Shown here: positions 1-64,000 of the stretch, piece by piece | How positions within the stretch are numbered: the stretch's first letter is position 1 | Layout of the letters: each line of letters opens with the position of its first letter | Source of the DNA: Thermococcus gammatolerans EJ3 | GTDB lineage: Archaea; Methanobacteriota_B; Thermococci; Thermococcales; Thermococcaceae | Reading direction: 5' to 3' | NCBI RefSeq assembly: GCF_000022365.1 | Contig: NC_012804.1 | Coordinates: 186,001 to 250,000 of the forward strand | DNA length: 64,000 bases | The notes under the pieces: model-generated | The model's database searches: none | What the model saw: the letters and a program-made list of their open reading frames with translations, nothing else | What the model was told of the DNA's origin: nothing | Made by a program: the position numbers and the translations under genes

Positions 1-727
1 AGCCCATCTTTTCCTCGAACCTCTCGAGTGCCTCCTCGAAGGATGCTCCCGCTCGCATATCCCTTACTATGAGTTCGAACTCCTCCGAGGCAACGCCATA
101 ATCCGCTTTGGCAACAGAAACCAGGGCCTCCGCTATACCAACTCCCGCGCTCAGGAGGGAAGCTATGTGCCTGAGAACGTAGGGGAGGGCCTTTTCGACC
201 TCCGCAACCCTGCGCCTCCACACCATCCTCGGGTAGTGTCTCATGTAGAGGAAGCCGCCTATGAAACCCAGGAGTCCGAGCATCATTGATGTGAAAACGT
301 CCATCTCGAGCAACAGTCCGAAGGCTAGCGAGAACGCTCCCAGGAAGATGGACGTTATGATCATCAGGGCCACGTACTTCTCCTTCGACATCCTGATGTT
401 TGCGCGGTAGAGATCGTAGTCGAGGCCCTTTATTGACTTCGTCAGGGACTCGACTGGCCCCTTGAACCTCCTGAGGAAGGCTTCGGCCAACCTCTCCCCA
501 AATGAGGTCGTTATCTCTTTTCTCCTCCATTCAAGGATCTCCTCGAGTTCCCTCTCCCTCTCGCTTTCCTTGCTTTCCTCGGTTTCCTTTTGGATTTCTT
601 TGAGAGCTCTGAGCCTCTCCTGGATGCTTTTCCGGCGGGGGAGTCTTCTAACCGGCTTTTCCGTGACTTCAAGCGTCGTGCCTCCAAGCCTTTCAAGGAA
701 GTTGAGGAATGATTCTATGACCCCCAT
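1..727 (-). CDS. Type II secretion system F (TadC/FlaJ-like) membrane protein, C-terminus beyond window
   Basis: Read from an ATG at 725-727 to the window edge, about 242 residues without a stop. The N-terminal part is charged and rich in Arg/Glu (likely coiled coil). It is followed by two adjacent hydrophobic segments (roughly residues 115-165) and then a soluble helical part. This is the architecture of the T2SS-F domain proteins that anchor the ATPase of pili and archaella in the membrane. The gene starts 9 bases after the stop of the KlbA ATPase gene, so the two are almost certainly co-transcribed and physically partnered. Family assignment comes from topology, motif feel and context. The C-terminal half cannot be seen. 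Confidence 0.75.
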   Translation of the reverse strand, partial: MGVIESFLNFLERLGGTTLEVTEKPVRRLPRRKSIQERLRALKEIQKETEESKESERERELEEILEWRRKEITTSFGERLAEAFLRRFKGPVESLTKSIKGLDYDLYRANIRMSKEKYVALMIITSIFLGAFSLAFGLLLEMDVFTSMMLGLLGFIGGFLYMRHYPRMVWRRRVAEVEKALPYVLRHIASLLSAGVGIAEALVSVAKADYGVASEEFELIVRDMRAGASFEEALERFEEKMG

Positions 728-736
728 ACGAACACC

Positions 737-3700
737 TCACGATATGTTCCTGATCTGCTCCTGTATCTGGGCCGAGCTGTCACGTTCTATTTTTTCAAGG
801 AGTGCTTCCTCATCGATGTAGAACATCTTGATGTAGTGGCCAACGTCCTCTATGCTCCGGATTCCCTTCTCCATCATCCACTCCAGGATTATCTTCCTCT
901 TCTCCCGCTCTATCTCCAGCTCACTTATGCTCATTCCCGTGTGCCTCGCGAGTTCGTTTATGATCCTGCTCGGCACTTCTGTTGGCTGGAGTTCGTCCTT
1001 GGCCGGATCGTACTTGTAGAGCTTGTTGAGCTGTATGCTCTCACCTTCAATTCCTGAGATCTCGGCTATCTCCGTAATCCTCCTGACCGTTCCCTTCTTC
1101 CTGCTGTTAAAGCGAACCTGCATGATGATTATGTCGAGGGCAGGTATCATTATTCTGGGAACGTTCATCGGCGGGCTCTCCAGCCTTACTATCGTCTCAC
1201 GGGCGCTGTTGGAGTGGATGGTGCCCATACAGTTCGACACAAGGATTCCATTGGCGACGTAGTTGTGGTCCTCCTCAACGGTCAGGTCGTAGAGGTACTC
1301 TATGCCCAGTTCCTCAGGCTCGACTTCCTCAACGCTTACAACCTCGTCCCAGTAGACGTCGCCGTCGGCGATGAGCTCAAGCCTCTTCGCCTGAACCCAG
1401 GTCTCTTCATCCCCAAGGTCGCTTGCAACCTGCTGGAGGGCGAGCGCTATGCCCCTGAGCGCGGAGCGCCTGATTTCCTTCATCCTTCCCTTCTCAACGT
1501 GCCTTATGAGGCTCTCCGAGACCTTCTCGCGGGCGTAGCTTGAGGCGAGCTTCGAAAGCTCCGAAACCGTAAGGTTGAGCCTTCTCCTGAGGGGTTCGAG
1601 CATTGCCGGTGAAATCGGTACGCGGTCGGTTCTCTTTCCGCGGTGGGAGCGGTACTTTCTGATGAGCTCCTCAAGTTTCTCCCTCTTCCTCGAGTGCCTG
1701 AGTGGTATTGAGCGGTGGAATCTAATCAGGTCTTCAACTCCCCTGACCGTGACCCTGAATATTACGCCCTCCTTGTAACCTCTGTTCTTCACGCGGGAAA
1801 CCGTGCTTATTATTCCAAGCCTCTGAAGGGCGTACCAGACCTTCCTCGCGAGGTTCTCGCTCCTCGTTGTCAAGACGACAGCAGGGCCGTTCTCGTCTAT
1901 GTATGCATCGGCATCGAAGAGACCCGCTATGAAATGCCTCAGCAGGTCGTCGTTCGAGAGAACCAGGTCGGGAACGTCGAGGCTCTCCTTGCGTCCCTTG
2001 GGTATTCCGAAGGCCCTGTGAAGGAACTCGGCGAAGGGCCTTGAGCCGTAGGTTACCACCGTGTAAGCGGGTTCACGCTTTACCTGCGGCTCGCTCTCGG
2101 GAAGGAACTCTGAGATGGCGGAGGTGAAGGCCTTCATGTAGGATTCATCGTCGAAGGTGGCCGAAATGTAGTATCCGTCCGAGGATATGTAGCCGTCTCC
2201 GAGGAGGACTCCAACAGCGTAGGAAAGGCCCTCGTTCACCTCGCGGACGAGCTTCACAGGCTTCGAGTTGATTGAGAGGAGGTACTGGGCCATCTCAGGA
2301 GGAATGCCGTCGTTCGGAACCTTTACGAGGCCCTTTCCATTGGGAACGAGGTAGTAGTCGCTTATCCCCGCGTAAACCTCGGGGTTAATGACAGCCTTCC
2401 TCTGGGGTGGCTTGGGTGGCTTTCTCATTACCGCAACCCTGTCACCGGGCTTGAGCTTTTCAGCCTCTTTTCTCACCACGTCGCCGTCGGAGAACACGAA
2501 GAACGGGTGGGTCTTTGTGAGTATCACTTCGTTGCCCGTCCTCGTCCTCACGCGGATGAGCTTTTCTCCTTCTCTAACCTTCCTTCTCCATACCCGTGTA
2601 ACTGTGTGTTTTCCTGCCTTGAGGTCCGGACCGACGCTGACGACTTCAAATCTATCCTTTTCGTCGAGAACCACGTACTCCAAATCCCGGTAGGTTTCAA
2701 TCCTGTCGGAGTACTTCTCGAAGAGCTCCTCGAGTAAGTCGCCAATGAGGACGAAGCGACCGTCCGAAAGCTGGATAACCGAGAAGTCGTAGAGGGCGCC
2801 ATTGTGGCCAGTGTTCATTGCCGTGAACATCGTTCTGGCCTCTGGGCCACGAACCTCACCGACGATGATTCTGTCGGGACGCATACGGAGGGTGTTCTTG
2901 ACGAGGTCGTCCATCGTGACCTCTCCCTTGCCCTCGATGTTCGGCGGTCTCGTCTCAAGCCTGACCCAGTGTTCAACGGGAAGTTGAAGCTCCGCCGTGT
3001 CCTCGATGCTGATAACACGCTCGCTGGGCGGGATGAACATCGCCAGTGCGTTCAAGGTCGTCGTCTTACCTGAACCTGTACCACCCGCAACGAGTATGTT
3101 GGCCGGCTTTATTCCGAGTCCATCCACGAGCAACCAGAGGAAAGCCGCCACATCGCTGTTCATAGTTCCGTACTTTATGAGGTCGATGATGGTGAGGGGA
3201 TCCTTCTTGAACTTACGGATGGTTATAGTTGGACCGTCGAGGCTTATCGGGGGTATCGTGGCGTTGACACGGCTTCCATCTGGCAGTCTGGCGTCGAGGA
3301 GCGGGTTCTGCTGGTCTATCCTCCTGCCGACCTCCCTCGCTATTCTTTCGATGATATTGAGTATGTCCCTCTCCTCTTTGAACACTATGTTGGTCTTACA
3401 CATGTAGAAACGCCTGTGCCAGACGTAGACTGGCTTGTTTGTCCCGATGACCATTATCTCCTCGAGGTTATCGTCCCTGACGAGGGGATCAAGCAATCCA
3501 TACCCGAGCATATTCTGCACTATAAGCTCTGCCAGAACCTCTATCCTGCCCTCGGAGAAGTGGGGTGCGGCCTCCTTGAGCATTCTCTTGACTTCCCTGA
3601 GGAAGATCTTCCTTCTCTCCTCGTAGTTCGGGATCAGGGTTGGATCTATCTGAATCTCGGTTATTGCCCTTTCCCTGACCTGTTTCAGGAGGTTCTCCTC

Positions 3701-4369
3701 GTCCTTTGAGAGTTTGGGCAGTCTGATTTCGTAGATCGGCACGGGCTCTCCTTTGACCCTTAGTATCCTGACGTTTCCGTAAGCGTCGAGAACCTTGGCC
3801 CTTCCGGCGTAGGATAGCTCCTCCGTTTTGGTCTCTCCAATTATGCTCTGGAGCCCGAGGGGAGGTTTGGGTTTGGGGAGGGGTAACGGCAGAGGCTGTG
3901 ATTTGGCTGGAGCTTTGGGTTTGCTTGGGGCCGTGCCCGTGCCCCCACTGAGGATCTGGCCGAGAAGGTCAACTCCTGTTGGGGCTCCACTCTTGGCCTC
4001 TTTTTTGGCTGGCTTTTCTTCTTTTACCTCTCTCTTTCCTCCTCCGAGGATATCACTCAGTGATGGGGCTGGAGATTCCTCCTTGGGTTTCTCTGATGAC
4101 CTAAGGATTTCCTCAAGCGGATTGCTTGGGGTGGTGGGAGTTTTCTGTCCTTTTTGCTCCTCCTTCTTTGAGGTTCCCAGGATTTCCTCGAGCGGGGAAC
4201 TCTCCGAGATGAAGGGCAGCGGGGGTTTTTTCTCCTCTTCGCTCTCGCTCAGCACGTTTGCAAGGGGATCGCTTTTACCCCCGAGTATCTCATCTATCCA
4301 TGAACCTGAGAGTTCTTTCTTCTTTTTCTTTTCCACCACACTCTCACCCGCGATAATTATTCCATTCAA
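737..4369 (-). CDS. klbA: KlbA-type type II/IV secretion system ATPase with intein
   Basis: A VirB11/GspE-family hexameric ATPase that would power a pilus-like or secretion machine at the inner face of the membrane. Numbering from the ATG at 4369: residues 1-180 are a low-complexity Pro/Ser/Lys/Glu tail with repeated short EEILG/DILGG-like motifs. Residues about 210-400 are the N-terminal domain. Walker [10 protein letters not shown] is at 429-437, and the Walker B-like IIVGEVRG follows at 501-508. An intein fills residues 525-1046, and the extein resumes at CMGTIHSNS. The mature protein would be about 688 residues. The start is uncertain: GTG at 4336 has a better placed GGTGAG site and lies just after the upstream stop, whereas the ATG at 4369 overlaps the upstream gene by 26 bases. 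It is followed by the TadC-like gene. Confidence 0.93.
1232..2797 (-). mobile_element. KlbA intein, class 2 (Ala1) with LAGLIDADG homing endonuclease
   Basis: In-frame 522-residue insertion between the conserved extein halves ending NTGHNG and starting CMGTIHS. The first intein residue is Ala rather than Cys/Ser/Thr, the last two are Ser-Asn, and the +1 residue is Cys, as in the known KlbA inteins that skip the first acyl shift. A block with THPFF near residue 619-624 gives the block B His. Two LAGLIDADG-type motifs are present, [12 protein letters not shown] (Asp725) and [12 protein letters not shown] (Asp821), so the endonuclease has its acidic residues and may be active. A helix-turn-helix-like stretch lies around residues 920-970. 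The C-terminal block reads [13 protein letters not shown]. Confidence 0.95.
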
Positions 4370-5375
4370 CGTGATAACTTATTTCAAGGGTGTTCACGTC
4401 CTTGCCCATGTAAACAACCCATATCGGGAAGTCGAGGGGCTTGACGACTGGAGCATTAACCTCGGGTTTTTTGATGGTTGTTCCTGAGAGGAGGCTGTCT
4501 GTGAGCTTGAAGAGCCCGTTAGAGGGCCTTCTGGGTTTTTCCTGTGAGACCTGGGGGGTGGTAAAACCCCTGTACCCGAGTATGAAGTTCAGGTAGTCAC
4601 TGTATTTCATGGAGTACGGGGGCTGGTAATCCGTCATCGTTGCGTTGTAGAGTATCACCGGCTGTGAGACGGCAAAGAACAGCGGGAATTCAACGTTTGA
4701 TGTGCTGTTATCGTCCGCCCTATCCGGGACGTCGGTGAGCTTAAATTTAACGATCCCCTCGTATCTAAGCATTTTGATGTAACCGTCCATTGAAGGTAAT
4801 ACTTCGTTGAACCTTATGACCAGCGGGTAGTTCAGAAGCTGAGGGTACGCAACGCCGCATATCGGATGGTTTAGATTTTCGTAGGTGTTGATCTCTCCCC
4901 CCGTTAATGTCCCGTTCTCGTACCTCAGTATGTACAGCCCCACGTTCGTTGGGCAGGAATCCCTGTAATCCTTGAGCTGTATGTAATAGTGGTGGGCCTC
5001 CGTAATTGAGAACTGGACTTTAACGGTTTCGTAGGGGTAGATCCAGAATCCGACGCGGTAGTTAAGGGTGTTGTTCATGGTCTCGGGGGAAACATGATAC
5101 ACCATCTTGCCCCGGGTCTCATTGAATTTTCCTGTGAGCCATTCTCCGTTGTTCCTGCGATATATCTTGAAGTCATAGAATGGGTTTAAAACTATGAACT
5201 TTGGATACGGGGCTAGGTTTATGAGTGTGACATTAATGCTCATCATAAGTTGCCCCTCGAGACCTAAGTTATTGTAATTTCCCCCGGGCAGGGTGTACTC
5301 CTCGCTCTGGGCGAGCCCTGGAAGGGACAAGAACAACAATGAAAGAACCAGAAGGGGGAGAAGCTTCGCGTTCAT
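4344..5375 (-). CDS. Exported protein of unknown function in the klbA operon
   Basis: About 343 residues from an ATG at 5373-5375 that has a GGTGGGAAGG site upstream. An in-frame GTG-type start at 5402 would overlap the preceding gene. The N-terminus is a clear signal peptide (hydrophobic run LLPLLVLSLLFLSLPGLAQS). The rest has no membrane segment I can see and is rich in aromatic and beta-prone stretches, with Asn/Tyr-rich strands typical of secreted or surface proteins. It overlaps the start of klbA, which suggests translational coupling and a role in the same surface or secretion apparatus. I do not recognise a family. Confidence 0.75.
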   Translation of the reverse strand: MNAKLLPLLVLSLLFLSLPGLAQSEEYTLPGGNYNNLGLEGQLMMSINVTLINLAPYPKFIVLNPFYDFKIYRRNNGEWLTGKFNETRGKMVYHVSPETMNNTLNYRVGFWIYPYETVKVQFSITEAHHYYIQLKDYRDSCPTNVGLYILRYENGTLTGGEINTYENLNHPICGVAYPQLLNYPLVIRFNEVLPSMDGYIKMLRYEGIVKFKLTDVPDRADDNSTSNVEFPLFFAVSQPVILYNATMTDYQPPYSMKYSDYLNFILGYRGFTTPQVSQEKPRRPSNGLFKLTDSLLSGTTIKKPEVNAPVVKPLDFPIWVVYMGKDVNTLEISYHVEWNNYRG

Positions 5376-5388
5376 CCTTCCCACCCCA

Positions 5389-6834
5389 TCAGCTCTTCTC
5401 AACGAGCTCGCCGATGTAGACTGTGTTTATGTGGCTGAGTACGTCAGGAACGTAAACTGAGGGTACTTCAACGATCACGAGGAACGGGACACCGTTCGGC
5501 ACGTTCTGGAGCTGGAGTCTCTGTTCGAGGGCCAGGAGGTTATCCCCATAGTTCTCGAGCTGCCTGATTGCCTCCTCTGAACCCTGTATCTTGCCGGATG
5601 AAATCGCCCTCATGATCTCGCCGAGGTTAACGGAGTAATAGTACGAGGCTGAGGAGGACTCGGAGTAGCTCTGGCTTGAACTTGAGGAAGTGCTGGAGCT
5701 CCCGCCAGTTGAAACAGTGGTATCGCCGGCGCTCGCGGAGTTCTGGCTGCTTGACGAGCTCTGGCTATTGGAGTTGGAGTTGCTCGAGGAGCTGCTTCCC
5801 TGTTGCTCGTTCAGGTTTATGATGCCCGCGTCCGCTGGAAGGAGAACGGAGTCAACGTAGCCGAGATCCGCTATCTGGAGGTACTGCCTGCTGGTGGCGT
5901 TCTGGGCGAATATCATTATCTTTGCCCCCGGCTCGATGAAGCCGCCAACCACCCTATCTCTCGTGAGGAGGAGGGCCATCTTGACGAACTGGACCTCCTT
6001 TACGTTGTACTGCATCAGGACTGTGTAATCTTGAATCCCGGAAAGCATTGCTTTCGCCTGCTCCTTGGTGTATATCTTCTTGTGGCCGTTGAACTCAAGG
6101 ACTACGTAGTCTCCTTTGATGGAGTCAACCCGGTAGGTGTAGTACTCCCGCCAGAGCTGGAGCAGGTAGGGAGTTGGATCCGTTGAGTTAACGGCGTTTA
6201 TGGAGCTTGCGTTCTCAACCTGTGCCAGAAGTTCGTTTTCAACCTGGAGGGCATGTTCCCTGATCTGAGTCGGCAGTGGCTGGGCGAGCAACGGTTCAAA
6301 CAGGAGCTTTATTTCCATCTTTTTCTGCTCTTTTGCCTGGTTCAGACGTTTGAGTTCTTCCTGTCTCTGTTTCTCTTCAAGCTCTGCCTTGTATTTTTGG
6401 TAGACCTGGAGATAGGCGCTCTTGATGTCTATTGAGTTGACCTCCTCAACGCTCTTTGCCGTCTCTATCTTTGCCTTAAGCTCATTGTACGTGGTCTGAC
6501 CGTAGCTGGTCTTCAGGATGTCCCCCTTGAAGTAGGAGTTCAGTTCTGCGAGCTTTCTCTGCTTTGCGTCCCTTAATTCCTTCTCTTTCTGACTTGAGTA
6601 CCATGAGTATGCGGCGAATGAGACTATTAGAATCAGAATTATCAGGATTGAGGCACCGATGAGTATTCTCCTCTTCTTTTCTCTCTCCCTAATGTTACTC
6701 AGGCGCCTTATGCGGCGGGGAGGTTTTGGTTTAGGGGAAGGCTTTGAAACGGGCGTGGGGGGCGTCTCGGGCTCGGCACTCGCCTTACCCAGCTCTCTTA
6801 ACCTTCTAATCTTGGCTTCTATATCCTCGGCCAC
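5389..6834 (-). CDS. Membrane-anchored coiled-coil protein with Ser-rich linker
   Basis: First gene of the klbA operon. The preferred start is GTG at 6834, with GGTGGTG six bases upstream. An ATG at 6849 and one at 6900 are in frame. A short cytosolic basic segment with Pro/Lys repeats is followed by one membrane helix (about 75-97) and an external Lys/Glu-rich coiled coil of some 130 residues. A mixed domain follows, then a 55-residue almost pure Ser/Asn/Gln/Thr tract, and a C-terminal domain of about 85 residues. This layout suits a stalk or scaffold protein that spans the envelope. No known family is recognised. Confidence 0.75.
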   Translation of the reverse strand: MAEDIEAKIRRLRELGKASAEPETPPTPVSKPSPKPKPPRRIRRLSNIREREKKRRILIGASILIILILIVSFAAYSWYSSQKEKELRDAKQRKLAELNSYFKGDILKTSYGQTTYNELKAKIETAKSVEEVNSIDIKSAYLQVYQKYKAELEEKQRQEELKRLNQAKEQKKMEIKLLFEPLLAQPLPTQIREHALQVENELLAQVENASSINAVNSTDPTPYLLQLWREYYTYRVDSIKGDYVVLEFNGHKKIYTKEQAKAMLSGIQDYTVLMQYNVKEVQFVKMALLLTRDRVVGGFIEPGAKIMIFAQNATSRQYLQIADLGYVDSVLLPADAGIINLNEQQGSSSSSNSNSNSQSSSSSQNSASAGDTTVSTGGSSSTSSSSSQSYSESSSASYYYSVNLGEIMRAISSGKIQGSEEAIRQLENYGDNLLALEQRLQLQNVPNGVPFLVIVEVPSVYVPDVLSHINTVYIGELVEKS

Positions 6835-7215
6835 CGTGAACACCACCATAAGGGTTATCGTAATCCCTCTTGTTAAGTCAGTTAGCTTTTTGAACTCCAA
6901 GCTTTATTTAGGTTTCGGTGAGGGGGATGGAGCGATTAGAGGCCCGTGTGGTGGAAATTAGGGGCAGATGCCCCGTGTTTAAGCTCGGGGACAGAATAGT
7001 CGTTGAGGGGCCGAGAATAAAGCTTGAGGAGACCGACGCTATATGTACCCATGCCTTTGCCTCGCTGTTGCCGTACATAGTGGCACTGCGAAAGGGTATT
7101 AAACCGAGCGAGTTGGGACTTGGAAAAGGAGAGACGGCCTACGTTCAGTGCCTCGATCCGGGGCCACCTTACACGGACGGGGGAACCGTAATCTTTGAGA
7201 TAACGGTGATCAGGG

Positions 7216-9392
<2,177 letters not shown>

Positions 9393-9432
9393 AACTTTTA
9401 AGCGGATTTTCCCTACTTTTTTGGGTGGTCAG

Positions 9433-9816
9433 ATGAAGGCCAGGTCACTCGTTTTAGTCCTCGCTGTTCTTGCGGTGGTTCTTGGGGGAGTGGGATACTA
9501 TGCGTTCAACCACTACAGCTTCAACTACGAGTGGAGGACTAATCTCAAGGACTACAAGAAGTACCATCTCATCAGCGACTCGACGCTGAACGGCTACGTG
9601 AAGGCCGAGGGCGAGGTAAGCGTCTACATCCTGACGAAAGAGGACTTTAGGAGGCTCAAAGAGGGCGAGCCCTTTAACTACTACAGAGCCTGGGAGCACG
9701 TGGAGAAAGTGGAATTCAACGACGTCAAGATCCCGAGCGGAGACTACATCCTCGTCGTCAAGAACGAGGGGAAGGGCATGCAGTGGATTTCCGTCAAGCT
9801 GGTGGACAGGAAATAG
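9433..9816 (+). CDS. Small membrane-anchored or secreted protein
   Basis: 127 residues from ATG 9433, preceded by GGTGGTCAG. A hydrophobic N-terminal segment (LVLVLAVLAVVLGGVGYYAF) acts as signal or anchor. It is followed by a soluble domain of about 95 residues rich in Tyr, Lys and Glu with a beta-sheet feel (VYILTKEDF, YILVVKNEG). An upstream in-frame ATG at 9385 would place charged residues before the anchor and lacks a good ribosome site. I do not recognise the family. It stands alone between trm14 and the pst operon. Confidence 0.65.
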   Translation: MKARSLVLVLAVLAVVLGGVGYYAFNHYSFNYEWRTNLKDYKKYHLISDSTLNGYVKAEGEVSVYILTKEDFRRLKEGEPFNYYRAWEHVEKVEFNDVKIPSGDYILVVKNEGKGMQWISVKLVDRK

Positions 9817-9837
9817 TTTCTCTTTATTCTCCCATAG

Positions 9838-9855
9838 ACTATAAATCTATATAGT
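9838..9855. promoter_or_regulatory. Inverted repeat upstream of pst promoter
   Basis: ACTATA, six bases, TATAGT forms a perfect six-base-arm palindrome about 33 bases before the pstS TATA box. Its place suggests a regulator site for phosphate control, but AT-rich palindromes arise easily by chance. Confidence 0.3.
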
Positions 9856-9888
9856 TTTTGTGGAGCACTATGTTTTATTGCGACAATC

Positions 9889-9896
9889 TTTATATT
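9889..9896 (+). promoter_or_regulatory. TATA box of the pst operon
   Basis: TTTATATT in an AT-rich gap. Transcription about 25-28 bases on would begin near 9917, just before the GGTGA that serves the ATG at 9928, leaving a very short leader. Confidence 0.5.
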
Positions 9897-9927
9897 TCAC
9901 ATGGTCATCTTCTCATCGGTGAAGCCG

Positions 9928-11100
9928 ATGAAACGGCTTGGGGCACTACTCCTGGTGTTCCTCCTCGGAATTGCCGTCCTGTCGAGCGGCTGCATAAACT
10001 CGAAGGGCGAAAGCACGACACCTTCGAGCACGCCCTCGAGCACCGCAACGCCAAAACAGAGCTCTACAACTTCATCTTCAAGCGCCAAGGTCATAGTAAT
10101 TCGCACAACGGGAGCAACCTTCCCGCAGTATCAGATTCAGAAGTGGATTGAGGAATACATGAAGACACACCCAAACGTTAAGATTGAGTACGAGGGCGGT
10201 GGAAGCGGCCACGGGCAGGAGGCGTTTCTAAAGGGCCTTACCGACATTGGAAGGACTGATCCACCCGTCAAGGAGTCAACGTGGAAGAAGTTCCTCCAGA
10301 CAGGCGACCAGCCGCTCCAGTTCCCCGAGGTAGTCGGCGCCGTTGTGGTTGCCTACAACGTGCCCGGGGTCGATGAGCTCAAACTCGACGGCGAAACCCT
10401 CGCGAAAATCTTCATGGGCGAGATAGAGTACTGGGACGATGAAGCCATAAAGAAGCTCAACCCGAACGCGAAGCTCCCGCACGAGAAGATAATCGTCGTC
10501 CACAGGAGCGACGCGAGCGGAACTACGGCAATATTCACCACATACCTCAGCCTTGTGAGCAAGGAGTTCGCCGAAAAAGTTGGCGCAGGAAAGCTCGTCA
10601 ACTGGCCGGTGGACAAGATGGGAAGGGGAATCGGCGGAAAGGGCAACCCGGGAGTTGTTCAGGCCCTCAAGAGCACCAAGTACAGCATAGCCTACACAGA
10701 GCTATCCTTCGCCATCGAGGAGAACCTCAAGGTCGTCGCCCTTAAGAACAAAGCCGGAAAGTTCGTGAAGCCGACCGACGAGACGATTAAGGCGGCCGTT
10801 TCGGCGGTAAAGACCTACATCCCCGAGCCGACGGAGGGCTACAAGGAGGACCTCAAACAGCTCCTCAACGCGCCCGGCGAGAACGCCTATCCGATAGTGG
10901 CCTTCACCCACATCCTCGTGTGGGAGAACAGGGGAGGAAAGCACTACAGCCCAGAGAAGGCCAAGGCAATCAAGGACTTCCTTAGGTGGATTCTCACCGA
11001 AGGTCAGAAGAAGGAGCACATAGCGCCGGGCTACGTCGGCCTGCCGAAGGACGTTGCGGAAATCGGGCTAAAGGCAGTTGACATGATTCAGACCGGCTGA
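9928..11100 (+). CDS. pstS: Phosphate ABC transporter substrate-binding lipoprotein PstS
   Basis: 390 residues from ATG 9928 with GGTGA upstream. The signal peptide ends in a lipobox-like LSSGC near residue 20, so the protein is probably lipid-anchored outside the membrane. A Ser/Thr-rich linker follows. The binding-protein fold shows PstS signatures: GGGSGHGQEAFLKG, DIGRTDPPV and VHRSDASGTTAIFTTYL, the last contributing Ser/Arg/Asp contacts to phosphate. It is the first gene of the pst operon. A T-rich stretch follows it, so it is probably made in excess over the channel subunits. Confidence 0.95.
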   Translation: MKRLGALLLVFLLGIAVLSSGCINSKGESTTPSSTPSSTATPKQSSTTSSSSAKVIVIRTTGATFPQYQIQKWIEEYMKTHPNVKIEYEGGGSGHGQEAFLKGLTDIGRTDPPVKESTWKKFLQTGDQPLQFPEVVGAVVVAYNVPGVDELKLDGETLAKIFMGEIEYWDDEAIKKLNPNAKLPHEKIIVVHRSDASGTTAIFTTYLSLVSKEFAEKVGAGKLVNWPVDKMGRGIGGKGNPGVVQALKSTKYSIAYTELSFAIEENLKVVALKNKAGKFVKPTDETIKAAVSAVKTYIPEPTEGYKEDLKQLLNAPGENAYPIVAFTHILVWENRGGKHYSPEKAKAIKDFLRWILTEGQKKEHIAPGYVGLPKDVAEIGLKAVDMIQTG

Positions 11101-11114
11101 TCTTTCTCTTTTTT
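11101..11114 (+). terminator. T-rich partial terminator after pstS
   Basis: Directly after the pstS stop the run TCTTTCTCTTTTTT resembles archaeal intrinsic termination signals. It could lower transcription of the downstream permease genes relative to pstS. Confidence 0.4.
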
Positions 11115-11124
11115 GGTGATGGCC

Positions 11125-11913
11125 ATGAAGGTCGGTGTTAACACGTGCATAGTCAAAGAAGTCAGCGGAAGGGGCTTTCCACTCGACGAGTTGAACGTTG
11201 AAGTTCTGGAGCTCGGCTTCGACGACGTTGAGGTACTCACGGAGGAGGGCATCAATTGGAATGTCCTGAAAAATTTGGCCGGCCTTGAAGTGGAGTTTAC
11301 CCTTCACGCCCCAACTTCCGACGGGAGGAACGTGAGTGTTGACCTCGGTCACTACAGCAGGATGAACATCGTAACCATGGAGCGCGTCTTCAAGGTCGCG
11401 AGCGCCCTCGACGCGAGGATAGTCGTCGTCCACGGAGGAGACATAAGGGGAAGCTACCACAGGGCCTTCACCAACACGAGGAGACAGCTCATGGAGATTT
11501 CGGCAATAGCAGAGGACTATGGAGTTAAGCTCCTCGTGGAGAACCTCACGGACAGCAGGATAGGGGCCTTTCCGCACGAGCTGCTGCCCTTCCTCGAGGA
11601 GAACGTCGGAATATGCCTCGACGTGGGGCACGCGTTCCTCACGGCCATGAAGTACGGCATTCCGATGGACGAGTTCGCCCTGCTGAAGGCTGACGAAATC
11701 CACGTCCACGACAACAACGGTGTTATGGACGAGCACCTTCCACCGGGGGAGGGCATGATAGGGAGGAACTACACAGGCAGGCTCATAGGGGCGGTAGAGC
11801 CCGAATACGCGGTTCTCGAGATAAGGCGCTACTCAAGACCCGAGAGCGTCTTCGGGGCTATAGACTTCGTTAGGTCGCTGAAAAAAATAAAGGTCAAAGG
11901 TGTGGTTGTATGA
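11125..11913 (+). CDS. Xylose isomerase-like TIM-barrel protein in the pst operon
   Basis: 262 residues from ATG 11125 with GGTGAT upstream. It has the pattern of the sugar phosphate isomerase/epimerase (AP endonuclease 2) family: FTLHAPTSD, VVVHGGDIRGSYH, LLVENLTD, GICLDVGHAF and DEIHVHDNNG, giving the His/Glu/Asp metal ligands of these TIM barrels. Substrate is unknown. It sits between pstS and pstC, overlapping pstC by four bases, so it is translationally coupled to the phosphate permease. A role in handling a phosphorylated sugar or in phosphate signalling is inference only. Confidence 0.82.
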   Translation: MKVGVNTCIVKEVSGRGFPLDELNVEVLELGFDDVEVLTEEGINWNVLKNLAGLEVEFTLHAPTSDGRNVSVDLGHYSRMNIVTMERVFKVASALDARIVVVHGGDIRGSYHRAFTNTRRQLMEISAIAEDYGVKLLVENLTDSRIGAFPHELLPFLEENVGICLDVGHAFLTAMKYGIPMDEFALLKADEIHVHDNNGVMDEHLPPGEGMIGRNYTGRLIGAVEPEYAVLEIRRYSRPESVFGAIDFVRSLKKIKVKGVVV

Positions 11914-12824
11914 GGGACACTTTCAAGGCTATGACGTTCCCCGCTGTCCTCGCCGTTTTCCTTCTCTTCGCGGGCATGCTCTTTGTGTACTTCACCAACG
12001 CGATGCCGGCTTTCCACCGCTTCGGAATTGACGTCTATCTGAAGAACGTCTGGCGCGCCTCGGAGGAGCCGAGTGAAGAGCTCTACGGTGTCGCCGCCGC
12101 AATATGGGGTAGCGTATACACCTCGCTGATTGCAATAGCCATCGCGCTCCCGCTATCGGTTTCTTATTCAGTTTTCGTCGTTGACTACGCGCCAAAGTGG
12201 CTTAAGAACCCGCTCATCATAATTTCAGACATAATGGCCGGGCTCCCGACGATAATCTACGGCCTCTGGGGAGCCCTCGTCCTCGTTCCTTTCCTCAGGG
12301 AGCACGTCATGAAGCCCCTGTATGAGCACCTTTCGTTCATCCCGCTCTTCTCGTATCCCCCTACAACCGGTTACAGCTACTTCTCGGCGGGCGTACTCCT
12401 CGCGATTATGGTTACCCCCTTCGCCTCGGCTATAATCAGGGAGGCATACTCCATGGTTCCATTCACATACCGCGAGGCCGTTTATGCCCTCGGCGCGACG
12501 AGGTTCGAGGCGACTAAAATTTTAATCGGCTACATAAGACCCGCAATAGTTTCGGGAACGATACTCGCCTTCGGAAGGGCGATAGGTGAGACCGTTGCCG
12601 TGTCCCTCGTCATAGGGAACACCTTCAACATGACCTGGCAGCTCTTCGCCCCCGGTTACACGGTATCGTCGCTCATAGCGAACCAGTTCGGGAACGCCTT
12701 CATCTACGAGTACATGACGCCCGTTCTATATGCCGCTGGCCTTGCGCTCTTCCTCATAGGCCTTGCCGTGAACCTGCTCGGCCTCAGGATTCTGGGGAGG
12801 TGGGAGGAGAATGTCAAAGCTTAA
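11910..12824 (+). CDS. pstC: Phosphate ABC transporter permease PstC
   Basis: 304 residues with about six membrane helices. The cytoplasmic EAA-type loop of ABC permeases is visible around residue 185-205 (YREAVYALGATRFEATKIL), followed by GRAIGETVAVSLVIGN, a PstC/PstA signature. It overlaps the preceding gene and pstA by short stretches, so translation is coupled. With PstA it forms the channel of the high-affinity phosphate importer. Confidence 0.95.
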   Translation: MRDTFKAMTFPAVLAVFLLFAGMLFVYFTNAMPAFHRFGIDVYLKNVWRASEEPSEELYGVAAAIWGSVYTSLIAIAIALPLSVSYSVFVVDYAPKWLKNPLIIISDIMAGLPTIIYGLWGALVLVPFLREHVMKPLYEHLSFIPLFSYPPTTGYSYFSAGVLLAIMVTPFASAIIREAYSMVPFTYREAVYALGATRFEATKILIGYIRPAIVSGTILAFGRAIGETVAVSLVIGNTFNMTWQLFAPGYTVSSLIANQFGNAFIYEYMTPVLYAAGLALFLIGLAVNLLGLRILGRWEENVKA

Positions 12825-13644
12825 CGCGAGAAAGCTGAAAGAGAAAGTGTTCCTTGCCTGCGTTGGGGTCTTAACTTTCCTCGCAATCCTCCCGCTCTTC
12901 CACATCATCCTATCGGTCGCGGCCAGAGGCCTGCCCGTCATAGCGGAGCGCGGAGGGAAGTTCATAACCGGCACGCTCTCCGAAGGTGGCATAGGTCCGG
13001 CCATAGCCGGAACCTTCCTGCTGACGTTTTTGGCGGCTTTATTCGGCCTTCCAGTTGCGTTTCTCGTCGGCCTCTATGCCTACGAGTTTCCGAACAGCAC
13101 CATAGGCAGGTGGACGAAGACGCTCCTTCAGATAATGCTCGAGTTCCCCACGATACTCGTTGGGGTCTTCGTGATGCAGATTCTTGTCATTCCGATGGGA
13201 ACTTACTCGGCCATAGCCGGCGCGCTGGCCCTCGCGATAATCCTCACACCCTACGTCGCCGTCTACACCCACGAGGCCATGCGTGAGATACCGTTCACAT
13301 ACCGCGAGGCGGCCTTTTCGCTCGGACTCACGAGAGCGAAGGTTCTCTTCCGGGTCCTGGCGCCGATGGCGAAGCGAGGAATACTGACGGGAGTCCTAAT
13401 AGGGCTCGCCAAGGTTGCGGGGGAAACAGCACCTCTCCTCTTTACCGCTGGCGGGCTCTACGAGAGCTATCCCGACTCAATCACGAGGCCCGTTGGGGCA
13501 ATACCGCTCCTTATCTACCAGCTCGTCCAGAGCCCGAGTAAGGCCGACCACCAGACCGCGTGGGGGGCCTCGCTCGTTCTCCTGCTGATTTTCCTCGGGA
13601 TATTCATACCCATAAGGCTCAGCCTTAGGGAGGTGAAACTGTGA
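12811..13644 (+). CDS. pstA: Phosphate ABC transporter permease PstA
   Basis: 277 residues, about six membrane helices. The EAA loop reads [19 protein letters not shown] (about 166-184) and is followed by [17 protein letters not shown], typical of PstA. It overlaps pstC by 14 bases and pstB by four. It is the second half of the transmembrane channel with PstC. Confidence 0.95.
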
Positions 13645-14399
13645 ACTACGCGATTGAGACGAGGAATTTAAACGTCTACTACAGCTCAAACCACGTCATC
13701 AAGGGCGTTGATCTCGAGATTCCCGAGAAGGGCGTCTTCGCGCTCATGGGGCCGAGCGGCTGCGGAAAGTCGACGATGCTGAGGACGTTCAACAGGCTGA
13801 TAGAGCTCAACGAGAGCGCGAAGGTTGAGGGTGAGGTCAGGCTCTTCGGGAAAAACATCTACTCCCCCGACGTTGACCCGATAGAGGTTAGAAAACAGGT
13901 CGGCATGGTCTTCCAGTATCCGAACCCATTCCCCCACCTGACGATTTACGAGAACGTTGCCATCGGCCTGAAGCTGAACAACCTGCTCCCCAAGGATGAG
14001 ATACCGAAGAGGGTCGAGTGGGCCCTTAAGAAGTCCGCCCTCTGGGAGGAGGTCAAAGACAGGCTCAATGATTACCCCTCCAACCTGTCGGGCGGCCAGA
14101 GGCAGAGGCTCGTAATAGCGAGGGCCCTCGCTATGAAACCAAAAATCCTCCTGATGGACGAGCCAACGGCGAACATAGACCCGGTCGGAACCGCGAAGAT
14201 TGAGGAGCTTTTGTTCGAGCTGAAGGACGAATACACCATAGTCCTCGTTACGCATTCACCAGCGCAGGCGGCGCGCGTTTCCGACTGGGTGGCGTTCCTC
14301 TACCTCGGGAAGCTCATTGAAGTGGGCCCGACGAGGAAGGTCTTCGAGAATCCCGAGCACGAGCTTACCGAGAAGTACGTGACCGGAGCCCTGGGGTGA
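13641..14399 (+). CDS. pstB: Phosphate ABC transporter ATPase PstB
   Basis: 252 residues, the usual PstB length. Walker [10 protein letters not shown] is at about 37-45, the Q-loop lies in [11 protein letters not shown], the signature LSGGQRQR is near 148-155, Walker B is [12 protein letters not shown], and the switch His is in VTHSP. The PstB-specific phrase [11 protein letters not shown] confirms specificity. It couples ATP hydrolysis to phosphate import and overlaps pstA by four bases. Confidence 0.96.
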
Positions 14400-14405
14400 T
14401 TTTGA

Positions 14406-14996
14406 ATGAGAAAACTACTCGATATGGGGATTGAACAGCTGAAGAAGATGATTAGGGAGATGGCGAACGGCTCGGTTGAGGCCCTCGAATCGGCGAGGAG
14501 GAGCATAGAAGGCGACTTCGACTCCGCTGAAGAGATATCGAGCAGGCTCCACATAATAAGGTCTGACGTCCTCGAGCTTGCCACTGAGTTACTCGTCCGC
14601 TACTCGCCTGTTGCGAGTGACCTGCGCTTCATCCAGAGCGCCATAGACGTCTCCTACGACCTCTACAGGATTTCGAGGTACGCGATGGAGATAGAGAGGA
14701 CGGCGAGGATCGTGAAAGGCCCCGTGGAGCTGTCGAGGAAGGCCTTTCCCCTGACGGAAGAGGCGGTTAGACTCTCAGTCGACGCCTTCAGGGAGCTCGA
14801 CGAGACCCTCGTGGGAAGGCTCCTCGAGCTCGACAGGATTATCGACGACTACTACCTGCGCTCCCTCGAAGCGCTCAACGAGAACCCCGAGAAGGCCGCG
14901 GACGCGCTGATAATGCGCCACCTCGAAAGGATAAGCGACCACGCCAAGGAGATAGGGGCCAAGGTCGTTTACATAAAGGAGGGCAGGCGGATGTAA
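14406..14996 (+). CDS. phoU: PhoU-like phosphate signalling protein
   Basis: 196 residues, all-helical, six bases after pstB. Two related three-helix units are visible, with acidic metal-binding patches such as DLYRISRYAMEIERTARI and the end motif LIMRHLERISDHAKEIGAK, which match the PhoU E/DxxxD pattern. PhoU proteins restrain PstSCAB and relay phosphate status; in archaea the downstream partner is not known. It is the last gene of the operon. Confidence 0.9.
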   Translation: MRKLLDMGIEQLKKMIREMANGSVEALESARRSIEGDFDSAEEISSRLHIIRSDVLELATELLVRYSPVASDLRFIQSAIDVSYDLYRISRYAMEIERTARIVKGPVELSRKAFPLTEEAVRLSVDAFRELDETLVGRLLELDRIIDDYYLRSLEALNENPEKAADALIMRHLERISDHAKEIGAKVVYIKEGRRM

Positions 14997-15122
14997 GTCA
15001 AAGCAGAAAGTCATGTTCTGTAGTTCTTGGTGGAACTTATCAGCGTTTCAAGGGCCAATTAATCTCCAGTACGCGGGACAAAAGTAATAAGGGGGAACGC
15101 CAAATGTAAAACGGTGGTGATC

Positions 15123-16067
15123 GTGAAGAAGGTCCTCGTGAAGGAAAACCCAATCGGTCTAATGGTTATGGGCGTGGTGTTCGCCCTGTTTTTTGCGTTC
15201 ATAGCCACTTCCGTTCTCACCTCCTTCGGCTCTTTTGCACCCGCTGGCTTCGGAATGGCTTTCATACTCTTTCCCCTTCTCTTTGTGGGGATACTCCTCT
15301 TCGTTGGGGGCAGACTGCTGGCAGGGGGAAAGAAGGCCTCCAGCCTGTTCAGCCAGGCCACCGTCTCGGAAACCTCAATCAGCTTTCCGGAGGAGCTTGA
15401 GTACGAGGTTGGAAGGGTTTTCCTTGAAGGTTACTGGACTTACACCACGACGAGCACCGGGAGCGGAACAACGAGCAGCAGGAACTACCGCACGAGAAGG
15501 AGTTTCAGGCCCGCCGGCAAGGCTCGCGGTCTTGAGGTTGAACTTCCGAAGGAACCCTTCAGGATCGAGCTCAAGGCGGATGGAACGGGAACCATCGACG
15601 CTCCTGCTATAAGGATCCTCAGCGAACCCTACAAGAACGCCCTCGTTATCTTTCTTACCGATGAGGGCTTGGTTGAAGGAGAGAGTAGCCTAAACCTCAG
15701 CAAGGGAAACGACATGGTGCAGGTTACGTTCAGGGGCGAGGGGAAGATGCTCAGGGGGAGAGTTTGGGCGGAGCTCTCCAAGGCCAGGGGAGTCCGTATT
15801 GAGTACGGCTCCGGAAACCTGTGGAAAACGGTTGCCAAAGGCAAGGGGAGTTTTGAGTTTTCCTTCTCCACCCTTCCAGAGGAGAAAATTCTCATCTTCT
15901 CTCACTACAATACGGTAACGCCTCTTTCAATCCTTAAAAAGCTGGGAGGGGGCCCCATGATCCTTGGACACGGGACCTTTGAGCTCAAGGCGGTATTGGA
16001 TGTTCCGCTCGCGAGGGACATCGTTGAGAGGGCGATCTTTGAGGTCGTGCTTCCCCATGAGGGCTAA
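15123..16067 (+). CDS. Membrane protein of unknown function, tandem paralogue 1
   Basis: 314 residues from a GTG at 15123 with GGTGGTGATC upstream; GTG codons at 15114/15117 are alternatives. Two N-terminal membrane helices (about 10-35 and 42-60) are followed by a beta-rich soluble domain. A short Thr/Ser/Gly-rich loop occurs near residue 105. The soluble domain shares many positions with the next gene: LEYEVGR, GTIDAPAIRI, ALVIFLTDEG, LSKARGVRI, LPEEKIL and GHGTFELKAVLDVP. No known domain recognised. The pair looks like a lineage-specific duplication. Confidence 0.7.
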   Translation: MKKVLVKENPIGLMVMGVVFALFFAFIATSVLTSFGSFAPAGFGMAFILFPLLFVGILLFVGGRLLAGGKKASSLFSQATVSETSISFPEELEYEVGRVFLEGYWTYTTTSTGSGTTSSRNYRTRRSFRPAGKARGLEVELPKEPFRIELKADGTGTIDAPAIRILSEPYKNALVIFLTDEGLVEGESSLNLSKGNDMVQVTFRGEGKMLRGRVWAELSKARGVRIEYGSGNLWKTVAKGKGSFEFSFSTLPEEKILIFSHYNTVTPLSILKKLGGGPMILGHGTFELKAVLDVPLARDIVERAIFEVVLPHEG

Positions 16068-16069
16068 GG

Positions 16070-17005
16070 ATGAGAGTTGTTCCCCTCTCTCCTAAGTTCT
16101 TTCCCCGTTTTTCCACGCTCGCGGCTCTCGCCCTGCTCTTTTCCGCCGTGCTCTTGAAGCTGTACCTTTCGCATTTTGAACAGCCTGTGAACGTGGGTAG
16201 CGTGGATAGGCTCCTAATCGGGGCGGCCTTCCTGATCCTCACAGCCGCGATCGGATGGATTATCTCCCAGAGCCGCAGAGCTTTTTCCTTTGTCGGCACC
16301 GTTTCTGTCTCCGGGAATTCTCTCGTTCTGTCGGAGAAGGTCGAATACGAAACGGGTCGGCTTCTCATCGAGGGACGCTCATATTATCTCGGAAAGGGGA
16401 GGCACTACCAGATTGAGAGGAGGTTTGTTAAGTCTTCCTCCGGGAAGGGGTCTGAGATCGTTCCTATATGGGACGAGTTCTTCGTCGAGATAAACGGTGA
16501 TGGGATCGGCTACTTCAACGCACCCGCTGTTCTTATAAAAACCGGGAAGTACTCTGGGCTGGCCTTGATATTCCTTACGTCAAGGAGCGAAACCCGCTTT
16601 CGGGATACTATGCACCTTGAGATAAACGGGGAGGAAGCGACGGTTGAATATCACTTTGATGGAGGTGTCCTCAGGGGTGTTGTTCATTCCTGGCTCTCGA
16701 AGGCGAGGGGGATTAGACTCTACATCTCTGGTGGAGGAGGTGAAGTTAAGAAGAAGCTCGGAGGGGGCAGGGAGTTTGAGTTCAGTTACCGACTCCTCCC
16801 AGAGGAGGACACGGTTCTTGTTGCCCCCTTCCGCTTCATTACTCCCATGATGATACTGGGTAACCTCGGCGGGTTTTTGCCGTCTCCCCGCGAGGGCCTT
16901 CTTTTCGGGCACGGAACGTACGAGCTGAAGGCCGTTTTGAACGTACCTTTCGGAAGGGACGTCGTTGAGAAAGTGACCTTCAGGATTGAAGCCGGTAAAA
17001 ACTAA
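16070..17005 (+). CDS. Membrane protein of unknown function, tandem paralogue 2
   Basis: 311 residues, starting three bases after the previous stop. The layout is the same: two N-terminal membrane helices, then a beta-rich domain whose landmark phrases VEYETGR, YFNAPAVLI, ALIFLTSRSE, WLSKARGIRL, LLPEEDTVL and GHGTYELKAVLNVPFGRD align in order with its neighbour. The two genes form one transcription unit and converge with trpS. Confidence 0.7.
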   Translation: MRVVPLSPKFFPRFSTLAALALLFSAVLLKLYLSHFEQPVNVGSVDRLLIGAAFLILTAAIGWIISQSRRAFSFVGTVSVSGNSLVLSEKVEYETGRLLIEGRSYYLGKGRHYQIERRFVKSSSGKGSEIVPIWDEFFVEINGDGIGYFNAPAVLIKTGKYSGLALIFLTSRSETRFRDTMHLEINGEEATVEYHFDGGVLRGVVHSWLSKARGIRLYISGGGGEVKKKLGGGREFEFSYRLLPEEDTVLVAPFRFITPMMILGNLGGFLPSPREGLLFGHGTYELKAVLNVPFGRDVVEKVTFRIEAGKN

Positions 17006-17033
17006 TGAAAAGACTGATCTGTGAAGAATCTAA

Positions 17034-18179
17034 TCACCGGAGCTTCTCGGGGATGGCCCTCTCCCACTGCTCCCTCGCGAGCTCACCTGTGTATTTGAAC
17101 TTCTCCACCTTCTTCTCGGCCTCCTTGCGCTTCTTCTGGTGCTCCTTCAGGAACTCCTGCACCTTCTTGATGAGGTAGCGCTTGCACTCACCGCACGTCA
17201 GCTCTCCAGCTTTACACGCGTGGTAGCGCTCCATCAGCTTCTTGTCGTCCTCTTCGAAGAAGATCTCCAGCCACTTGAAGACGACGCACTTCTCCGGGTT
17301 CCCGCCCTTCTCCCTCTGCTCCTTTAAAGTGGGCTGACCGCCGGTTAGGGCGAACCTCCAGATTTTCTTTCCAGCTTCCTCGGGGTCGTCGGTGAGGTAA
17401 ACCGCTGTCTCGGGTTTGGACGCGCTCATCTTCCCCTCAAGACCCGTCAGCGGTGGGACGAACTTCGAGTGGAGCGCAGCTGTCTTGTAGTAGCCGAGGC
17501 TCTCGGCGAAGTCCCTCTGGAGCCTCCAGTAGGGGTCCTGGTCAATTGCTGCCGGAATTAAACAGCGCTTCCTCTCGAAGAAGGTCGGTGCGGCCTGTAT
17601 GGCAGGATAGAAAATCATTCCAATCTTGCTCTGCTCGTTGAAGCCGAAGACAGCTTTGGCCATTGAGTAGTTTATCTTCTTCGCTATAGGCAGGGCCATC
17701 TCGTAGATTTTGGTGAACTCGCTGTCCTGGAAGATGAAAGTCTTGTCGGGGTCGAAGCCGACCGCTATGATGTCGAGGATGTTTTCATAGGCCCAGCGCT
17801 TGGTCTCGTCCAGGGTGAGGTTCTTGAAGAGGAACTTCTCGTCGTCGGTTATCTGTATGTAAAGGTTGACGCCGAACTTCTCCTGGAGCCACTTGGTGGC
17901 GTAGAAGGGGATTATGTGGCCTATGTGCATCGGCCCGCTCGGGCCCCTCCCCGTGTACAGGAAGAAGCCCCTTCCGCTCTCGTAGTCCTCCAAAATCTTG
18001 TCGTAGTCCCTGTGGGAGAAGAAGAAGCGCCTGCGGAAGTAAATGGGCAATTCGCTCTTCGTGAGCCTTGCGGTCCTCTCAAGCAGCTCGTCCGTCAGCG
18101 GGCTGGTTCCGAACTGCTCTATCAGCTTGTCGTAGTCCACCATGCCCTCAACGTCCCAGGGGGTAACCTTAAACTCCAA
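17034..18179 (-). CDS. trpS: Tryptophan--tRNA ligase
   Basis: 381 residues, class I aminoacyl-tRNA synthetase. The HIGH-type motif lies in GPSGPMHIGHIIPF (about 80) and the KMSKS motif appears as KMSASKPE (about 255-262), as in archaeal/eukaryotic TrpRS. Four Cys near the C-terminus (HACKAGELTCGECKRY) are a known feature of the Pyrococcus-type enzyme. I prefer the TTG at 18179: GGAGGTG sits six bases before it, and the archaeal orthologues begin near EFKVTPWDVEG. An ATG at 18194 in frame would contain that ribosome site. Confidence 0.94.
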   Translation of the reverse strand: MEFKVTPWDVEGMVDYDKLIEQFGTSPLTDELLERTARLTKSELPIYFRRRFFFSHRDYDKILEDYESGRGFFLYTGRGPSGPMHIGHIIPFYATKWLQEKFGVNLYIQITDDEKFLFKNLTLDETKRWAYENILDIIAVGFDPDKTFIFQDSEFTKIYEMALPIAKKINYSMAKAVFGFNEQSKIGMIFYPAIQAAPTFFERKRCLIPAAIDQDPYWRLQRDFAESLGYYKTAALHSKFVPPLTGLEGKMSASKPETAVYLTDDPEEAGKKIWRFALTGGQPTLKEQREKGGNPEKCVVFKWLEIFFEEDDKKLMERYHACKAGELTCGECKRYLIKKVQEFLKEHQKKRKEAEKKVEKFKYTGELAREQWERAIPEKLR

Positions 18180-18330
18180 TTTCAACACCTCCATTTCCAG
18201 TGGAAACGAAACTCGTGGCTAAGGCGGTACAGAAGAGAGGGACTTCACCAAAGCCAAAAACAACCACCGAGCATGGGAAGAGAAAGGGAAGAGGAGAATT
18301 TAAAGTTTTTGGAAACCGCTCTCACGAAAT

Positions 18331-18339
18331 TCTTAAAAA
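18331..18339 (+). promoter_or_regulatory. TATA box giving a leaderless transcript
   Basis: TCTTAAAAA is centred about 26 bases before the ATG at 18362, and no ribosome site precedes that ATG, so transcription probably starts at the A of the start codon. Confidence 0.45.
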
Positions 18340-18361
18340 CTCTAATCGCGTTTATATAATC

Positions 18362-19768
18362 ATGCTTAGAGAATTTGTCAACCGTCGGGAGGAGATAAAG
18401 ACACTCAAAGACCTGTGGCGCAAAGAGGGATTAACGCTCGCTCTCGTTTACGGAAGGAGAAGGGTTGGAAAGACGAGGCTTCTTGAAGAGTTTTCGCGGG
18501 ACAAGAACAGGGTGTTCGTGATATTTGAGGACAAGCCGAGGGAATACAACTTCAGACTCCTCTCCAAGAAGGTTTCCGAGTTCATTGGATTCAACGTTGA
18601 GGTGAGAGATTTTCCGTCGCTGTTCGCCCTGCTGAAAAGACTGACGAACGAAAGGGTTCTCGTAGTCCTCGACGAGTTCTCCTACCTAATCAAAAAAGAC
18701 AGAGGGGTACTCAGCGAGCTCTCGCGGGCCATAGAAGAGAACAGAGACCTCAACGCACTCATAGTGGTGTCGGGTTCCCACGTCTCCCTGCTTGAGCGCG
18801 AGTTCTTCGACTATTCGAGCCCCATCTACGGAAGGAGCGACGCCAACATCAAGGTCCGGCCGCTGAAGTTCAAGCACCTTTACGAATGGTTCAACGCGAG
18901 TACGGAAGACCTCGTGAAAATATACTCAGTTACTGGTGGAACGCCCAAGTACCTCGAATTCTTCAGCGGGAGGAACGTCGAGGAGGAGATAAAAGCCAAC
19001 TTCTTCAACTCCTCGGCCTTTCTCTTCAGGGAAGCAAGGGCGCTCCTGAGTGAAGAGCTGAGGGAGCTGTCCACTTATCTGGCCATACTCGAGGCGATAG
19101 CGAGGGGGAACACAAAGGTTACCCAGATAGCGAACTTCTGCTACATGAAGGAGAATCAGGTTGTGCCTTATCTCCGGGTTCTCGGCGAGCTCGGAATAGT
19201 GAGGAAGGTAACTCCCCTCTTTGGGAAGAAGGGAATCTACGAGATAGCCGACAACTACTTCCTCTTCTGGTCGCGCTTTGTGAGCCCTTACTACGAGGAG
19301 ATTGAGGGAAACTTCACCGAGGCCGCCGTTTTCGACTTCGAAAGGAACTTCAACACCTTCCTCGGAAGGCCCTTCGAGGAAATCGCAAGGGAGTTCCTGA
19401 TTGAGGCCAACCGAAAGAACCTCCTGCCGTTCCGCTTCACCAAGCTCGGCAGGTGGTGGCGCAGAGGGGAGGAAATAGACATCGTGGCTCTCGACGAAGG
19501 CTCGAAAAAGGCCCTATTCGTCGAGGTCAAGTGGAGCGACCTGACGGCGGGAAAGGCGAGAAAAGTCCTGAGACAGCTCGAAAAGAAAGCCGAGCTCGTT
19601 GGATTGGAGGACTACGAGAAGCACTATGGAATAATCGCAAAGAGAATCGAGGGGAAGGAAAACCTTGGGCTGGCCTTTGACCTGGGGGATTTTGACGAGG
19701 TCTTTACCAAGCGCTTAAGCAAAACGGCAGGGAGTAATGATAGCTTGAGCATCGGGGGCGAGAGCTAA
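18362..19768 (+). CDS. Archaeal AAA ATPase with DUF234 nuclease-like C-terminus
   Basis: 468 residues from the ATG at 18362. Walker A GRRRVGKTRLLEE lies at about 31-43 and Walker B VLVVLDEFSYL near 100-110, with a sensor-like VVSGSHVSLLE. A winged-helix segment (about 240-300) follows. The C-terminal domain shows EEIDIVALD then ALFVEVKW, the D...ExK pattern of PD-(D/E)XK nucleases that defines DUF234. These genes are numerous, often mobile, and of unproven role in Thermococcales. A longer frame begins at 18200 but lacks start signals and overlaps the trpS promoter. Confidence 0.85.
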   Translation: MLREFVNRREEIKTLKDLWRKEGLTLALVYGRRRVGKTRLLEEFSRDKNRVFVIFEDKPREYNFRLLSKKVSEFIGFNVEVRDFPSLFALLKRLTNERVLVVLDEFSYLIKKDRGVLSELSRAIEENRDLNALIVVSGSHVSLLEREFFDYSSPIYGRSDANIKVRPLKFKHLYEWFNASTEDLVKIYSVTGGTPKYLEFFSGRNVEEEIKANFFNSSAFLFREARALLSEELRELSTYLAILEAIARGNTKVTQIANFCYMKENQVVPYLRVLGELGIVRKVTPLFGKKGIYEIADNYFLFWSRFVSPYYEEIEGNFTEAAVFDFERNFNTFLGRPFEEIAREFLIEANRKNLLPFRFTKLGRWWRRGEEIDIVALDEGSKKALFVEVKWSDLTAGKARKVLRQLEKKAELVGLEDYEKHYGIIAKRIEGKENLGLAFDLGDFDEVFTKRLSKTAGSNDSLSIGGES

Positions 19769-19829
19769 CTAGCCTAGATTTTTGGAAAAGGTTAAAGTTG
19801 GGATGACAAAGATTCAGTAGGGTGAGAGA

Positions 19830-20021
19830 ATGGAAGTGGTTGTCGAAGCCGTCTATGAGAACGGCGTCCTGAAGCCTAAGAAAAAGCTCAACCTTCCTGA
19901 GGGGAGTGAGGTCAGAATTAAGATAGTCCCAACAAGAGTGTCCGAGAGGACCTTTGGGATAGCGAAGATGAGCAAGAGGGAAATTGACGAGATAATCGAG
20001 GAGATTGAAGATGAATGGTGA
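19830..20021 (+). CDS. VapB-type antitoxin (DUF104 / AF2212-like)
   Basis: 63 residues. The beta-rich start VVVEAVYENGVLKPKKKLNLPEGSEVRI is the hallmark of the AF2212/DUF104 small proteins found upstream of PIN toxins, and an acidic helical tail (EIDEIIEEIEDEW) probably wraps the toxin. GGGTGAGAGA precedes the ATG. It overlaps the toxin gene by 11 bases. Confidence 0.85.
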   Translation: MEVVVEAVYENGVLKPKKKLNLPEGSEVRIKIVPTRVSERTFGIAKMSKREIDEIIEEIEDEW

Positions 20022-20454
20022 GATGAACGTCTTCTTTGATTCCAACGTTCTAATATACCATCTCGGTGGAGTAGAACTGGCAAAGCCCCTCATTGAGAGC
20101 GTGGAAGATGGTAGGATTAAGGGATTCATTAATCCCATCGTTGCTTCTGAGGTCCTATTCTTTTATGTAAAGGCCAAGACAGGTTTAAAATCCTACGAAA
20201 TCAAGAAAAAGCCGTCAGTTCTTGCAGATATCAAGCTTGAGCCCGTCTTTGAGCTGTTTTCACTCTTCAACATGCTCGATGTCAACTCAGAGATTGTCAA
20301 AAACTCGAAGAGGGCAATGGAAAGTTATTATCTGCTTCCCAACGATGCCCTAATAGTCTCGACCTGCGAGTTCTATGGAATACGGAGAATAGCAACGTTT
20401 GACGAGGATTTCAAGCGTGTCAAATGGCTGGAGATTATCAGCAACCAACAATGA
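20011..20454 (+). CDS. VapC-type PIN-domain toxin
   Basis: 147 residues from ATG 20011; another ATG at 20023 is possible. PIN ribonuclease landmarks are FFDSNVLIYHL (first Asp), the Glu of VASEVLFF, NDALIVSTC, and TFDEDFKRV (last Asp residues), so the acidic catalytic set is intact. Paired with the preceding antitoxin gene, it is a complete VapBC module expected to cleave RNA when freed. Confidence 0.88.
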   Translation: MNGEMNVFFDSNVLIYHLGGVELAKPLIESVEDGRIKGFINPIVASEVLFFYVKAKTGLKSYEIKKKPSVLADIKLEPVFELFSLFNMLDVNSEIVKNSKRAMESYYLLPNDALIVSTCEFYGIRRIATFDEDFKRVKWLEIISNQQ

Positions 20455-20473
20455 ATACTCGAAAAGGAAAGCC

Positions 20474-20481
20474 CATAAAAA
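20474..20481 (+). promoter_or_regulatory. TATA-like box for transporter gene
   Basis: CATAAAAA about 25 bases before the ATG at 20503, which lacks a ribosome site; a leaderless mRNA is likely. Confidence 0.35.
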
Positions 20482-20502
20482 CTCCACTGCTCATCCTCAT
20501 TC

Positions 20503-21348
20503 ATGGACCGCGAAACCGAGGGAACGCTCTTAGCTCTCATCGTGCTAATCCTGCTCGGCCTCGAGCCGGTCGTAATCAAGGCCAACCCGGTTAACCCATT
20601 CGCCTTCGCCTCGCTGTCCGCCTTAATAGCCTCGCTAATCCTCTGGCCTGTTATACTTCTCAGCGGTCGGGCGAGAGAAATCCGAGAGAAGCCGGCAGAG
20701 CTGAGGAGGGCCTTTCTAACGGGCCTTTTCGCGACGGCGATAGCCTACTCGCTGTTCTCCTACGGGACGAGACTGAGCACTGCTATAAACTCGGCAATAC
20801 TAACGCGCTTCGAGGTCTTTTATTCATTCCTCATTTCGTGGCTCCTCTTGAGGGAGAGGATAACTGGAAGAGCGGTGGCTTCGGCCCTGGCCCTAATCGC
20901 GGGCGTCTTCCTCGTGGTTGCGCAGGGAAAGAGACTAGAGATCCTGAGGGGCGACGTTCTGCTCCTCCTAACTCCCCTCTTCTGGCAGCTCGGGCACGCG
21001 ATAGCCAAGAGAACCGATTACAACCCATTAACGATAGCAACGCTGAGGAACACCTTCGGCGGGCTTCTCCTCCTCATACCGGCCGTTGCGACGGGCTTTG
21101 CCTTCACGAAGCTCGCGCTGGCGGAGGGGCTGATAATAGCGCTCACCCAGAGCCTCTGGTATTTAGCGATAGCGCGGATTAACCTCTCGAAGGCGACGGC
21201 GATTCTAACGCCCGCGCCCGCTTTGACTGCCCTCGTCTCGATTGCTCTCCTCGGCGAGAGGGTAACCCTCTATCACCTCGCGGGCTTAGCCTTAATAACC
21301 CTCGGAACGTTAGCCATCAGCAGAGAGGAGGGCGGGGTGAGAGAATGA
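20503..21348 (+). CDS. EamA-family (DMT) transporter
   Basis: 281 residues, about ten membrane helices arranged as two repeated EamA units of five (first about 5-135, second about 148-275). The second repeat ends in the usual ALVSIALLGERVTLYHLAGLAL-like helix pair. DMT carriers export or import small metabolites, and substrate cannot be told. It overlaps the following hydrolase gene by four bases. Confidence 0.85.
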   Translation: MDRETEGTLLALIVLILLGLEPVVIKANPVNPFAFASLSALIASLILWPVILLSGRAREIREKPAELRRAFLTGLFATAIAYSLFSYGTRLSTAINSAILTRFEVFYSFLISWLLLRERITGRAVASALALIAGVFLVVAQGKRLEILRGDVLLLLTPLFWQLGHAIAKRTDYNPLTIATLRNTFGGLLLLIPAVATGFAFTKLALAEGLIIALTQSLWYLAIARINLSKATAILTPAPALTALVSIALLGERVTLYHLAGLALITLGTLAISREEGGVRE

Positions 21349-22112
21349 AGGTCGTAATCCTTGGCTCGGGTTCATACAGCGGGACGCCCAAGCCCCTCTG
21401 CACCTGCGAGAACTGCTCGCGGGCGAGGATTAACCCAGCCCTGCGGAGAACGCGGTTCTCGCTCTACTTTGATAAAACGCTCGTTGACCCGAGTCCAGAC
21501 CTTCACTACCACCTGGAAAGGCTGAACAAGAGGGTGGAGCGGGTTTTAATAACTCATGGCCACTTCGACCACATCTTTGGCCTGCCAGAGCTCCAAGTCT
21601 TCAAGCGCCTCAAATTTTACTCCCACAGAGAGGCACTTGAAGTCGCGAAAAGCTTAGCTAGGCTGGCCTTCGGCTCGGAAAGCCCGGAGGGGCACGAGTG
21701 GAGCTATAATAAGCTTGAGTTCTGGGAGGAGACGAGAGTCGGAAAGATGAAGGTCGTTCACTTCCCGGTTACCCACACGGTAACGGCAGGGGGCTTCGTC
21801 ATCGAGGTGGGAGGGAAGAGGATAGCAATAACAGGTGACACGGGGCCGGAGATTCTGAAGGACGAAAGAGCAATAAAGCTCATGGAGGGGGCCGACCTGC
21901 TTATAGCGGAGATGACCCACAGGGAAGCCATCCCCGGCTCGCATCTTGGAGTTAGGGAGGCGATAGAGCTGGCGAAGAGGGTCGGGGCAGGCTACACAGT
22001 CTTCGCGCACATAAGCCACAGCAACTATCCTCACGAGGTTCTGGAGAAGAGGGTCAGAGAAGCAGGGATTCCGGGCGAGGTCGCGAGGGACTTCACGTGG
22101 GTTGAGGTTTAG
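21345..22112 (+). CDS. MBL-fold metallo-hydrolase, PhnP-like
   Basis: 255 residues, with GGTGAGAGA before the ATG. The N-terminal CTCENCSRAR is the extra zinc-binding cluster of PhnP-type phosphodiesterases. The metallo-beta-lactamase motif LITHGHFDHIFG supplies HxHxDH, and later His/Asp ligands occur in HFPVTHT, ITGDTGPE and FAHISHSNYPH. Likely a cyclic or phospho-diester hydrolase; its substrate is not known. Co-transcribed with the transporter. Confidence 0.85.
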   Translation: MKVVILGSGSYSGTPKPLCTCENCSRARINPALRRTRFSLYFDKTLVDPSPDLHYHLERLNKRVERVLITHGHFDHIFGLPELQVFKRLKFYSHREALEVAKSLARLAFGSESPEGHEWSYNKLEFWEETRVGKMKVVHFPVTHTVTAGGFVIEVGGKRIAITGDTGPEILKDERAIKLMEGADLLIAEMTHREAIPGSHLGVREAIELAKRVGAGYTVFAHISHSNYPHEVLEKRVREAGIPGEVARDFTWVEV

Positions 22113-22324
22113 ATGCGTCTCTTAACGCTCGCTGGCTTCAGGATCCATCCGATGCCAAACAGTACAAGGAGGATTGCTATTATCCCGAGGAGGTAGCCTC
22201 CTGTCAGTGCATACGATGCGGTGAGAAACAGCCGGAACAGGAGGAAGAGGAGGGGTATCGCGATAATGAGGATTAAGATCTGAAAGTCCTCTACAAAGGA
22301 CTTGATTTTTCTTTTGAGGCTCAT
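22109..22324 (-). CDS. Small two-helix membrane protein
   Basis: 71 residues from an ATG at 22322-22324. A basic start (SLKRKIKSF) precedes two hydrophobic segments (about 12-35 and 40-62) and a basic end. An AATATTTAATT TATA-like box lies about 27 bases upstream. It overlaps the previous gene's stop tail-to-tail by four bases. No family recognised. Confidence 0.55.
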   Translation of the reverse strand: MSLKRKIKSFVEDFQILILIIAIPLLFLLFRLFLTASYALTGGYLLGIIAILLVLFGIGWILKPASVKRRI

Positions 22325-22372
22325 GTTTCTACCTTGACTTTTTGAATTAAATATTTTGCGGCTTTGTATTGC

Positions 22373-22937
22373 TTTTCGATTCCCTGGGAGTCTTATTGCA
22401 ACGGCCCTGATTATGCAGGCAATGTTCACAGCAATTCTCTTTCAATTCTCTAGAGTCTTATTGCAACCTTCGAGTTTAAGCACTTAGTCAAGTCTAAAAA
22501 AGCTTTCAATTCTCCTAGAGTCTTATTGCAACTACGCGCTACTACTGATGAGGAAGGTAGCAGAACTCCCTTTCAATTCTCTAGAGTCTTATTGCAACGG
22601 GAAATATACGTCGATATTGACGCTTATAGGGAAAGCCTTTCAATTCTCCTAGAGTCTTATTGCAACCTGGGTTGGCTGGTCTTCGGCATTGCCCTCATCG
22701 GCCTCTTTCAATTCTCCTAGAGTCTTATTGCAACAGGCCGTCCCCGACGCATGCATGGCATCCGCCGGATCCCTTTCAATTCTCCTAGAGTCTTATTGCA
22801 ACCTTGTCCGTACTTCTTCGCGTAAATTCTGCTCGCCTTTTCTTTCAATTCTCCTAGAGTCTTATTGCAACTTGCCCGGCGGGGTTCACATCTTCTATTT
22901 GGGTTTCCTTTCAATTCTCCTAGAGTCTTATTGCAAC
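22373..22937 (-). CRISPR. CRISPR array, nine repeats, eight spacers
   Basis: The repeat is 30 bases, CTTTCAATTCTCCTAGAGTC then TTATTGCAAC on the plus strand. Units start at 22373 (degenerate), 22439 (29 bases), 22503, 22570 (29 bases), 22637, 22705, 22773, 22842 and 22908. Spacers are 35-39 bases. Read on the minus strand the repeat begins GTTGCAATAAG and ends ATTGAAAG, the eight-base crRNA tag of Thermococcales arrays. Transcription is therefore leftward, the leader is to the right, and the degenerate unit at 22373 is the leader-distal end. No cas gene is in the window. Confidence 0.97.
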
Positions 22938-23417
22938 AGGGCGCGAAATTTGCCCTTTCGCCCAACGAAGAAATAAGAACGTCCCAATATTTAAGCCTTT
23001 CTGGAAATCGGTCTTGAAACGATCACGAGGGAACTCGGATTGAAGCTCTGAAACACCTCCAATCGGCTAGCCTGGTCCTAATGTTCTGAGATAACAAAAT
23101 TGAGGTCGAAATGCAGTTGATCTCCAAAGCTCCAAAAGGGGAGAATTTTCAAGGCCGAACATTAAACAGGCTCTAAACCAGAAACGAACAATTTTAAACA
23201 GGTTTTATCCGGATTAGGGGAGCGGAAGTCGTCTGCTCGATGTCCTGAAGAAAATTCGTTACATTAGATGATTAACATTGTTACAGAATGTTATGTTTTC
23301 GAAATAGTTGAAATTCATCTCCAGGGCTTTGAAATGACTTTGCTGAACAAAAACAGCCGTTAAAGGTTATTTTTCCTGAAATACAGTAGTTTGAGCATGA
23401 TAATGGAAGAAAAAGGC
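22938..23417 (-). other. CRISPR leader and gene-free stretch
   Basis: 480 AT-rich bases with no credible gene between the array and the acetyl-CoA synthetase subunit. On the minus strand CTTAAATATT (22986-22995) is a TATA box that would start the crRNA precursor near 22965, about 28 bases before the first repeat. Beyond about 23100 I see only AT-rich sequence with no repeats, presumably the rest of the leader. Confidence 0.65.
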
Positions 23418-24821
23418 TCAGAGTTTCCCGTTTTCCCTGAGCCACTCGCCGTACTTAACGAGGGCGTAGACGGCATCAACCGCGTCCTCGGTGGTCTCGT
23501 AGACGGGGATGCCCTTCTGCTCGATGTTCCTCGCCATCTTGTGCGGGAAGTCTCCACCGGGGGCAACGAAGACAATCGGCTTGCCGTAGGCCTTCATTCT
23601 CTCGACCGCGTCAATGATTCCCTCGTCAAGGGCCGGGCTCTGGAAGAGCGCGATGACGACGAGGACGTCAACGTTCGGGTCTTCGAGGGCGTAGCGCATA
23701 GCTATCTCGTACCTGCTCGACGGGGCGTCGCCTATGACGTCAATCGGGTTCTTGTAGGACATGTGAGCGGGAAGCTTTCCGGCCCTGACGTCCTCCTCGA
23801 ACTTCTTCAGCGTCTCCTCGCTAAGTTCAGCCATCTTCAAACCGCGCTCGAGCAGGCCGTCGCTCATCATGACTCCTGCTCCACCGCCGTTGGTGACTAT
23901 CGCAACGCGGTCGCCCTTGGCCGGCTTCTGCATAGCTAAGACCTTCGCGTAGTTGAAGAGCTGTCTCATCGTGGTCGCTTCCAGAACACCGCTCTGCTCA
24001 AAGGCCGCCCTGTAAATCGCGTATGAACCCGCGAGGGAACCAGTGTGGGAAGCTGCTGCCTTGGCACCGGCCTCGGTCCTTCCGCTCTTGAGAATCACGA
24101 CGGGCTTCTTGAGGGTAACGCGCTTTGCCGTTTCGAGGAACTTCCTTCCGTCCTTGACGCCCTCAAGGTAGCCGGTTATAACGCCCGTCTTCTCGTCGTC
24201 GCCGAGGTAGTCCATGAAGTCGCTCTCGTCGAGGTCGGCCATGTTGCCGAGGCTGATGAACTTGCTCATTCCTATTTTCTCTCTGGCCGCCCAGTCGAGG
24301 ATTGCAGCACCAAAGGCACCGCTCTGGCTCATGAAGGCAACCTTTCCGAAGGGCGGCCTCGCCTGCCTCTCCGGCGGGTTGAAGTTGCAGTCGAAGCCGT
24401 TCTCAAGGTTCGTGACGCCGAGACAGTTCGGACCGACAACGCGAATGCCCCACTTCCTCGCGCGCTTGAGAAGCTCCTCCTCGAGGTCGGCCCTTCCGGC
24501 CTCCTTAAAGCCCGCCGAAATGACTATCGCGCCCTTGACGCCCTTCTCACCGCACTCGTCTATAACATCCGGCACGAACTTGGCCGGAACCGCTATAACA
24601 GCGACGTCAACTTCGTCCGGAATTTCTTTGATGCTTCTGTAGACCTTGAACTTCTTCCCGTTGACCTCAATTTCACCGCCCTTGACGTTGACCGCGTAGA
24701 CTTTGCCCTCAAACCGTAGAGTTATCGAGCGCATTATGGCGTTTCCAACCTTCCCGGGTACGTGGGAGGCACCTATGACAGCGACGCTCTTCGGGTAAAA
24801 CAGGAAGTCGAGGCTCTCCAT
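23418..24821 (-). CDS. acdA: Acetate--CoA ligase (ADP-forming) alpha subunit
   Basis: 467 residues. The CoA-binding Rossmann start (SVAVIGASHVPGKVGNAI) and ligase domains match the alpha subunit of archaeal ADP-forming acyl-CoA synthetases. The phosphorylated catalytic His lies in AAASHTGSLAGS (His259). A further glycine-rich IVTNGGGAGVMMSD follows. The enzyme makes ATP from acyl-CoA at the end of sugar or peptide fermentation. The beta subunit is encoded elsewhere, as usual in Thermococcales. Which isoform (I, II or III) cannot be told. A GTATATAAG TATA box on the minus strand lies at 24853-24861. Confidence 0.92.
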   Translation of the reverse strand: MESLDFLFYPKSVAVIGASHVPGKVGNAIMRSITLRFEGKVYAVNVKGGEIEVNGKKFKVYRSIKEIPDEVDVAVIAVPAKFVPDVIDECGEKGVKGAIVISAGFKEAGRADLEEELLKRARKWGIRVVGPNCLGVTNLENGFDCNFNPPERQARPPFGKVAFMSQSGAFGAAILDWAAREKIGMSKFISLGNMADLDESDFMDYLGDDEKTGVITGYLEGVKDGRKFLETAKRVTLKKPVVILKSGRTEAGAKAAASHTGSLAGSYAIYRAAFEQSGVLEATTMRQLFNYAKVLAMQKPAKGDRVAIVTNGGGAGVMMSDGLLERGLKMAELSEETLKKFEEDVRAGKLPAHMSYKNPIDVIGDAPSSRYEIAMRYALEDPNVDVLVVIALFQSPALDEGIIDAVERMKAYGKPIVFVAPGGDFPHKMARNIEQKGIPVYETTEDAVDAVYALVKYGEWLRENGKL

Positions 24822-24871
24822 GATACCACCCCCTGAAGGCTTTTCGGAGGGCGTATATAAGCTTTCGCGTT

Positions 24872-24888
24872 ATGGATATTTTATCCAT
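24872..24888. promoter_or_regulatory. Perfect palindrome upstream of acdA
   Basis: ATGGATA, TTT, TATCCAT: seven-base perfect arms about a dozen bases upstream of the acdA TATA box, in the divergent region with an ArsR-like regulator gene. Likely a dimeric regulator site. Confidence 0.4.
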
Positions 24889-25009
24889 TTATCGAACGGT
24901 ACCGGTGGACTTGTTTATCTTTGTAAAATCCTGTCTTGCTCTATGGAGCAAAAGAGTTATATTGCCGAACGCTCATACAAACGTTAAAGCGTTTAAATTG
25001 GTGAGGGCA

Positions 25010-25585
25010 ATGGCCAAGGTGAAGGTTATCACTGACCCAGATGTTATTAAGCTTATGCTCGAAGATACGAGGCGGAAGATCCTCTCCCTGCTGAGGAACA
25101 GGGAGATGACTATCTCGCAGCTCAGCGAGATCCTGGGAAAGACGCCCCAGACGATCTATCACCACATCGAGAAGCTCAAGGAGGCAGGGCTTGTTGAGGT
25201 CAAAAGAACGGAAATGAAAGGCAACCTCATCGAGAAGTACTACGGGAGAACCGCCGACGCCTTCTACATCAACCTCTACCTTGGCGATGAGGAGCTCCGC
25301 TACTTTGCCCGCTCGAGGCTCAAGACGAAGCTGGAGATCTTCAAGGCCCTCGGCTACGAGTTCGACGACGCCGAGCTCCTGAACGTTATGGACGAGCTTC
25401 TCAAAAAAGAGCACCAGTACAAGACCGAGATCTCCAGGGAGATAGAGGAGAACGAGGAGAAGCTCAAGGACTTCTCCAACGAGGATATAATCCACGCCAT
25501 AGAGTGGCTCGCCATGGCGAAGATGGGCAGGGACGAAGAAGTTCTGGAGCTGCTTAAGAAACTTGGTGAGATCCTGAGGAAGTAG
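25010..25585 (+). CDS. ArsR-like winged-helix regulator
   Basis: 191 residues from ATG 25010 with GGTGAGGGC upstream. The HTH spans about 12-80 (ILSLLRNREMTISQLSEILG, then TPQTIYHHIEKLKEAGLVEV), with a wing following, then a long helical C-terminus with charged coiled-coil character for dimerisation. An inverted repeat AACGCT-N14-AGCGTT (24968-24993) directly before it may be an autoregulatory site. It is divergent to acdA, and its target and ligand are unknown. Similar in plan to the regulator two genes on. Confidence 0.82.
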   Translation: MAKVKVITDPDVIKLMLEDTRRKILSLLRNREMTISQLSEILGKTPQTIYHHIEKLKEAGLVEVKRTEMKGNLIEKYYGRTADAFYINLYLGDEELRYFARSRLKTKLEIFKALGYEFDDAELLNVMDELLKKEHQYKTEISREIEENEEKLKDFSNEDIIHAIEWLAMAKMGRDEEVLELLKKLGEILRK

Positions 25586-25595
25586 GGGATGCTTC

Positions 25596-25898
25596 ATGGG
25601 TAAGGGGATAAGGCTTCTCGTCCTCGATGTTCTCAAGCCCCACCAGCCCATTGTTACGGAGCTGGCGCTCGGTTTGAGTGAGCTCGAGGGAGTCGAGGGG
25701 GTCAACATAACCCTCGTGGAGATAGACAAGGAGACTGAGAACGTTAAAATAACAGTCGTTGGAGACGACCTCGACTACGAAGAGATCGTCCAGACCATAG
25801 AGGAGTTCGGGGGGGTTGTCCACAGCATCGATATGGTCGCGGCCGGCAGGCGGATAGTTGAGGAAGAGGAAACCCCTCAGGACAAGCTGGAGGAGTAA
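25596..25898 (+). CDS. DUF211 family protein
   Basis: 100 residues, ferredoxin-like alpha/beta fold pattern. The start IRLLVLDVLKPHQP and the segment VEGVNITLVEIDKETENVKITVVG are characteristic of the archaeal DUF211 family, whose function is unknown. It lies ten bases after one ArsR-like regulator and 14 before another, forming a three-gene unit. Confidence 0.88.
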   Translation: MGKGIRLLVLDVLKPHQPIVTELALGLSELEGVEGVNITLVEIDKETENVKITVVGDDLDYEEIVQTIEEFGGVVHSIDMVAAGRRIVEEEETPQDKLEE

Positions 25899-25912
25899 AG
25901 GGGAAGTTTGCA

Positions 25913-26470
25913 ATGAGGGAGGTTTTAATAATAACCGAGCCCTCGGTCGTTAAAATCCTGTCCGAGCCCACCCGGTTTTCCATTTTAAAGCTACTCCGTC
26001 AGAGGCCAATGAGTGTGAACGAACTCAGCGACGCCCTTGGAAAGGACAGGACGACCATATACCGGCACGTTAAGGTTCTGGAGAAAGCTGGCTTGGTGGA
26101 GGAGATTGAGGAGATAGGGAACGAGAAGGTTTACTCACGAACCGCGAGGATGTTCTTGATTAAGGTTGGGCCCGATGAAAGCATTGAGGAGTTCAGGCAG
26201 GCCTACCTTCAGGTAGAGGCGGAGAAGCTTGTACGCCTTCTTGAAAAAGCGGGCTTTGAGATCCAGGATCGAGAGAAGCTTAAACTCCTTGCGAAGGAAG
26301 TTCTCGACGAAATTGAAATCCGCTCTCAGCCGATAATAAAAAGGATCTCCGAGGCTAACGTTGAGTTGACCGAGGTTGAACTCTTTCACCTTCTCAATAT
26401 GCTGGTCTTTCTCCAGAGTTGCGAACTCTGCGAAAAGGCAAAGGAGGCCAGGGCTCTCCTGCGGTTCTGA
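25913..26470 (+). CDS. ArsR-like winged-helix regulator
   Basis: 185 residues. The N-terminal winged helix (about 10-75) contains EPTRFSILKLLRQRPMSVNE and RTTIYRHVKVLEKAGLVEEI, followed by a helical C-terminal region of about 100 residues ending in a Cys pair (QSCELCEKAK), which could bind metal or form a disulphide. Related in layout to the regulator at 25010, but the two diverge outside the HTH. Lies upstream of the amylase gene, but no direct link is visible. Confidence 0.8.
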   Translation: MREVLIITEPSVVKILSEPTRFSILKLLRQRPMSVNELSDALGKDRTTIYRHVKVLEKAGLVEEIEEIGNEKVYSRTARMFLIKVGPDESIEEFRQAYLQVEAEKLVRLLEKAGFEIQDREKLKLLAKEVLDEIEIRSQPIIKRISEANVELTEVELFHLLNMLVFLQSCELCEKAKEARALLRF

Positions 26471-26558
26471 TTTCTCAGTGATTCCGCACTTTTTGTGCTT
26501 GGCTATTTTTCCCATTGGATGTTCAGTTATATCCCTCAGTGAACAGGAACGACAAAAC

Positions 26559-26582
26559 TTAAATATTTCACCATCGGTGATA
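26559..26582 (+). promoter_or_regulatory. TATA box plus TGM-like operator of the amylase gene
   Basis: TTAAATAT (26559-26566) is followed at once by TTTCAC-CATCG-GTGATA (26566-26582). This matches the Thermococcales glycolytic motif TATCAC-N5-GTGATA with one mismatch. A motif downstream of the TATA box is the arrangement known for repression by Tgr/TrmBL1 in the absence of maltodextrins. Confidence 0.75.
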
Positions 26583-26625
26583 CATAATGGGGGTAGTCCC
26601 CGCACTGTCGCAGGGAGGTATGGAA

Positions 26626-28017
26626 ATGAGGAGGTACACACGGGTTTTGATCCTTTTGATGGCTCTTTTCCTCCTAGCTGGTCTTTACTATCCTTCTGCA
26701 AGTGCCGCGAAATACTCCGAGCTTGAGCAGGGCGGAGTTATAATGCAGGCGTTCTACTGGGATGTTCCCGCTGGTGGTATCTGGTGGGACACAATACGGC
26801 AGAAGATACCCGAATGGTACGATGCCGGCATATCCGCGATCTGGATACCCCCCGCGAGCAAGGGCATGGGTGGAGCTTACTCAATGGGATACGATCCCTA
26901 CGACTACTTTGATCTGGGCGAGTTCTACCAGAAAGGGACCGTTGAAACCCGCTTTGGATCCAAGGAAGAACTTGTCAATATGATCTCGACTGCCCACAGG
27001 TACGGCATCAAGGTCATAGCGGACATAGTGATAAACCACCGCGCAGGGGGAGACCTTGAATGGAACCCCTACGTTGGTGATTACACATGGACGGACTTTT
27101 CTCAAGTTGCTTCGGGTAAATACAAGGCCCACTACATGGACTTCCATCCAAACAACTACAGTACCTCCGATGAGGGAACCTTTGGAGGCTTTCCGGACAT
27201 AGACCACCTCGTGCCTTTCAACAAGTACTGGCTCTGGGCGAGCGACGAGAGCTACGCCGCTTACCTCAGGAGCATTGGCGTTGACGCGTGGCGCTTTGAC
27301 TACGTTAAGGGCTACGGCGCGTGGGTCGTCAAGGACTGGCTCAGCTGGTGGGGTGGATGGGCCGTCGGGGAGTACTGGGACACGGACGTCAATGCGCTCC
27401 TCAACTGGGCCTACGACAGCGGTGCCAAGGTCTTTGACTTTCCGCTCTACTACAAGATGGACGAGGCCTTTGACAACAAGAACATTCCCGCCCTCGTTTA
27501 CGCCATTCAGAACGGTGGCACTGTGGTCAGCAGGGATCCATTCAAGGCCGTTACCTTCGTGGCGAACCACGACACAAACATAATCTGGAACAAGTACCCG
27601 GCCTACGCCTTCATCCTGACCTACGAAGGCCAGCCCGTCATCTTCTACCGCGACTACGAGGAGTGGCTCAACAAGGACAAACTTAACAACCTCATCTGGA
27701 TCCATGAGCATCTGGCAGGAGGAAGTACCAAGATCCTCTACTACGACGACGATGAGCTCATATTCATGCGGGAAGGCTACGGCGACAGGCCCGGGCTCAT
27801 AACCTACATCAACCTCGGCAGCGGCTGGGCCGAGAGGTGGGTGAACGTCGGCTCGAAGTTCGCCGGGTACACCATCCACGAATACACTGGAAACCTCGGT
27901 GGTTGGGTCGACAGGTACGTATACTATAACGGCTGGGTCAAGCTAACCGCTCCGCCTCACGATCCGGCAAACGGCTATTACGGCTACTCAGTGTGGAGCT
28001 ATGCGGGAGTTGGATGA
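26626..28017 (+). CDS. Secreted alpha-amylase (GH13)
   Basis: 463 residues from ATG 26626, with GGGAGGT at a normal distance. A signal peptide ([20 protein letters not shown]) is cut before [10 protein letters not shown]. The mature enzyme has the full Thermococcus amylase length and GH13 motifs: DIVINH, then WRFDYVKGY with nucleophile Asp225, GEYWD with acid/base Glu249, and VANHDTN with Asp316. A beta-rich C-domain ends [14 protein letters not shown]. It breaks internal alpha-1,4 bonds of starch outside the cell. Expression is probably maltodextrin-controlled through the TGM. An in-frame ATG at 26587 lies at the predicted transcription start and lacks a signal. Confidence 0.96.
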
Positions 28018-28054
28018 TCCTACCTGGTACTTTCGTGCTAATTTTCCTTGAATT

Positions 28055-28083
28055 TTTATCAAGCTATTCTATCTTTTTATTCT
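28055..28083 (+). terminator. T-rich terminator region after amylase
   Basis: Two T-runs (TTTTTATC and TCTTTTTATT) follow the amylase stop by 40-60 bases, in the form of archaeal T-tract termination. Confidence 0.4.
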
Positions 28084-28189
28084 CCCTAGGAACAGAGAGT
28101 AAGTAGTAAAGCTTAAATGCAACCATAGTATACATAGACATCAGCGTCATTACCCATAAACAACAAGTGGGTTTAGTGGGGATGGGGGG

Positions 28190-29374
28190 ATGAACAAGCA
28201 ATTGGTCTTTATCTTCACCCTGTTATCTTTTCTCATTTTGTCCACCCCTGCGGTTAAAGCAGACAAGGTAATGGCCAGTATGCACTGTATACCTACCTCC
28301 ATTGAGCCGGGTGGTGCAGTAATTTGTGATATTGATTTCAAATTGCTTAACCCCAATGAAACTGCCACTCTCAAACTCAAAAAAGTATATCTCGAAGACA
28401 AGGAGATCTGGCCCAGGGGGCCATCTCGGGGAACCGTAATCGTTCCAAACTCTAAATTCCACCTTGGTCCCCATGACATAGAGGGCTCAATAGCGATAAC
28501 ACTTACTTTCAACAATGAAATGGCTGATTGCTATTTTGGGAAGCCTGTACTCGATGACTACAGAGACAAGTTTGGAGGCAGGACATACAAAATCACCGCG
28601 GTGGTTGACGGGATATCTACCCCTGTTTCCGCCCAAATAAAGATTAAAAACACAGGACTGTGGGATTCCTTTATCTGGGTCCTGGAGTATCTGATAGTGT
28701 TGATATACCTGATATCCATAGCTGTATCCCTTTCCACGAAGAATTTTCCAATTGGATCTCTTCTTTTGGTAGTTTTCTCAGGGTTTGTTGGGGTGAGTAT
28801 AGCGAGAATTGCAAGTGGTCTCCAGTGGAACTTGAAATACGGATATTGGTCTCCCGACATCCCATCCATTGTTTTTCTAATTTCGATTGTACTGATCTCT
28901 GCTCTGGACTATAAGGAAGACAAAAAAAGCTGGAAGCTGATTTTATCGGGTCTCTTATGGCTCCTAATGGTAACAGCGGCAAAGTATGGCTCCAACGGTG
29001 ATGTTCTTGCAATAGTGCTCTCATTGACCCTATGGGTGACAGTGGAGCTCGTGGGGATTACAGGTAAAAGAGTCAAAGCATACAAAAGGGAGTTGTCTTC
29101 CGTGGTAGTAGCTCCTTATTTGATACCGATATCATACCATCTCATGTTGAGTGTTTCATCGTTTGTCTTCTGGGTATCGTCATTTTTCATTTTCCTCGTT
29201 GCAATACTGTTTGTGAACGTGCTTTACCACTCCAACTACTCTTCCAAGCGCTATATAGTATTAATGTCTCCGGCCCTAGTCTTATTGTTTATGACAACCA
29301 ATTCCCCTTACTTCTTGGCCTACGCTCTTCCCTTGCTGGGGATAACCTTTCTTTATGAAAGGTGGGATAATTAA
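28190..29374 (+). CDS. Multi-pass membrane protein with exported N-terminal domain, unknown
   Basis: 394 residues. A signal peptide (LVFIFTLLSFLILSTPAVKA) precedes an external domain of about 140 residues with immunoglobulin-like spacing (PTSIEPGGAVICDIDF, Cys pair). After this come about seven to eight membrane helices. Base composition is clearly AT-richer than the neighbours, with A/T-ending codons, hinting at recent acquisition. GGGGATGGGGGG precedes the ATG and a TTAAATG box lies near 28111. No family recognised. Confidence 0.7.
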   Translation: MNKQLVFIFTLLSFLILSTPAVKADKVMASMHCIPTSIEPGGAVICDIDFKLLNPNETATLKLKKVYLEDKEIWPRGPSRGTVIVPNSKFHLGPHDIEGSIAITLTFNNEMADCYFGKPVLDDYRDKFGGRTYKITAVVDGISTPVSAQIKIKNTGLWDSFIWVLEYLIVLIYLISIAVSLSTKNFPIGSLLLVVFSGFVGVSIARIASGLQWNLKYGYWSPDIPSIVFLISIVLISALDYKEDKKSWKLILSGLLWLLMVTAAKYGSNGDVLAIVLSLTLWVTVELVGITGKRVKAYKRELSSVVVAPYLIPISYHLMLSVSSFVFWVSSFFIFLVAILFVNVLYHSNYSSKRYIVLMSPALVLLFMTTNSPYFLAYALPLLGITFLYERWDN

Positions 29375-30817
29375 TTAAAACTCCTCCACCCATTTTATTG
29401 CCTTTGGCACTCTTTTCGCAAGCTCCAGCGCGGTGAAGTTTTCTCCGAACTCTTCCTTTACGATATCCCCGGCGAGGCCGTTTAGGAACGCCCCAACGGA
29501 GGCAGACCTCAGGGGGGAGTTTCCAAAGGCAAGCAAGGCTCCAACGAGGCCCGCCAGGACGTCGCCCGTTCCACCGGTAGTCATTCCGGTGTTGCCGGTT
29601 CTGTTGTACTTCCAGGTTTTTCCGTCGCTTATGACGTCGTAGGAACCCTTCAGAAGGATTACGCCTCCGATTTCTAGGGCCTTCTCTCTAACCAGTTCGG
29701 CCCGTTCCAGCAACCCCTCAGGGGGTTTGACACCGAATAAAATATTGAACTCTCCAGCGTGGGGAGTTAGGACGAAGGTTTTCCCTTCCAGAACGCCCAA
29801 GTCTTCGGCCACCGCTTTGAGACCGTCGGCGTCTATGACCATCGGTCTTTCACAGCGCTTTACGAACTCCCGCACGAATTCCTTTGTCTCTTTGGCGAGA
29901 CCGATTCCGGGGCCGATGACGACGGCGTCCGCCTTTTCGGCAAGCCCAAGCAGGTCATTGATGTGCTCCGGCGAAAAGTTCTCACCCAGGAAGGGTCTGA
30001 GGATCAAGTCAGGGTCGCTTATCCTCTTCGCAGGTTCAGCAGGCATCGCGAGGTAAACGAGATCCACGAGATATGAGGCTGCCTTGGAGGCGAGGTAAGG
30101 TGCGCCGTAATAGCTTGAGCTTCCACCAACCACGAGCAGTTTTCCGTTCTGCCCCTTGTGTTTTCCTCTCTTCCTCAGCGTGAACTTCGCGTCTCCTGGC
30201 CCAACGAGATGATGGAGCTCCCTGGGATAGCCTATCTTCACTATAACGCGCTCGAAGTCCTTATATTCCTCCTTATCCCACTGGAATGTAACAGCGAAGT
30301 CGGCTTTGACGCGGACGTTGCTCGGATAACCGCTCGGCAGGTCAACGCTGACGAGTTTTGCCTTTCCCGCGTACTCGTTGATTTTCTCGATGGCCGAGCG
30401 TACTGGCTCCCTTGGTTCGCCCTTCGTGCCCGCCCCAAGAAGGGCGTCAACGATGACGTCGTAACCGCTCAGGTCGAGCTCTTTGATGTAGGCGGAGTCC
30501 TTGAGAACCTTAATTTCCACGAAGTCGAGCCTTTTGAGTATCTCCCAGTTGTGCCTGGCTTCCTCGCTCCTTATCTTGGCCTCGTCGCCCACCAGAAAAA
30601 CCGTAACGTCGTTCTCGAAGCTTAGATGCCTCGCGGCAACGAAGCCGTCTCCACCGTTGTTCCCGGTTCCCGAGAAGACCGCAATCCTGAGGCCCCTTCC
30701 AAAGCGCTCCTCTATAACCCTTGCCACTCCAGCACCGGCGTTTTCCATGAGCTGGTAAGGTGTAATCCCAAGCCACTTGGCGTTTAGATCCCAGACGTAA
30801 ACGTCCTCGATGCGCAT
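29375..30817 (-). CDS. nnr: Bifunctional NAD(P)H-hydrate epimerase / ADP-dependent dehydratase
   Basis: 480 residues from ATG 30817 with GGTGGTG upstream. The N-terminal half (about 1-205) is the YjeF_N epimerase domain (MENAGAGVARV; FSGTGNNGGDGFVAARHL). The C-terminal half is the ribokinase-like dehydratase with LTPHAGEFN and the catalytic NTGMTTGGTGDVLAG. It repairs NADHX and NADPHX, damage products favoured at high temperature. The gene converges with the membrane protein gene on its left. Confidence 0.94.
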   Translation of the reverse strand: MRIEDVYVWDLNAKWLGITPYQLMENAGAGVARVIEERFGRGLRIAVFSGTGNNGGDGFVAARHLSFENDVTVFLVGDEAKIRSEEARHNWEILKRLDFVEIKVLKDSAYIKELDLSGYDVIVDALLGAGTKGEPREPVRSAIEKINEYAGKAKLVSVDLPSGYPSNVRVKADFAVTFQWDKEEYKDFERVIVKIGYPRELHHLVGPGDAKFTLRKRGKHKGQNGKLLVVGGSSSYYGAPYLASKAASYLVDLVYLAMPAEPAKRISDPDLILRPFLGENFSPEHINDLLGLAEKADAVVIGPGIGLAKETKEFVREFVKRCERPMVIDADGLKAVAEDLGVLEGKTFVLTPHAGEFNILFGVKPPEGLLERAELVREKALEIGGVILLKGSYDVISDGKTWKYNRTGNTGMTTGGTGDVLAGLVGALLAFGNSPLRSASVGAFLNGLAGDIVKEEFGENFTALELAKRVPKAIKWVEEF

Positions 30818-30860
30818 GAGCACCACCCAAGAGAATATTTAGAAACTGGCGATAAAAACT

Positions 30861-31406
30861 TCACCCGTTGAGAACTTCCAGCGCTTTCCGATAGCTCTCT
30901 TCAGAGTACAGCACGAGGTAAACTTTCTCCACGCTTTTCGCTTCCTTTGAGAACTCCTCGACGGTCTCCCTGAAAGTCTTCACGACTTCCTCAAGCGGAC
31001 AGCCGTAGATTCCGGCGCTTATCGCTGGGAAAGCAATGCTCTTAACGCCGAGCTCGTCGGCCTTTCTCAGGGCCCCGAGTATGGCCTTTCTGAGCTTATC
31101 TTTCCTGTCTTCATCCCAGGTCCCACCGCAGTAGGGGCCAACGGTGTGGATAACGTGGCGAATTCCATGTCTCTCGAGTCTCATAGCCGGCGTTACAACG
31201 ACCTCGCCGTGCTCTATGTGGTCCTTTCCAAGCTGCTTCTTCATGGCCTCCTTGCTTATCCTGATGTACTCGGCAACGTTTCCGGCGGCGGCCTTGGCTA
31301 TTGCGTATGCCACTCCACCACCGTGCTCGAGGTATTTGTTGGCGGCGTTCACTATGGCATCTGCCTGAAAGCGGGTTATGTCTCCTTTTACCACCTCAAA
31401 CTCCAT
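30861..31406 (-). CDS. Macrodomain protein (ADP-ribose binding / deacetylase)
   Basis: 181 residues. Macrodomain motifs are all present: GDITRFQADAIVNAANKYL, HGGGVAYAIAKAAG-like phosphate loop, HVIHTVGPYCGG, and the late AFPAISAGIYGCPLEE. Such proteins hydrolyse O-acetyl-ADP-ribose or remove ADP-ribose from proteins or nucleic acids. The ATG at 31406 has GGAGTG upstream; a GTG at 31412 is also in frame. Confidence 0.92.
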   Translation of the reverse strand: MEFEVVKGDITRFQADAIVNAANKYLEHGGGVAYAIAKAAAGNVAEYIRISKEAMKKQLGKDHIEHGEVVVTPAMRLERHGIRHVIHTVGPYCGGTWDEDRKDKLRKAILGALRKADELGVKSIAFPAISAGIYGCPLEEVVKTFRETVEEFSKEAKSVEKVYLVLYSEESYRKALEVLNG

Positions 31407-31495
31407 TGTCACTCCCTAAACAAGGTCGTTTTTCTTTCTTTAAATCCTTTCTCAATGGACACTTTTAGACATTAGGGCAATCGTTTCGACAAAAA

Positions 31496-31505
31496 TCTAT
31501 ATATA
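31496..31505 (+). promoter_or_regulatory. TATA box of tfe
   Basis: TCTATATATA lies 77 bases before the tfe GTG start; transcription near 31530 would give a leader of about 40 bases carrying the GGAGGT site. Confidence 0.5.
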
Positions 31506-31572
31506 CCGCTTTGATCATAGATCAATATTGAGGCCCCACCGTGCCCCTAAAATAAGAGCGGAGGTTGTGATT

Positions 31573-32193
31573 GTGGCAAGGAAAAAGAGACTTGACAAGG
31601 ATCTCATTGATCTCGCGATGGAGATAGGAGGCGAGGAGGCAGTTGAGATAGTCAAGGCTCTCGCAGAGCGAAAGGACGCGACCGACGAAGAGCTAGCGGA
31701 GAGTACCGGGATAAGGATAAACACCGTTCGGAAGGTTCTTTACACCCTCTATGATATGGGACTCGCCGATTTTAAGCGCATACGCGACAAAGAAACCGGC
31801 TGGTATTACTATTACTGGAACCTCGACCTCAGAAGGTTGCCCGATATCATACGGGCCAGAAAAATGGAGGAGCTTAAGAAGCTTAGGAAAATGCTCGAGG
31901 AGGAATCCGGGGAGATCTACTACTGGTGCGGCAATCCAGGACATCCAAGGCTGACTTTCGACGAGGCTATGGAGTACGAGTTTCAGTGTCCCATATGCGG
32001 AGAAATCCTGATGCAGTACGACAACAGTGAGATAATCGAGGATCTCAAGCGAAGGATCGAGGAGCTTGAGCTTGAACTCGGATTGAAGAAATCAAAGAAG
32101 GCCAAGAAATCTTCGCGGAAATCAGGGAAATCGTCGAGGAGCAAATCCAAGAAATCCTCAAAAACAACCTCCAAGGCAGAAGTCGTCGCGTGA
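31573..32193 (+). CDS. tfe: Transcription factor E alpha subunit
   Basis: 206 residues from GTG 31573 with GGAGGT seven bases upstream, giving the MARKKRL start known in Pyrococcus. An extended winged helix (about 10-95) is followed by a coiled coil. A zinc-ribbon-like end follows ([13 protein letters not shown], then [10 protein letters not shown]). The tail is extremely Lys/Ser-rich. TFE assists promoter opening by TBP, TFB and RNA polymerase. Confidence 0.96.
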
Positions 32194-32227
32194 TTTAAAG
32201 CTCGAACGGTGTTGATGAACTTCGGGG

Positions 32228-32965
32228 ATGGTGAAGATGGAAGAAGTGGTTATTCTTGAGAAGGTTTACGGGGACAGGAGCGGTTTTGACAAGCTCCACA
32301 GGAAGCTCCACTCCCTTCTGGGGGACTTGGAAGTTGAGTGGAAGCTATCAGCAACGACCAAGAACTGGGTTAAGGTTTCCCTGAGAGGGGAGGATGAGGA
32401 GATAAGCGCAAACCTCGTCAGAGAAGAGTTCGGTGAGGTGCCGTACAGCCTCAAGAACGTCGAGGTTGGGAAAACATACCGGGGGCGCTTCATAGACCTC
32501 GGCAAAGTCGGCTACGGCGTCTACGTTGACATAGGAATCTTCAAGCCGAAGCCCAAGGACGCTCTGATTCCGCTCTACTACCTCAAGAAAACCTTTGGAG
32601 ACAAACCTGTGAGGCAAATGATTCGCGAGTTCGGCTGGATTGACAACCTTCCGGTTGAGGTTGAGGTGACGAACGTTGAGTTCGGCGCAAGGGAGGTTGA
32701 GCTGGCCTTCACAGAGAAACAGCTGAAAACCATTGAGCACTGGCTGAGTGACGGTTACGACAAGCTATTCATAACCGGGACGATAAGCGAGAGGGTCGAG
32801 GAAGCGCTCATCAAGACAGGCCACGGCAGGGACGTCAGGAGAATGGAGGAACTGGGCCTGATGGAGACGCTTCTCGTCCTCAAGAGGGGAACCCAGGCCC
32901 CGGGAATCATCAAGGCAATTGGTCCGCACCTGAAGGGAGCAGTTTTTGGCGCAATCAAGTTTTAG
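32228..32965 (+). CDS. DUF2110 family protein
   Basis: 245 residues, in the tfe operon 34 bases on. The central segment YRGRFIDLGKVGYGVYVDIGI resembles an S1/OB-type RNA-binding strand set. The N- and C-terminal parts match the archaeal DUF2110 family, often next to tfe. Function is unknown; a link to transcription or RNA is inference. ATG 32237 is an alternative start. It overlaps the convergent gene by 11 bases. Confidence 0.8.
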   Translation: MVKMEEVVILEKVYGDRSGFDKLHRKLHSLLGDLEVEWKLSATTKNWVKVSLRGEDEEISANLVREEFGEVPYSLKNVEVGKTYRGRFIDLGKVGYGVYVDIGIFKPKPKDALIPLYYLKKTFGDKPVRQMIREFGWIDNLPVEVEVTNVEFGAREVELAFTEKQLKTIEHWLSDGYDKLFITGTISERVEEALIKTGHGRDVRRMEELGLMETLLVLKRGTQAPGIIKAIGPHLKGAVFGAIKF

Positions 32966-34016
32966 CTGGTTCTCTCTTTGGTATTACCTTCCCTGTGTCC
33001 CTCGAGTGAAAGACGAACCTGACGGACAAAACCGTAAGGGTTACTGCTGCGTAGGGGAGTAGGCGGGTACTTGAAATGGATCCAGTTAGGAAGATGAGGA
33101 GGAGGAACGTCAAAAACGGAGTTGGTCCCTTGCTGTTCCTCAGTGTCGTTACAATCGTTCTTGTCTTGAAGAGGAGGGCGTACAATACCAACATAATCGG
33201 CAAGAGGAGCTGCAATGCGACGGTTTTCCACTCAAAGGATTCTCTGGATCCGGTCCATATCAATCCCCTGCTGATGATAATACCGATGCCAAACAGGACG
33301 AGGGTTACGTAGATAATGTTCCTTCTCCTCCGGGGAAACATCATGATGAATGCCAGGGGCAGTACTGCGTTCCAGGGTTCTATAGCTATTGCCACCACGG
33401 TAAACATCGCAAGGGCTATTGTCTGGAGCAGCGATTTGAGAACTCTTGGGGAGAATACGAGCGAAGTCATTACCGAAATGGAGAGAACGAAAGCCGTTAT
33501 TCCAATGAACTCGGGTTTTGGTGGATATACAATGCTCCTGAAGAACGGCGCTGAGAACAGCATGCCAAAGATAAGGAACCCGAGCTCACGGGAGCGGCGG
33601 GGGGCTGAGTAATGAAGGGCGGTCACGAGAATGAGGAGCAGGAAGAGGTAGAGATAAAACGCCGTTTCCACTGGGATCGAACGTTGAATCCCGATCCTGT
33701 TGTACAAATCTCGAATAACGGCCAGAAATGAGCTCATATCCGGAACTCCTGAGTTCACAATCCATATCGTGATAGTTGAGACTGAGAGGAGGTAGAAGAT
33801 GTGTGCATACTCACCCGATCCCTCCAGATGAAGGGTAACGAGGACAACGGTCGTGAGGGCCGCTCCTAGGAAGAGGGCGAGTCTGATGGGGGAAAACGTC
33901 ACTCCCTGCGACCTCATGTGAAAAGTGCCTTCCGCTGAGACTGGATTCATGAGTAAGAGTGCCGTTACAAGGCCTATCAGGATCACTATTAACGCCGCCT
34001 CGGTGCTCTTTCTCAT
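32955..34016 (-). CDS. Multi-pass membrane protein, unknown
   Basis: 353 residues with roughly ten hydrophobic segments. Short cytosolic Arg-rich loops (APRRSREL, FPRRRRN) fix orientation. No catalytic motif or known transporter signature is visible. The gene starts with ATG after GGGGATCAA. It ends inside the 3' end of the convergent DUF2110 gene. Confidence 0.65.
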   Translation of the reverse strand: MRKSTEAALIVILIGLVTALLLMNPVSAEGTFHMRSQGVTFSPIRLALFLGAALTTVVLVTLHLEGSGEYAHIFYLLSVSTITIWIVNSGVPDMSSFLAVIRDLYNRIGIQRSIPVETAFYLYLFLLLILVTALHYSAPRRSRELGFLIFGMLFSAPFFRSIVYPPKPEFIGITAFVLSISVMTSLVFSPRVLKSLLQTIALAMFTVVAIAIEPWNAVLPLAFIMMFPRRRRNIIYVTLVLFGIGIIISRGLIWTGSRESFEWKTVALQLLLPIMLVLYALLFKTRTIVTTLRNSKGPTPFLTFLLLIFLTGSISSTRLLPYAAVTLTVLSVRFVFHSRDTGKVIPKREPAKT

Positions 34017-34047
34017 TTGATCCCCTAGGGCAATAGGGATAATTCAT

Positions 34048-34116
34048 TAAAAACTTAATGTAGCCTGGTCCAGCGCGGCCCCATCGCAACGGTCCCCGCC
34101 GGCCTGAGCCGCGCTC
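34048..34116 (-). ncRNA. Candidate GC-rich small RNA
   Basis: A GC island (34061-34115, about 75% GC) sits in an AT-rich gap. On the minus strand a TTTTTAAATT box lies about 26 bases before GAGCGCGG, and a TTTTT run closes the segment at 34049-34053. An eight-base stem AGCGCGGC/GCCGCGCT encloses a 28-base G-rich loop; CTACA stands near the 3' end. In hyperthermophiles such islands commonly mark structured RNAs. The class is not clear: no convincing H/ACA lower stem or C/D boxes. Could also be part of the mrp 3' end. Confidence 0.4.
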
Positions 34117-34125
34117 TAAAAAAGA
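34117..34125 (-). terminator. T-tract after mrp
   Basis: Minus strand TTCTTTTTT about 30 bases after the Mrp stop codon, a likely archaeal terminator. Confidence 0.35.
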
Positions 34126-34155
34126 ATAGGTATGGGAATTTAAAAATCACTCGGA

Positions 34156-35055
34156 TCACTCGGTTTTCTCCTGCTCCTCGCTTTCGCCCTTGAGCTCCTC
34201 AAGTTTCTTTACGAGCTTCTCTGCTATCTCCATGAAGGCCTTTGCCGCTGGGGTGTCGCCGTAGAGGACTATCGGGATTCCGGCGTCGCTTGCTTCCCTT
34301 GCCTTGAGGTCAATGGGGACTTCACCAAGGAAGTCAACTCCCTCCTTCTCGGCCAGCTTTTTGCCACCACCTTTACCGAAGAGGTCGATCTCGTTGCCGC
34401 AGTGGGGGCAGATGAGGTAGCTCATGTTCTCAATTACAGCTATGTAAGGCACTTCCATTTTCTTCATCATGTTTACTGCCTTGCCCGTATCGAGCAGGGC
34501 AACTTCCTGTGGCGTAGTGACTATAACCGCTGCATCGAGCTGGACGTTCTGAACGACTGTGAGAATCTCATCGCCCGTTCCAGGCGGGAAGTCAATGATC
34601 ATGAAGTCGAGCTCGCCCCACTTGACATCGCCGAGGAGCTGTTTGATGGCCTTTGTAACGAGGGGACCGCGCCAGATTACCGGCTGATCCTCGCCGACGA
34701 GAAAGCCCATGCTCATAACCTTGATCGGTGTTATCTGACCGAGAAAGTCGTTCATCGGTGGGAGCATCTCGAAGCGACCGTCTTCCATGCGCTCCGCCAA
34801 AACATCGGCCTTCTCAACGCCCAGCATCTTGGCGACGTTCGGTCCGTGTATGTCGGCATCGAGCAGGCCAACGTGATAACCTTTCTTTGCGAGGGCAGCT
34901 GCCAAGTTTACCGCGACGGTACTCTTTCCAACGCCGCCCTTACCGCTCAGAACTGCTATCTTGTACTTCCACTTTTTCTGCTTCTCCTTTATCCTCTCGG
35001 TGAGGGGGTCCGCACCGAGACCTCCGACGTTGAGCGTTGGAGTCTTGATCGTCAT
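34156..35055 (-). CDS. Mrp/Nbp35 family ATP-binding Fe-S carrier
   Basis: 299 residues. Deviant Walker A SGKGGVGKSTVAVN (about 37-50), DADIHGPN, a switch region with FPPGTGDE, and the CxxC cluster-binding pair in YLICPHCGNEID identify the Mrp/ApbC group, which loads 4Fe-4S clusters onto target proteins. The C-terminus is acidic. Monocistronic, with its own TATA-like box near 35090. Relevant to the many Fe-S enzymes in this window. Confidence 0.92.
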   Translation of the reverse strand: MTIKTPTLNVGGLGADPLTERIKEKQKKWKYKIAVLSGKGGVGKSTVAVNLAAALAKKGYHVGLLDADIHGPNVAKMLGVEKADVLAERMEDGRFEMLPPMNDFLGQITPIKVMSMGFLVGEDQPVIWRGPLVTKAIKQLLGDVKWGELDFMIIDFPPGTGDEILTVVQNVQLDAAVIVTTPQEVALLDTGKAVNMMKKMEVPYIAVIENMSYLICPHCGNEIDLFGKGGGKKLAEKEGVDFLGEVPIDLKAREASDAGIPIVLYGDTPAAKAFMEIAEKLVKKLEELKGESEEQEKTE

Positions 35056-35138
35056 TTCATACCACCAGCTCAGGTTGATTTTTAGACTTAAAAAGCTTTG
35101 TCCAGGAAAGTGACAGTAGTGGTCAAAAATGGGTAAAA

Positions 35139-37079
35139 TCAGCGCATCTCAAAGCCTTCAAGAGCCTTTTTCACCTCTTCCACGCTCGCCTCGTCTTCGA
35201 GCGTCGAGAGGTCGCCGAGGCCCTTTCCACTGGCGAGGGCCTTTAGAACCCTGCGCATTATCTTCCCGCTCCTCGTCTTCGGCAGTTTGTTAACGAAGAA
35301 CACTTCCGCTGGGGCCGCTATTGGGCCGAGGGTTTCCCTGACGTAGTCTATGAGCTCCTTCTTCAGGCCCTCACTCGGGACGACGTTCTCCTTGAGGATT
35401 ACGAAGGCAACTGGCACCTCACCCTTAATCTCGTCTGGCCTGCCGATTACCGCCGCTTCTGCAACGGCTGGGTGGAGAACCAATGCATGCTCTATCTCGG
35501 CCGTTCCAATCCTGTGACCCGAAACGTTCAGCACCTCGTCGGCCCTGCCGAATATCCAGAAGTAGCCCTCATCGTCCTTCATCGCATAATCCGCGGGGTA
35601 GTAAATCCAGATTCCCTCATCGGGCTTGCTGAACCTCTGCCAATAAGTTCTTATGTAGCGCTCATCGTCGCCCCAGATTCCGAGGAGCATCCCTGGCCAG
35701 GGCTTCTTTATCACGAGATAGCCGCGCTCGTTCGGCTCTGCAGGGCTTCCATCGGCCCTGAGAACGTCCGCATCGACGCCGAGGCCGGGGAACGTCGCGG
35801 AGCCTGGCTTCAGCGGGGGCAACTGTAGCCCGGCGGAGGGGTAAATCATGTAGCCACCGGTCTCGGTTTGCCACCAGGTGTCGATTATCGGGCACCTTCC
35901 ACCGCCCACGACCTCGTAGTACCACTTCCAGGCCCTTGGATTTATCGGCTCGCCGACCGAACCGAGGAGCCTTAAACTTGAGAGGTCGTGCTTCTTCACC
36001 CACTCGTCCCCGTAGCGCATGAGCATCCTGATGGCTGTTGGCGCGGTGTAGAATATCGTCACCCCGTGCTTCTCTATCAGCTCCCAGGGCCTGTCTGGCT
36101 TTGGATAGTTGAGAGCTCCCTCGTACATCATCACGGTCAGGCCGAGGGTTAAAGGCCCGTAGACGAGGTAACTGTGGCCCGTAATCCAGCCGACGTCGGC
36201 GGTGTTCCAGAAGAGGTCGCTCTCGGTTATCCCCCAAGCCCACTGCATGGTCTTGGCCACGTAGACGAGGTAGCCGCCTGTGGAGTGAACGATACCCTTG
36301 GGCTTTCCGGTTGTTCCGCTCGTGTATAGGATGAACAGCGGGTGGTTGCTCTCAACGGGGACGGGCTCAACGTACTTATCCGCCCCCTCAAGGAGGTTAT
36401 GCCAGTCGTAGTCCCTGCCCTCGACCATGTTGACGCCGTTCTCTTCCCTCCTGAGGACGACGACGCTCTCAACGCTCGGCGTTTCGAGAAGGGCCCTGTC
36501 AACTATCTCCTTGAGGTTGAGCTTCTTACCGCGCCTGTAGAGGTAATCTGCCGTGATAACCACCTTTGCCCTTGCGTCGTTGATTCTCGTTGCTAAGGCT
36601 TCCGCCGAGAAGCCCGAGAAGACGACGCTGTGAATCGCCCCTATTCTCGCGCTGGCGAGCATTGCTATGACGACCTCTGGAACGAGGGGCATGTAGATGA
36701 CGACCCTGTCGCCCTTTCCTACGCCGAGGTTTTTCAGAGCGGAAGCAAAGCGGTTAACCTCGCGGTAGAGCTCGTAGTAGGTCAGCGTTCTCGTCTCACC
36801 GCGCTCGCTCTCCCAGATTATCGCGGCGCGGTTTCTCTTTCCTGCCTTAACGTGCCTGTCGAGGGCGTTGTAGCTCGCGTTGAGCTGGCCCCCGACGAAC
36901 CAGCGGAAGAAGGGCGCCTTTGAGTCATCAAGAACCCTGTCCCAGGTCTTGAACCAGTCAAGTACCTTCGCCTGCTCGGCCCAGAACTCCTCGATGTTCT
37001 CTATGGACTTCCTGTGCTCCTCCCTGAAGGCCCGCAACGGTAGGTACCTTTCTTTGAGGAATCCCTCGCCTATCTGCAT
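35139..37079 (-). CDS. acs: Acetate--CoA ligase (AMP-forming)
   Basis: 646 residues, full length for ACS. Adenylate-forming motifs: [18 protein letters not shown] (about 250), [10 protein letters not shown] (about 400), [20 protein letters not shown] (about 525) and the acetylatable [10 protein letters not shown] near residue 610. It activates acetate to acetyl-CoA at the cost of ATP to AMP. This is notable in an organism group that usually handles acetate with the ADP-forming enzyme, also encoded here. GGGGGTGATTGA precedes the ATG. Confidence 0.95.
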
Positions 37080-37356
37080 TCAATCACCCCCGTTTCTCAA
37101 AAATGAGAATTAGGAAGCCTTAAAATTCTTTCGTTGATTGTCAAAATGATAAACGACAAAAGCCGAAAAATAGTTAGGAGGGTCTAATTAGCCAAAAGCC
37201 GAAAATAGAATAGCCATTTGTCGAAAACCTCTAATGAGAGGCCCATTTTAACAAAAAATCACCAAAGAATTCCGAAAAAGTTCGGCAGAGATTTACAAAA
37301 ACGTGTAAAAACATGAAAAAGACAACGTCAAAGTGTCAAATGCTTTTCGAATGTGT
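37080..37356. other. AT-rich intergenic region with short direct repeat
   Basis: 277 bases without a gene. CAAAAGCCGAAAA occurs twice (37157-37169, 37193-37205), 36 bases apart and each followed by TAG. It holds the acs promoter and the end of the CooC-like transcript. Nothing else stands out. Confidence 0.5.
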
Positions 37357-38085
37357 TCATCCGTTGATTATCCTCCAGAGCTCCTCTATCTGCGCTATCG
37401 GTTCAACTTCCCTGCCCTTCAAGCTGTTGAGTATGAAGTTCTGGTCGAAGGGAATCACCACGTCGGGTTTAACTGGCAGATCCTCCTCGACGCCTGGCAA
37501 AGCTTTGTTAAGAACAAGGACGTGTTTCAATCCGAGACCCTCGCTTAGCGCTTTTATTTTCTTCGACAGCTCTATGGACTCGGCCGATGGCTCTGCGACG
37601 TCGATGACAACGTCAACGTACCTGTCAACGCCCCTACCGAAGTGCTCTATGCCGGCCTCGGTGTCAACGATGATGATCTCGTTATCCTTCAGCTTTATGC
37701 CCTCGAGGAGCTTTCTGACAAGGAATCCATAGGGGCAGGCGCAACCTTCCTCCGCCTCTTCAATCTTCCCTATCGTAAGGACTGCGAGGTTGCCCTTCCT
37801 GGCCAAAATCTCCGCTGGGATATCGTCGAGCGTCCAGTCGAAGAGCTCCTCGTCGAGTTCTCCCTGACCCTCAGCTGCCATGAGGATTTTGGCCCTCTTC
37901 TTTCCTCCGAGGTGTTCAGCCAAAGTTTTCACCTTCGGAAGGCCGAGCATCCTGTAGAGGCCGGGGTTTGACTCGTCGGCGTCTATGATGAGGACATGGT
38001 AGCCCCTCTCGGCCAGGTACTTTCCGAGCATCGCGCTTATCGTGCTCTTTCCGCATCCGCCTTTACCGCTCACGAGCACTTTCAT
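37357..38085 (-). CDS. CooC-like nickel-insertion ATPase (MinD family)
   Basis: 242 residues. Signature Lys P-loop SGKGGCGKSTISAM (about 6-19), DADESNPG, and CACPYG with two Cys near residue 116-118, matching the CooC metal-binding CxC that lies at the dimer interface. CooC proteins insert nickel into carbon monoxide dehydrogenase. No CODH gene lies in the window, so the client could be elsewhere or a hydrogenase. GGTGATACC precedes the ATG; it follows nikR on the same strand with its own TATA box. Confidence 0.85.
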   Translation of the reverse strand: MKVLVSGKGGCGKSTISAMLGKYLAERGYHVLIIDADESNPGLYRMLGLPKVKTLAEHLGGKKRAKILMAAEGQGELDEELFDWTLDDIPAEILARKGNLAVLTIGKIEEAEEGCACPYGFLVRKLLEGIKLKDNEIIIVDTEAGIEHFGRGVDRYVDVVIDVAEPSAESIELSKKIKALSEGLGLKHVLVLNKALPGVEEDLPVKPDVVIPFDQNFILNSLKGREVEPIAQIEELWRIING

Positions 38086-38107
38086 GGTATCACCAAAATT
38101 GGAATCA

Positions 38108-38122
38108 GTAACACGTTTTTAA
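38108..38122 (-). promoter_or_regulatory. TATA box with adjoining GTGTTAC element, CooC-like gene
   Basis: On the minus strand TTAAAAAC (38115-38122) is followed immediately by GTGTTAC (38108-38114), 22 bases before the ATG. The same seven bases (as GTAACAC) abut the hypA TATA box. Confidence 0.4.
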
Positions 38123-38153
38123 TTTTTTGGAAAAGGCCTGAATGGGAGAGCGA

Positions 38154-38570
38154 TCACACAAGTTCTCTTCCCGTTCCGGTCATCACGAGCTTTCCGTGCT
38201 TAACTCCCTTGAGGCTCAACAACCTGTCGGCTATCTCCTTTATTCTCTTCGCCTTTCCCTTCACGATGACGACTTCGAGGCAGTTGTGCTCGTCCATGTG
38301 GACGTGGATGCTCGAAACTATTTCATCGAGGTAGTCGTGCTGCAGATCGAGGAGTTCCTTGACGACATCGGCCTCATCGTGGTTGTAGAGCATCGTTATA
38401 GTCCCCGCGACTTCCGCATCGCCCACTTCCCACTCGTGTCGTACTATGAAGTCCCTGATGAGATCCCTTATTGCCTCGCTCCTGTTTACGTACCCCTTCT
38501 CCTCGATTATCCTGTCGAACTTCTCGAGGAGCTCCTCGGGTATGGACACACCGAACCTTACGACGCCCAT
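38154..38570 (-). CDS. nikR: Nickel-responsive regulator NikR
   Basis: 138 residues. The N-terminal ribbon-helix-helix ([28 protein letters not shown]) joins an ACT-like C-terminal domain holding the nickel ligands in [28 protein letters not shown]-type sequence (His, His-x-His, Cys). It should repress nickel uptake or control hydrogenase genes when nickel is ample. Divergent from hypA with a shared TATA region. Confidence 0.95.
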
Positions 38571-38603
38571 ATTACCACCCTCACCTCAGGTTTGAAACTT
38601 CAC

Positions 38604-38620
38604 CCTTTTTAAGGTAACAC
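38604..38620. promoter_or_regulatory. Shared nikR/hypA TATA region with GTAACAC element
   Basis: CCTTTTTAAGG (38604-38614) reads as a TATA box on both strands and could serve hypA to the right and nikR to the left. GTAACAC (38614-38620) adjoins it on the hypA side. Confidence 0.4.
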
Positions 38621-38643
38621 TCCAATGCTATCTTGGTGATACC

Positions 38644-39063
38644 ATGCACGAGTGGGCGCTGGCTGATGCCATAGTTAGGACAGTCCTGGACTACGCCCAG
38701 AGGGAGGGGGCAAAGAGGGTAAAGGCCGTTAGAGTAGTTCTCGGCGAACTCCAGGACGTTGCAGAAGATATCGTGAAGTTCGCTATGGAGCAGATGTTCG
38801 CGGGGACGATTGCCGAGGGGGCCGAGATAATCTTCGAGGAGGAAGAGGCCGTCTTCAAGTGCCGCAACTGCGGGCACACCTGGAAGCTCAAGGAGGTCAA
38901 GGACCGCTTCGACGAGCGCATAAAGGAGGACATCCACTTCATTCCTGAGGTCGTTCACGCCTTCCTTGCCTGCCCGAAGTGCGGAAGCCACGACTTTGAG
39001 GTCGTCCAGGGTAGGGGCGTTTACGTGGCTGGAATAATGATTGAGAAGGAGGGAGAGGCATGA
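38644..39063 (+). CDS. hypA: Hydrogenase nickel metallochaperone HypA
   Basis: 139 residues. The conserved MHEWALADAI start supplies the nickel-binding His2. A zinc domain has CRNCGHTW and CPKCGSHDF. The insert between the Cys pairs (about 85-110) is typical of Thermococcales HypA. It delivers nickel to NiFe hydrogenase precursors. It overlaps hypB by four bases and has GGTGATACC upstream. Confidence 0.96.
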   Translation: MHEWALADAIVRTVLDYAQREGAKRVKAVRVVLGELQDVAEDIVKFAMEQMFAGTIAEGAEIIFEEEEAVFKCRNCGHTWKLKEVKDRFDERIKEDIHFIPEVVHAFLACPKCGSHDFEVVQGRGVYVAGIMIEKEGEA

Positions 39064-39785
39064 TCGACCCGCGCGAGATAGCGATAAATGCGAGGCTTGA
39101 GAAGGTCAAGAGGATAATCCCCGTCGTCAGCGGAAAGGGCGGCGTTGGAAAATCGCTCGTCTCGACGACCCTCGCTTTGGCCCTGGCCGAGAAGGGTCAT
39201 AGGGTCGGTCTGCTCGACCTCGACTTTCACGGGGCAAGTGACCACGTGATTCTCGGCTTCGAGCCGAAGGAGTTCCCGGAGGAGGACAGGGGCGTCGTCC
39301 CGCCTACCGTTCACGGGATAAAGTTCATGACGATAGCCTACTACACCGAGGACAGGCCGACACCGCTCCGCGGTAAGGAAATCAGCGACGCCCTCATCGA
39401 ACTCCTGACGATAACGCGCTGGGATGAGCTCGACTACCTCGTCATTGACATGCCACCTGGACTCGGCGACCAGCTGTTGGATGTCCTCCGCTTCCTCAAG
39501 AGGGGTGAGTTCCTGGTCGTTGCAACCCCGTCGAAGCTCGCCCTCAACGTCGTGGAAAAGCTCATCCAGCTCCTTCTTGAGGAGAATCACAAAGTCCTCG
39601 GCGTCGTTGAGAACATGAAGCTCGATGAGGAGGAAGACGTCAAGAAGCTCGCAGAGCGCCACAACGTCCCATACCTTGTCGGCATACCGTTCTACCCAGA
39701 GCTTGACGCAAAGGTCGGCAACGTCGAGGAGCTCATGAAGACGGAGTTCGCGGAGAAGATAAGGGAGCTTGCTGAGAAGCTGTGA
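39060..39785 (+). CDS. hypB: HypA partner ATPase, Mrp/MinD-type HypB
   Basis: 241 residues. P-loop SGKGGVGKSLVSTTLALAL (about 23-41), DLDFHGASDH, and MPPGLGDQ switch region of the Mrp/MinD family; no CxxC near the end. In Thermococcus this ATPase, not a SIMIBI GTPase of the bacterial HypB type, binds HypA and stimulates nickel loading, hence the name. Tight coupling to hypA supports that job. Confidence 0.9.
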   Translation: MIDPREIAINARLEKVKRIIPVVSGKGGVGKSLVSTTLALALAEKGHRVGLLDLDFHGASDHVILGFEPKEFPEEDRGVVPPTVHGIKFMTIAYYTEDRPTPLRGKEISDALIELLTITRWDELDYLVIDMPPGLGDQLLDVLRFLKRGEFLVVATPSKLALNVVEKLIQLLLEENHKVLGVVENMKLDEEEDVKKLAERHNVPYLVGIPFYPELDAKVGNVEELMKTEFAEKIRELAEKL

Positions 39786-39820
39786 TTTCTCTTCTTTTGT
39801 TCCAATGTTTTATTTTTGCC
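39786..39820 (+). terminator. T-rich terminator after hypAB
   Basis: Several T-runs (TTTCTCTTCTTTTG, GTTTTATTTTTG) follow the hypB stop. Confidence 0.4.
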
Positions 39821-39876
39821 AGTTAACTCCAGAAAGTTCACGCATAAAGTTTTAACCGAGAAGGAAAGTTTAGCCT

Positions 39877-40797
39877 ATGAGACGAGAGACCCGAACACTA
39901 TTACTCCTTACCTTTCTCTCACCTTTCTTGGCCGAAGTTCTCGGTGGTTCAACACATCCGCTCCAGCTGGTGGTTCAACCACTCTCTTTTCCTTTCCTCT
40001 GGCTCTTCTACGGTTCTGGCGTTCTCCTGATTCGCGAAGCGTGGGTGAGGTTCGGTGGTGGACAGGCTGGACTCATGCTCTTAGGCGCCCTCTACGGCGT
40101 CGTCGAGGAAGGAGTTATAATCCGTTCATGGTTCGACCCAGACTGGCCTGACCTCGGAGCTCTCAGAGACTACGGCAGGGTCTTCGGCGTGAACGCGAGC
40201 TGGGCCGTTCTCCTGACAATCTACCACACCACGATGAGCATAGCTATTCCAATTTTGGTAGTGGAACTGCTCTATCCCGAACTTCGCGGAAAGTCTCTCA
40301 TTGGAAAACGAGGAGTCCTACTGACCACACTCGCTTTCTGCGCCTCGGCCTTTGCCTTCGCACACCTCACCAGCTATGTCCCTTCCCCTGCGCAGTATTC
40401 AGTGGCCCTCTTCTCTGCTCTCGCGCTCTTACTTCTCGCCAGAAAGTTTGGGAGCATTGATGTTCCCTTCACACCAGCGCATCCATTTATCCTTGGCTTT
40501 CTTTCGGGAGCAATGATTTTCACGAGCCTTGCATTCCTCCCCAAGGCCCTTCCACCGCTCGCAACCAGCACAGTTGGAACGCTCGCCCTCGTCCTGTTCT
40601 TCGCTTCCCTTAACGGGGACGAGAAAAGGGCCGTACTCGGCTTTTTGGCGTTCTGGTTGATAATCTATGATATCCTGCTCGAGCTTGTTGGTGTCATCGG
40701 TGAGGCGATACTCGGCCCGCTGAGCTACGTTTTCCTCTTCAGACGTCTAGGCGCGGTAGATCGGGCCAGCACAGACCAACACCAAGCCGAGCGGTGA
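39877..40797 (+). CDS. Multi-pass membrane protein, possible CPBP-like
   Basis: 306 residues with about eight hydrophobic segments. GALYGVVEEGVI near residue 75-85 holds an EE pair and HTTMS and HLTSY supply His residues, reminiscent of but not matching well the CPBP intramembrane protease pattern. No ribosome site; a TTTTAA box (39850-39855) lies about 25 bases upstream, so the mRNA is probably leaderless. Function unknown; position between hypAB and the hydrogenase protease may be incidental. Confidence 0.65.
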   Translation: MRRETRTLLLLTFLSPFLAEVLGGSTHPLQLVVQPLSFPFLWLFYGSGVLLIREAWVRFGGGQAGLMLLGALYGVVEEGVIIRSWFDPDWPDLGALRDYGRVFGVNASWAVLLTIYHTTMSIAIPILVVELLYPELRGKSLIGKRGVLLTTLAFCASAFAFAHLTSYVPSPAQYSVALFSALALLLLARKFGSIDVPFTPAHPFILGFLSGAMIFTSLAFLPKALPPLATSTVGTLALVLFFASLNGDEKRAVLGFLAFWLIIYDILLELVGVIGEAILGPLSYVFLFRRLGAVDRASTDQHQAER

Positions 40798-41008
40798 TAA
40801 AGGTCATCTTTTAAATTCTGCCTCCAATCAAAAACTAGAGACCAAAGAGCCTTCTTATTGAGTGCTAAATTCTTTTTGATATGGCCTGCAATGAGAAACG
40901 CTGATTTTGTTATCTCAAAAACATGAAGTACTTCTTCATTTCAACAACAAAGCGGTTAAAATTTTAAGGCCGAAGAATGAATTCATGGGGAAGTTCTGGG
41001 GTGAAAAT

Positions 41009-41482
41009 ATGAACCTCGAAGAACTCTTCCAGAATGCAAAAAGAGTTGTCATATGTGGAATCGGGAACGACATCAGGGGAGATGACGCCTTCGGCGTTCT
41101 GGTCGCGGAGAGGCTGAAGGAGTTGCTCGACAACCCCGACGTCCTCGTGCTGAACTGCGGGGAGGTTCCGGAGAACTACACTGGTAAGATAGCGAACTTT
41201 AAGCCCGACCTGGTGGTTTTCGTGGATGCTGTTGATTTCGGCGGTGAAGTCGGCGAGTACATCACAGCCGACCCGGAGGGAACGCTCGGCGAGGCAATAT
41301 CGACGCACGGCCTTCCGCTGAAGTTCGTAACCCAGTTCATGAAGACGATGGTCAAGGCGGAGTTCGTGCTCATAGGCTGTCAGCCTGGTTCGACGGGCCT
41401 CTTCCAGGAGCCGAGCGAGCTGATAAAGAAGCGCGCCGAGAGATTAGCGGAACTGCTGGCGGGGATTCTAAAAAGGGAATAA
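41009..41482 (+). CDS. hycI: Hydrogenase maturation protease (HycI family)
   Basis: 157 residues from ATG 41009 with GGGGTGAAAAT upstream; longer in-frame starts from 40907 are AT-rich non-coding. CGIGNDIRGDDAFGVLVAE, VFVDAVDF and STHGLPLKFV supply the nickel-sensing acidic and His residues. It clips the C-terminal tail of the NiFe large subunit once nickel is in place; its likely client is the hydrogenase encoded downstream on the other strand. Confidence 0.93.
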   Translation: MNLEELFQNAKRVVICGIGNDIRGDDAFGVLVAERLKELLDNPDVLVLNCGEVPENYTGKIANFKPDLVVFVDAVDFGGEVGEYITADPEGTLGEAISTHGLPLKFVTQFMKTMVKAEFVLIGCQPGSTGLFQEPSELIKKRAERLAELLAGILKRE

Positions 41483-41558
41483 GAACCTAAAAGACAAGCA
41501 GGGATTGGTTTCTCTTCCTTTTGGACACCAACCGAGGGAGTATTACCTAAGAGTCGGG

Positions 41559-41759
41559 TTATTGCCTCCGCAGTTCGCCCTTCATTTTCAAGTACTCCTC
41601 CCTGCTCAGCGGGAAGCTCTTGGCGGAGGCAAGGAAAGAGTTCACAAGCCTCACCTGCTGTTTGAAGACCTCATCGGGGTTCTCCTTCAGTCTCTTCACG
41701 TAAAGCCTGATGAATGCGAGCCTCTCTTCCAAATCGCGCTTAGAACGGAACTTCAACAC
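41559..41759 (-). CDS. Small basic helical protein paired with nucleotidyltransferase
   Basis: 66 residues from GTG 41759 (TTG 41756 is as good) with GGGGAGG upstream, overlapping the nucleotidyltransferase gene by 20 bases. Entirely helical and charged: RSKRDLEERLAFIRLYVKR, then VNSFLASAKSFPLSREEYL. Likely binds its upstream partner. No family recognised. Confidence 0.6.
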   Translation of the reverse strand: MLKFRSKRDLEERLAFIRLYVKRLKENPDEVFKQQVRLVNSFLASAKSFPLSREEYLKMKGELRRQ

Positions 41760-42321
41760 CGAGCCTCCCCGCATAGTCATTGAGCGCCCTCCAGTCAATT
41801 TTCTCTTTGAACAGCTCGTAGAGGAAGAAAGCATCTTCTAAGTCCTTGTCAGTGCCGAGGTAGAGCTTGTACGCTATCTGGAGTTCTATTGGAGATATGT
41901 AAATCACCCGCCCGTTGAACCAGACGGGAATCCTCTTTTCGAGCGCCTCCCTGTGGAAGGCATCCTTGGGAAACTTTATTTCGGCGTTTGGGATTATCTC
42001 ACCCTTTCTGACCATCCGTATTCCAAGCCTGCCGGCAAGCATTTCGTACAGACCCTCACAGGCTTCGGGATTGAGAAACTCAAAGCCAGCTTTCTGCGCG
42101 TCTTCGCACATGGAAATGAACTCCTCTTGGGGGAGTGGTTCTATAACGACATCGACATCCTCGGTGCCCCTCGAGCGGCCGAAAAGAATGGTAACGTATC
42201 CACTGACTATAACGTAGCGGACGTGTCTCTCAAGAACATCTATGACATCAAATACAAATTTATCCAGCTCGCTGAGCTCGCGATTGAGTACTATTTTCTT
42301 CTCCGTAATCTCAATGTCCAT
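41740..42321 (-). CDS. Nucleotidyltransferase-fold protein (AbiEii/DUF6036-like)
   Basis: 193 residues. A polymerase-beta-like core is visible in YVIVSGYVTILFGRSRGTED-VDVVIE, with the G-x-G/S helix and two Asp. IPVWFNGRVIYISPIELQIAYK and DLEDAFFLYELF match the later part of DUF6036/AbiEii-type proteins, which often act as toxins modifying tRNA or as uncharacterised transferases. Translation-coupled to the small gene downstream. Confidence 0.75.
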   Translation of the reverse strand: MDIEITEKKIVLNRELSELDKFVFDVIDVLERHVRYVIVSGYVTILFGRSRGTEDVDVVIEPLPQEEFISMCEDAQKAGFEFLNPEACEGLYEMLAGRLGIRMVRKGEIIPNAEIKFPKDAFHREALEKRIPVWFNGRVIYISPIELQIAYKLYLGTDKDLEDAFFLYELFKEKIDWRALNDYAGRLGVEVPF

Positions 42322-42354
42322 GGTCCCACCATGAATCTTTGGAAGCTTTTTTAT

Positions 42355-42930
42355 TTATCCCTTGTGCAATTTTCCCAAATCCTCCCTCGTGTTCACGTTG
42401 AAGAAGCTCTCGCGCCACTCCTCGGGGAGGGACTCTATCGGGAGGTAGCAGGGATTGACCTCACGGATTGCCCTGTTGAGGGCGTAGTTTCCGGCTTTTA
42501 TCTTCTCCTCAAGGACTTCGCGGAAAGCGCTGGAATAAGCGGCGTGAAGGGGTTCGAGGTAGCCGTTCTCCCACCTCGGCACGCAGGCAGTTTTTCCGCT
42601 CTTCTTGAATTCGGATATGATGAAATCAACGAACTCGGGGACGAGGAGGGGCATGTCGCCGGCAACGACGAAGGCATCGCCGAGGCTTAGGGCCGTGTAA
42701 ACTCCTCCCATCGGGCCTATCAGCAGGTTATCAACGACCACGCGGTAGCCGAGCTTTTCCAGTTTCTCCGCGTTGTCCTTTGAAGCAACTAAGATTATCT
42801 CGTCTATCTTTTTAGCGGTTTCAAGCCTCTCGATGGTGTAAAGAATCAAAGGCTTGCCGTTGATTCTGTAGAGTAGCTTGTCGCCCCCGAACCGCTTTCC
42901 CCTTCCGCCCGCCAAGACAGCTCCGATCAT
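42355..42930 (-). CDS. mobA: Molybdenum cofactor guanylyltransferase MobA
   Basis: 191 residues. [20 protein letters not shown] (about 6-25) is the nucleotide-binding motif of Mob[14 protein letters not shown] carries the metal-binding Asp; [15 protein letters not shown] is also characteristic. It attaches GMP to molybdopterin, giving the guanine dinucleotide form used by formate dehydrogenases. Placed downstream of the formate hydrogenlyase operon, it probably supplies FdhA. Confidence 0.92.
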
Positions 42931-43373
42931 TCTTTCCTCTCCTCGTCGACTTGGATGTACTCGATGGTGCTGATGTACTTCACGTAGTCCATCGCCTTCT
43001 TAGGGTTCAGCATGTCGTTCATGAGGTTCTGGAAGTAGTTATCCTTATCGTAGGCGACCTCGTAGTTCACCACAACGTCGAGGTAGCCCGAGTGGAAGTT
43101 CTCAGCTTCCTCGCGCGTGTAGAGCTCGAAGGAGACGTGGTAGCCGTACTTCTCCTCTATCGGGTCGCGGATGTTCTCCACGAAGTCCGCCATGCGGTTC
43201 ATCTTCACAGGGTCGTAGGGTTTGTCTATGACGACGACAACGTCTATCTCTGGAAAGTCCGGGTCGCGGAGGTGCCTCCCGTAGAAGACTATCGAGAGAA
43301 GGTTGTCCCCGTAGAACTCCTTGACCCTCTTTATCAACTCCTCCTTGGCCATCTTTAGCTTTGCCTCGTTCAT
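42927..43373 (-). CDS. Nucleotidyltransferase-domain protein
   Basis: 148 residues. [27 protein letters not shown] is a nucleotidyltransferase G-x..D-x-D pattern, though the Gly-Ser of active enzymes is replaced by Gly-Arg. [20 protein letters not shown] follows. It overlaps mobA by four bases and follows the hydrogenase genes. Possibly a cofactor or regulatory enzyme; role unknown. Confidence 0.72.
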
Positions 43374-43412
43374 CTCACCACCACCTGAGAAAAGTCCTGG
43401 AAAAATAAAAGT

Positions 43413-43730
43413 TTAATCGAAGGTCGGCTGGTAGCGGTACTCGATGTGGAGCTTGCTCTCGGAGTCGAGCTTTTCAGCCGCTTCAAGCAGGACCTTCCTG
43501 TCCTTCTCGGGCAACTCTTTAATCGGGAGCCTCAGCACGTCTCTGACTTCAATGTCGAAGGCCCTCGTGTTCTCGTCTATTCCGAGAGCGGACTTTATGA
43601 GCTTCACGGCCTCTTCGCTCAGCTCGCCCTCCTCCTCGATGATTAGCAGGTCGCCTGCGTAGTGGCCCGTAATCCTGGCCGAATACTCGGGGTAGTCCTC
43701 GTACTTGAAGCGGTAGAGCTTCCAGGGCAT
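43413..43730 (-). CDS. Small protein at end of formate hydrogenlyase operon
   Basis: 105 residues from ATG 43730 (GTG 43739 in frame). Acidic, mixed alpha/beta, no Cys, no membrane helix. Starts two bases before the small subunit gene ends. I do not recognise it; a soluble assembly or accessory protein of the hydrogenase is a plausible guess from position. Confidence 0.65.
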   Translation of the reverse strand: MPWKLYRFKYEDYPEYSARITGHYAGDLLIIEEEGELSEEAVKLIKSALGIDENTRAFDIEVRDVLRLPIKELPEKDRKVLLEAAEKLDSESKLHIEYRYQPTFD

Positions 43731-43731
43731 C

Positions 43732-44562
43732 TCAGACACCCGCCGTCACGGGGTACTTCTTCCTGAGGGCCTCTCCGAGAGAGTGATACTCGTCGTACAG
43801 CCTCCAGAACTCGTTTTCGAGGAAGCGCATGGCGACCTTTACCCTGGAGTCCTTCTCCTTGAGGAAGTATCCCGTGACGAGGTCGTGGAGCTTCTCCCTC
43901 GGGTTCTCATCCTCGAAGGCCTTCTCGACCAACGCCATGAAGTCGTTGAGAACCGCTTCCCTGTCGTAGTAGCCTATGACGCGCCTGAGCTCCTCGCGAA
44001 GGGTGAGCCAGTAGCGGAGCGGTATCGGCCTGTCGGGGATTCTGAACTCGACCTCGTTCTCTTTGCTCGGTGTCTCCTTCGGCGGGAGCGCAATCCAGTA
44101 TTCGCCCTTCATCTTCTTCTCCTTGATGCCGAGGAGCTGGGCCACGCCGTAGAGTATCTCCTCCGGACTCGGCGGACAGCCGGGGATGTACATGTCTATC
44201 GGCACTATCATCTCCGGCCCACCGCTCCTGAGCCTGTCTCTTCCGCGCTGGGGGGAGGTGTTGTAGAGGGCGTAGCTGTTGTAGAAGATTCCACCGCTCG
44301 AGGCGCACGTACCCACGGCAACCACTATCCTCGGCTTGGGGGGCATAGCCTCGTAGGCCTTCTTGAGCGCTATCCTCGTTTGCCTTGTAAGCGGACCGGT
44401 GATGAAGAGCGCATCCGCGTGCCTCGGGTTGGGGACGACCTTGACACCGAGCCTCTCGAGGTCGTAGTAGGGGCTGAGTACATCGAGCACCTCGATGTCA
44501 CAGCCGTTACATGAGCCCGCATCAACGTGATAGACCCAGACCGACTTGAGCCTTCTTCCCAT
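43732..44562 (-). CDS. Membrane-bound [NiFe] hydrogenase small subunit (HycG/NuoB-like)
   Basis: 276 residues. VDAGSCNGCDIEVL, VGTCASSGG and YIPGCPPSPEEIL hold the four Cys of the proximal 4Fe-4S cluster. The C-terminal extension of about 120 helical residues is longer than in bacterial HycG. Part of the eight-gene unit fdhA to here; transfers electrons to the NiFe centre. Corresponds in position to the last mhy gene of Thermococcus formate hydrogenlyase operons. Confidence 0.93.
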   Translation of the reverse strand: MGRRLKSVWVYHVDAGSCNGCDIEVLDVLSPYYDLERLGVKVVPNPRHADALFITGPLTRQTRIALKKAYEAMPPKPRIVVAVGTCASSGGIFYNSYALYNTSPQRGRDRLRSGGPEMIVPIDMYIPGCPPSPEEILYGVAQLLGIKEKKMKGEYWIALPPKETPSKENEVEFRIPDRPIPLRYWLTLREELRRVIGYYDREAVLNDFMALVEKAFEDENPREKLHDLVTGYFLKEKDSRVKVAMRFLENEFWRLYDEYHSLGEALRKKYPVTAGV

Positions 44563-45167
44563 CACTCCTCACCCCCCTTCTTCACGAGTATGAACGCTGG
44601 ATATGCGTTGCCCTCGGTTTCCCTGAGCTTCTCGACGGTCTTGCGCATCTTTGCCTCCTGGGTCAGGCCGATTCTGTCTTCAAGGGCGTACATATCGATG
44701 ATTTCCTTGGGCAGAATCGCCTTAACGTACTCAATCTGCCTCTCTGTGAAGTCGAGGTACTCACCACACTCCTCGCAGTAGGCCAGCTTGTGCTCCACTA
44801 CTTCAACGAGGTCCTCCTTGTTGTCGGTTGCTATCTCGAAGATGTTAGTCGGTTCCATAGCTCCAGTCGGGCAGACCTCAACACAGCGGTGGCACCTTAT
44901 ACATCTCGCCGCGTTGAAGGTGAGCCTCTTAACGCCGTGCTCCTTGTCCCACTCGAGGATTAGGGCATCGGGCGGGCAGGCGTTGACACAGGCTCCACAG
45001 CCTATGCACTTCTCGGGGTTGATGTGCGGGATTCCCCTGTACTCGGGTGGCTTCTCGATATCAATAAAAGGATAGGGGGTGGTGACAGGGGCCTTCTTGC
45101 TGAACTTCTCGACTTCGAAGCGGTTCCACTTCTTGAGCTTCTCGGTGTAGGAGAGGCTCTCGGCCAT
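44562..45167 (-). CDS. Hydrogenase 4Fe-4S subunit (HycF/NuoI-like)
   Basis: 201 residues. Two 4Fe-4S motifs, CIGCGACVNACP (about 55-66) and CIRCHRCVEVCP (about 88-99), followed by an extra CEECG near residue 132. Stop and start overlap with both neighbours. Relays electrons between the formate dehydrogenase arm and the small subunit. Confidence 0.93.
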   Translation of the reverse strand: MAESLSYTEKLKKWNRFEVEKFSKKAPVTTPYPFIDIEKPPEYRGIPHINPEKCIGCGACVNACPPDALILEWDKEHGVKRLTFNAARCIRCHRCVEVCPTGAMEPTNIFEIATDNKEDLVEVVEHKLAYCEECGEYLDFTERQIEYVKAILPKEIIDMYALEDRIGLTQEAKMRKTVEKLRETEGNAYPAFILVKKGGEE

Positions 45168-46966
45168 CAGAACACCCCCCTGTACTTGATTGAGAGCTCG
45201 TTGAACTCGGCCTCGGTCAGAACCTTCACCTTGCCCGTCTCGACGTCAACGAACTGAACCCTCTCTGTACAGGAGTAGCACGGGTCAATGCTCGCTATGA
45301 TGAGCGGTGCGTCTGCGACGTGATAGCCCTTGAGCATCTCCGGCACAGCTGGCAGGTTGTTGTAGGTCGGAGCTCTAACCTTCCAGCGGTAGACCTTGTT
45401 CTTCTCGCCGGTCATGACGTAGTGGACGACCTCACCGCGGTGGGCCTCGGTGAATCCTAACGCCTCTTCATACTCGGGTAAATCGCCAATCGGAACCATT
45501 ATGTCTCCGCCGGGCATCTGGTCGATGAGCTGTTCCACTATCCAGAGGCTCTCAAAGAGCTCGTCCATCCTGACGAGAACCCTGGCCAGAACATCGCCCT
45601 CCTTGTAAACCGGAACCTTGAAGTCGACCTCGTTGTAGGCCATCGCGGTCTTCGTCGCCTGGTCGAGCCTCGTGTCAATCCTCCTTCCGCTCGCGCGAGC
45701 GGTCGGTCCGAGGACGGAGTAGGCCTTGGCGACCTTGTAGGGCAGGATTCCGACTCCCTCGGCGCGCTTGATGAAGGTGTTGGTGTTCAGGGCGATGTCA
45801 AGGAACTTCTTGGTCTCCTCGCGTATCTGCTTGACGACCTTGAGAATCTCCTCCTTGCGGTAGTCGAGAATGTCCCTTCTAACTCCACCGACGATGTTCA
45901 TTCCGTACTGCTTCCTGTTTCCGGTGAGCCTCTCAACGAGCCACATGACCGGCTCACGGATTCTCCACGCGTGCATAAAGCCCGTGTCGTAGCCGACGAG
46001 GTGGGCGGCAATGCCTACCCAGAGCAGGTGGTTGTGAATCCTCTCCAGCTCGAGCATCAGCGTCCTTATGTAGCGCGCCCTGTCGGGTATGTCCACGTCA
46101 GCCAAGCGCTCGACCGCCATAGCGTAGCTGACGGAGTGCTGGTAGCCACAGATTCCGCAGATTCTCTCGGCGAGGAAGAGAACCTGGTTGTAGGTGAGCC
46201 TTCCCTCACCGGTCTTCTCTATTCCGCGGTGGGAGTAGAAGCCGCGGTAGTCAACGTCAACTATCTCCTCGCCCTTGACGAAGAGCCTGAAGTGGGCCGG
46301 CTCCTCTATGCCCGCGTGAACGGGACCCATCGGGACGAGCGTCGTTCCTTCCGGTGTCTCTCTGTACTCCGTCTTCACCTCGGCCATCGGCGAGTGCCTG
46401 TAGTCCATGTCCTTCCTGAGCGGGTAAACTCCCTCTGGCCAGTCCTCAGGAAGGATGAGCCTCCTCGGGTCTGGGTGGCCAACTGGGTTGAAGCCGAGCA
46501 GGTCCTTGACTTCCCTCTCTATCCAGAGCGCCGCGGGGAGCTTTGCTGCCACGCTCGGGAAGCTCGGGTCGTCGGCGGGCATGTAGGCCTTGAGGAAGAC
46601 CCAGTAGTTCTCGTCCATGTTCTGCGGTTCAACCTGGACGTTGAGGAAGGGCATGTAGACGAACTTGCCGTTGAGTGGCCTCTCGTCGGTTCCGACGGCG
46701 GTTGAAAGGTGTGTCTCCTTGAACTCAGGGTGGTTGTGCCACCAGAGGACCGCATCCGGAAGAACTTCCCTGTCAATGACAAACATGTACTGCCCGTAGG
46801 TCATCCTCTTGCACTCTCTAATATGCTCTTTGAAGGCCTCGTAAAACTCCTTCAGGCCCTTTCTCTCGGTAAGAATTGTCTCGACATCAGCCTTCCTGCA
46901 GTGGCCGTTTTCGCAGGCCCTGCACTCAAACTCGAAGTGAGCCTCCAAATCCCTCGTCGTTACCAT
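45167..46966 (-). CDS. [NiFe] hydrogenase large subunit, NuoC/NuoD fusion (HycE-like)
   Basis: 599 residues from ATG 46966 with GGGTGGTGAAT upstream. The N-terminal 180 residues are NuoC/HycE-like (30 kDa domain) with an extra CRACENGHC near the start. The rest is NuoD-like and keeps both nickel-binding pairs, RICGICGYQHS and DPCYSCTERV, so it is a true hydrogenase rather than a quinone oxidoreductase. About 25 residues follow the second motif, giving the tail removed by the maturation protease. Confidence 0.95.
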   Translation of the reverse strand: MVTTRDLEAHFEFECRACENGHCRKADVETILTERKGLKEFYEAFKEHIRECKRMTYGQYMFVIDREVLPDAVLWWHNHPEFKETHLSTAVGTDERPLNGKFVYMPFLNVQVEPQNMDENYWVFLKAYMPADDPSFPSVAAKLPAALWIEREVKDLLGFNPVGHPDPRRLILPEDWPEGVYPLRKDMDYRHSPMAEVKTEYRETPEGTTLVPMGPVHAGIEEPAHFRLFVKGEEIVDVDYRGFYSHRGIEKTGEGRLTYNQVLFLAERICGICGYQHSVSYAMAVERLADVDIPDRARYIRTLMLELERIHNHLLWVGIAAHLVGYDTGFMHAWRIREPVMWLVERLTGNRKQYGMNIVGGVRRDILDYRKEEILKVVKQIREETKKFLDIALNTNTFIKRAEGVGILPYKVAKAYSVLGPTARASGRRIDTRLDQATKTAMAYNEVDFKVPVYKEGDVLARVLVRMDELFESLWIVEQLIDQMPGGDIMVPIGDLPEYEEALGFTEAHRGEVVHYVMTGEKNKVYRWKVRAPTYNNLPAVPEMLKGYHVADAPLIIASIDPCYSCTERVQFVDVETGKVKVLTEAEFNELSIKYRGVF

Positions 46967-46968
46967 AT

Positions 46969-47886
46969 TCACCACCCCATGAACGCCATGCCCAGGATCA
47001 CCAAGCCGGCGAAGAACATCCTAACGTTCATCTTCACGACCTGGTCTATTCTCAGCCTTGCGTTTGTCGCTTCGAGGGCCGCTATGATCGGATAGAATGC
47101 AACGGTGAGGATGAACTGGAGGGCCAGTACGAGCGCCGCTCTCTCTGGGGTGTTTATCGGCCCGATCCAAGGCATCGTTAGCAGGCTGACGAAGAACCAC
47201 AGCAGGGCGAAGCGCTTGATGTGTATCGCGTAGTAGAAGACCCCGAGGAGCCTTCCGCTGTACTCACCCAGCGGACCGCCTATGACTTCCTGCTCTGCCT
47301 CCGCAACGTCGAATGGGACAAAGCCGCTCTCAACGTAGAGCGCGTAGGCAAGGGCTATGTACGCGAGCACGAGCGACGGTGTGAGATGCAGGTTGGCTAT
47401 GATGTCCGCTATGTTAAGGGAGCCGGCGTTGTAAGCAAGGACGCCGTAGAGAATGGCTATGAGCGGTTCCACCGTTAGGATGAGCTGGGCCTCTCTGGTA
47501 GCTCCTATGTGGCTGAAGGCGTTCTGGACGCTCAGGCCCCCGAGGATCAGGAAGACGCTGACCATCAGGATTACGTAGAAGAACACCACCAAGTTGAAGC
47601 CGAAGTCCACTGGTATGACGTTCCCGTAGGGCAGGAGCAGTGCTGCTGAGATAGCAGAGGCCAGGGCCAGGAACGGGGCTGCGGTGAAGAGTAAGCTTTT
47701 CGTTGGCTTAACGGATGGAAGGTTGAAGAGCTTCTGGAGGTCGTACCAGGTCTGCATGAGCGGCGGCCCGCGCCTGTACTGGAGTCTCGCCTTGACCCTT
47801 CTCGCTATTCCGTCAAGGTACGGCGGCAGGAGGAAGATGATGAGGATCCCAACGAGCTCGAATCCAACTTTGATCGTTGTCTCCAT
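46969..47886 (-). CDS. Hydrogenase membrane subunit (HycD/NuoH-like)
   Basis: 305 residues, about eight membrane helices. Family signatures: PPYLDGIARRVKARLQYRRGPP-type loop and ESGFVPFDVAEAEQEVIGGPL, the conserved acidic loop that links redox to ion movement in complex I. Start ATG 47886 follows GAGGTG; in-frame GTG/ATG lie a few codons upstream. Confidence 0.93.
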   Translation of the reverse strand: METTIKVGFELVGILIIFLLPPYLDGIARRVKARLQYRRGPPLMQTWYDLQKLFNLPSVKPTKSLLFTAAPFLALASAISAALLLPYGNVIPVDFGFNLVVFFYVILMVSVFLILGGLSVQNAFSHIGATREAQLILTVEPLIAILYGVLAYNAGSLNIADIIANLHLTPSLVLAYIALAYALYVESGFVPFDVAEAEQEVIGGPLGEYSGRLLGVFYYAIHIKRFALLWFFVSLLTMPWIGPINTPERAALVLALQFILTVAFYPIIAALEATNARLRIDQVVKMNVRMFFAGLVILGMAFMGW

Positions 47887-47896
47887 TTCCATCACC

Positions 47897-49891
47897 TCAC
47901 AGGGCTATCAGGATTCCTATCACGGCCCCGATGACTACCAGGGTCAGTACCACGAAAGTTCCAAGTCTCATTCCTGGCAGGACGTTCTTGACGATCCTGA
48001 GCAGTCTGAGCAACGGTTTGAGGGCCTCCTCGTCTATGTTCATTATCTCCCTCTCGCGGAGGTCGTCGAGGGTCTCAACCTTTGTGTACGGGGTGTCGAC
48101 TACCTTGGTGAAGTAGCTCGCCATCCAGAGGTAAGCCCTGGTTATGTAGTGGATTACTCCAGCTCCAACGGTGTAGAACCAGTCGCCGAGGCGATAGAAA
48201 GAGCCTATCTTCTTCTCGTACCAGTTGTAGTAGCCCTCGGCGTTCGTCCTGTACTCGTCCTCGTCTATTTCTGTTGAACCGCAGTCCCAGGGCTTCGTTT
48301 CCTTTCCGAACTCTGGCTTGAAGGTCAGGTACAGGGCAGCCGCGAGTGCGCCGAGGAGTATCACAAAGATCACCGGCGAGAAGAGCACCGAGCCGAAGCC
48401 TATTCTGTAAATGTTCTCGGTGAGGGGTGCGTTGAACGGCTCGTTGAGGATTGGGACCACTATCCTGGGGAACACTCCAATGATTAGGGTTAGACCTGCC
48501 AGGATCCACTGGCCGAGGAGCATTCCCGCCGGAACCTCCTCGACGTTCTCGTAGCGCTTCATCTCACCGCCGAACTGAGCTCCGTAGAATTTCATTGAAT
48601 ACGCAAGGGTTCCAGCACTGAAGAAGACCGCTAACACGGCTCCAAATATGAGCAAGGGATTTGAGGAACTGTAACCTGAGACGTAGATGAGCCACTTGCT
48701 TATGAAGCCGTTGAAGGGGGGAACACCGCTTATGGCGAGCGATGCAAAGAGTGCCGCTAGGGCCGTGAACTTCATCCTCCTGCCGAGGCCGCCGAGCTCG
48801 TTGAGGTCAACGGTTCCCGTCCTATACTCAACTGCCCCAGCCGAGAGGAAGAGTGAGGCCTTGAATATGGCGTGGTTGAGGGCGTGGAAGAGGCCGGCAA
48901 AGGCTCCGAGTGCCCCTATCGTCCCAAGGAAACCACCTTTTGGAACGAGAACCATCCCTATACCGATCCCCAGCCATATATAGCCCATCTGGCTTATTGA
49001 AGAGTACGCGAGCAGTCTTTTGGCGTTGTTTTCCCTGAGCGCGTACAGAGTTGCGTACGTGATTGTGATCATGCCCGCGAGGGCTACGATGATGCCTGCG
49101 TCTCCCTCGATTCCCGCTGTCTTCCATACAAGCGCCAGGATTCCGTAGAGTGCCATCTTCTCCATAGCTCCTGCCATTATTGCCGAAACGTGGGATGGGG
49201 CTGCCCTGTAGGTTTCTGCAACCCAGAAGCTGAAGGGGAATAACCCAGCCTTGGCAGTGAATGCGATCATCAAAAGTCCTGCAAACACAAGACGTGATGT
49301 GTGGTGTGTGGAGAGAGCCGCCCCTATGTTCTCGAACGTTAGCTCCTCGAAGTTTCCGATAAGTGAGTACGCCGTTCCGAGGGCGAGGAAGAGCGGGATC
49401 GTGTCGAGGAAGTGCATGGTGATGTAGTACTTGACGCTCGCGTTGACGTCCCTCGCTTTCTCGCTGAAGAAGACTAGTATGAAGGAACTGAGTGTCATTA
49501 GCTCCCAGCTCATAACGAAGTACTCCATGCTGTCAACGGTGACGACGAGTGTCATGCTGGCGAGGAACGTGTTGTAGGCTATCGCGTACACCCAGCCCTT
49601 TCCCGTTTTCTCAAAGAGATCCATATAATTGATCGCGAATAGCGAAGCCGCGACGCCCACTATGCCTATGATCAGCAGGAAGACGTTTGAGAGACCGCTC
49701 ACGTTCATGGGGATCCCAAAGAGACTGAACATCTCTGGACCGTTGGTGTAGACGTGGTAGACCTCACCGAGGAGTGCGAGTGACCCCAGGAACGCCATGA
49801 AGCTCGAGGCCTTCACACTTACCCTGTAGTCCCTAACGAGGCCTATCACACCGCCAATGATGAAGGCTATGATAGCGTACTCAAGGAACAT
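47897..49891 (-). CDS. Antiporter-like membrane subunit (HycC/HyfB/NuoL type)
   Basis: 664 residues with some 15-16 membrane helices in the first 520 and a long hydrophilic segment (about 520-630) before a final helix. VMSWELMTLSSFILV, MAGAMEKMALYG and LAYSSISQMGYIWLGIG mark the proton-antiporter family with conserved Glu and Lys. Likely pumps protons or sodium when hydrogen is released. Confidence 0.92.
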   Translation of the reverse strand: MFLEYAIIAFIIGGVIGLVRDYRVSVKASSFMAFLGSLALLGEVYHVYTNGPEMFSLFGIPMNVSGLSNVFLLIIGIVGVAASLFAINYMDLFEKTGKGWVYAIAYNTFLASMTLVVTVDSMEYFVMSWELMTLSSFILVFFSEKARDVNASVKYYITMHFLDTIPLFLALGTAYSLIGNFEELTFENIGAALSTHHTSRLVFAGLLMIAFTAKAGLFPFSFWVAETYRAAPSHVSAIMAGAMEKMALYGILALVWKTAGIEGDAGIIVALAGMITITYATLYALRENNAKRLLAYSSISQMGYIWLGIGIGMVLVPKGGFLGTIGALGAFAGLFHALNHAIFKASLFLSAGAVEYRTGTVDLNELGGLGRRMKFTALAALFASLAISGVPPFNGFISKWLIYVSGYSSSNPLLIFGAVLAVFFSAGTLAYSMKFYGAQFGGEMKRYENVEEVPAGMLLGQWILAGLTLIIGVFPRIVVPILNEPFNAPLTENIYRIGFGSVLFSPVIFVILLGALAAALYLTFKPEFGKETKPWDCGSTEIDEDEYRTNAEGYYNWYEKKIGSFYRLGDWFYTVGAGVIHYITRAYLWMASYFTKVVDTPYTKVETLDDLREREIMNIDEEALKPLLRLLRIVKNVLPGMRLGTFVVLTLVVIGAVIGILIAL

Positions 49892-49897
49892 TTTTCA

Positions 49898-51334
49898 TCA
49901 CCCCATGAAGCTTATCTTCATGACAACGTCCAGCGTTATCCACGGGGCAACGATGCCTATGAGTATCAGAACGACCATTGCAGCGATCATGAGCTTTGGT
50001 TCACCCGTTTCTGCCCTTGGCTCTGGCTCACCGAAGAATATCTCCCTGAACCACAGGAGGACAACCACGAGGAAGATGGCCGCATCGAAGAGAACTACCG
50101 CAGGGAAGAGCCAGGAGGCAATGCCCCCTATCTCGCGTGTGCTCATGATTGTGAAAGCCTTGCTGAAGAACAGGCCGAGCGGAAGAACACCGGCCAATCC
50201 GAGGAAGCTCAGGAACCAGGCAACGCTGGCCCACGGAAGGCTTCTTTTTATTCCTCTTATGCCCTTGAGGTCTGTCGTTCCGAGGGAGTACACGAAGGCA
50301 CCAACGCTCATGAAGGCGAGGGCCTTTACGAAGGCGTGGTTAACGACCTGGTAGATGGCTATCTGCAGGCCGACGTCGTGTCCGAGGAGTGCGTAGGCCA
50401 GTGTTATGTACGAAACGCCCGTCTGGCCTATCGTGGAATAGGCTATGAGCCTCTTGGCGTCGCGCTGGAGCGGGTAGTATATCATCATGAGAAGTATCAG
50501 CGCCACGGTGAGCGCTCCCAGGAGCCAGAAGTCGCCCCTGCCTGGGTTCATGTACTGGATAACGCGGAAGAGCATGAAGCTTCCCAGCGGAACTACTGAA
50601 GCCGCGTGGATGTATGCTGATGCCGGAACGGGCCCTGCCGTTGCATCCGGAAGCCACGAGTAGAAGAAGAACTGCGAGCTCATCGCGAAGGCCGCGAAGG
50701 TGAGAATCGCGAAGACCTTGTCCTTCGTTGACTGGGAGAGCGAGCCCATATTTGCAAGTTCTTGCCCGTTGCCGAGAAGGACGATCGAGAGCAGCAGGAG
50801 GAAAACGCCGAGGTTCAGGACGAGGAATGCCTTCAATGCCTTTCCTTCCGCGTTTCCATGGAAGTTCACGAGGTAAAACAGCGCCACCGCCATCAGCTCA
50901 AGGAAGATGGCGAACTGAACCAGGTTCGTTGAGTATATGAACGCCATGCTTGAACCCACGAGCAGTCCGAGGAGTGCGTAGAAGCGCCCCTTGCCTTCGT
51001 TGAGGGGAAATCCCCTGTTCGAGGGTCCCAGATAGTCGGCCGCGTAGAGTACGAGCAGGAATGCGGTGAGTATCGAAACGAAGCCCATCAAGACCGATGC
51101 CACGTCAACGTTGAGGCCGAATACCTCCCCGAGCTTGTTCCCGGAGGCGTAGGAGAAGTGGTAAACCTTATCAGCCCCGGATCCAAAGAAGGCGTAGGCC
51201 CCAAAGCCATTTATTGCCAGTGTAAGGCCAGTTATCAGGATTGCGAGGCCATCGGCGGTTCTGCCCTCCGTCCTATATATGAGCAGCAACAGGAAGGGCA
51301 AGAGTGCCGAGACTATGAACACGGTGCCGTTCAC
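49898..51334 (-). CDS. Antiporter-like membrane subunit (NuoN/M, HyfB-like)
   Basis: 478 residues from GTG 51334, about 14 membrane helices. IFLELMAVALFYLV, ASAYIHAASVVPLG and LIAYSTIGQTGVSYI are the antiporter-family landmarks. Two such subunits per operon is the plan of Thermococcus formate hydrogenlyase. First membrane gene after the Fe-S subunit. Confidence 0.92.
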   Translation of the reverse strand: MNGTVFIVSALLPFLLLLIYRTEGRTADGLAILITGLTLAINGFGAYAFFGSGADKVYHFSYASGNKLGEVFGLNVDVASVLMGFVSILTAFLLVLYAADYLGPSNRGFPLNEGKGRFYALLGLLVGSSMAFIYSTNLVQFAIFLELMAVALFYLVNFHGNAEGKALKAFLVLNLGVFLLLLSIVLLGNGQELANMGSLSQSTKDKVFAILTFAAFAMSSQFFFYSWLPDATAGPVPASAYIHAASVVPLGSFMLFRVIQYMNPGRGDFWLLGALTVALILLMMIYYPLQRDAKRLIAYSTIGQTGVSYITLAYALLGHDVGLQIAIYQVVNHAFVKALAFMSVGAFVYSLGTTDLKGIRGIKRSLPWASVAWFLSFLGLAGVLPLGLFFSKAFTIMSTREIGGIASWLFPAVVLFDAAIFLVVVLLWFREIFFGEPEPRAETGEPKLMIAAMVVLILIGIVAPWITLDVVMKISFMG

Positions 51335-51385
51335 TTTTCACCACCCCTTGGTTTTTAACCCTTGGTTTCCATTGAAAAAAATTAA

Positions 51386-51883
51386 TCAGAGGATGACGTA
51401 GGCCTTCTCGCCCTCTCCCTTCTCGGCCGAGCTCTTCAGATTGGCAACTACCTTTCCTTCCCTGTTCCAGAGTATCTCGTTCACATCGCCGAACTTAAGG
51501 GCCTCAGTTGGGCAGGCCGAGACACATGCTGGAAGCAGACCTTCTGCCCTTCTGTCGGCACAGAGGTCGCACTTGTCCATGATCTTGTTCTCCTCGTCGA
51601 GCTTGGGGACGCCGAATGGACAGGCTACGGCACACATGAGACAGCCGATACACTTGAGGGGGTCGAAGGCAACAGCTCCGTCCTTGTCCCTGAAGAGCGC
51701 TCCTGTCGGACAGACGTTGAGACAGGGGGCCTTCTCACAGTGGCGGCAGTTGAAGGGGACGGTGAAGAGGTCGGGAAACTCGAAGACCCTGATGCGGGCT
51801 TCGCCGTGAGCCATTTCACAGGCCACTTCACAGGCCTTACAGCCGATACAGCGCTTATAGTCGAGGAAAATCTTCTTGCTCAT
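51386..51883 (-). CDS. Formate dehydrogenase electron-transfer Fe-S subunit (HycB-like)
   Basis: 165 residues from ATG 51883. Four Cys clusters of the 4x(4Fe-4S) polyferredoxin type: CIGCKACEVACEM, CRHCEKAPCLNVCP, CIGCLMCAVACP, and CDLCADRR with CVSACP. Takes electrons from FdhA to the hydrogenase. Ten bases after fdhA. Confidence 0.92.
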   Translation of the reverse strand: MSKKIFLDYKRCIGCKACEVACEMAHGEARIRVFEFPDLFTVPFNCRHCEKAPCLNVCPTGALFRDKDGAVAFDPLKCIGCLMCAVACPFGVPKLDEENKIMDKCDLCADRRAEGLLPACVSACPTEALKFGDVNEILWNREGKVVANLKSSAEKGEGEKAYVIL

Positions 51884-51893
51884 TCCAACCACC

Positions 51894-53951
51894 TCACTCC
51901 TCCACCTTACTAACCCTGGCCGCGACGGCCTTCAGCTCTGCCATCTTGGTTATCTCGTGGGTCTCCTCAAGGGTCAGGACGTTGACGTTCCAGTGCCAGG
52001 GCATCGCTATAACGCCCTCCCTGACGTGCTCAGTGACCTCTGCCCTCACGAGAACGCTTCCGCGCTTGGTCTCCACCTTAACGAGGTCCCCGCTCTTTAT
52101 GCCGTACTTCTCGGCGTCCTTCGGGTTAATCATGACGTACTCCTCTGGCCAGCGCTTCTTCAGGCTGGGGCTCTCGAAGGACATCGTTCCCGTGTGCCAG
52201 TGGCCGACCTGCCTGAAGTTGGTGAGCCAGAGCGGGTACTCCTCGTCGGGCATCTCCGGCGGCTCACGCCACTTGACGGGCTGGAGGTGGGCCTTTCCAT
52301 CTGCCGTCTTGAAGCCCTTCTTGAAGAGGATCTTCGTTCCCTCCCCTGGCTCTGTGCACGGGAAGAAGCATCCTTCGGGGTGCTCGGCGAGGTATTCGGG
52401 AGTTGCGCCTTTGAAGACCGGAATAACGCTGTTTATTTCCCTGAGAATCTCGTCCGGGTGCTCGTACTTGAAGTACTCACCGAGCCCGAGCTCCTTGGCT
52501 AGCTCAACAAGAATGAGCCAGTCGGGCTTTGCTTCACCGGGGGCTTCGGCGGCCTTGTAAGTCCTCTGAACCCTCCTCTCGGCGCTTATTGCCGTTCCCG
52601 TCTTCTCGAACCATGCTGCCGCCGGGAGGACTATGTCGGCGTATTTAGCCGTCTCGGTGAGGAATATGTCCTGCACAACGAGGAAGTCGAGCTTCTTGAG
52701 CTGCTCCTGAACCCACTTGCTGTTCGGGGCAGACTTGGCGATGTTGCCGCCGACGATGTACATCATTTTGATTGTGTTACCAATCTCGCGTATCATGCTG
52801 GTGAGGTCAAGGCCAACCCAGTCGGGTATCTTGAAGCCCCAGAGCCTCTCGAGCTCAGCTCTCGCGGCCTCGTCGGTAACGAGCTTTCCAGTGGGGAGCT
52901 TGTTGGGGGCGATGCCGCTCATCGCCGCACAGAATCCACACTGCGCTCCCGGGAAGACACCGCTCCAGACGCCTTCCTTGCCGATGTTGCCGGTGATCGC
53001 TATGAGATTCGCAAGGGCGAGGGCAAACTCAAAGCCGTTGACGTGCTGGTTGAGACCCTCGTTGACGAGAAGGGCCGTTCTCTTCGTCGCTATTAGCCTC
53101 GCGACCTTCCTTATGTCTTCAGCTGGGACACCGCTTATCTTCTCGGCCCACTCTGGGGTGTAGTCCTTAACGGACTCCTTGAGCTCCTCGAAGCCAACAG
53201 TCCTCTCCTGGACGAACTCCCTGTCGTAGAGCTCCTCGCTTATGACAACGTTGAGCATGGCCAGGGCTATCGCAAGGTCGGTTCCGGGATAGGGCTTAAG
53301 GTGGATTGAGGCGTACTTGTGGCCCCTCGTGGCACGTGGGTCAATAACAACCATCTCGGCGCCGTTGTCAAGGACGGCCTTCTCGATGTACTGACCGAAG
53401 AAGACCGGCGCGGTTTCAGCAGGGTTGTGGCCCCAGATGACTATCAGCTCGGCCTTGGCAACGTCCTCGAAGGGGTTCGTGGCCGGAGCGCTTCCAAACA
53501 CCTTGGTTCTCGCAGGGGCGTTGGAGTACTGGCAGTACCTTCCCGGGAAGTCGAGGTGGTTGGTTCCTATTGCCTTTGACAGCTTGTGGACGAGGTAGTT
53601 CTCCTCGAGGGTTATCTTCTCGCTTCCGAGGAAGGCTATTGCCTCGGGGCCATAGGTCTCCTTGATTTCCTTGATTTTCTCTGCGATTATCCTGTAGGCC
53701 TCATCCCAGCTTATCTCCTCGAACTTCCCTTCTCCCCTCTCTCCAACGCGCTTGAGCGGCTTCTTGAGTCTCTTAGAGCTGTTGATGAACTGGTAGGAAG
53801 CAACGCCCTTGGGGCAGAGCTTTCCGCGGTTGACGGTGGGGTGGTCGTAGTCGAACTCGATCTTCCTGATGTAGCCGTTAACGCTGACCGCGTAGAAGCG
53901 ACAGCCGACTGAACACCAGGGGCATACAACAGGTACGAGTTTCTCTGCCAT
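51894..53951 (-). CDS. fdhA: Formate dehydrogenase catalytic subunit (FdhA/FdhF)
   Basis: 685 residues from ATG 53951 with GGGTGAT upstream. The N-terminal 4Fe-4S cluster uses Cys10, 13, 17 and 46 (CPWCSVGC then LCPKG). DFPGRYCQYSNAPART places Cys140 at the position of the metal-binding Sec/Cys of formate dehydrogenases, followed by the conserved HNPAET and bis-MGD binding motifs such as VGGNIAKSAPNS and the C-terminal LTNFRQVGHWHTGTM. Oxidises formate to CO2; probably W- or Mo-bis-MGD. First gene of the operon, with a TetR-type operator at its start site. Confidence 0.95.
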   Translation of the reverse strand: MAEKLVPVVCPWCSVGCRFYAVSVNGYIRKIEFDYDHPTVNRGKLCPKGVASYQFINSSKRLKKPLKRVGERGEGKFEEISWDEAYRIIAEKIKEIKETYGPEAIAFLGSEKITLEENYLVHKLSKAIGTNHLDFPGRYCQYSNAPARTKVFGSAPATNPFEDVAKAELIVIWGHNPAETAPVFFGQYIEKAVLDNGAEMVVIDPRATRGHKYASIHLKPYPGTDLAIALAMLNVVISEELYDREFVQERTVGFEELKESVKDYTPEWAEKISGVPAEDIRKVARLIATKRTALLVNEGLNQHVNGFEFALALANLIAITGNIGKEGVWSGVFPGAQCGFCAAMSGIAPNKLPTGKLVTDEAARAELERLWGFKIPDWVGLDLTSMIREIGNTIKMMYIVGGNIAKSAPNSKWVQEQLKKLDFLVVQDIFLTETAKYADIVLPAAAWFEKTGTAISAERRVQRTYKAAEAPGEAKPDWLILVELAKELGLGEYFKYEHPDEILREINSVIPVFKGATPEYLAEHPEGCFFPCTEPGEGTKILFKKGFKTADGKAHLQPVKWREPPEMPDEEYPLWLTNFRQVGHWHTGTMSFESPSLKKRWPEEYVMINPKDAEKYGIKSGDLVKVETKRGSVLVRAEVTEHVREGVIAMPWHWNVNVLTLEETHEITKMAELKAVAARVSKVEE

Positions 53952-53966
53952 GGCTATCACCCTTCT

Positions 53967-53984
53967 AATGACTGACCAGTCATT
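53967..53984. promoter_or_regulatory. TetR-type operator at fdhA start site
   Basis: AATGACTG-AC-CAGTCATT, a perfect eight-base-arm palindrome. On the minus strand a CTATTTAAGG TATA box (54002-54011) puts transcription start near 53980, inside the palindrome. Confidence 0.7.
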
Positions 53985-54070
53985 TAGAATGAACGTCAAG
54001 ACCTTAAATAGTTTTCTGCAATGGCCGAAACAGAATGAACTAATGTGGAAAACTGTGTTAAATGGGTGTT

Positions 54071-54664
54071 TCAAACACTGGCCGAGAGACGAAGGTGGTT
54101 AAGGACGACGTCAACGGCCTTCTTGAGATAGTGCTCCCTTGAAAAGCCCAGACAATCCCCTGCATGGAGATAGTGCATCAAAGAGGCTAAAAACACCTGA
54201 AACGCTATGAGCGCGTCCTCAAAACCCACTTTAACGTAAGCAGTAATTCTCCTCGCTCCTTCCCTTAAAAGCTCCGAGCAGGCTTGGTGATAGATATCGT
54301 CAATGCTCTTCATCCTCTCGCGAACCGAGAGCATGTGGAAGAAGATCTCCGCCCGGTAGTTCTCTGAATAAAAGCTAAGGAACTCTCTCCCAAGCTGGAG
54401 AAGGTAGCTCTCAAGTGTCGGGAACGAAACAGTAATGTAAGGGTCGTTTAAGGACGGCATGGCCATTATGGGCATTACCTCGAAGGCGAGCTCTTTTATG
54501 AGGTCGTCCTTGCTCTTGAAGTATAGGTAAAACGTCCCCTTGGCAACTCCCGCCCTGGCGACTATCTCGTCTACCGTCGTTTTATCAAAGCCCTTCTTCG
54601 CGAAGAGCTCCATTGCCGCGGAAACGAGCTTCTCGCGGGTTTTACCGGGGGACTTTGTGACCAT
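54071..54664 (-). CDS. TetR family regulator of the formate hydrogenlyase region
   Basis: 197 residues. The N-terminal TetR HTH shows AAMELFAKKGFDKTTVDEIV and AGVAKGTFYLYFKSKDDLI (about 16-55). The C-terminal ligand domain is helical. It lies just upstream of fdhA on the same strand, with its own TATA (54720-54729) and a TGAC-N6-GTCA site near its start, so it probably represses itself and the operon. ATG 54670 is another possible start. Ligand unknown; formate or a redox signal is a guess. Confidence 0.9.
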   Translation of the reverse strand: MVTKSPGKTREKLVSAAMELFAKKGFDKTTVDEIVARAGVAKGTFYLYFKSKDDLIKELAFEVMPIMAMPSLNDPYITVSFPTLESYLLQLGREFLSFYSENYRAEIFFHMLSVRERMKSIDDIYHQACSELLREGARRITAYVKVGFEDALIAFQVFLASLMHYLHAGDCLGFSREHYLKKAVDVVLNHLRLSASV

Positions 54665-54676
54665 TCCCATCCCTTC

Positions 54677-54690
54677 TGACTACACGGTCA
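54677..54690. promoter_or_regulatory. Operator-like site before TetR gene
   Basis: TGAC-TACACG-GTCA, same spacing as the fdhA site, a few bases after the predicted transcription start of the TetR gene. Confidence 0.55.
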
Positions 54691-54777
54691 TTTCCTTATG
54701 GACAGCTATGTGCAGAAGGGAATTTAAACTTTCCGCTCGGTGGACATAACATAGAGAACAAAAAAGAGTCTGTAAAA

Positions 54778-55161
54778 TCACAGAACCGAATTAATTAGCT
54801 CCTCATCTACCTTTGCGACCTCTGAGAGGAGTTCCCCGAGCTCTCCAGGAACTATCTTTGCGAAAAGCCCCATGTTCATACCGAAGACGTACACACCGTC
54901 AGGCATCTCTATTATGGAGAACTTGCACGGCATCATGGCTGAAATCCAGCGGTTCTCGGGCTTTTCGAGGGCCTTCTTTGCGAACTCCTTGTTGCAGATT
55001 TCAACGATTGCAAACCTTATTCCGAGCTTTTCAGTGAAGTCATACTCCCCGATAACGCTCCAGCCCAGCTCGTCAACCTTTTTCTTAATCCTCTCGAGGG
55101 TTTCCTCAAATCCGTGTTTGCTCTTCACTCCTTTGACCATCTGCTTCATCATGTCCTCCAT
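54778..55161 (-). CDS. DUF302 family protein
   Basis: 127 residues from ATG 55161 with AGGTGACTGGC before it. SKHGFEETLERIKKKVDELGW and the phrase ICNKEFAKKALEKPENRWISAMMPCKFSIIE are typical of DUF302, a small homodimeric alpha/beta fold of unknown function found in many archaea. It has an operator-like site at its start, so it likely belongs to the TetR regulon. Confidence 0.85.
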   Translation of the reverse strand: MEDMMKQMVKGVKSKHGFEETLERIKKKVDELGWSVIGEYDFTEKLGIRFAIVEICNKEFAKKALEKPENRWISAMMPCKFSIIEMPDGVYVFGMNMGLFAKIVPGELGELLSEVAKVDEELINSVL

Positions 55162-55171
55162 GCCAGTCACC

Positions 55172-55185
55172 TGACTGACTGGTCA
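55172..55185. promoter_or_regulatory. Operator-like site before DUF302 gene
   Basis: TGAC-TGACTG-GTCA; the minus-strand ATTTATAGAC box (55194-55204) predicts a start within it. The same box region could also serve the divergent hypC-like gene. Confidence 0.6.
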
Positions 55186-55230
55186 GGAAAAGGTCTATAA
55201 ATCGTTTTCCTTCACCTTTGGTTGGTAACC

Positions 55231-55485
55231 ATGGCCCTGATGTTAGCTGGAAGGGTCGTTGAAGTCAGGGATGGAAAGGCGATAGTCGACGTTGATGGCC
55301 AGCTCAGAGAAGCAAAGCTGGACTTCGTGAGGAACGTGAAACCTGGGGACTACGTAAAGATTTACTACGGCATAGTCCTTGAGAAGGTCACGAGAGAAGA
55401 GGCTGAGGAGACCCTTGCGAGGTGCTCCTACCACCGCTCGAGCAAACTCGAACTGACCTTCACGGTTTCAAACCTGAAGTTTTAG
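55231..55485 (+). CDS. HypC-like protein lacking Cys2
   Basis: 84 residues from ATG 55231. Aligns without gaps to the true HypC beginning at 55531 (MALMLAGRVVEV against MCLATVAKVLEV; then AKLDFVRNVKPGDYVKIYYGIVLEKV). Residue 2 is Ala instead of the essential Cys that carries the Fe(CN)2CO group, so it cannot be a normal HypC. Possibly a competing or scaffolding paralogue. The frame is intact and not a pseudogene by length. Confidence 0.8.
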   Translation: MALMLAGRVVEVRDGKAIVDVDGQLREAKLDFVRNVKPGDYVKIYYGIVLEKVTREEAEETLARCSYHRSSKLELTFTVSNLKF

Positions 55486-55530
55486 ATAGGCCTAAATAAC
55501 CCGGTCGAGAACCCTGGGTAGGTGAAGCTC

Positions 55531-55791
55531 ATGTGCTTGGCAACCGTCGCTAAGGTTTTGGAAGTTAACAGGGAGAAGGGAACCGCGTGGGTTGACTTCG
55601 GGGGCGTTAAGAGAGAGGCGAGGATTGATTTGATGCCCGATGTCAAGCCCGGTGAATACGTGCTTATTCACACGGGTTTCATAATAGAGAAGGTTGACGA
55701 GCAAACGGCCAAGGAGATACTGAGCGCCTGGGAGGAGGTCTTCAAAGCCGAGGAAAACGCACTTGGAGGTTACTACTACCCGGGTGATTGA
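55531..55791 (+). CDS. hypC: Hydrogenase maturation chaperone HypC
   Basis: 86 residues from ATG 55531 with AGGTGAAGC upstream, giving the required MC start. Binds the iron-cyanide intermediate together with HypD and passes it to the hydrogenase large subunit. It ends two bases before the hypD start. Confidence 0.95.
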   Translation: MCLATVAKVLEVNREKGTAWVDFGGVKREARIDLMPDVKPGEYVLIHTGFIIEKVDEQTAKEILSAWEEVFKAEENALGGYYYPGD

Positions 55792-55792
55792 G

Positions 55793-56917
55793 ATGAGCCT
55801 GCAGTCGGTTCTTGCCCCCTACAGGGACAGAGAGATAGCTCAAAAGCTCGTGGAGAAAATCAAGGAAGAGGCAAAAACCCTCGACGGCGAGATAAGGATA
55901 ATGCACGTCTGCGGGACTCACGAGGACACGATTACCCGCTCTGGAATTCGCTCGCTCCTTCCAGAGAACGTTAAAGTAGTCAGCGGACCCGGCTGTCCGG
56001 TCTGCATAACACCGGTTGAAGATATCGTGGCGATGCAGCTGATTATGAAAAAGGCCCGTGAGGAGGGAGACGAGATAATCCTCACGACCTTCGGTGACAT
56101 GTACAAAATCCCCACTCCAATGGGAAGCTTTGCCGACTTGAAGAGCGAGGGCTACGACGTGAGGGTCGTTTACTCTATCTACGATGCCTATAAGATGGCC
56201 AAGGAGAACCCCGACAAAACCGTCGTCCACTTCAGCCCTGGCTTCGAAACGACAACCGCCCCAACAGCCGGGATGCTTAACGCCGTCGTCAACGAGGACA
56301 TCGAGAACTTCAAGATTTATTCCGTGCACAGGCTCACGCCCCAGGGAATAGAGGTTCTCATAAAGCAGAAGAGCAGGATAGACGCGCTCATAGATGCGGG
56401 TCACGTCTCGACGATAATAGGCGTCAGGGGCTGGGAGTTCCTGAGCGAGAAGTATGGAATCCCACAGGTCATAGCGGGCTTCGAGCCTAACGACGTCCTC
56501 CTCGCGATTCTGCTCCTCATAAGGATGTACAAGGAAGGAGACGCGAGGGTGGTGAACGAGTACAAGCGCGCCGTCAAGTACGAGGGCAACGTTGTCGCGC
56601 AGGAACTCATGAACAGGTATTTCAAGGTGGTCGATGCAAAGTGGCGCGCCCTCGGCGTGTTTCCCAAGACTGGCCTTGAGGTCAGGGACGAGTTCAAAGA
56701 GCTCGAAATAAGAAACTCCTACCGCGTCGAGGTGCCGAAAAACCTGCCAGACCTTGAAAAAGGCTGTCTCTGCGGCGCCGTGCTTAGGGGTCTGGCGATG
56801 CCAACCGACTGTCCGCACTTTGGCAAGACCTGCACGCCGAGGCACCCGATAGGGCCCTGCATGGTGTCCTACGAGGGAACCTGCCACATCTTCTACAAGT
56901 ACGGGGCGTTGTTCTAA
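55793..56917 (+). CDS. hypD: Hydrogenase maturation protein HypD
   Basis: 374 residues from ATG 55793 with GGGTGAT upstream. Motifs HVCGTHEDT, SGPGCPVC, HFSPGFETTTAPTAG and the Cys-rich end (CLCG, DCPHFGKTC, GPCMVSYEGTC) are complete, giving the 4Fe-4S cluster and redox thiols on which the Fe(CN)2CO unit is assembled. Confidence 0.97.
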   Translation: MSLQSVLAPYRDREIAQKLVEKIKEEAKTLDGEIRIMHVCGTHEDTITRSGIRSLLPENVKVVSGPGCPVCITPVEDIVAMQLIMKKAREEGDEIILTTFGDMYKIPTPMGSFADLKSEGYDVRVVYSIYDAYKMAKENPDKTVVHFSPGFETTTAPTAGMLNAVVNEDIENFKIYSVHRLTPQGIEVLIKQKSRIDALIDAGHVSTIIGVRGWEFLSEKYGIPQVIAGFEPNDVLLAILLLIRMYKEGDARVVNEYKRAVKYEGNVVAQELMNRYFKVVDAKWRALGVFPKTGLEVRDEFKELEIRNSYRVEVPKNLPDLEKGCLCGAVLRGLAMPTDCPHFGKTCTPRHPIGPCMVSYEGTCHIFYKYGALF

Positions 56918-57008
56918 CACCAAAGGTTCAAAACTCCCCTCTCGTTTTCAACTTTTGGTTTTGGAAATCTATAAAGGCTCCAAATACCGAGAAAAAGCGG
57001 TGAAAGCC

Positions 57009-59327
57009 ATGAAGGCCTACCGTATTCACGTTCAGGGAATAGTTCAGGCCGTTGGATTCCGGCCGTTCATCTATAGAATAGCTCACGAGCACAACCTGAG
57101 GGGTTACGTCAAGAACCTTGGGGATGCGGGAGTCGAGATAGTCGTTGAGGGACGGGAGGAGGACATAGAGGCCTTCATACGGGACATCCACCGCAAGAAG
57201 CCCCCGCTCGCGAGGATTGATAGGCTTGAGAAGAAAGAAATCCCGCCCCAGGGTTTTCCGGAGTTCTACATCGAGAAGAGCTCAAAGGGTGGAAGGGGAG
57301 GGGACTCGATAATCCCTCCTGACATAGCGATCTGCGAGGACTGCCTGAGGGAGCTCTTCGACCCGACGAACAAGCGCTATATGTACCCGTTCATCGTCTG
57401 CACCAACTGCGGGCCGAGGTTCACAATCATCGAGGACCTGCCATACGACCGCGAGAACACCACGATGCGCGAGTTTCCCATGTGCGACTTCTGCAGGAGC
57501 GAGTACGAGGACCCGCTTAACAGACGCTACCACGCCGAGCCGATAGCCTGTCCCGTCTGCGGGCCGAGTTACCGTCTCTACACGAGCGACGGGGAGGAAA
57601 TTACTGGAGACCCACTGAGAAAGGCGGCGGAGCTGATAGACAGGGGCTACATCGTCGCCATCAAGGGAATCGGTGGCATTCACTTAGCGTGCGACGCGAC
57701 CAACGAGGAGGTCGTTGCAGAGCTGAGGAAGAGGACCTTCAGGCCCCAGAAGCCCTTCGCTATAATGGCCGATAGCCTTGAGACGGTCAGAAGCTTCGCC
57801 TACGTGAGCAGGGAGGAAGAGGAGGAGTTAACCAGCTATAGAAGACCAATCATAACGCTCCGCAAGAGGGAGCCCTTTCCCCTGCCCGAGAACCTTGCGC
57901 CCGGTCTGCATACAATCGGCGTCATGTTGCCTTACGCGGGAACGCACTACATACTCTTCCACTGGAGCAAAACGAAGGTTTACGTTATGACCTCAGCCAA
58001 CTACCCGGGAATGCCGATGGTCAAGGACAACGAGAGGGCCTTTGAAGAGCTGAGGGATATGGCCGACTACCTGCTCCTCCACAACAGGAAGATACTCAAC
58101 CGGGCGGACGACAGCGTGATTCGCTTCGTCGACGGAAGGAGGGCAGTGATAAGGAGGAGCAGAGGTTTCGTGCCACTGCCGATAGAGATTCCCTTCAACT
58201 ACCGCGGTTTAGCCGTTGGCGCCGAACTTATGAACGCCTTCGGCGTGGCCAAGAACGGGAAGGTCTATCCTAGCCAGTACATCGGCAACACGGGGAAGGT
58301 CGAGGTTCTTGAGTTCATGAGGGAAGCGATAGAGCACTTCAAGAGAATCCTAAGGGTTAAGGAGTTCGATTTAATCGTCGCCGACCTCCACCCGACCTAC
58401 AACACCACAAAACTCGCTATGGAGCTTGCCAACGAGATGGGGGTTGAGCTCCTCCAGGTTCAGCACCACTACGCCCACATAGCGAGCGTTCTGGCCGAGA
58501 AGAACCTCGAATCAGCTGTGGGAATAGCCGTTGATGGAGTCGGCTACGGGACGGATGGAAACGTTTGGGGTGGTGAGGTGCTCTATCTGGGCTATGAGGA
58601 CGTTGAAAGACTGGCGCACATAGACTACTATCCTCTCCCGGGCGGGGATTTGGCGAGCTATTACCCGCTCAGGGCTCTTATGGGAATACTGAGCAAGGTT
58701 TATGGCATAGACGCGCTTGAAGGGGTCATAAGGAAGTGCTGTCCGAAGGCGATAGAAAGCTTAAAGTACGGCGAGGTTGAGTTCTCGGTCGCTTTGAACC
58801 AGCTCGCCAAGGGCATAAACCTCGCCTACGCTTCCTCGACGGGCAGGGTTCTGGATGCTTTCGCGGTTCTGCTCAACGTGGCCTACAGAAGGCATTACGA
58901 GGGTGAACCTGCAATGAAGCTCGAGAGCTTTGCCATGAAGGGCAAGAACGACCTCGGCTTTACCGTCCCGATTGAAGGCGAGCTGATAAGGGTTGAAGAG
59001 CTCTTCACTCAGGCTCTCGATGTCCTCGAAAAAGCCTCGCCAGCTGACATAGCTTACTCGGTTCACCTGGCCCTCGCAAGGGCCTTTGCAGGGGTTGCCA
59101 TTGAGAAGGCCAGGGAATTCGGCGTGAAGGACGTCGTGATGAGCGGAGGTGTTGCCTACAACGAGCTGATAGTGAAAACCGTGAGGAAGGCGGTTGAGGC
59201 GTCGGGCCTTAGGTTCCACGTTACAACCGAAGTCCCGAGGGGGGACAACGGGATAAACGTCGGCCAGGCCTTCCTCGGCGGACTTTACTTAGAGGGCTAT
59301 CTGACGAAGGAGGATTTGATGCTGTGA
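57009..59327 (+). CDS. hypF: Carbamoyltransferase HypF
   Basis: 772 residues from ATG 57009 with GCGGTGAAAGCC before it. Acylphosphatase domain (about 1-90, VQAVGFRPFIYRIA), two zinc fingers (CEDCLREL...CTNCGPRF; CDFCRSEY...CPVCGPSY), YrdC-like domain (about 200-380) and a Kae1-like ATPase part (HHYAHIASV, GVGYGTDG, MSGGVAYNELI). Makes the carbamoyl group that HypE turns into cyanide. Confidence 0.97.
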   Translation: MKAYRIHVQGIVQAVGFRPFIYRIAHEHNLRGYVKNLGDAGVEIVVEGREEDIEAFIRDIHRKKPPLARIDRLEKKEIPPQGFPEFYIEKSSKGGRGGDSIIPPDIAICEDCLRELFDPTNKRYMYPFIVCTNCGPRFTIIEDLPYDRENTTMREFPMCDFCRSEYEDPLNRRYHAEPIACPVCGPSYRLYTSDGEEITGDPLRKAAELIDRGYIVAIKGIGGIHLACDATNEEVVAELRKRTFRPQKPFAIMADSLETVRSFAYVSREEEEELTSYRRPIITLRKREPFPLPENLAPGLHTIGVMLPYAGTHYILFHWSKTKVYVMTSANYPGMPMVKDNERAFEELRDMADYLLLHNRKILNRADDSVIRFVDGRRAVIRRSRGFVPLPIEIPFNYRGLAVGAELMNAFGVAKNGKVYPSQYIGNTGKVEVLEFMREAIEHFKRILRVKEFDLIVADLHPTYNTTKLAMELANEMGVELLQVQHHYAHIASVLAEKNLESAVGIAVDGVGYGTDGNVWGGEVLYLGYEDVERLAHIDYYPLPGGDLASYYPLRALMGILSKVYGIDALEGVIRKCCPKAIESLKYGEVEFSVALNQLAKGINLAYASSTGRVLDAFAVLLNVAYRRHYEGEPAMKLESFAMKGKNDLGFTVPIEGELIRVEELFTQALDVLEKASPADIAYSVHLALARAFAGVAIEKAREFGVKDVVMSGGVAYNELIVKTVRKAVEASGLRFHVTTEVPRGDNGINVGQAFLGGLYLEGYLTKEDLML

Positions 59328-59369
59328 AGGTTTAAGTGTGGAACGACCCAAATAGATGCGGTGGGAGTC

Positions 59370-59612
59370 ATGGGGAAGGTCATCACGATTAGGGTTCCGG
59401 ACTGGATTGGCGACGACTTCATCAAACGGATAGAGCGTATGGTTGAAGAAGAGATAGAGAGGGCCTTCGCCTCCGGTAGGGTGGATAGGGAGACGTACCT
59501 CCGTTTCGTCGAGACCTATAGCACTACCAAGGACGTTCTCCTCGAAAACGATGAGGAACTGCTCGCTGAGATGAGAAAAAAGGAAAAGGCGAGGATAAAT
59601 GACAGTTATTGA
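59370..59612 (+). CDS. VapB-like antitoxin
   Basis: 80 residues from ATG 59370 with GGTGGGAGTC. Short beta start (KVITIRVPDWIGDDFIKRIE) then helices with the RETYLRF segment, in line with small archaeal antitoxins. Overlaps the PIN gene by 14 bases. It stands just after hypF. Confidence 0.8.
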   Translation: MGKVITIRVPDWIGDDFIKRIERMVEEEIERAFASGRVDRETYLRFVETYSTTKDVLLENDEELLAEMRKKEKARINDSY

Positions 59613-59925
59613 CACCAACGTGGTCATGAGACGAGTCAAGACAGGAGAAGAAATATCGGAAAACATCACGGAGGTCACTGCCGTTGAGTATCCTCCCGTT
59701 TTAAGCTATCGAAAGTTTAACGGAGAAATCCTCCTGATAACACGCAGGACAGTGGCGATAGCCATAGAGCTCCAGAGAAAGCTTAGAGAAATTGGAAAAC
59801 CAAAGCAGTTCGCGGACCTTATGATAGCGGCCATTTGTATAGCCAACGGCGAGAAGCTCATAACTTATGATTCCGATTTCAAGGACATCGCTGATGTTTC
59901 AGAACTGGAGGTGGAGGTTCTCTAA
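59599..59925 (+). CDS. Short VapC-type PIN toxin
   Basis: 108 residues, shorter than the usual 125-150. First Asp in VIDTNVVMRRV, Glu in VTAVEYPP, Asp in KQFADLMIAAIC, and Asp pair in ITYDSDFKD, so the catalytic set is complete but the middle helices are trimmed. Likely an RNase paired with the preceding antitoxin. Confidence 0.82.
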   Translation: MTVIDTNVVMRRVKTGEEISENITEVTAVEYPPVLSYRKFNGEILLITRRTVAIAIELQRKLREIGKPKQFADLMIAAICIANGEKLITYDSDFKDIADVSELEVEVL

Positions 59926-60251
59926 TGCCCGTAATCCCGAGGGAAGAGCTCCTCGAAATCCTACGCGAGGTGAAGGAAAGGCTGAGAGATATCCTCGGCG
60001 ACGACTTAGTCGAGGTCATCCTCTTCGGCTCGTACGCGAGGGGTGAGGCAAGGGAAGACAGCGACGTTGACGTTTTAGTCGTAGTCAGGAGAAGGGTAAC
60101 ACTCGAAGAGTACGACAGACTCAGTGAAATTACAGAGAAATACGTTCTGGAGAAAGGGTTAGTTATCTCGCTCATCGTTTATCCTATCAGTCCGGGAATG
60201 GAACACGACCCGCTGATTCAGAACGTTCACGTGGAGGGTATCAAAGTATGA
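59925..60251 (+). CDS. MNT-type nucleotidyltransferase antitoxin
   Basis: 108 residues. VILFGSYARGEAREDSDVDVLVV holds the GSxARG and DxD motifs of minimal nucleotidyltransferases. Start overlaps the PIN stop by one base and its end overlaps the HEPN gene by four. In MNT-HEPN pairs it neutralises the HEPN toxin, in known cases by modifying it. Confidence 0.88.
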   Translation: MPVIPREELLEILREVKERLRDILGDDLVEVILFGSYARGEAREDSDVDVLVVVRRRVTLEEYDRLSEITEKYVLEKGLVISLIVYPISPGMEHDPLIQNVHVEGIKV

Positions 60252-60640
60252 ACAAATACGAGGAAATGCTGAAAAAAGCCCACGAGAGTCTTGAGGCGTC
60301 GAAAACGTTGCTGGAGAAGGGATTTTATGCCTTCGCGCTCTCACGGGCCTATTACACGATGTTCTACTGCGCCGAGGCGATTCTGCTGACAAAGGGAATA
60401 AGCGTCTCAAAGCACTCTGCAGTCATAGCACTCTTCGGCAGGGAGTTCGTGAAGACCGGCGAAGTTCCCCACAAGTTTTTCACGCACCTTCGCACCGCGT
60501 TTAATCTCAGACAGACCGCGGATTACTCCTTCGTGGTTGATATAACCGAGGAAGAGGCGCGCGAAAACATAAGACGCGCCGAAGAATTCCTTGGATTTAC
60601 GAGGAGCTACCTCTCATCGAAAGGCTTTCTGGAGGGTTGA
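60248..60640 (+). CDS. HEPN-domain toxin
   Basis: 130 residues, all helical. Typical SRAYYTMFYCAEAILL helix and long C-terminal helices ending EEARENIRRAEEFL. Partner of the MNT gene before it. A clean R-x4-6-H ribonuclease motif is not obvious, so it may be of the MNT-linked non-classical HEPN type. Lies directly before hypE. Confidence 0.85.
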   Translation: MNKYEEMLKKAHESLEASKTLLEKGFYAFALSRAYYTMFYCAEAILLTKGISVSKHSAVIALFGREFVKTGEVPHKFFTHLRTAFNLRQTADYSFVVDITEEEARENIRRAEEFLGFTRSYLSSKGFLEG

Positions 60641-60642
60641 AA

Positions 60643-61659
60643 ATGGGTGAAAAGATAAAGCTCGAACACGGTGCTGGCGGGGAAATAATGGAGGAACTCC
60701 TGAGAAACGTCATACTGAAGACCCTAACACTGAAGAGCGCGGGTGGAATAGGGCTGGACGCTCTGGACGACGGGGCGACAATACCCTTTGGCGATAAGTA
60801 CATAGTCTTTACGATAGACGGCCACACGGTCAAACCGCTCTTCTTCCCGGGTGGAGATATAGGAAGGCTCGCGGTTAGTGGAACAGTCAATGACTTGGCG
60901 GTGATGGGGGCCAAGCCCTTGGCCTTGGCCAACTCGATGATTATTGGAGAAGGCCTCGATATGGAAGTCCTTGAGAGGGTTCTCCGCTCGATGGACGAAA
61001 CCGCCAGAGAAGTTCCCGTTCCAATAGTCACGGGCGACACCAAGGTGGTCGAAGAGCCGATAGAGATGTTCGTGATTACCGCGGGGGTTGGAATCGCGGA
61101 GAGGCCGATAAGCGACGCCGGGGCGAAGGTTGGGGATGTAGTCCTCGTCAGCGGGACGATAGGCGACCACGGGATAGCGCTGATGAGCCACAGGGAGGGG
61201 ATAGCCTTCGAGACCGAGCTAAAGAGCGACGTAGCTCCCATATGGGAGGTCGTTGAAGCCGTCGCCAAGGCCATTGGCTGGGAAAATATACACGCGATGA
61301 AGGACCCGACAAGGGCCGGGCTTAGCAACGCCCTCAACGAGATTGCCCGTAAGAGCAACGTCGGAATCCTCGTGAGGGAAGATGCAATACCCGTGAAGCC
61401 CGAGGTGAGGGCCGCGAGCGAGATGTTGGGAATCAGCCCCTACGATGTTGCGAACGAGGGGAAAGTGGTTATGGTCGTCGCCAGGGAGTATGCGGAGGAA
61501 GCCCTTGAGGCAATGAGGAAAACGGAGAGAGGGAAAGACGCGGCGATAATAGGGGAGGTAATAGAAGAATACAGGGGGAAAGTTCTCTTAGAGACCGGAA
61601 TCGGCGGAAAGAGATTTATGGAGCCGCCCGAAGGCGACCCCGTGCCGAGGATATGTTGA
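60643..61659 (+). CDS. hypE: Hydrogenase maturation protein HypE
   Basis: 338 residues from ATG 60643 with GGAGGG upstream. LEHGAGGEIMEELL, GLDALDDGATI, GDTKVVE and the tail ending PRIC are HypE marks; the final Cys carries the carbamoyl that is dehydrated to thiocyanate. PurM-like ATP-binding fold. Two bases after the HEPN stop, so it shares their transcript. Confidence 0.97.
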   Translation: MGEKIKLEHGAGGEIMEELLRNVILKTLTLKSAGGIGLDALDDGATIPFGDKYIVFTIDGHTVKPLFFPGGDIGRLAVSGTVNDLAVMGAKPLALANSMIIGEGLDMEVLERVLRSMDETAREVPVPIVTGDTKVVEEPIEMFVITAGVGIAERPISDAGAKVGDVVLVSGTIGDHGIALMSHREGIAFETELKSDVAPIWEVVEAVAKAIGWENIHAMKDPTRAGLSNALNEIARKSNVGILVREDAIPVKPEVRAASEMLGISPYDVANEGKVVMVVAREYAEEALEAMRKTERGKDAAIIGEVIEEYRGKVLLETGIGGKRFMEPPEGDPVPRIC

Positions 61660-61722
61660 GCCGGGTGATTTTGGGCTTTTTGCTTTCATTTTCTGAAAAA
61701 CAGATAAAGGGGGATGGAAAGG

Positions 61723-62718
61723 TCACTCCTCCGGCTTTGGAAGCGTGACCTCGACGCCGAGGACCTTCCACATGGCCTTTATCTGCTCGCGGAGCTGGTC
61801 GATTGCCTCTGGCCTCTTGAAGAGGTGCTTGAACCTGCCCTGCAACTTAAGGTACTCCTCTATGGGTTTCTTGAACTCGATGGCAACTACTTTGCCTCCC
61901 TCGCGCTTGACCTTCGCGCCTCCTCCTGGGCTCTGTATCTTGATGTTGTGGAAGTCGCCGTTCTCGATCTCGAAGAGTGGCCATATTCCAGTCTCGATGG
62001 CGAGCCTAGCTATTTCAACGCCCTTCTCGAGCGGGCTCTTCCATCCGGTCGGGCAAGTACAGTGAACCTGGACGAAGGCCGGGCCGTCGACCTTAGCGGC
62101 CTTCTTCATCTTCCTGACGAAGTCGAAGGGGTTGCCTATGCTCGCGGTGGCGACGTATGGAACCTGGTGGGCCGCAGCAATGAGGGCGACCCACTTCTTG
62201 GGCTTGTCCTCACCGATGGAGTACTTGCCGGGAGGTGAGGTGGTCGTCCAGGCTCCGTAGGGGGTAGAGCTTGAGCGCTGAATTCCCGTGTTCATGTAGG
62301 CCTCGTTGTCGTACATCAGGTAAACGACGTTGTGTCTCCTCTCGAGCATACCGCTGAGGGCCTGAAGGCCTATGTCGGCGGTACCACCGTCACCGCCTAT
62401 GGCAAGTATCTTGCCCTTGAGTCCCTTCTTCTTCCAGGCGGCCTCAATACCGCTCGCGGCGGCGGCCGCGTTCTCAAAGGCTACGTGCACCCATGGAACC
62501 TTCCAGGCGGTGTAGGGGAAGACCGCCGAAACGACCTCCATACATCCCGTGGCCTGGGCTATGGCGAAGGCGTTCGGGTCGCCGTACTTTTCCTCCATAG
62601 CCTCGCTGAAGGCCTTTGTGGCGAGCTTAAGAGCGATTGCACAGCCACAGCCGGCACACGCGGCGTGACCGGGCGCCCAGTACTCGCGAGTTGTGATAGG
62701 GGGCTTCCTAACGGCCAT
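61723..62718 (-). CDS. porB: Pyruvate:ferredoxin oxidoreductase beta subunit
   Basis: 331 residues from ATG 62718 with GAGGTGATGAAG. Very close to the known Pyrococcus Por[16 protein letters not shown], thiamine diphosphate motif [34 protein letters not shown], and CTCPTGW. Oxidatively decarboxylates pyruvate to acetyl-CoA, feeding the ADP-forming synthetase. Last gene of the por unit. Confidence 0.96.
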
Positions 62719-62728
62719 CTTCATCACC

Positions 62729-63913
62729 TCACAGTATCTCCTTCCTGAGGCCTATCCAGTTGACCTCCTCAAACTCCTCTCCATTGAGGGCCTTCTGCGC
62801 TATAGCCAGGGCCTCGTCGAGGTTCTGGAACGTGACGTCCCTGCCACCGAGACCGACGATGTAGTCGATGATAATCGGCTTCTCCTTCTCGTTTATCAGG
62901 GCCCTGCTGAAGTCCTGGAAGAGGGCTCCTCCAACGCTGAAGGTGACGTTCTTCTCGAGGAGAGCCAGAACCTTGGCCTTCTTAGCCAAAGCGCGGACTT
63001 CCTCAATCGGGAACGGGCGGTAAACGGTGAGCTTCGCCGCTCCGGCCTTGATGCCCTTCTCGCGGAGGTGGTCAACGTACTCCTTGACGGTTCCGGCGAG
63101 TGAGCCCATCGTGACGAAGATTATCTCGGCGTCATCTGTGCGGTACTCCTCGACCTTCTGGTACTTTCTACCAAAGCGCTTCTCGAACTCGGCAAAGGCT
63201 TCATCTATGACCTTCCTCGCGTTCTCGTTGGCCTCCCAGACGGTGTAGCGGGCCTCCATGTAGTGGGCTGGGAACGCTAAAGTACCCTGGGTTATGGGCC
63301 TCTTCGGGTCAACGTAGGCGTGCTTGGGCTCGTACTCGCCGAGGAACTCGTCAACTACCTCCTGGTCCGGAATCTCGACGGGCTCGACGGTGTGGGTGAG
63401 GATGAACGCGTCGAAGCCAACCATCGCCGGGAGGAGAACGCGCTCGTCCTCGGCGACCTTGTAGGCTATCAGGATGAGATCCAAAGCTTCCTGGTTGTTC
63501 TCGGCGTAGAACTGGAGCCAGCCGGTGTCGCGCTCGCTTATGCTGTCCTGCCAGTCGTTCCAGATGTTAATCGGAGCGCTAAGAGAGCGGTTTCCAATTG
63601 CCATGACTATCGGAAGACGCATTCCAGCGGCGATGAAGAGCACCTCGTGCATCAGAGCCAGACCCTGCGAAGCGGTCGCGGTGAAGGTTCTGACGCCAGC
63701 GGCGGAAGCACCGACGCAGGCTGAAATGGCCGAGTGCTCGCTCTCGACCTTGATGAACTCCGCATCGAGCTCGCCGTTAGCGACGAACTCGCTGATCTTC
63801 TCGGGAACTAGGGTTGACGGTGTAATCGGGAAGGCCGCTATGACCTTCGGCTTGGCAAGCTTCGCGGCCCACGCAGCGGCTTCGTTCGCCTTCATAACGG
63901 TTCTAATCGGCAT
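62729..63913 (-). CDS. porA: Pyruvate:ferredoxin oxidoreductase alpha subunit
   Basis: 394 residues. Opens [20 protein letters not shown], with [33 protein letters not shown] and [20 protein letters not shown] of the pyrimidine-binding domain of PFOR. Ten bases before porB and after porD, with GGTGGTGAAAG before the ATG. Confidence 0.96.
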
Positions 63914-63924
63914 CTTTCACCACC

Positions 63925-64000
63925 TCACTTGCTCTCCCTAACCATAACTATAGCATCGGTCGGGCACTCGTTCGCGCAGATTCCACAACCCTTACAGTAG
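63925..64000 (-). CDS. porD: Pyruvate:ferredoxin oxidoreductase delta subunit, C-terminal end only
   Basis: The last 25 codons are visible, reading YCKGCGICANECPTDAIVMV and then a short tail, a 4Fe-4S ferredoxin motif. Position upstream of porA fits PorD. The N-terminal part lies beyond the window. Confidence 0.85.
   Translation of the reverse strand, partial: YCKGCGICANECPTDAIVMVRESK

What the first reader, a model, noticed from the sequence alone, without database searches (positions are those of the whole stretch)
53967..55185. A three-site TetR regulon over the formate hydrogenlyase
TGAC-N6-GTCA occurs three times within 1.2 kb: at 53967-53984 (as AATGACTGACCAGTCATT), 54677-54690 and 55172-55185. 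Each site lies at or just past the start site predicted from a TATA box, for fdhA, the TetR gene and the DUF302 gene. This predicts a single repressor that senses a signal tied to formate metabolism, and ties a DUF302 protein of unknown role to the pathway.
Basis: partly seen in the sequence, partly recalled or inferred. Interest (0 to 1): 0.75.

Follow-up and report, generated by a model that had tools for sequence, protein, structure and literature searches.

The report
TetR regulon of formate hydrogenlyase
In a heat-loving archaeon (probably Thermococcus gammatolerans) one regulator of the TetR type almost certainly controls a formate-to-hydrogen enzyme, its own gene and a divergent pair of small genes through one DNA tag that is conserved across 39 related genomes, but published expression data suggest that it does not respond to formate as first guessed.

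Summary
The three sites are real, and their clustering is far from chance. The tight motif TGACTGACYRGTCA occurs in 39 of 94 Thermococcaceae genomes, exactly the 39 that carry an ortholog of this TetR. Every copy lies at the formate hydrogenlyase (FHL) locus. The fdhA operator is exact in 39/39 genomes, even between clades whose TetR proteins share only about 31-46% identity and whose promoter flanks have no similarity left. In Pyrococcus-like G004 the tetR gene lies 15 kb from fdhA, and both promoters keep an operator. A local, autoregulated TetR regulon is strongly supported.

Two parts of the interpretation change. The third site belongs to a bidirectional promoter: it lies over the predicted DUF302 start and directly upstream of the TATA box of hypC1, and is kept where DUF302 is absent. 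HypC1 is a HypC-like protein found only with this TetR; it lacks the essential Cys2. The canonical hypC2-hypD operon keeps its own SurR motif inside hypC1. Formate is unlikely to be the inducer: in T. onnurineus this FHL is made on sulfur/peptide medium rather than formate, and in T. paralvinellae it falls on formate. The signal is unknown. Binding was not tested.

The parts
53967..53984 (-). Operator 1 (AATGACTGACCAGTCATT; core 53969-53982) over the predicted fdhA transcription start, 31 nt upstream of the fdhA start codon
   Evidence: exact in 39/39 TetR+ genomes at -30 to -36; 12 of 14 positions identical between clades whose flanks are 29-34% identical
54003..54010 (-). TATA box of the fdhA promoter (TATTTAAG)
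   Evidence: sequence; TAT[AT]TAA 21-38 nt upstream of the operator in 38/39 genomes
54677..54690 (-). Operator 2 (TGACTACACGGTCA, weaker inner bases) just past the predicted tetR start, 20 nt before the tetR start codon
   Evidence: TGACY-N4-RGTCA exact in 33/39 genomes
54722..54729 (-). TATA box of tetR (GTTTAAAT)
   Evidence: sequence, my reading
55170..55187 (.). Operator 3 (CCTGACTGACTGGTCAGG; core 55172-55185): over the predicted DUF302 start and directly upstream of the hypC1 TATA box
   Evidence: 23/26 exact and 3/26 with one mismatch, with (20) or without (6) DUF302
55196..55202 (.). Shared bidirectional TATA (TATAAAT / ATTTATA) for hypC1 (+) and DUF302 (-)
   Evidence: sequence; a TATA element is conserved at this place in the hypC1 direction in genomes lacking DUF302
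54071..54670 (-). TetR-family repressor, 199 aa, invariant Cys131
   Evidence: Pfam TetR_N 73.5 bits; all-helical model pLDDT 92 matching TetR structures; C131 in 39/39 orthologs
51894..53951 (-). fdhA, formate dehydrogenase alpha, first gene of the FHL operon
   Evidence: TIGR01591 668 bits, cutoff 666
43413..51892 (-). Rest of the FHL (Mhy1) operon: fdhB, two antiporter-like subunits, NuoH-like, [NiFe] hydrogenase large subunit, Fe-S protein, small subunit, last gene
   Evidence: ORFs, NCBIfam/Pfam
54778..55170 (-). DUF302 protein (likely start ATG 55161), invariant Cys59 and Cys82
   Evidence: Pfam PF03625 25.5 bits, cutoff 23; fold matches 1q9u; close orthologs only next to this TetR
55231..55485 (+). 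hypC1: HypC-like protein lacking the N-terminal Cys2, conserved CSYH/CSY
   Evidence: Pfam HupF_HypC 55.5 bits; close orthologs only in 26 TetR+ genomes; no Cys2 in any
55465..55481 (+). SurR-type motif GTTn3AACn5GTT inside the 3' end of hypC1, 66 nt upstream of hypC2
   Evidence: retained in 22/25 genomes; same position at the hyp promoter of 35 TetR- genomes
55531..56917 (+). hypC2 (canonical, MCLA) and hypD

Best explanation
A dedicated TetR-family repressor controls the FHL (Mhy1) locus through one palindromic operator, TGACYR-N2-YRGTCA. With no effector bound, the dimer sits over the fdhA start and just past the tetR start and blocks RNA polymerase, so that it represses the fhl operon and itself. 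At the third, bidirectional promoter it lies over the DUF302 start (repression expected) and directly upstream of the hypC1 TATA box (repression by blocking TFB, or activation; sign open). Release by an unknown effector turns on FHL together with DUF302 where present and probably hypC1, an FHL-associated HypC-like accessory. The canonical hypC2-hypD genes keep a separate SurR-type promoter, so the maturation cluster has two inputs. Shown: sites, positions, conservation, strict co-occurrence with the TetR. Inferred: binding, repression, co-induction. The effector is probably not formate.
For: Tight motif present in exactly the 39 of 94 genomes with the TetR ortholog, every copy at the FHL locus. 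fdhA operator exact in 39/39 at -30 to -36, tetR operator 33/39, hypC1/DUF302 operator 26/26 with at most one mismatch. Between clades with 31-46% identical TetR the operator is unchanged while flanks are 29-34% identical; the DNA-binding helices are nearly invariant. G004 keeps operators at fdhA and tetR although they lie 15 kb apart. Genomes with a second FdhA paralog (G038, G089) have the tight motif only at the TetR locus, and T. litoralis, whose FHL has no such TetR, has none. 50 hyp promoters of TetR- genomes have none.
Against: No binding or transcription experiment. The loose motif TGAC-N6-GTCA is common in the genome (39 copies). Six genomes lack a recognisable tetR operator. In T. 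onnurineus HypE/HypF from the same cluster fall on sulfur while FHL rises, so simple co-induction of all hyp genes is not seen; there the hyp promoter has no TetR operator.
Confidence: 0.85

Rival explanations
1. One reading: the repressor senses formate or a close formate metabolite and induces FHL when formate is present.
For: The controlled operon encodes a formate dehydrogenase-hydrogenase complex; local TetR repressors often sense the substrate of their target (general knowledge).
Against: T. onnurineus Fdh1A/Fdh1B were detected on sulfur/peptide medium and not on formate, and the Hyg4-I transcripts are lower on formate (PMC4463584; PMC5316973). T. paralvinellae Group 4 fhl falls on formate (PMC10025317). 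Operons of this group lack a formate transporter (PMC10025317).
Confidence: 0.1
2. The TetR is a thiol or redox switch for sulfur/polysulfide through Cys131: DNA-bound when reduced, released on elemental sulfur. It would run opposite to SurR, turning this FHL on when the other hydrogenases are turned off.
For: T. onnurineus Mhy1/Fdh1 up on sulfur, in contrast to its other hydrogenase clusters, 'to our surprise' (PMC4463584); Cys131 is the only cysteine invariant in 39/39 orthologs; the DUF302 partner has two invariant cysteines.
Against: Sulfur and peptides are confounded in the T. onnurineus media; an invariant cysteine may be structural; identification of G025 as T. onnurineus rests on synteny and remembered genome size; no data in T. 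gammatolerans.
Confidence: 0.25
3. The third operator makes TetR an activator of hypC1, because it sits directly upstream of BRE/TATA, where SurR activates.
For: Position directly upstream of the hypC1 TATA in all 26 genomes; in Thermococcales SurR activates from upstream of TATA and represses from downstream (PMC12162507).
Against: The same site lies over the DUF302 start; it could also block TFB; TetR proteins are mostly repressors.
Confidence: 0.3
4. The motif is conserved only because the genomes are closely related.
For: The nearest relative is 95% identical in the TetR.
Against: Operator unchanged between clades whose flanks have dropped to 29-34% identity; conserved at three separate promoters and where tetR and fdhA lie far apart.
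Confidence: 0.02

Closest known systems
TetR/AcrR gene upstream of 'Group 4' fhl operons in Thermococci (Holden & Sistu 2023, PMC10025317)
   Same: Same gene pair; the review states that all but one Group 4 fhl operon has a TetR gene about 350 nt upstream and that no SurR site is present.
   Different: The passages read (sections 7.2 and 8.2) give no operator, no autoregulation, no hypC1/DUF302 link and no target list; the mechanism is called unknown.
SurR regulon of Thermococcales
   Same: Controls hydrogenase and hyp genes; site position relative to TATA sets the sign; the SurR motif GTTn3AACn5GTT is still present upstream of hypC2 here.
   Different: Different protein family (ArsR-like wHTH with CxxC) and motif; no SurR motif near the TATA of the fdhA promoters (only a short half motif more than 120 nt upstream in 2 of 39).
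Bacterial TetR-family repressors with known structures (FadR, MtrR, FasR, QacR type)
   Same: N-terminal TetR_N helix-turn-helix, all-helical fold; short palindromic operator at the start site and autoregulation are usual in this family (general knowledge).
   Different: Ligand domain resembles no one structure closely (TM about 0.5-0.74, 14-23% identity); ligand unknown; archaeal promoter.
Sulfolobus acidocaldarius FadR (archaeal TetR-family regulator, PMC6449355)
   Same: Archaeal TetR-family local regulator; a SaFadR-DNA structure (6en8) is among the fold matches.
   Different: Fatty acid metabolism; by sequence only the HTH aligns (6el2/6en8, E 2e-10, residues 10-64).

Membership tests
TetR/AcrR family regulator | N-terminal TetR_N HTH domain | tested here: met
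   PF00440 73.5 bits, cutoff 24; all 19 aligned orthologs match
TetR/AcrR family regulator | All-helical fold like solved TetR proteins | tested here: met
   AlphaFold2 pLDDT 92, helices only; 292 PDB matches with E<=0.001, top ones TetR family
TetR/AcrR family regulator | Palindromic operator in its own promoter | tested here: met
   33/39 genomes exact; binding itself not testable
TetR/AcrR family regulator | Ligand-released DNA binding | not testable with these tools
   needs EMSA and ligand screen
Formate hydrogenlyase, Group 4 (PMC10025317) | fdhA in an operon with membrane [NiFe] hydrogenase and antiporter-type subunits, TetR upstream in the same direction, no SurR site at the promoter | tested here: met
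   fdhA group membership by tree not tested
SurR-controlled promoter (fdhA) | GTTn3AACn5GTT upstream of TATA | tested here: not met
   none near TATA in 39 fdhA promoters; by contrast the hypC2 promoter has it at 55465-55481
HypC/HupF chaperone (hypC1) | HypC family profile match | tested here: met
   PF01455 55.5 bits, cutoff 28.5; TIGR00074 48.9, cutoff 48
HypC/HupF chaperone (hypC1) | Essential Cys2, proposed ligand of the iron (PMC12130793) | tested here: not met
   MALMLAGRV or similar in all 26 orthologs, against MCLA in HypC2; HypC1 is HypC-like, not a canonical HypC
DUF302 (PF03625) | Domain match and fold | tested here: met
   25.5 bits, cutoff 23; model matches 1q9u, TM 0.75-0.77

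The most novel reading that the evidence does not exclude
The TetR is a second sulfur/redox switch of Thermococcales that works opposite to SurR: a thiol on Cys131 releases it when elemental sulfur is present, so that one particular formate hydrogenlyase, together with a Cys2-less HypC and a cysteine-containing DUF302 protein, is switched on exactly when the other hydrogenases are switched off.
Probability: 0.2. Interest if true: 0.75.

Novelty: new member of a known kind. Interest (0 to 1): 0.52.

Why it matters
Regulation of the Group 2-5 formate dehydrogenase genes of Thermococci was stated to be unknown (PMC10025317). This gives a defined operator, a defined regulator and a short list of targets that can be tested by gel shift and knock-out in tractable Thermococcus species. 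It separates two kinds of FHL in the same cells: the SurR-linked one with a formate transporter, used for growth on formate, and this TetR-controlled one that is not induced by formate. It also points to an unrecognised HypC-like protein without the essential Cys2 that travels with the regulator.

Tried and rejected
1) Regulator swap from SurR to TetR at the hyp promoter: suggested by TetR- genomes with SurR motifs at the hyp promoter but rejected when the SurR motif was found intact upstream of hypC2 inside hypC1. 2) T. litoralis expression data (FHL up on peptides, down on sulfur; PMC2432063) as evidence on this regulon: rejected, because a primer from that paper identifies genomes without the TetR and motif, and that FdhA is only 33% identical. 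3) DUF302 as the main target of site 3: rejected. 4) A wider regulon: only one more good palindrome in the genome, at the CO dehydrogenase locus, far from both core promoters and shared with one close relative only; left as unproven. 5) A genome-contig scan with the TetR alignment returned mostly unrelated TetR proteins through the HTH pattern; no use. 6) Ligand from fold comparison: matches are generic TetR folds; no ligand can be read off.

Full report
WHAT IS THERE. The window lies at 186001-250000 of a complete 2,045,438-base genome; size and gene content fit Thermococcus gammatolerans EJ3 (from memory; the genome paper PMC2718504 describes a formate hydrogenlyase 'Mhy1' with hyp genes nearby). 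On the minus strand run DUF302 (55170-54778), tetR (54670-54071), fdhA (53951-51894) and the rest of the FHL operon down to about 43413; on the plus strand, starting 45 nt beyond the third site, hypC1, hypC2, hypD, hypF and, further on, hypE.

THE OBSERVATION. The count in 64 kb is only mildly unusual (5 of 100 shuffles), but the clustering is not chance. The loose pattern is common in the genome (39 copies), so by itself it is a poor regulon probe; the tight form TGACTGACYRGTCA occurs twice, both here, with one further copy at one mismatch.

CONSERVATION TEST. An ortholog of the TetR is found in 39 of 94 Thermococcaceae genomes (a fortieth hit, G093, is a 74-residue HTH match) and in no further genome among 115 of the phylum at E<=1e-25. 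The tight motif is found in exactly those 39 genomes, and every copy lies near the tetR gene or at the fdhA promoter of the same locus. Site by site: the fdhA operator is exact in 39/39, 30-36 nt before the start codon; the tetR operator is exact in 33/39; the hypC1/DUF302 operator is exact in 23/26 and has one mismatch in 3/26. Between clades in which the TetR proteins share about 31-46% identity the fdhA promoter flanks are 29-34% identical, near chance, while 12 of 14 operator positions are identical. In G004, a Pyrococcus-like genome, tetR lies at the far end of the FHL cluster, 15 kb from fdhA; operators are present at both promoters. Controls: genomes with a second FdhA paralog (G038, G089) have the tight motif only at the TetR locus; 50 hyp promoters from TetR-less genomes contain none; HypD itself is present in all 74 good-quality genomes.

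GEOMETRY. At fdhA the TATA element lies 21-38 nt upstream of the operator (28 nt in 22 of 39), which puts the operator on the expected start site: a repressing position in Thermococcales (for SurR, sites downstream of TATA repress and sites upstream activate, PMC12162507). At tetR the operator is just past the start. At site 3 a single TATAAAT element can serve two directions: the operator is over the DUF302 start and directly upstream of the hypC1 TATA box. The sign of the effect on hypC1 is therefore open.

THE THIRD SITE REASSIGNED. DUF302 orthologs (50-98% identity) occur in 20 genomes, always next to the TetR. The third operator is also present in the six genomes that have hypC1 but no DUF302, at a near-constant distance from hypC1 (59-65 nt upstream in 25 genomes, 42 in one case where the hypC1 start is uncertain). 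hypC1 orthologs (63-99%) occur in 26 genomes, all TetR-positive. All lack the N-terminal cysteine: they begin MALMLAGRV or similar, whereas HypC2 and the HypC of TetR-less genomes begin MCLA. C2 of HypC is described as highly conserved and essential, a predicted ligand of the iron in the HypCD scaffold (PMC12130793), so HypC1 cannot be a canonical HypC; it has a conserved CSY(H) instead.

SURR STILL PRESENT. TetR-less genomes carry the SurR motif GTTn3AACn5GTT 63-69 nt before hypC in 35 of 49 informative cases, and visibly degenerate forms in most others. I first read the TetR-positive loci as a replacement of SurR by TetR. That is wrong: the window has GTTTCAAACCTGAAGTT at 55465-55481, 66 nt before hypC2 and overlapping the end of hypC1, and 22 of 25 comparable genomes keep it. 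So an extra TetR-controlled gene (hypC1) stands in front of a SurR-type hypC2-hypD promoter, giving the maturation cluster two inputs. The TetR-positive genomes of the T. onnurineus type (L080-L087) have no hypC1 and no operator at the hyp promoter.

THE SIGNAL. Two published data sets from T. onnurineus and one from T. paralvinellae bear on it. In T. [quoted passage not shown] Hyg4-I transcripts were lower on formate and CO than on that medium (PMC5316973). The gene order there (fdhA 0281, deletion of fdh1 includes 0282, HypF 0286, HypE 0287, cysteine desulfurase 0289; PMC4463584 and PMC8965080) matches locus L080 of G025 (fdhA, TetR, hypC/D, hypF, hypE, 97-aa ORF, class-V aminotransferase), which has the TetR and the operator; the identification of G025 as T. 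onnurineus is an inference from synteny and remembered genome size. In T. paralvinellae the Group 4 fhl operon fell on formate (PMC10025317). Formate is therefore unlikely to be the inducer. Sulfur and peptides are confounded in these media. Cys131 is the only cysteine conserved in all 39 orthologs, which makes a thiol switch worth testing, no more than that. T. litoralis data do not apply: its FHL is of another type (33% identical FdhA) without this TetR or motif.

PROTEINS. The TetR model (pLDDT 92) is a generic TetR fold; PDB matches include FadR, FasR, MtrR and NalC at TM about 0.6-0.74 and give no ligand. DUF302 matches 1q9u and 1j3m and has two invariant cysteines (C59, C82); its role remains unknown.

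NOVELTY. The neighbourhood of TetR and Group 4 fhl operons is published (PMC10025317). In the papers searched I found no operator, autoregulation, target list or hypC1/DUF302 link. The kind of system (a local autoregulated TetR repressor) is known; the instance is new.

Noticed in passing
window 55231-55485: HypC1 is a HypC-family protein without the essential N-terminal Cys2, with a conserved CSY(H); 26 close orthologs, all in genomes with this TetR.
   Followed up: partly
window 55465-55481: Perfect SurR motif GTTn3AACn5GTT overlapping the 3' end of hypC1, 66 nt before hypC2; conserved in 22 of 25 genomes.
   Followed up: yes
L203:2352-2365 (G000:C1:775351-775364): Palindrome CTGACTGTTCAGTCAG in the divergent intergenic region between a CooC-like ATPase gene and the CO dehydrogenase genes; possible fourth site or another regulator's site; shared with G062 only.
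   Followed up: partly
L075:18149, L083:9226, L085:8894, L086:9263, L087:9077: Some loci carry a second palindrome of the type TGACYAWWTGGTCA 60-105 nt upstream of the fdhA operator, perhaps a second TetR dimer site.
   Followed up: no
L080-L087, hypC promoter: hyp promoters of the T. onnurineus-type loci have neither SurR motif nor TetR operator but share ATGCAACATTTAAAAA around the TATA box.
   Followed up: no
window 55221-55229: In most hypC1 genomes GGTTGRTAACC (a short SurR half motif GTTn3AAC) lies right at the hypC1 start; may be a second SurR input or only leader sequence.
   Followed up: no
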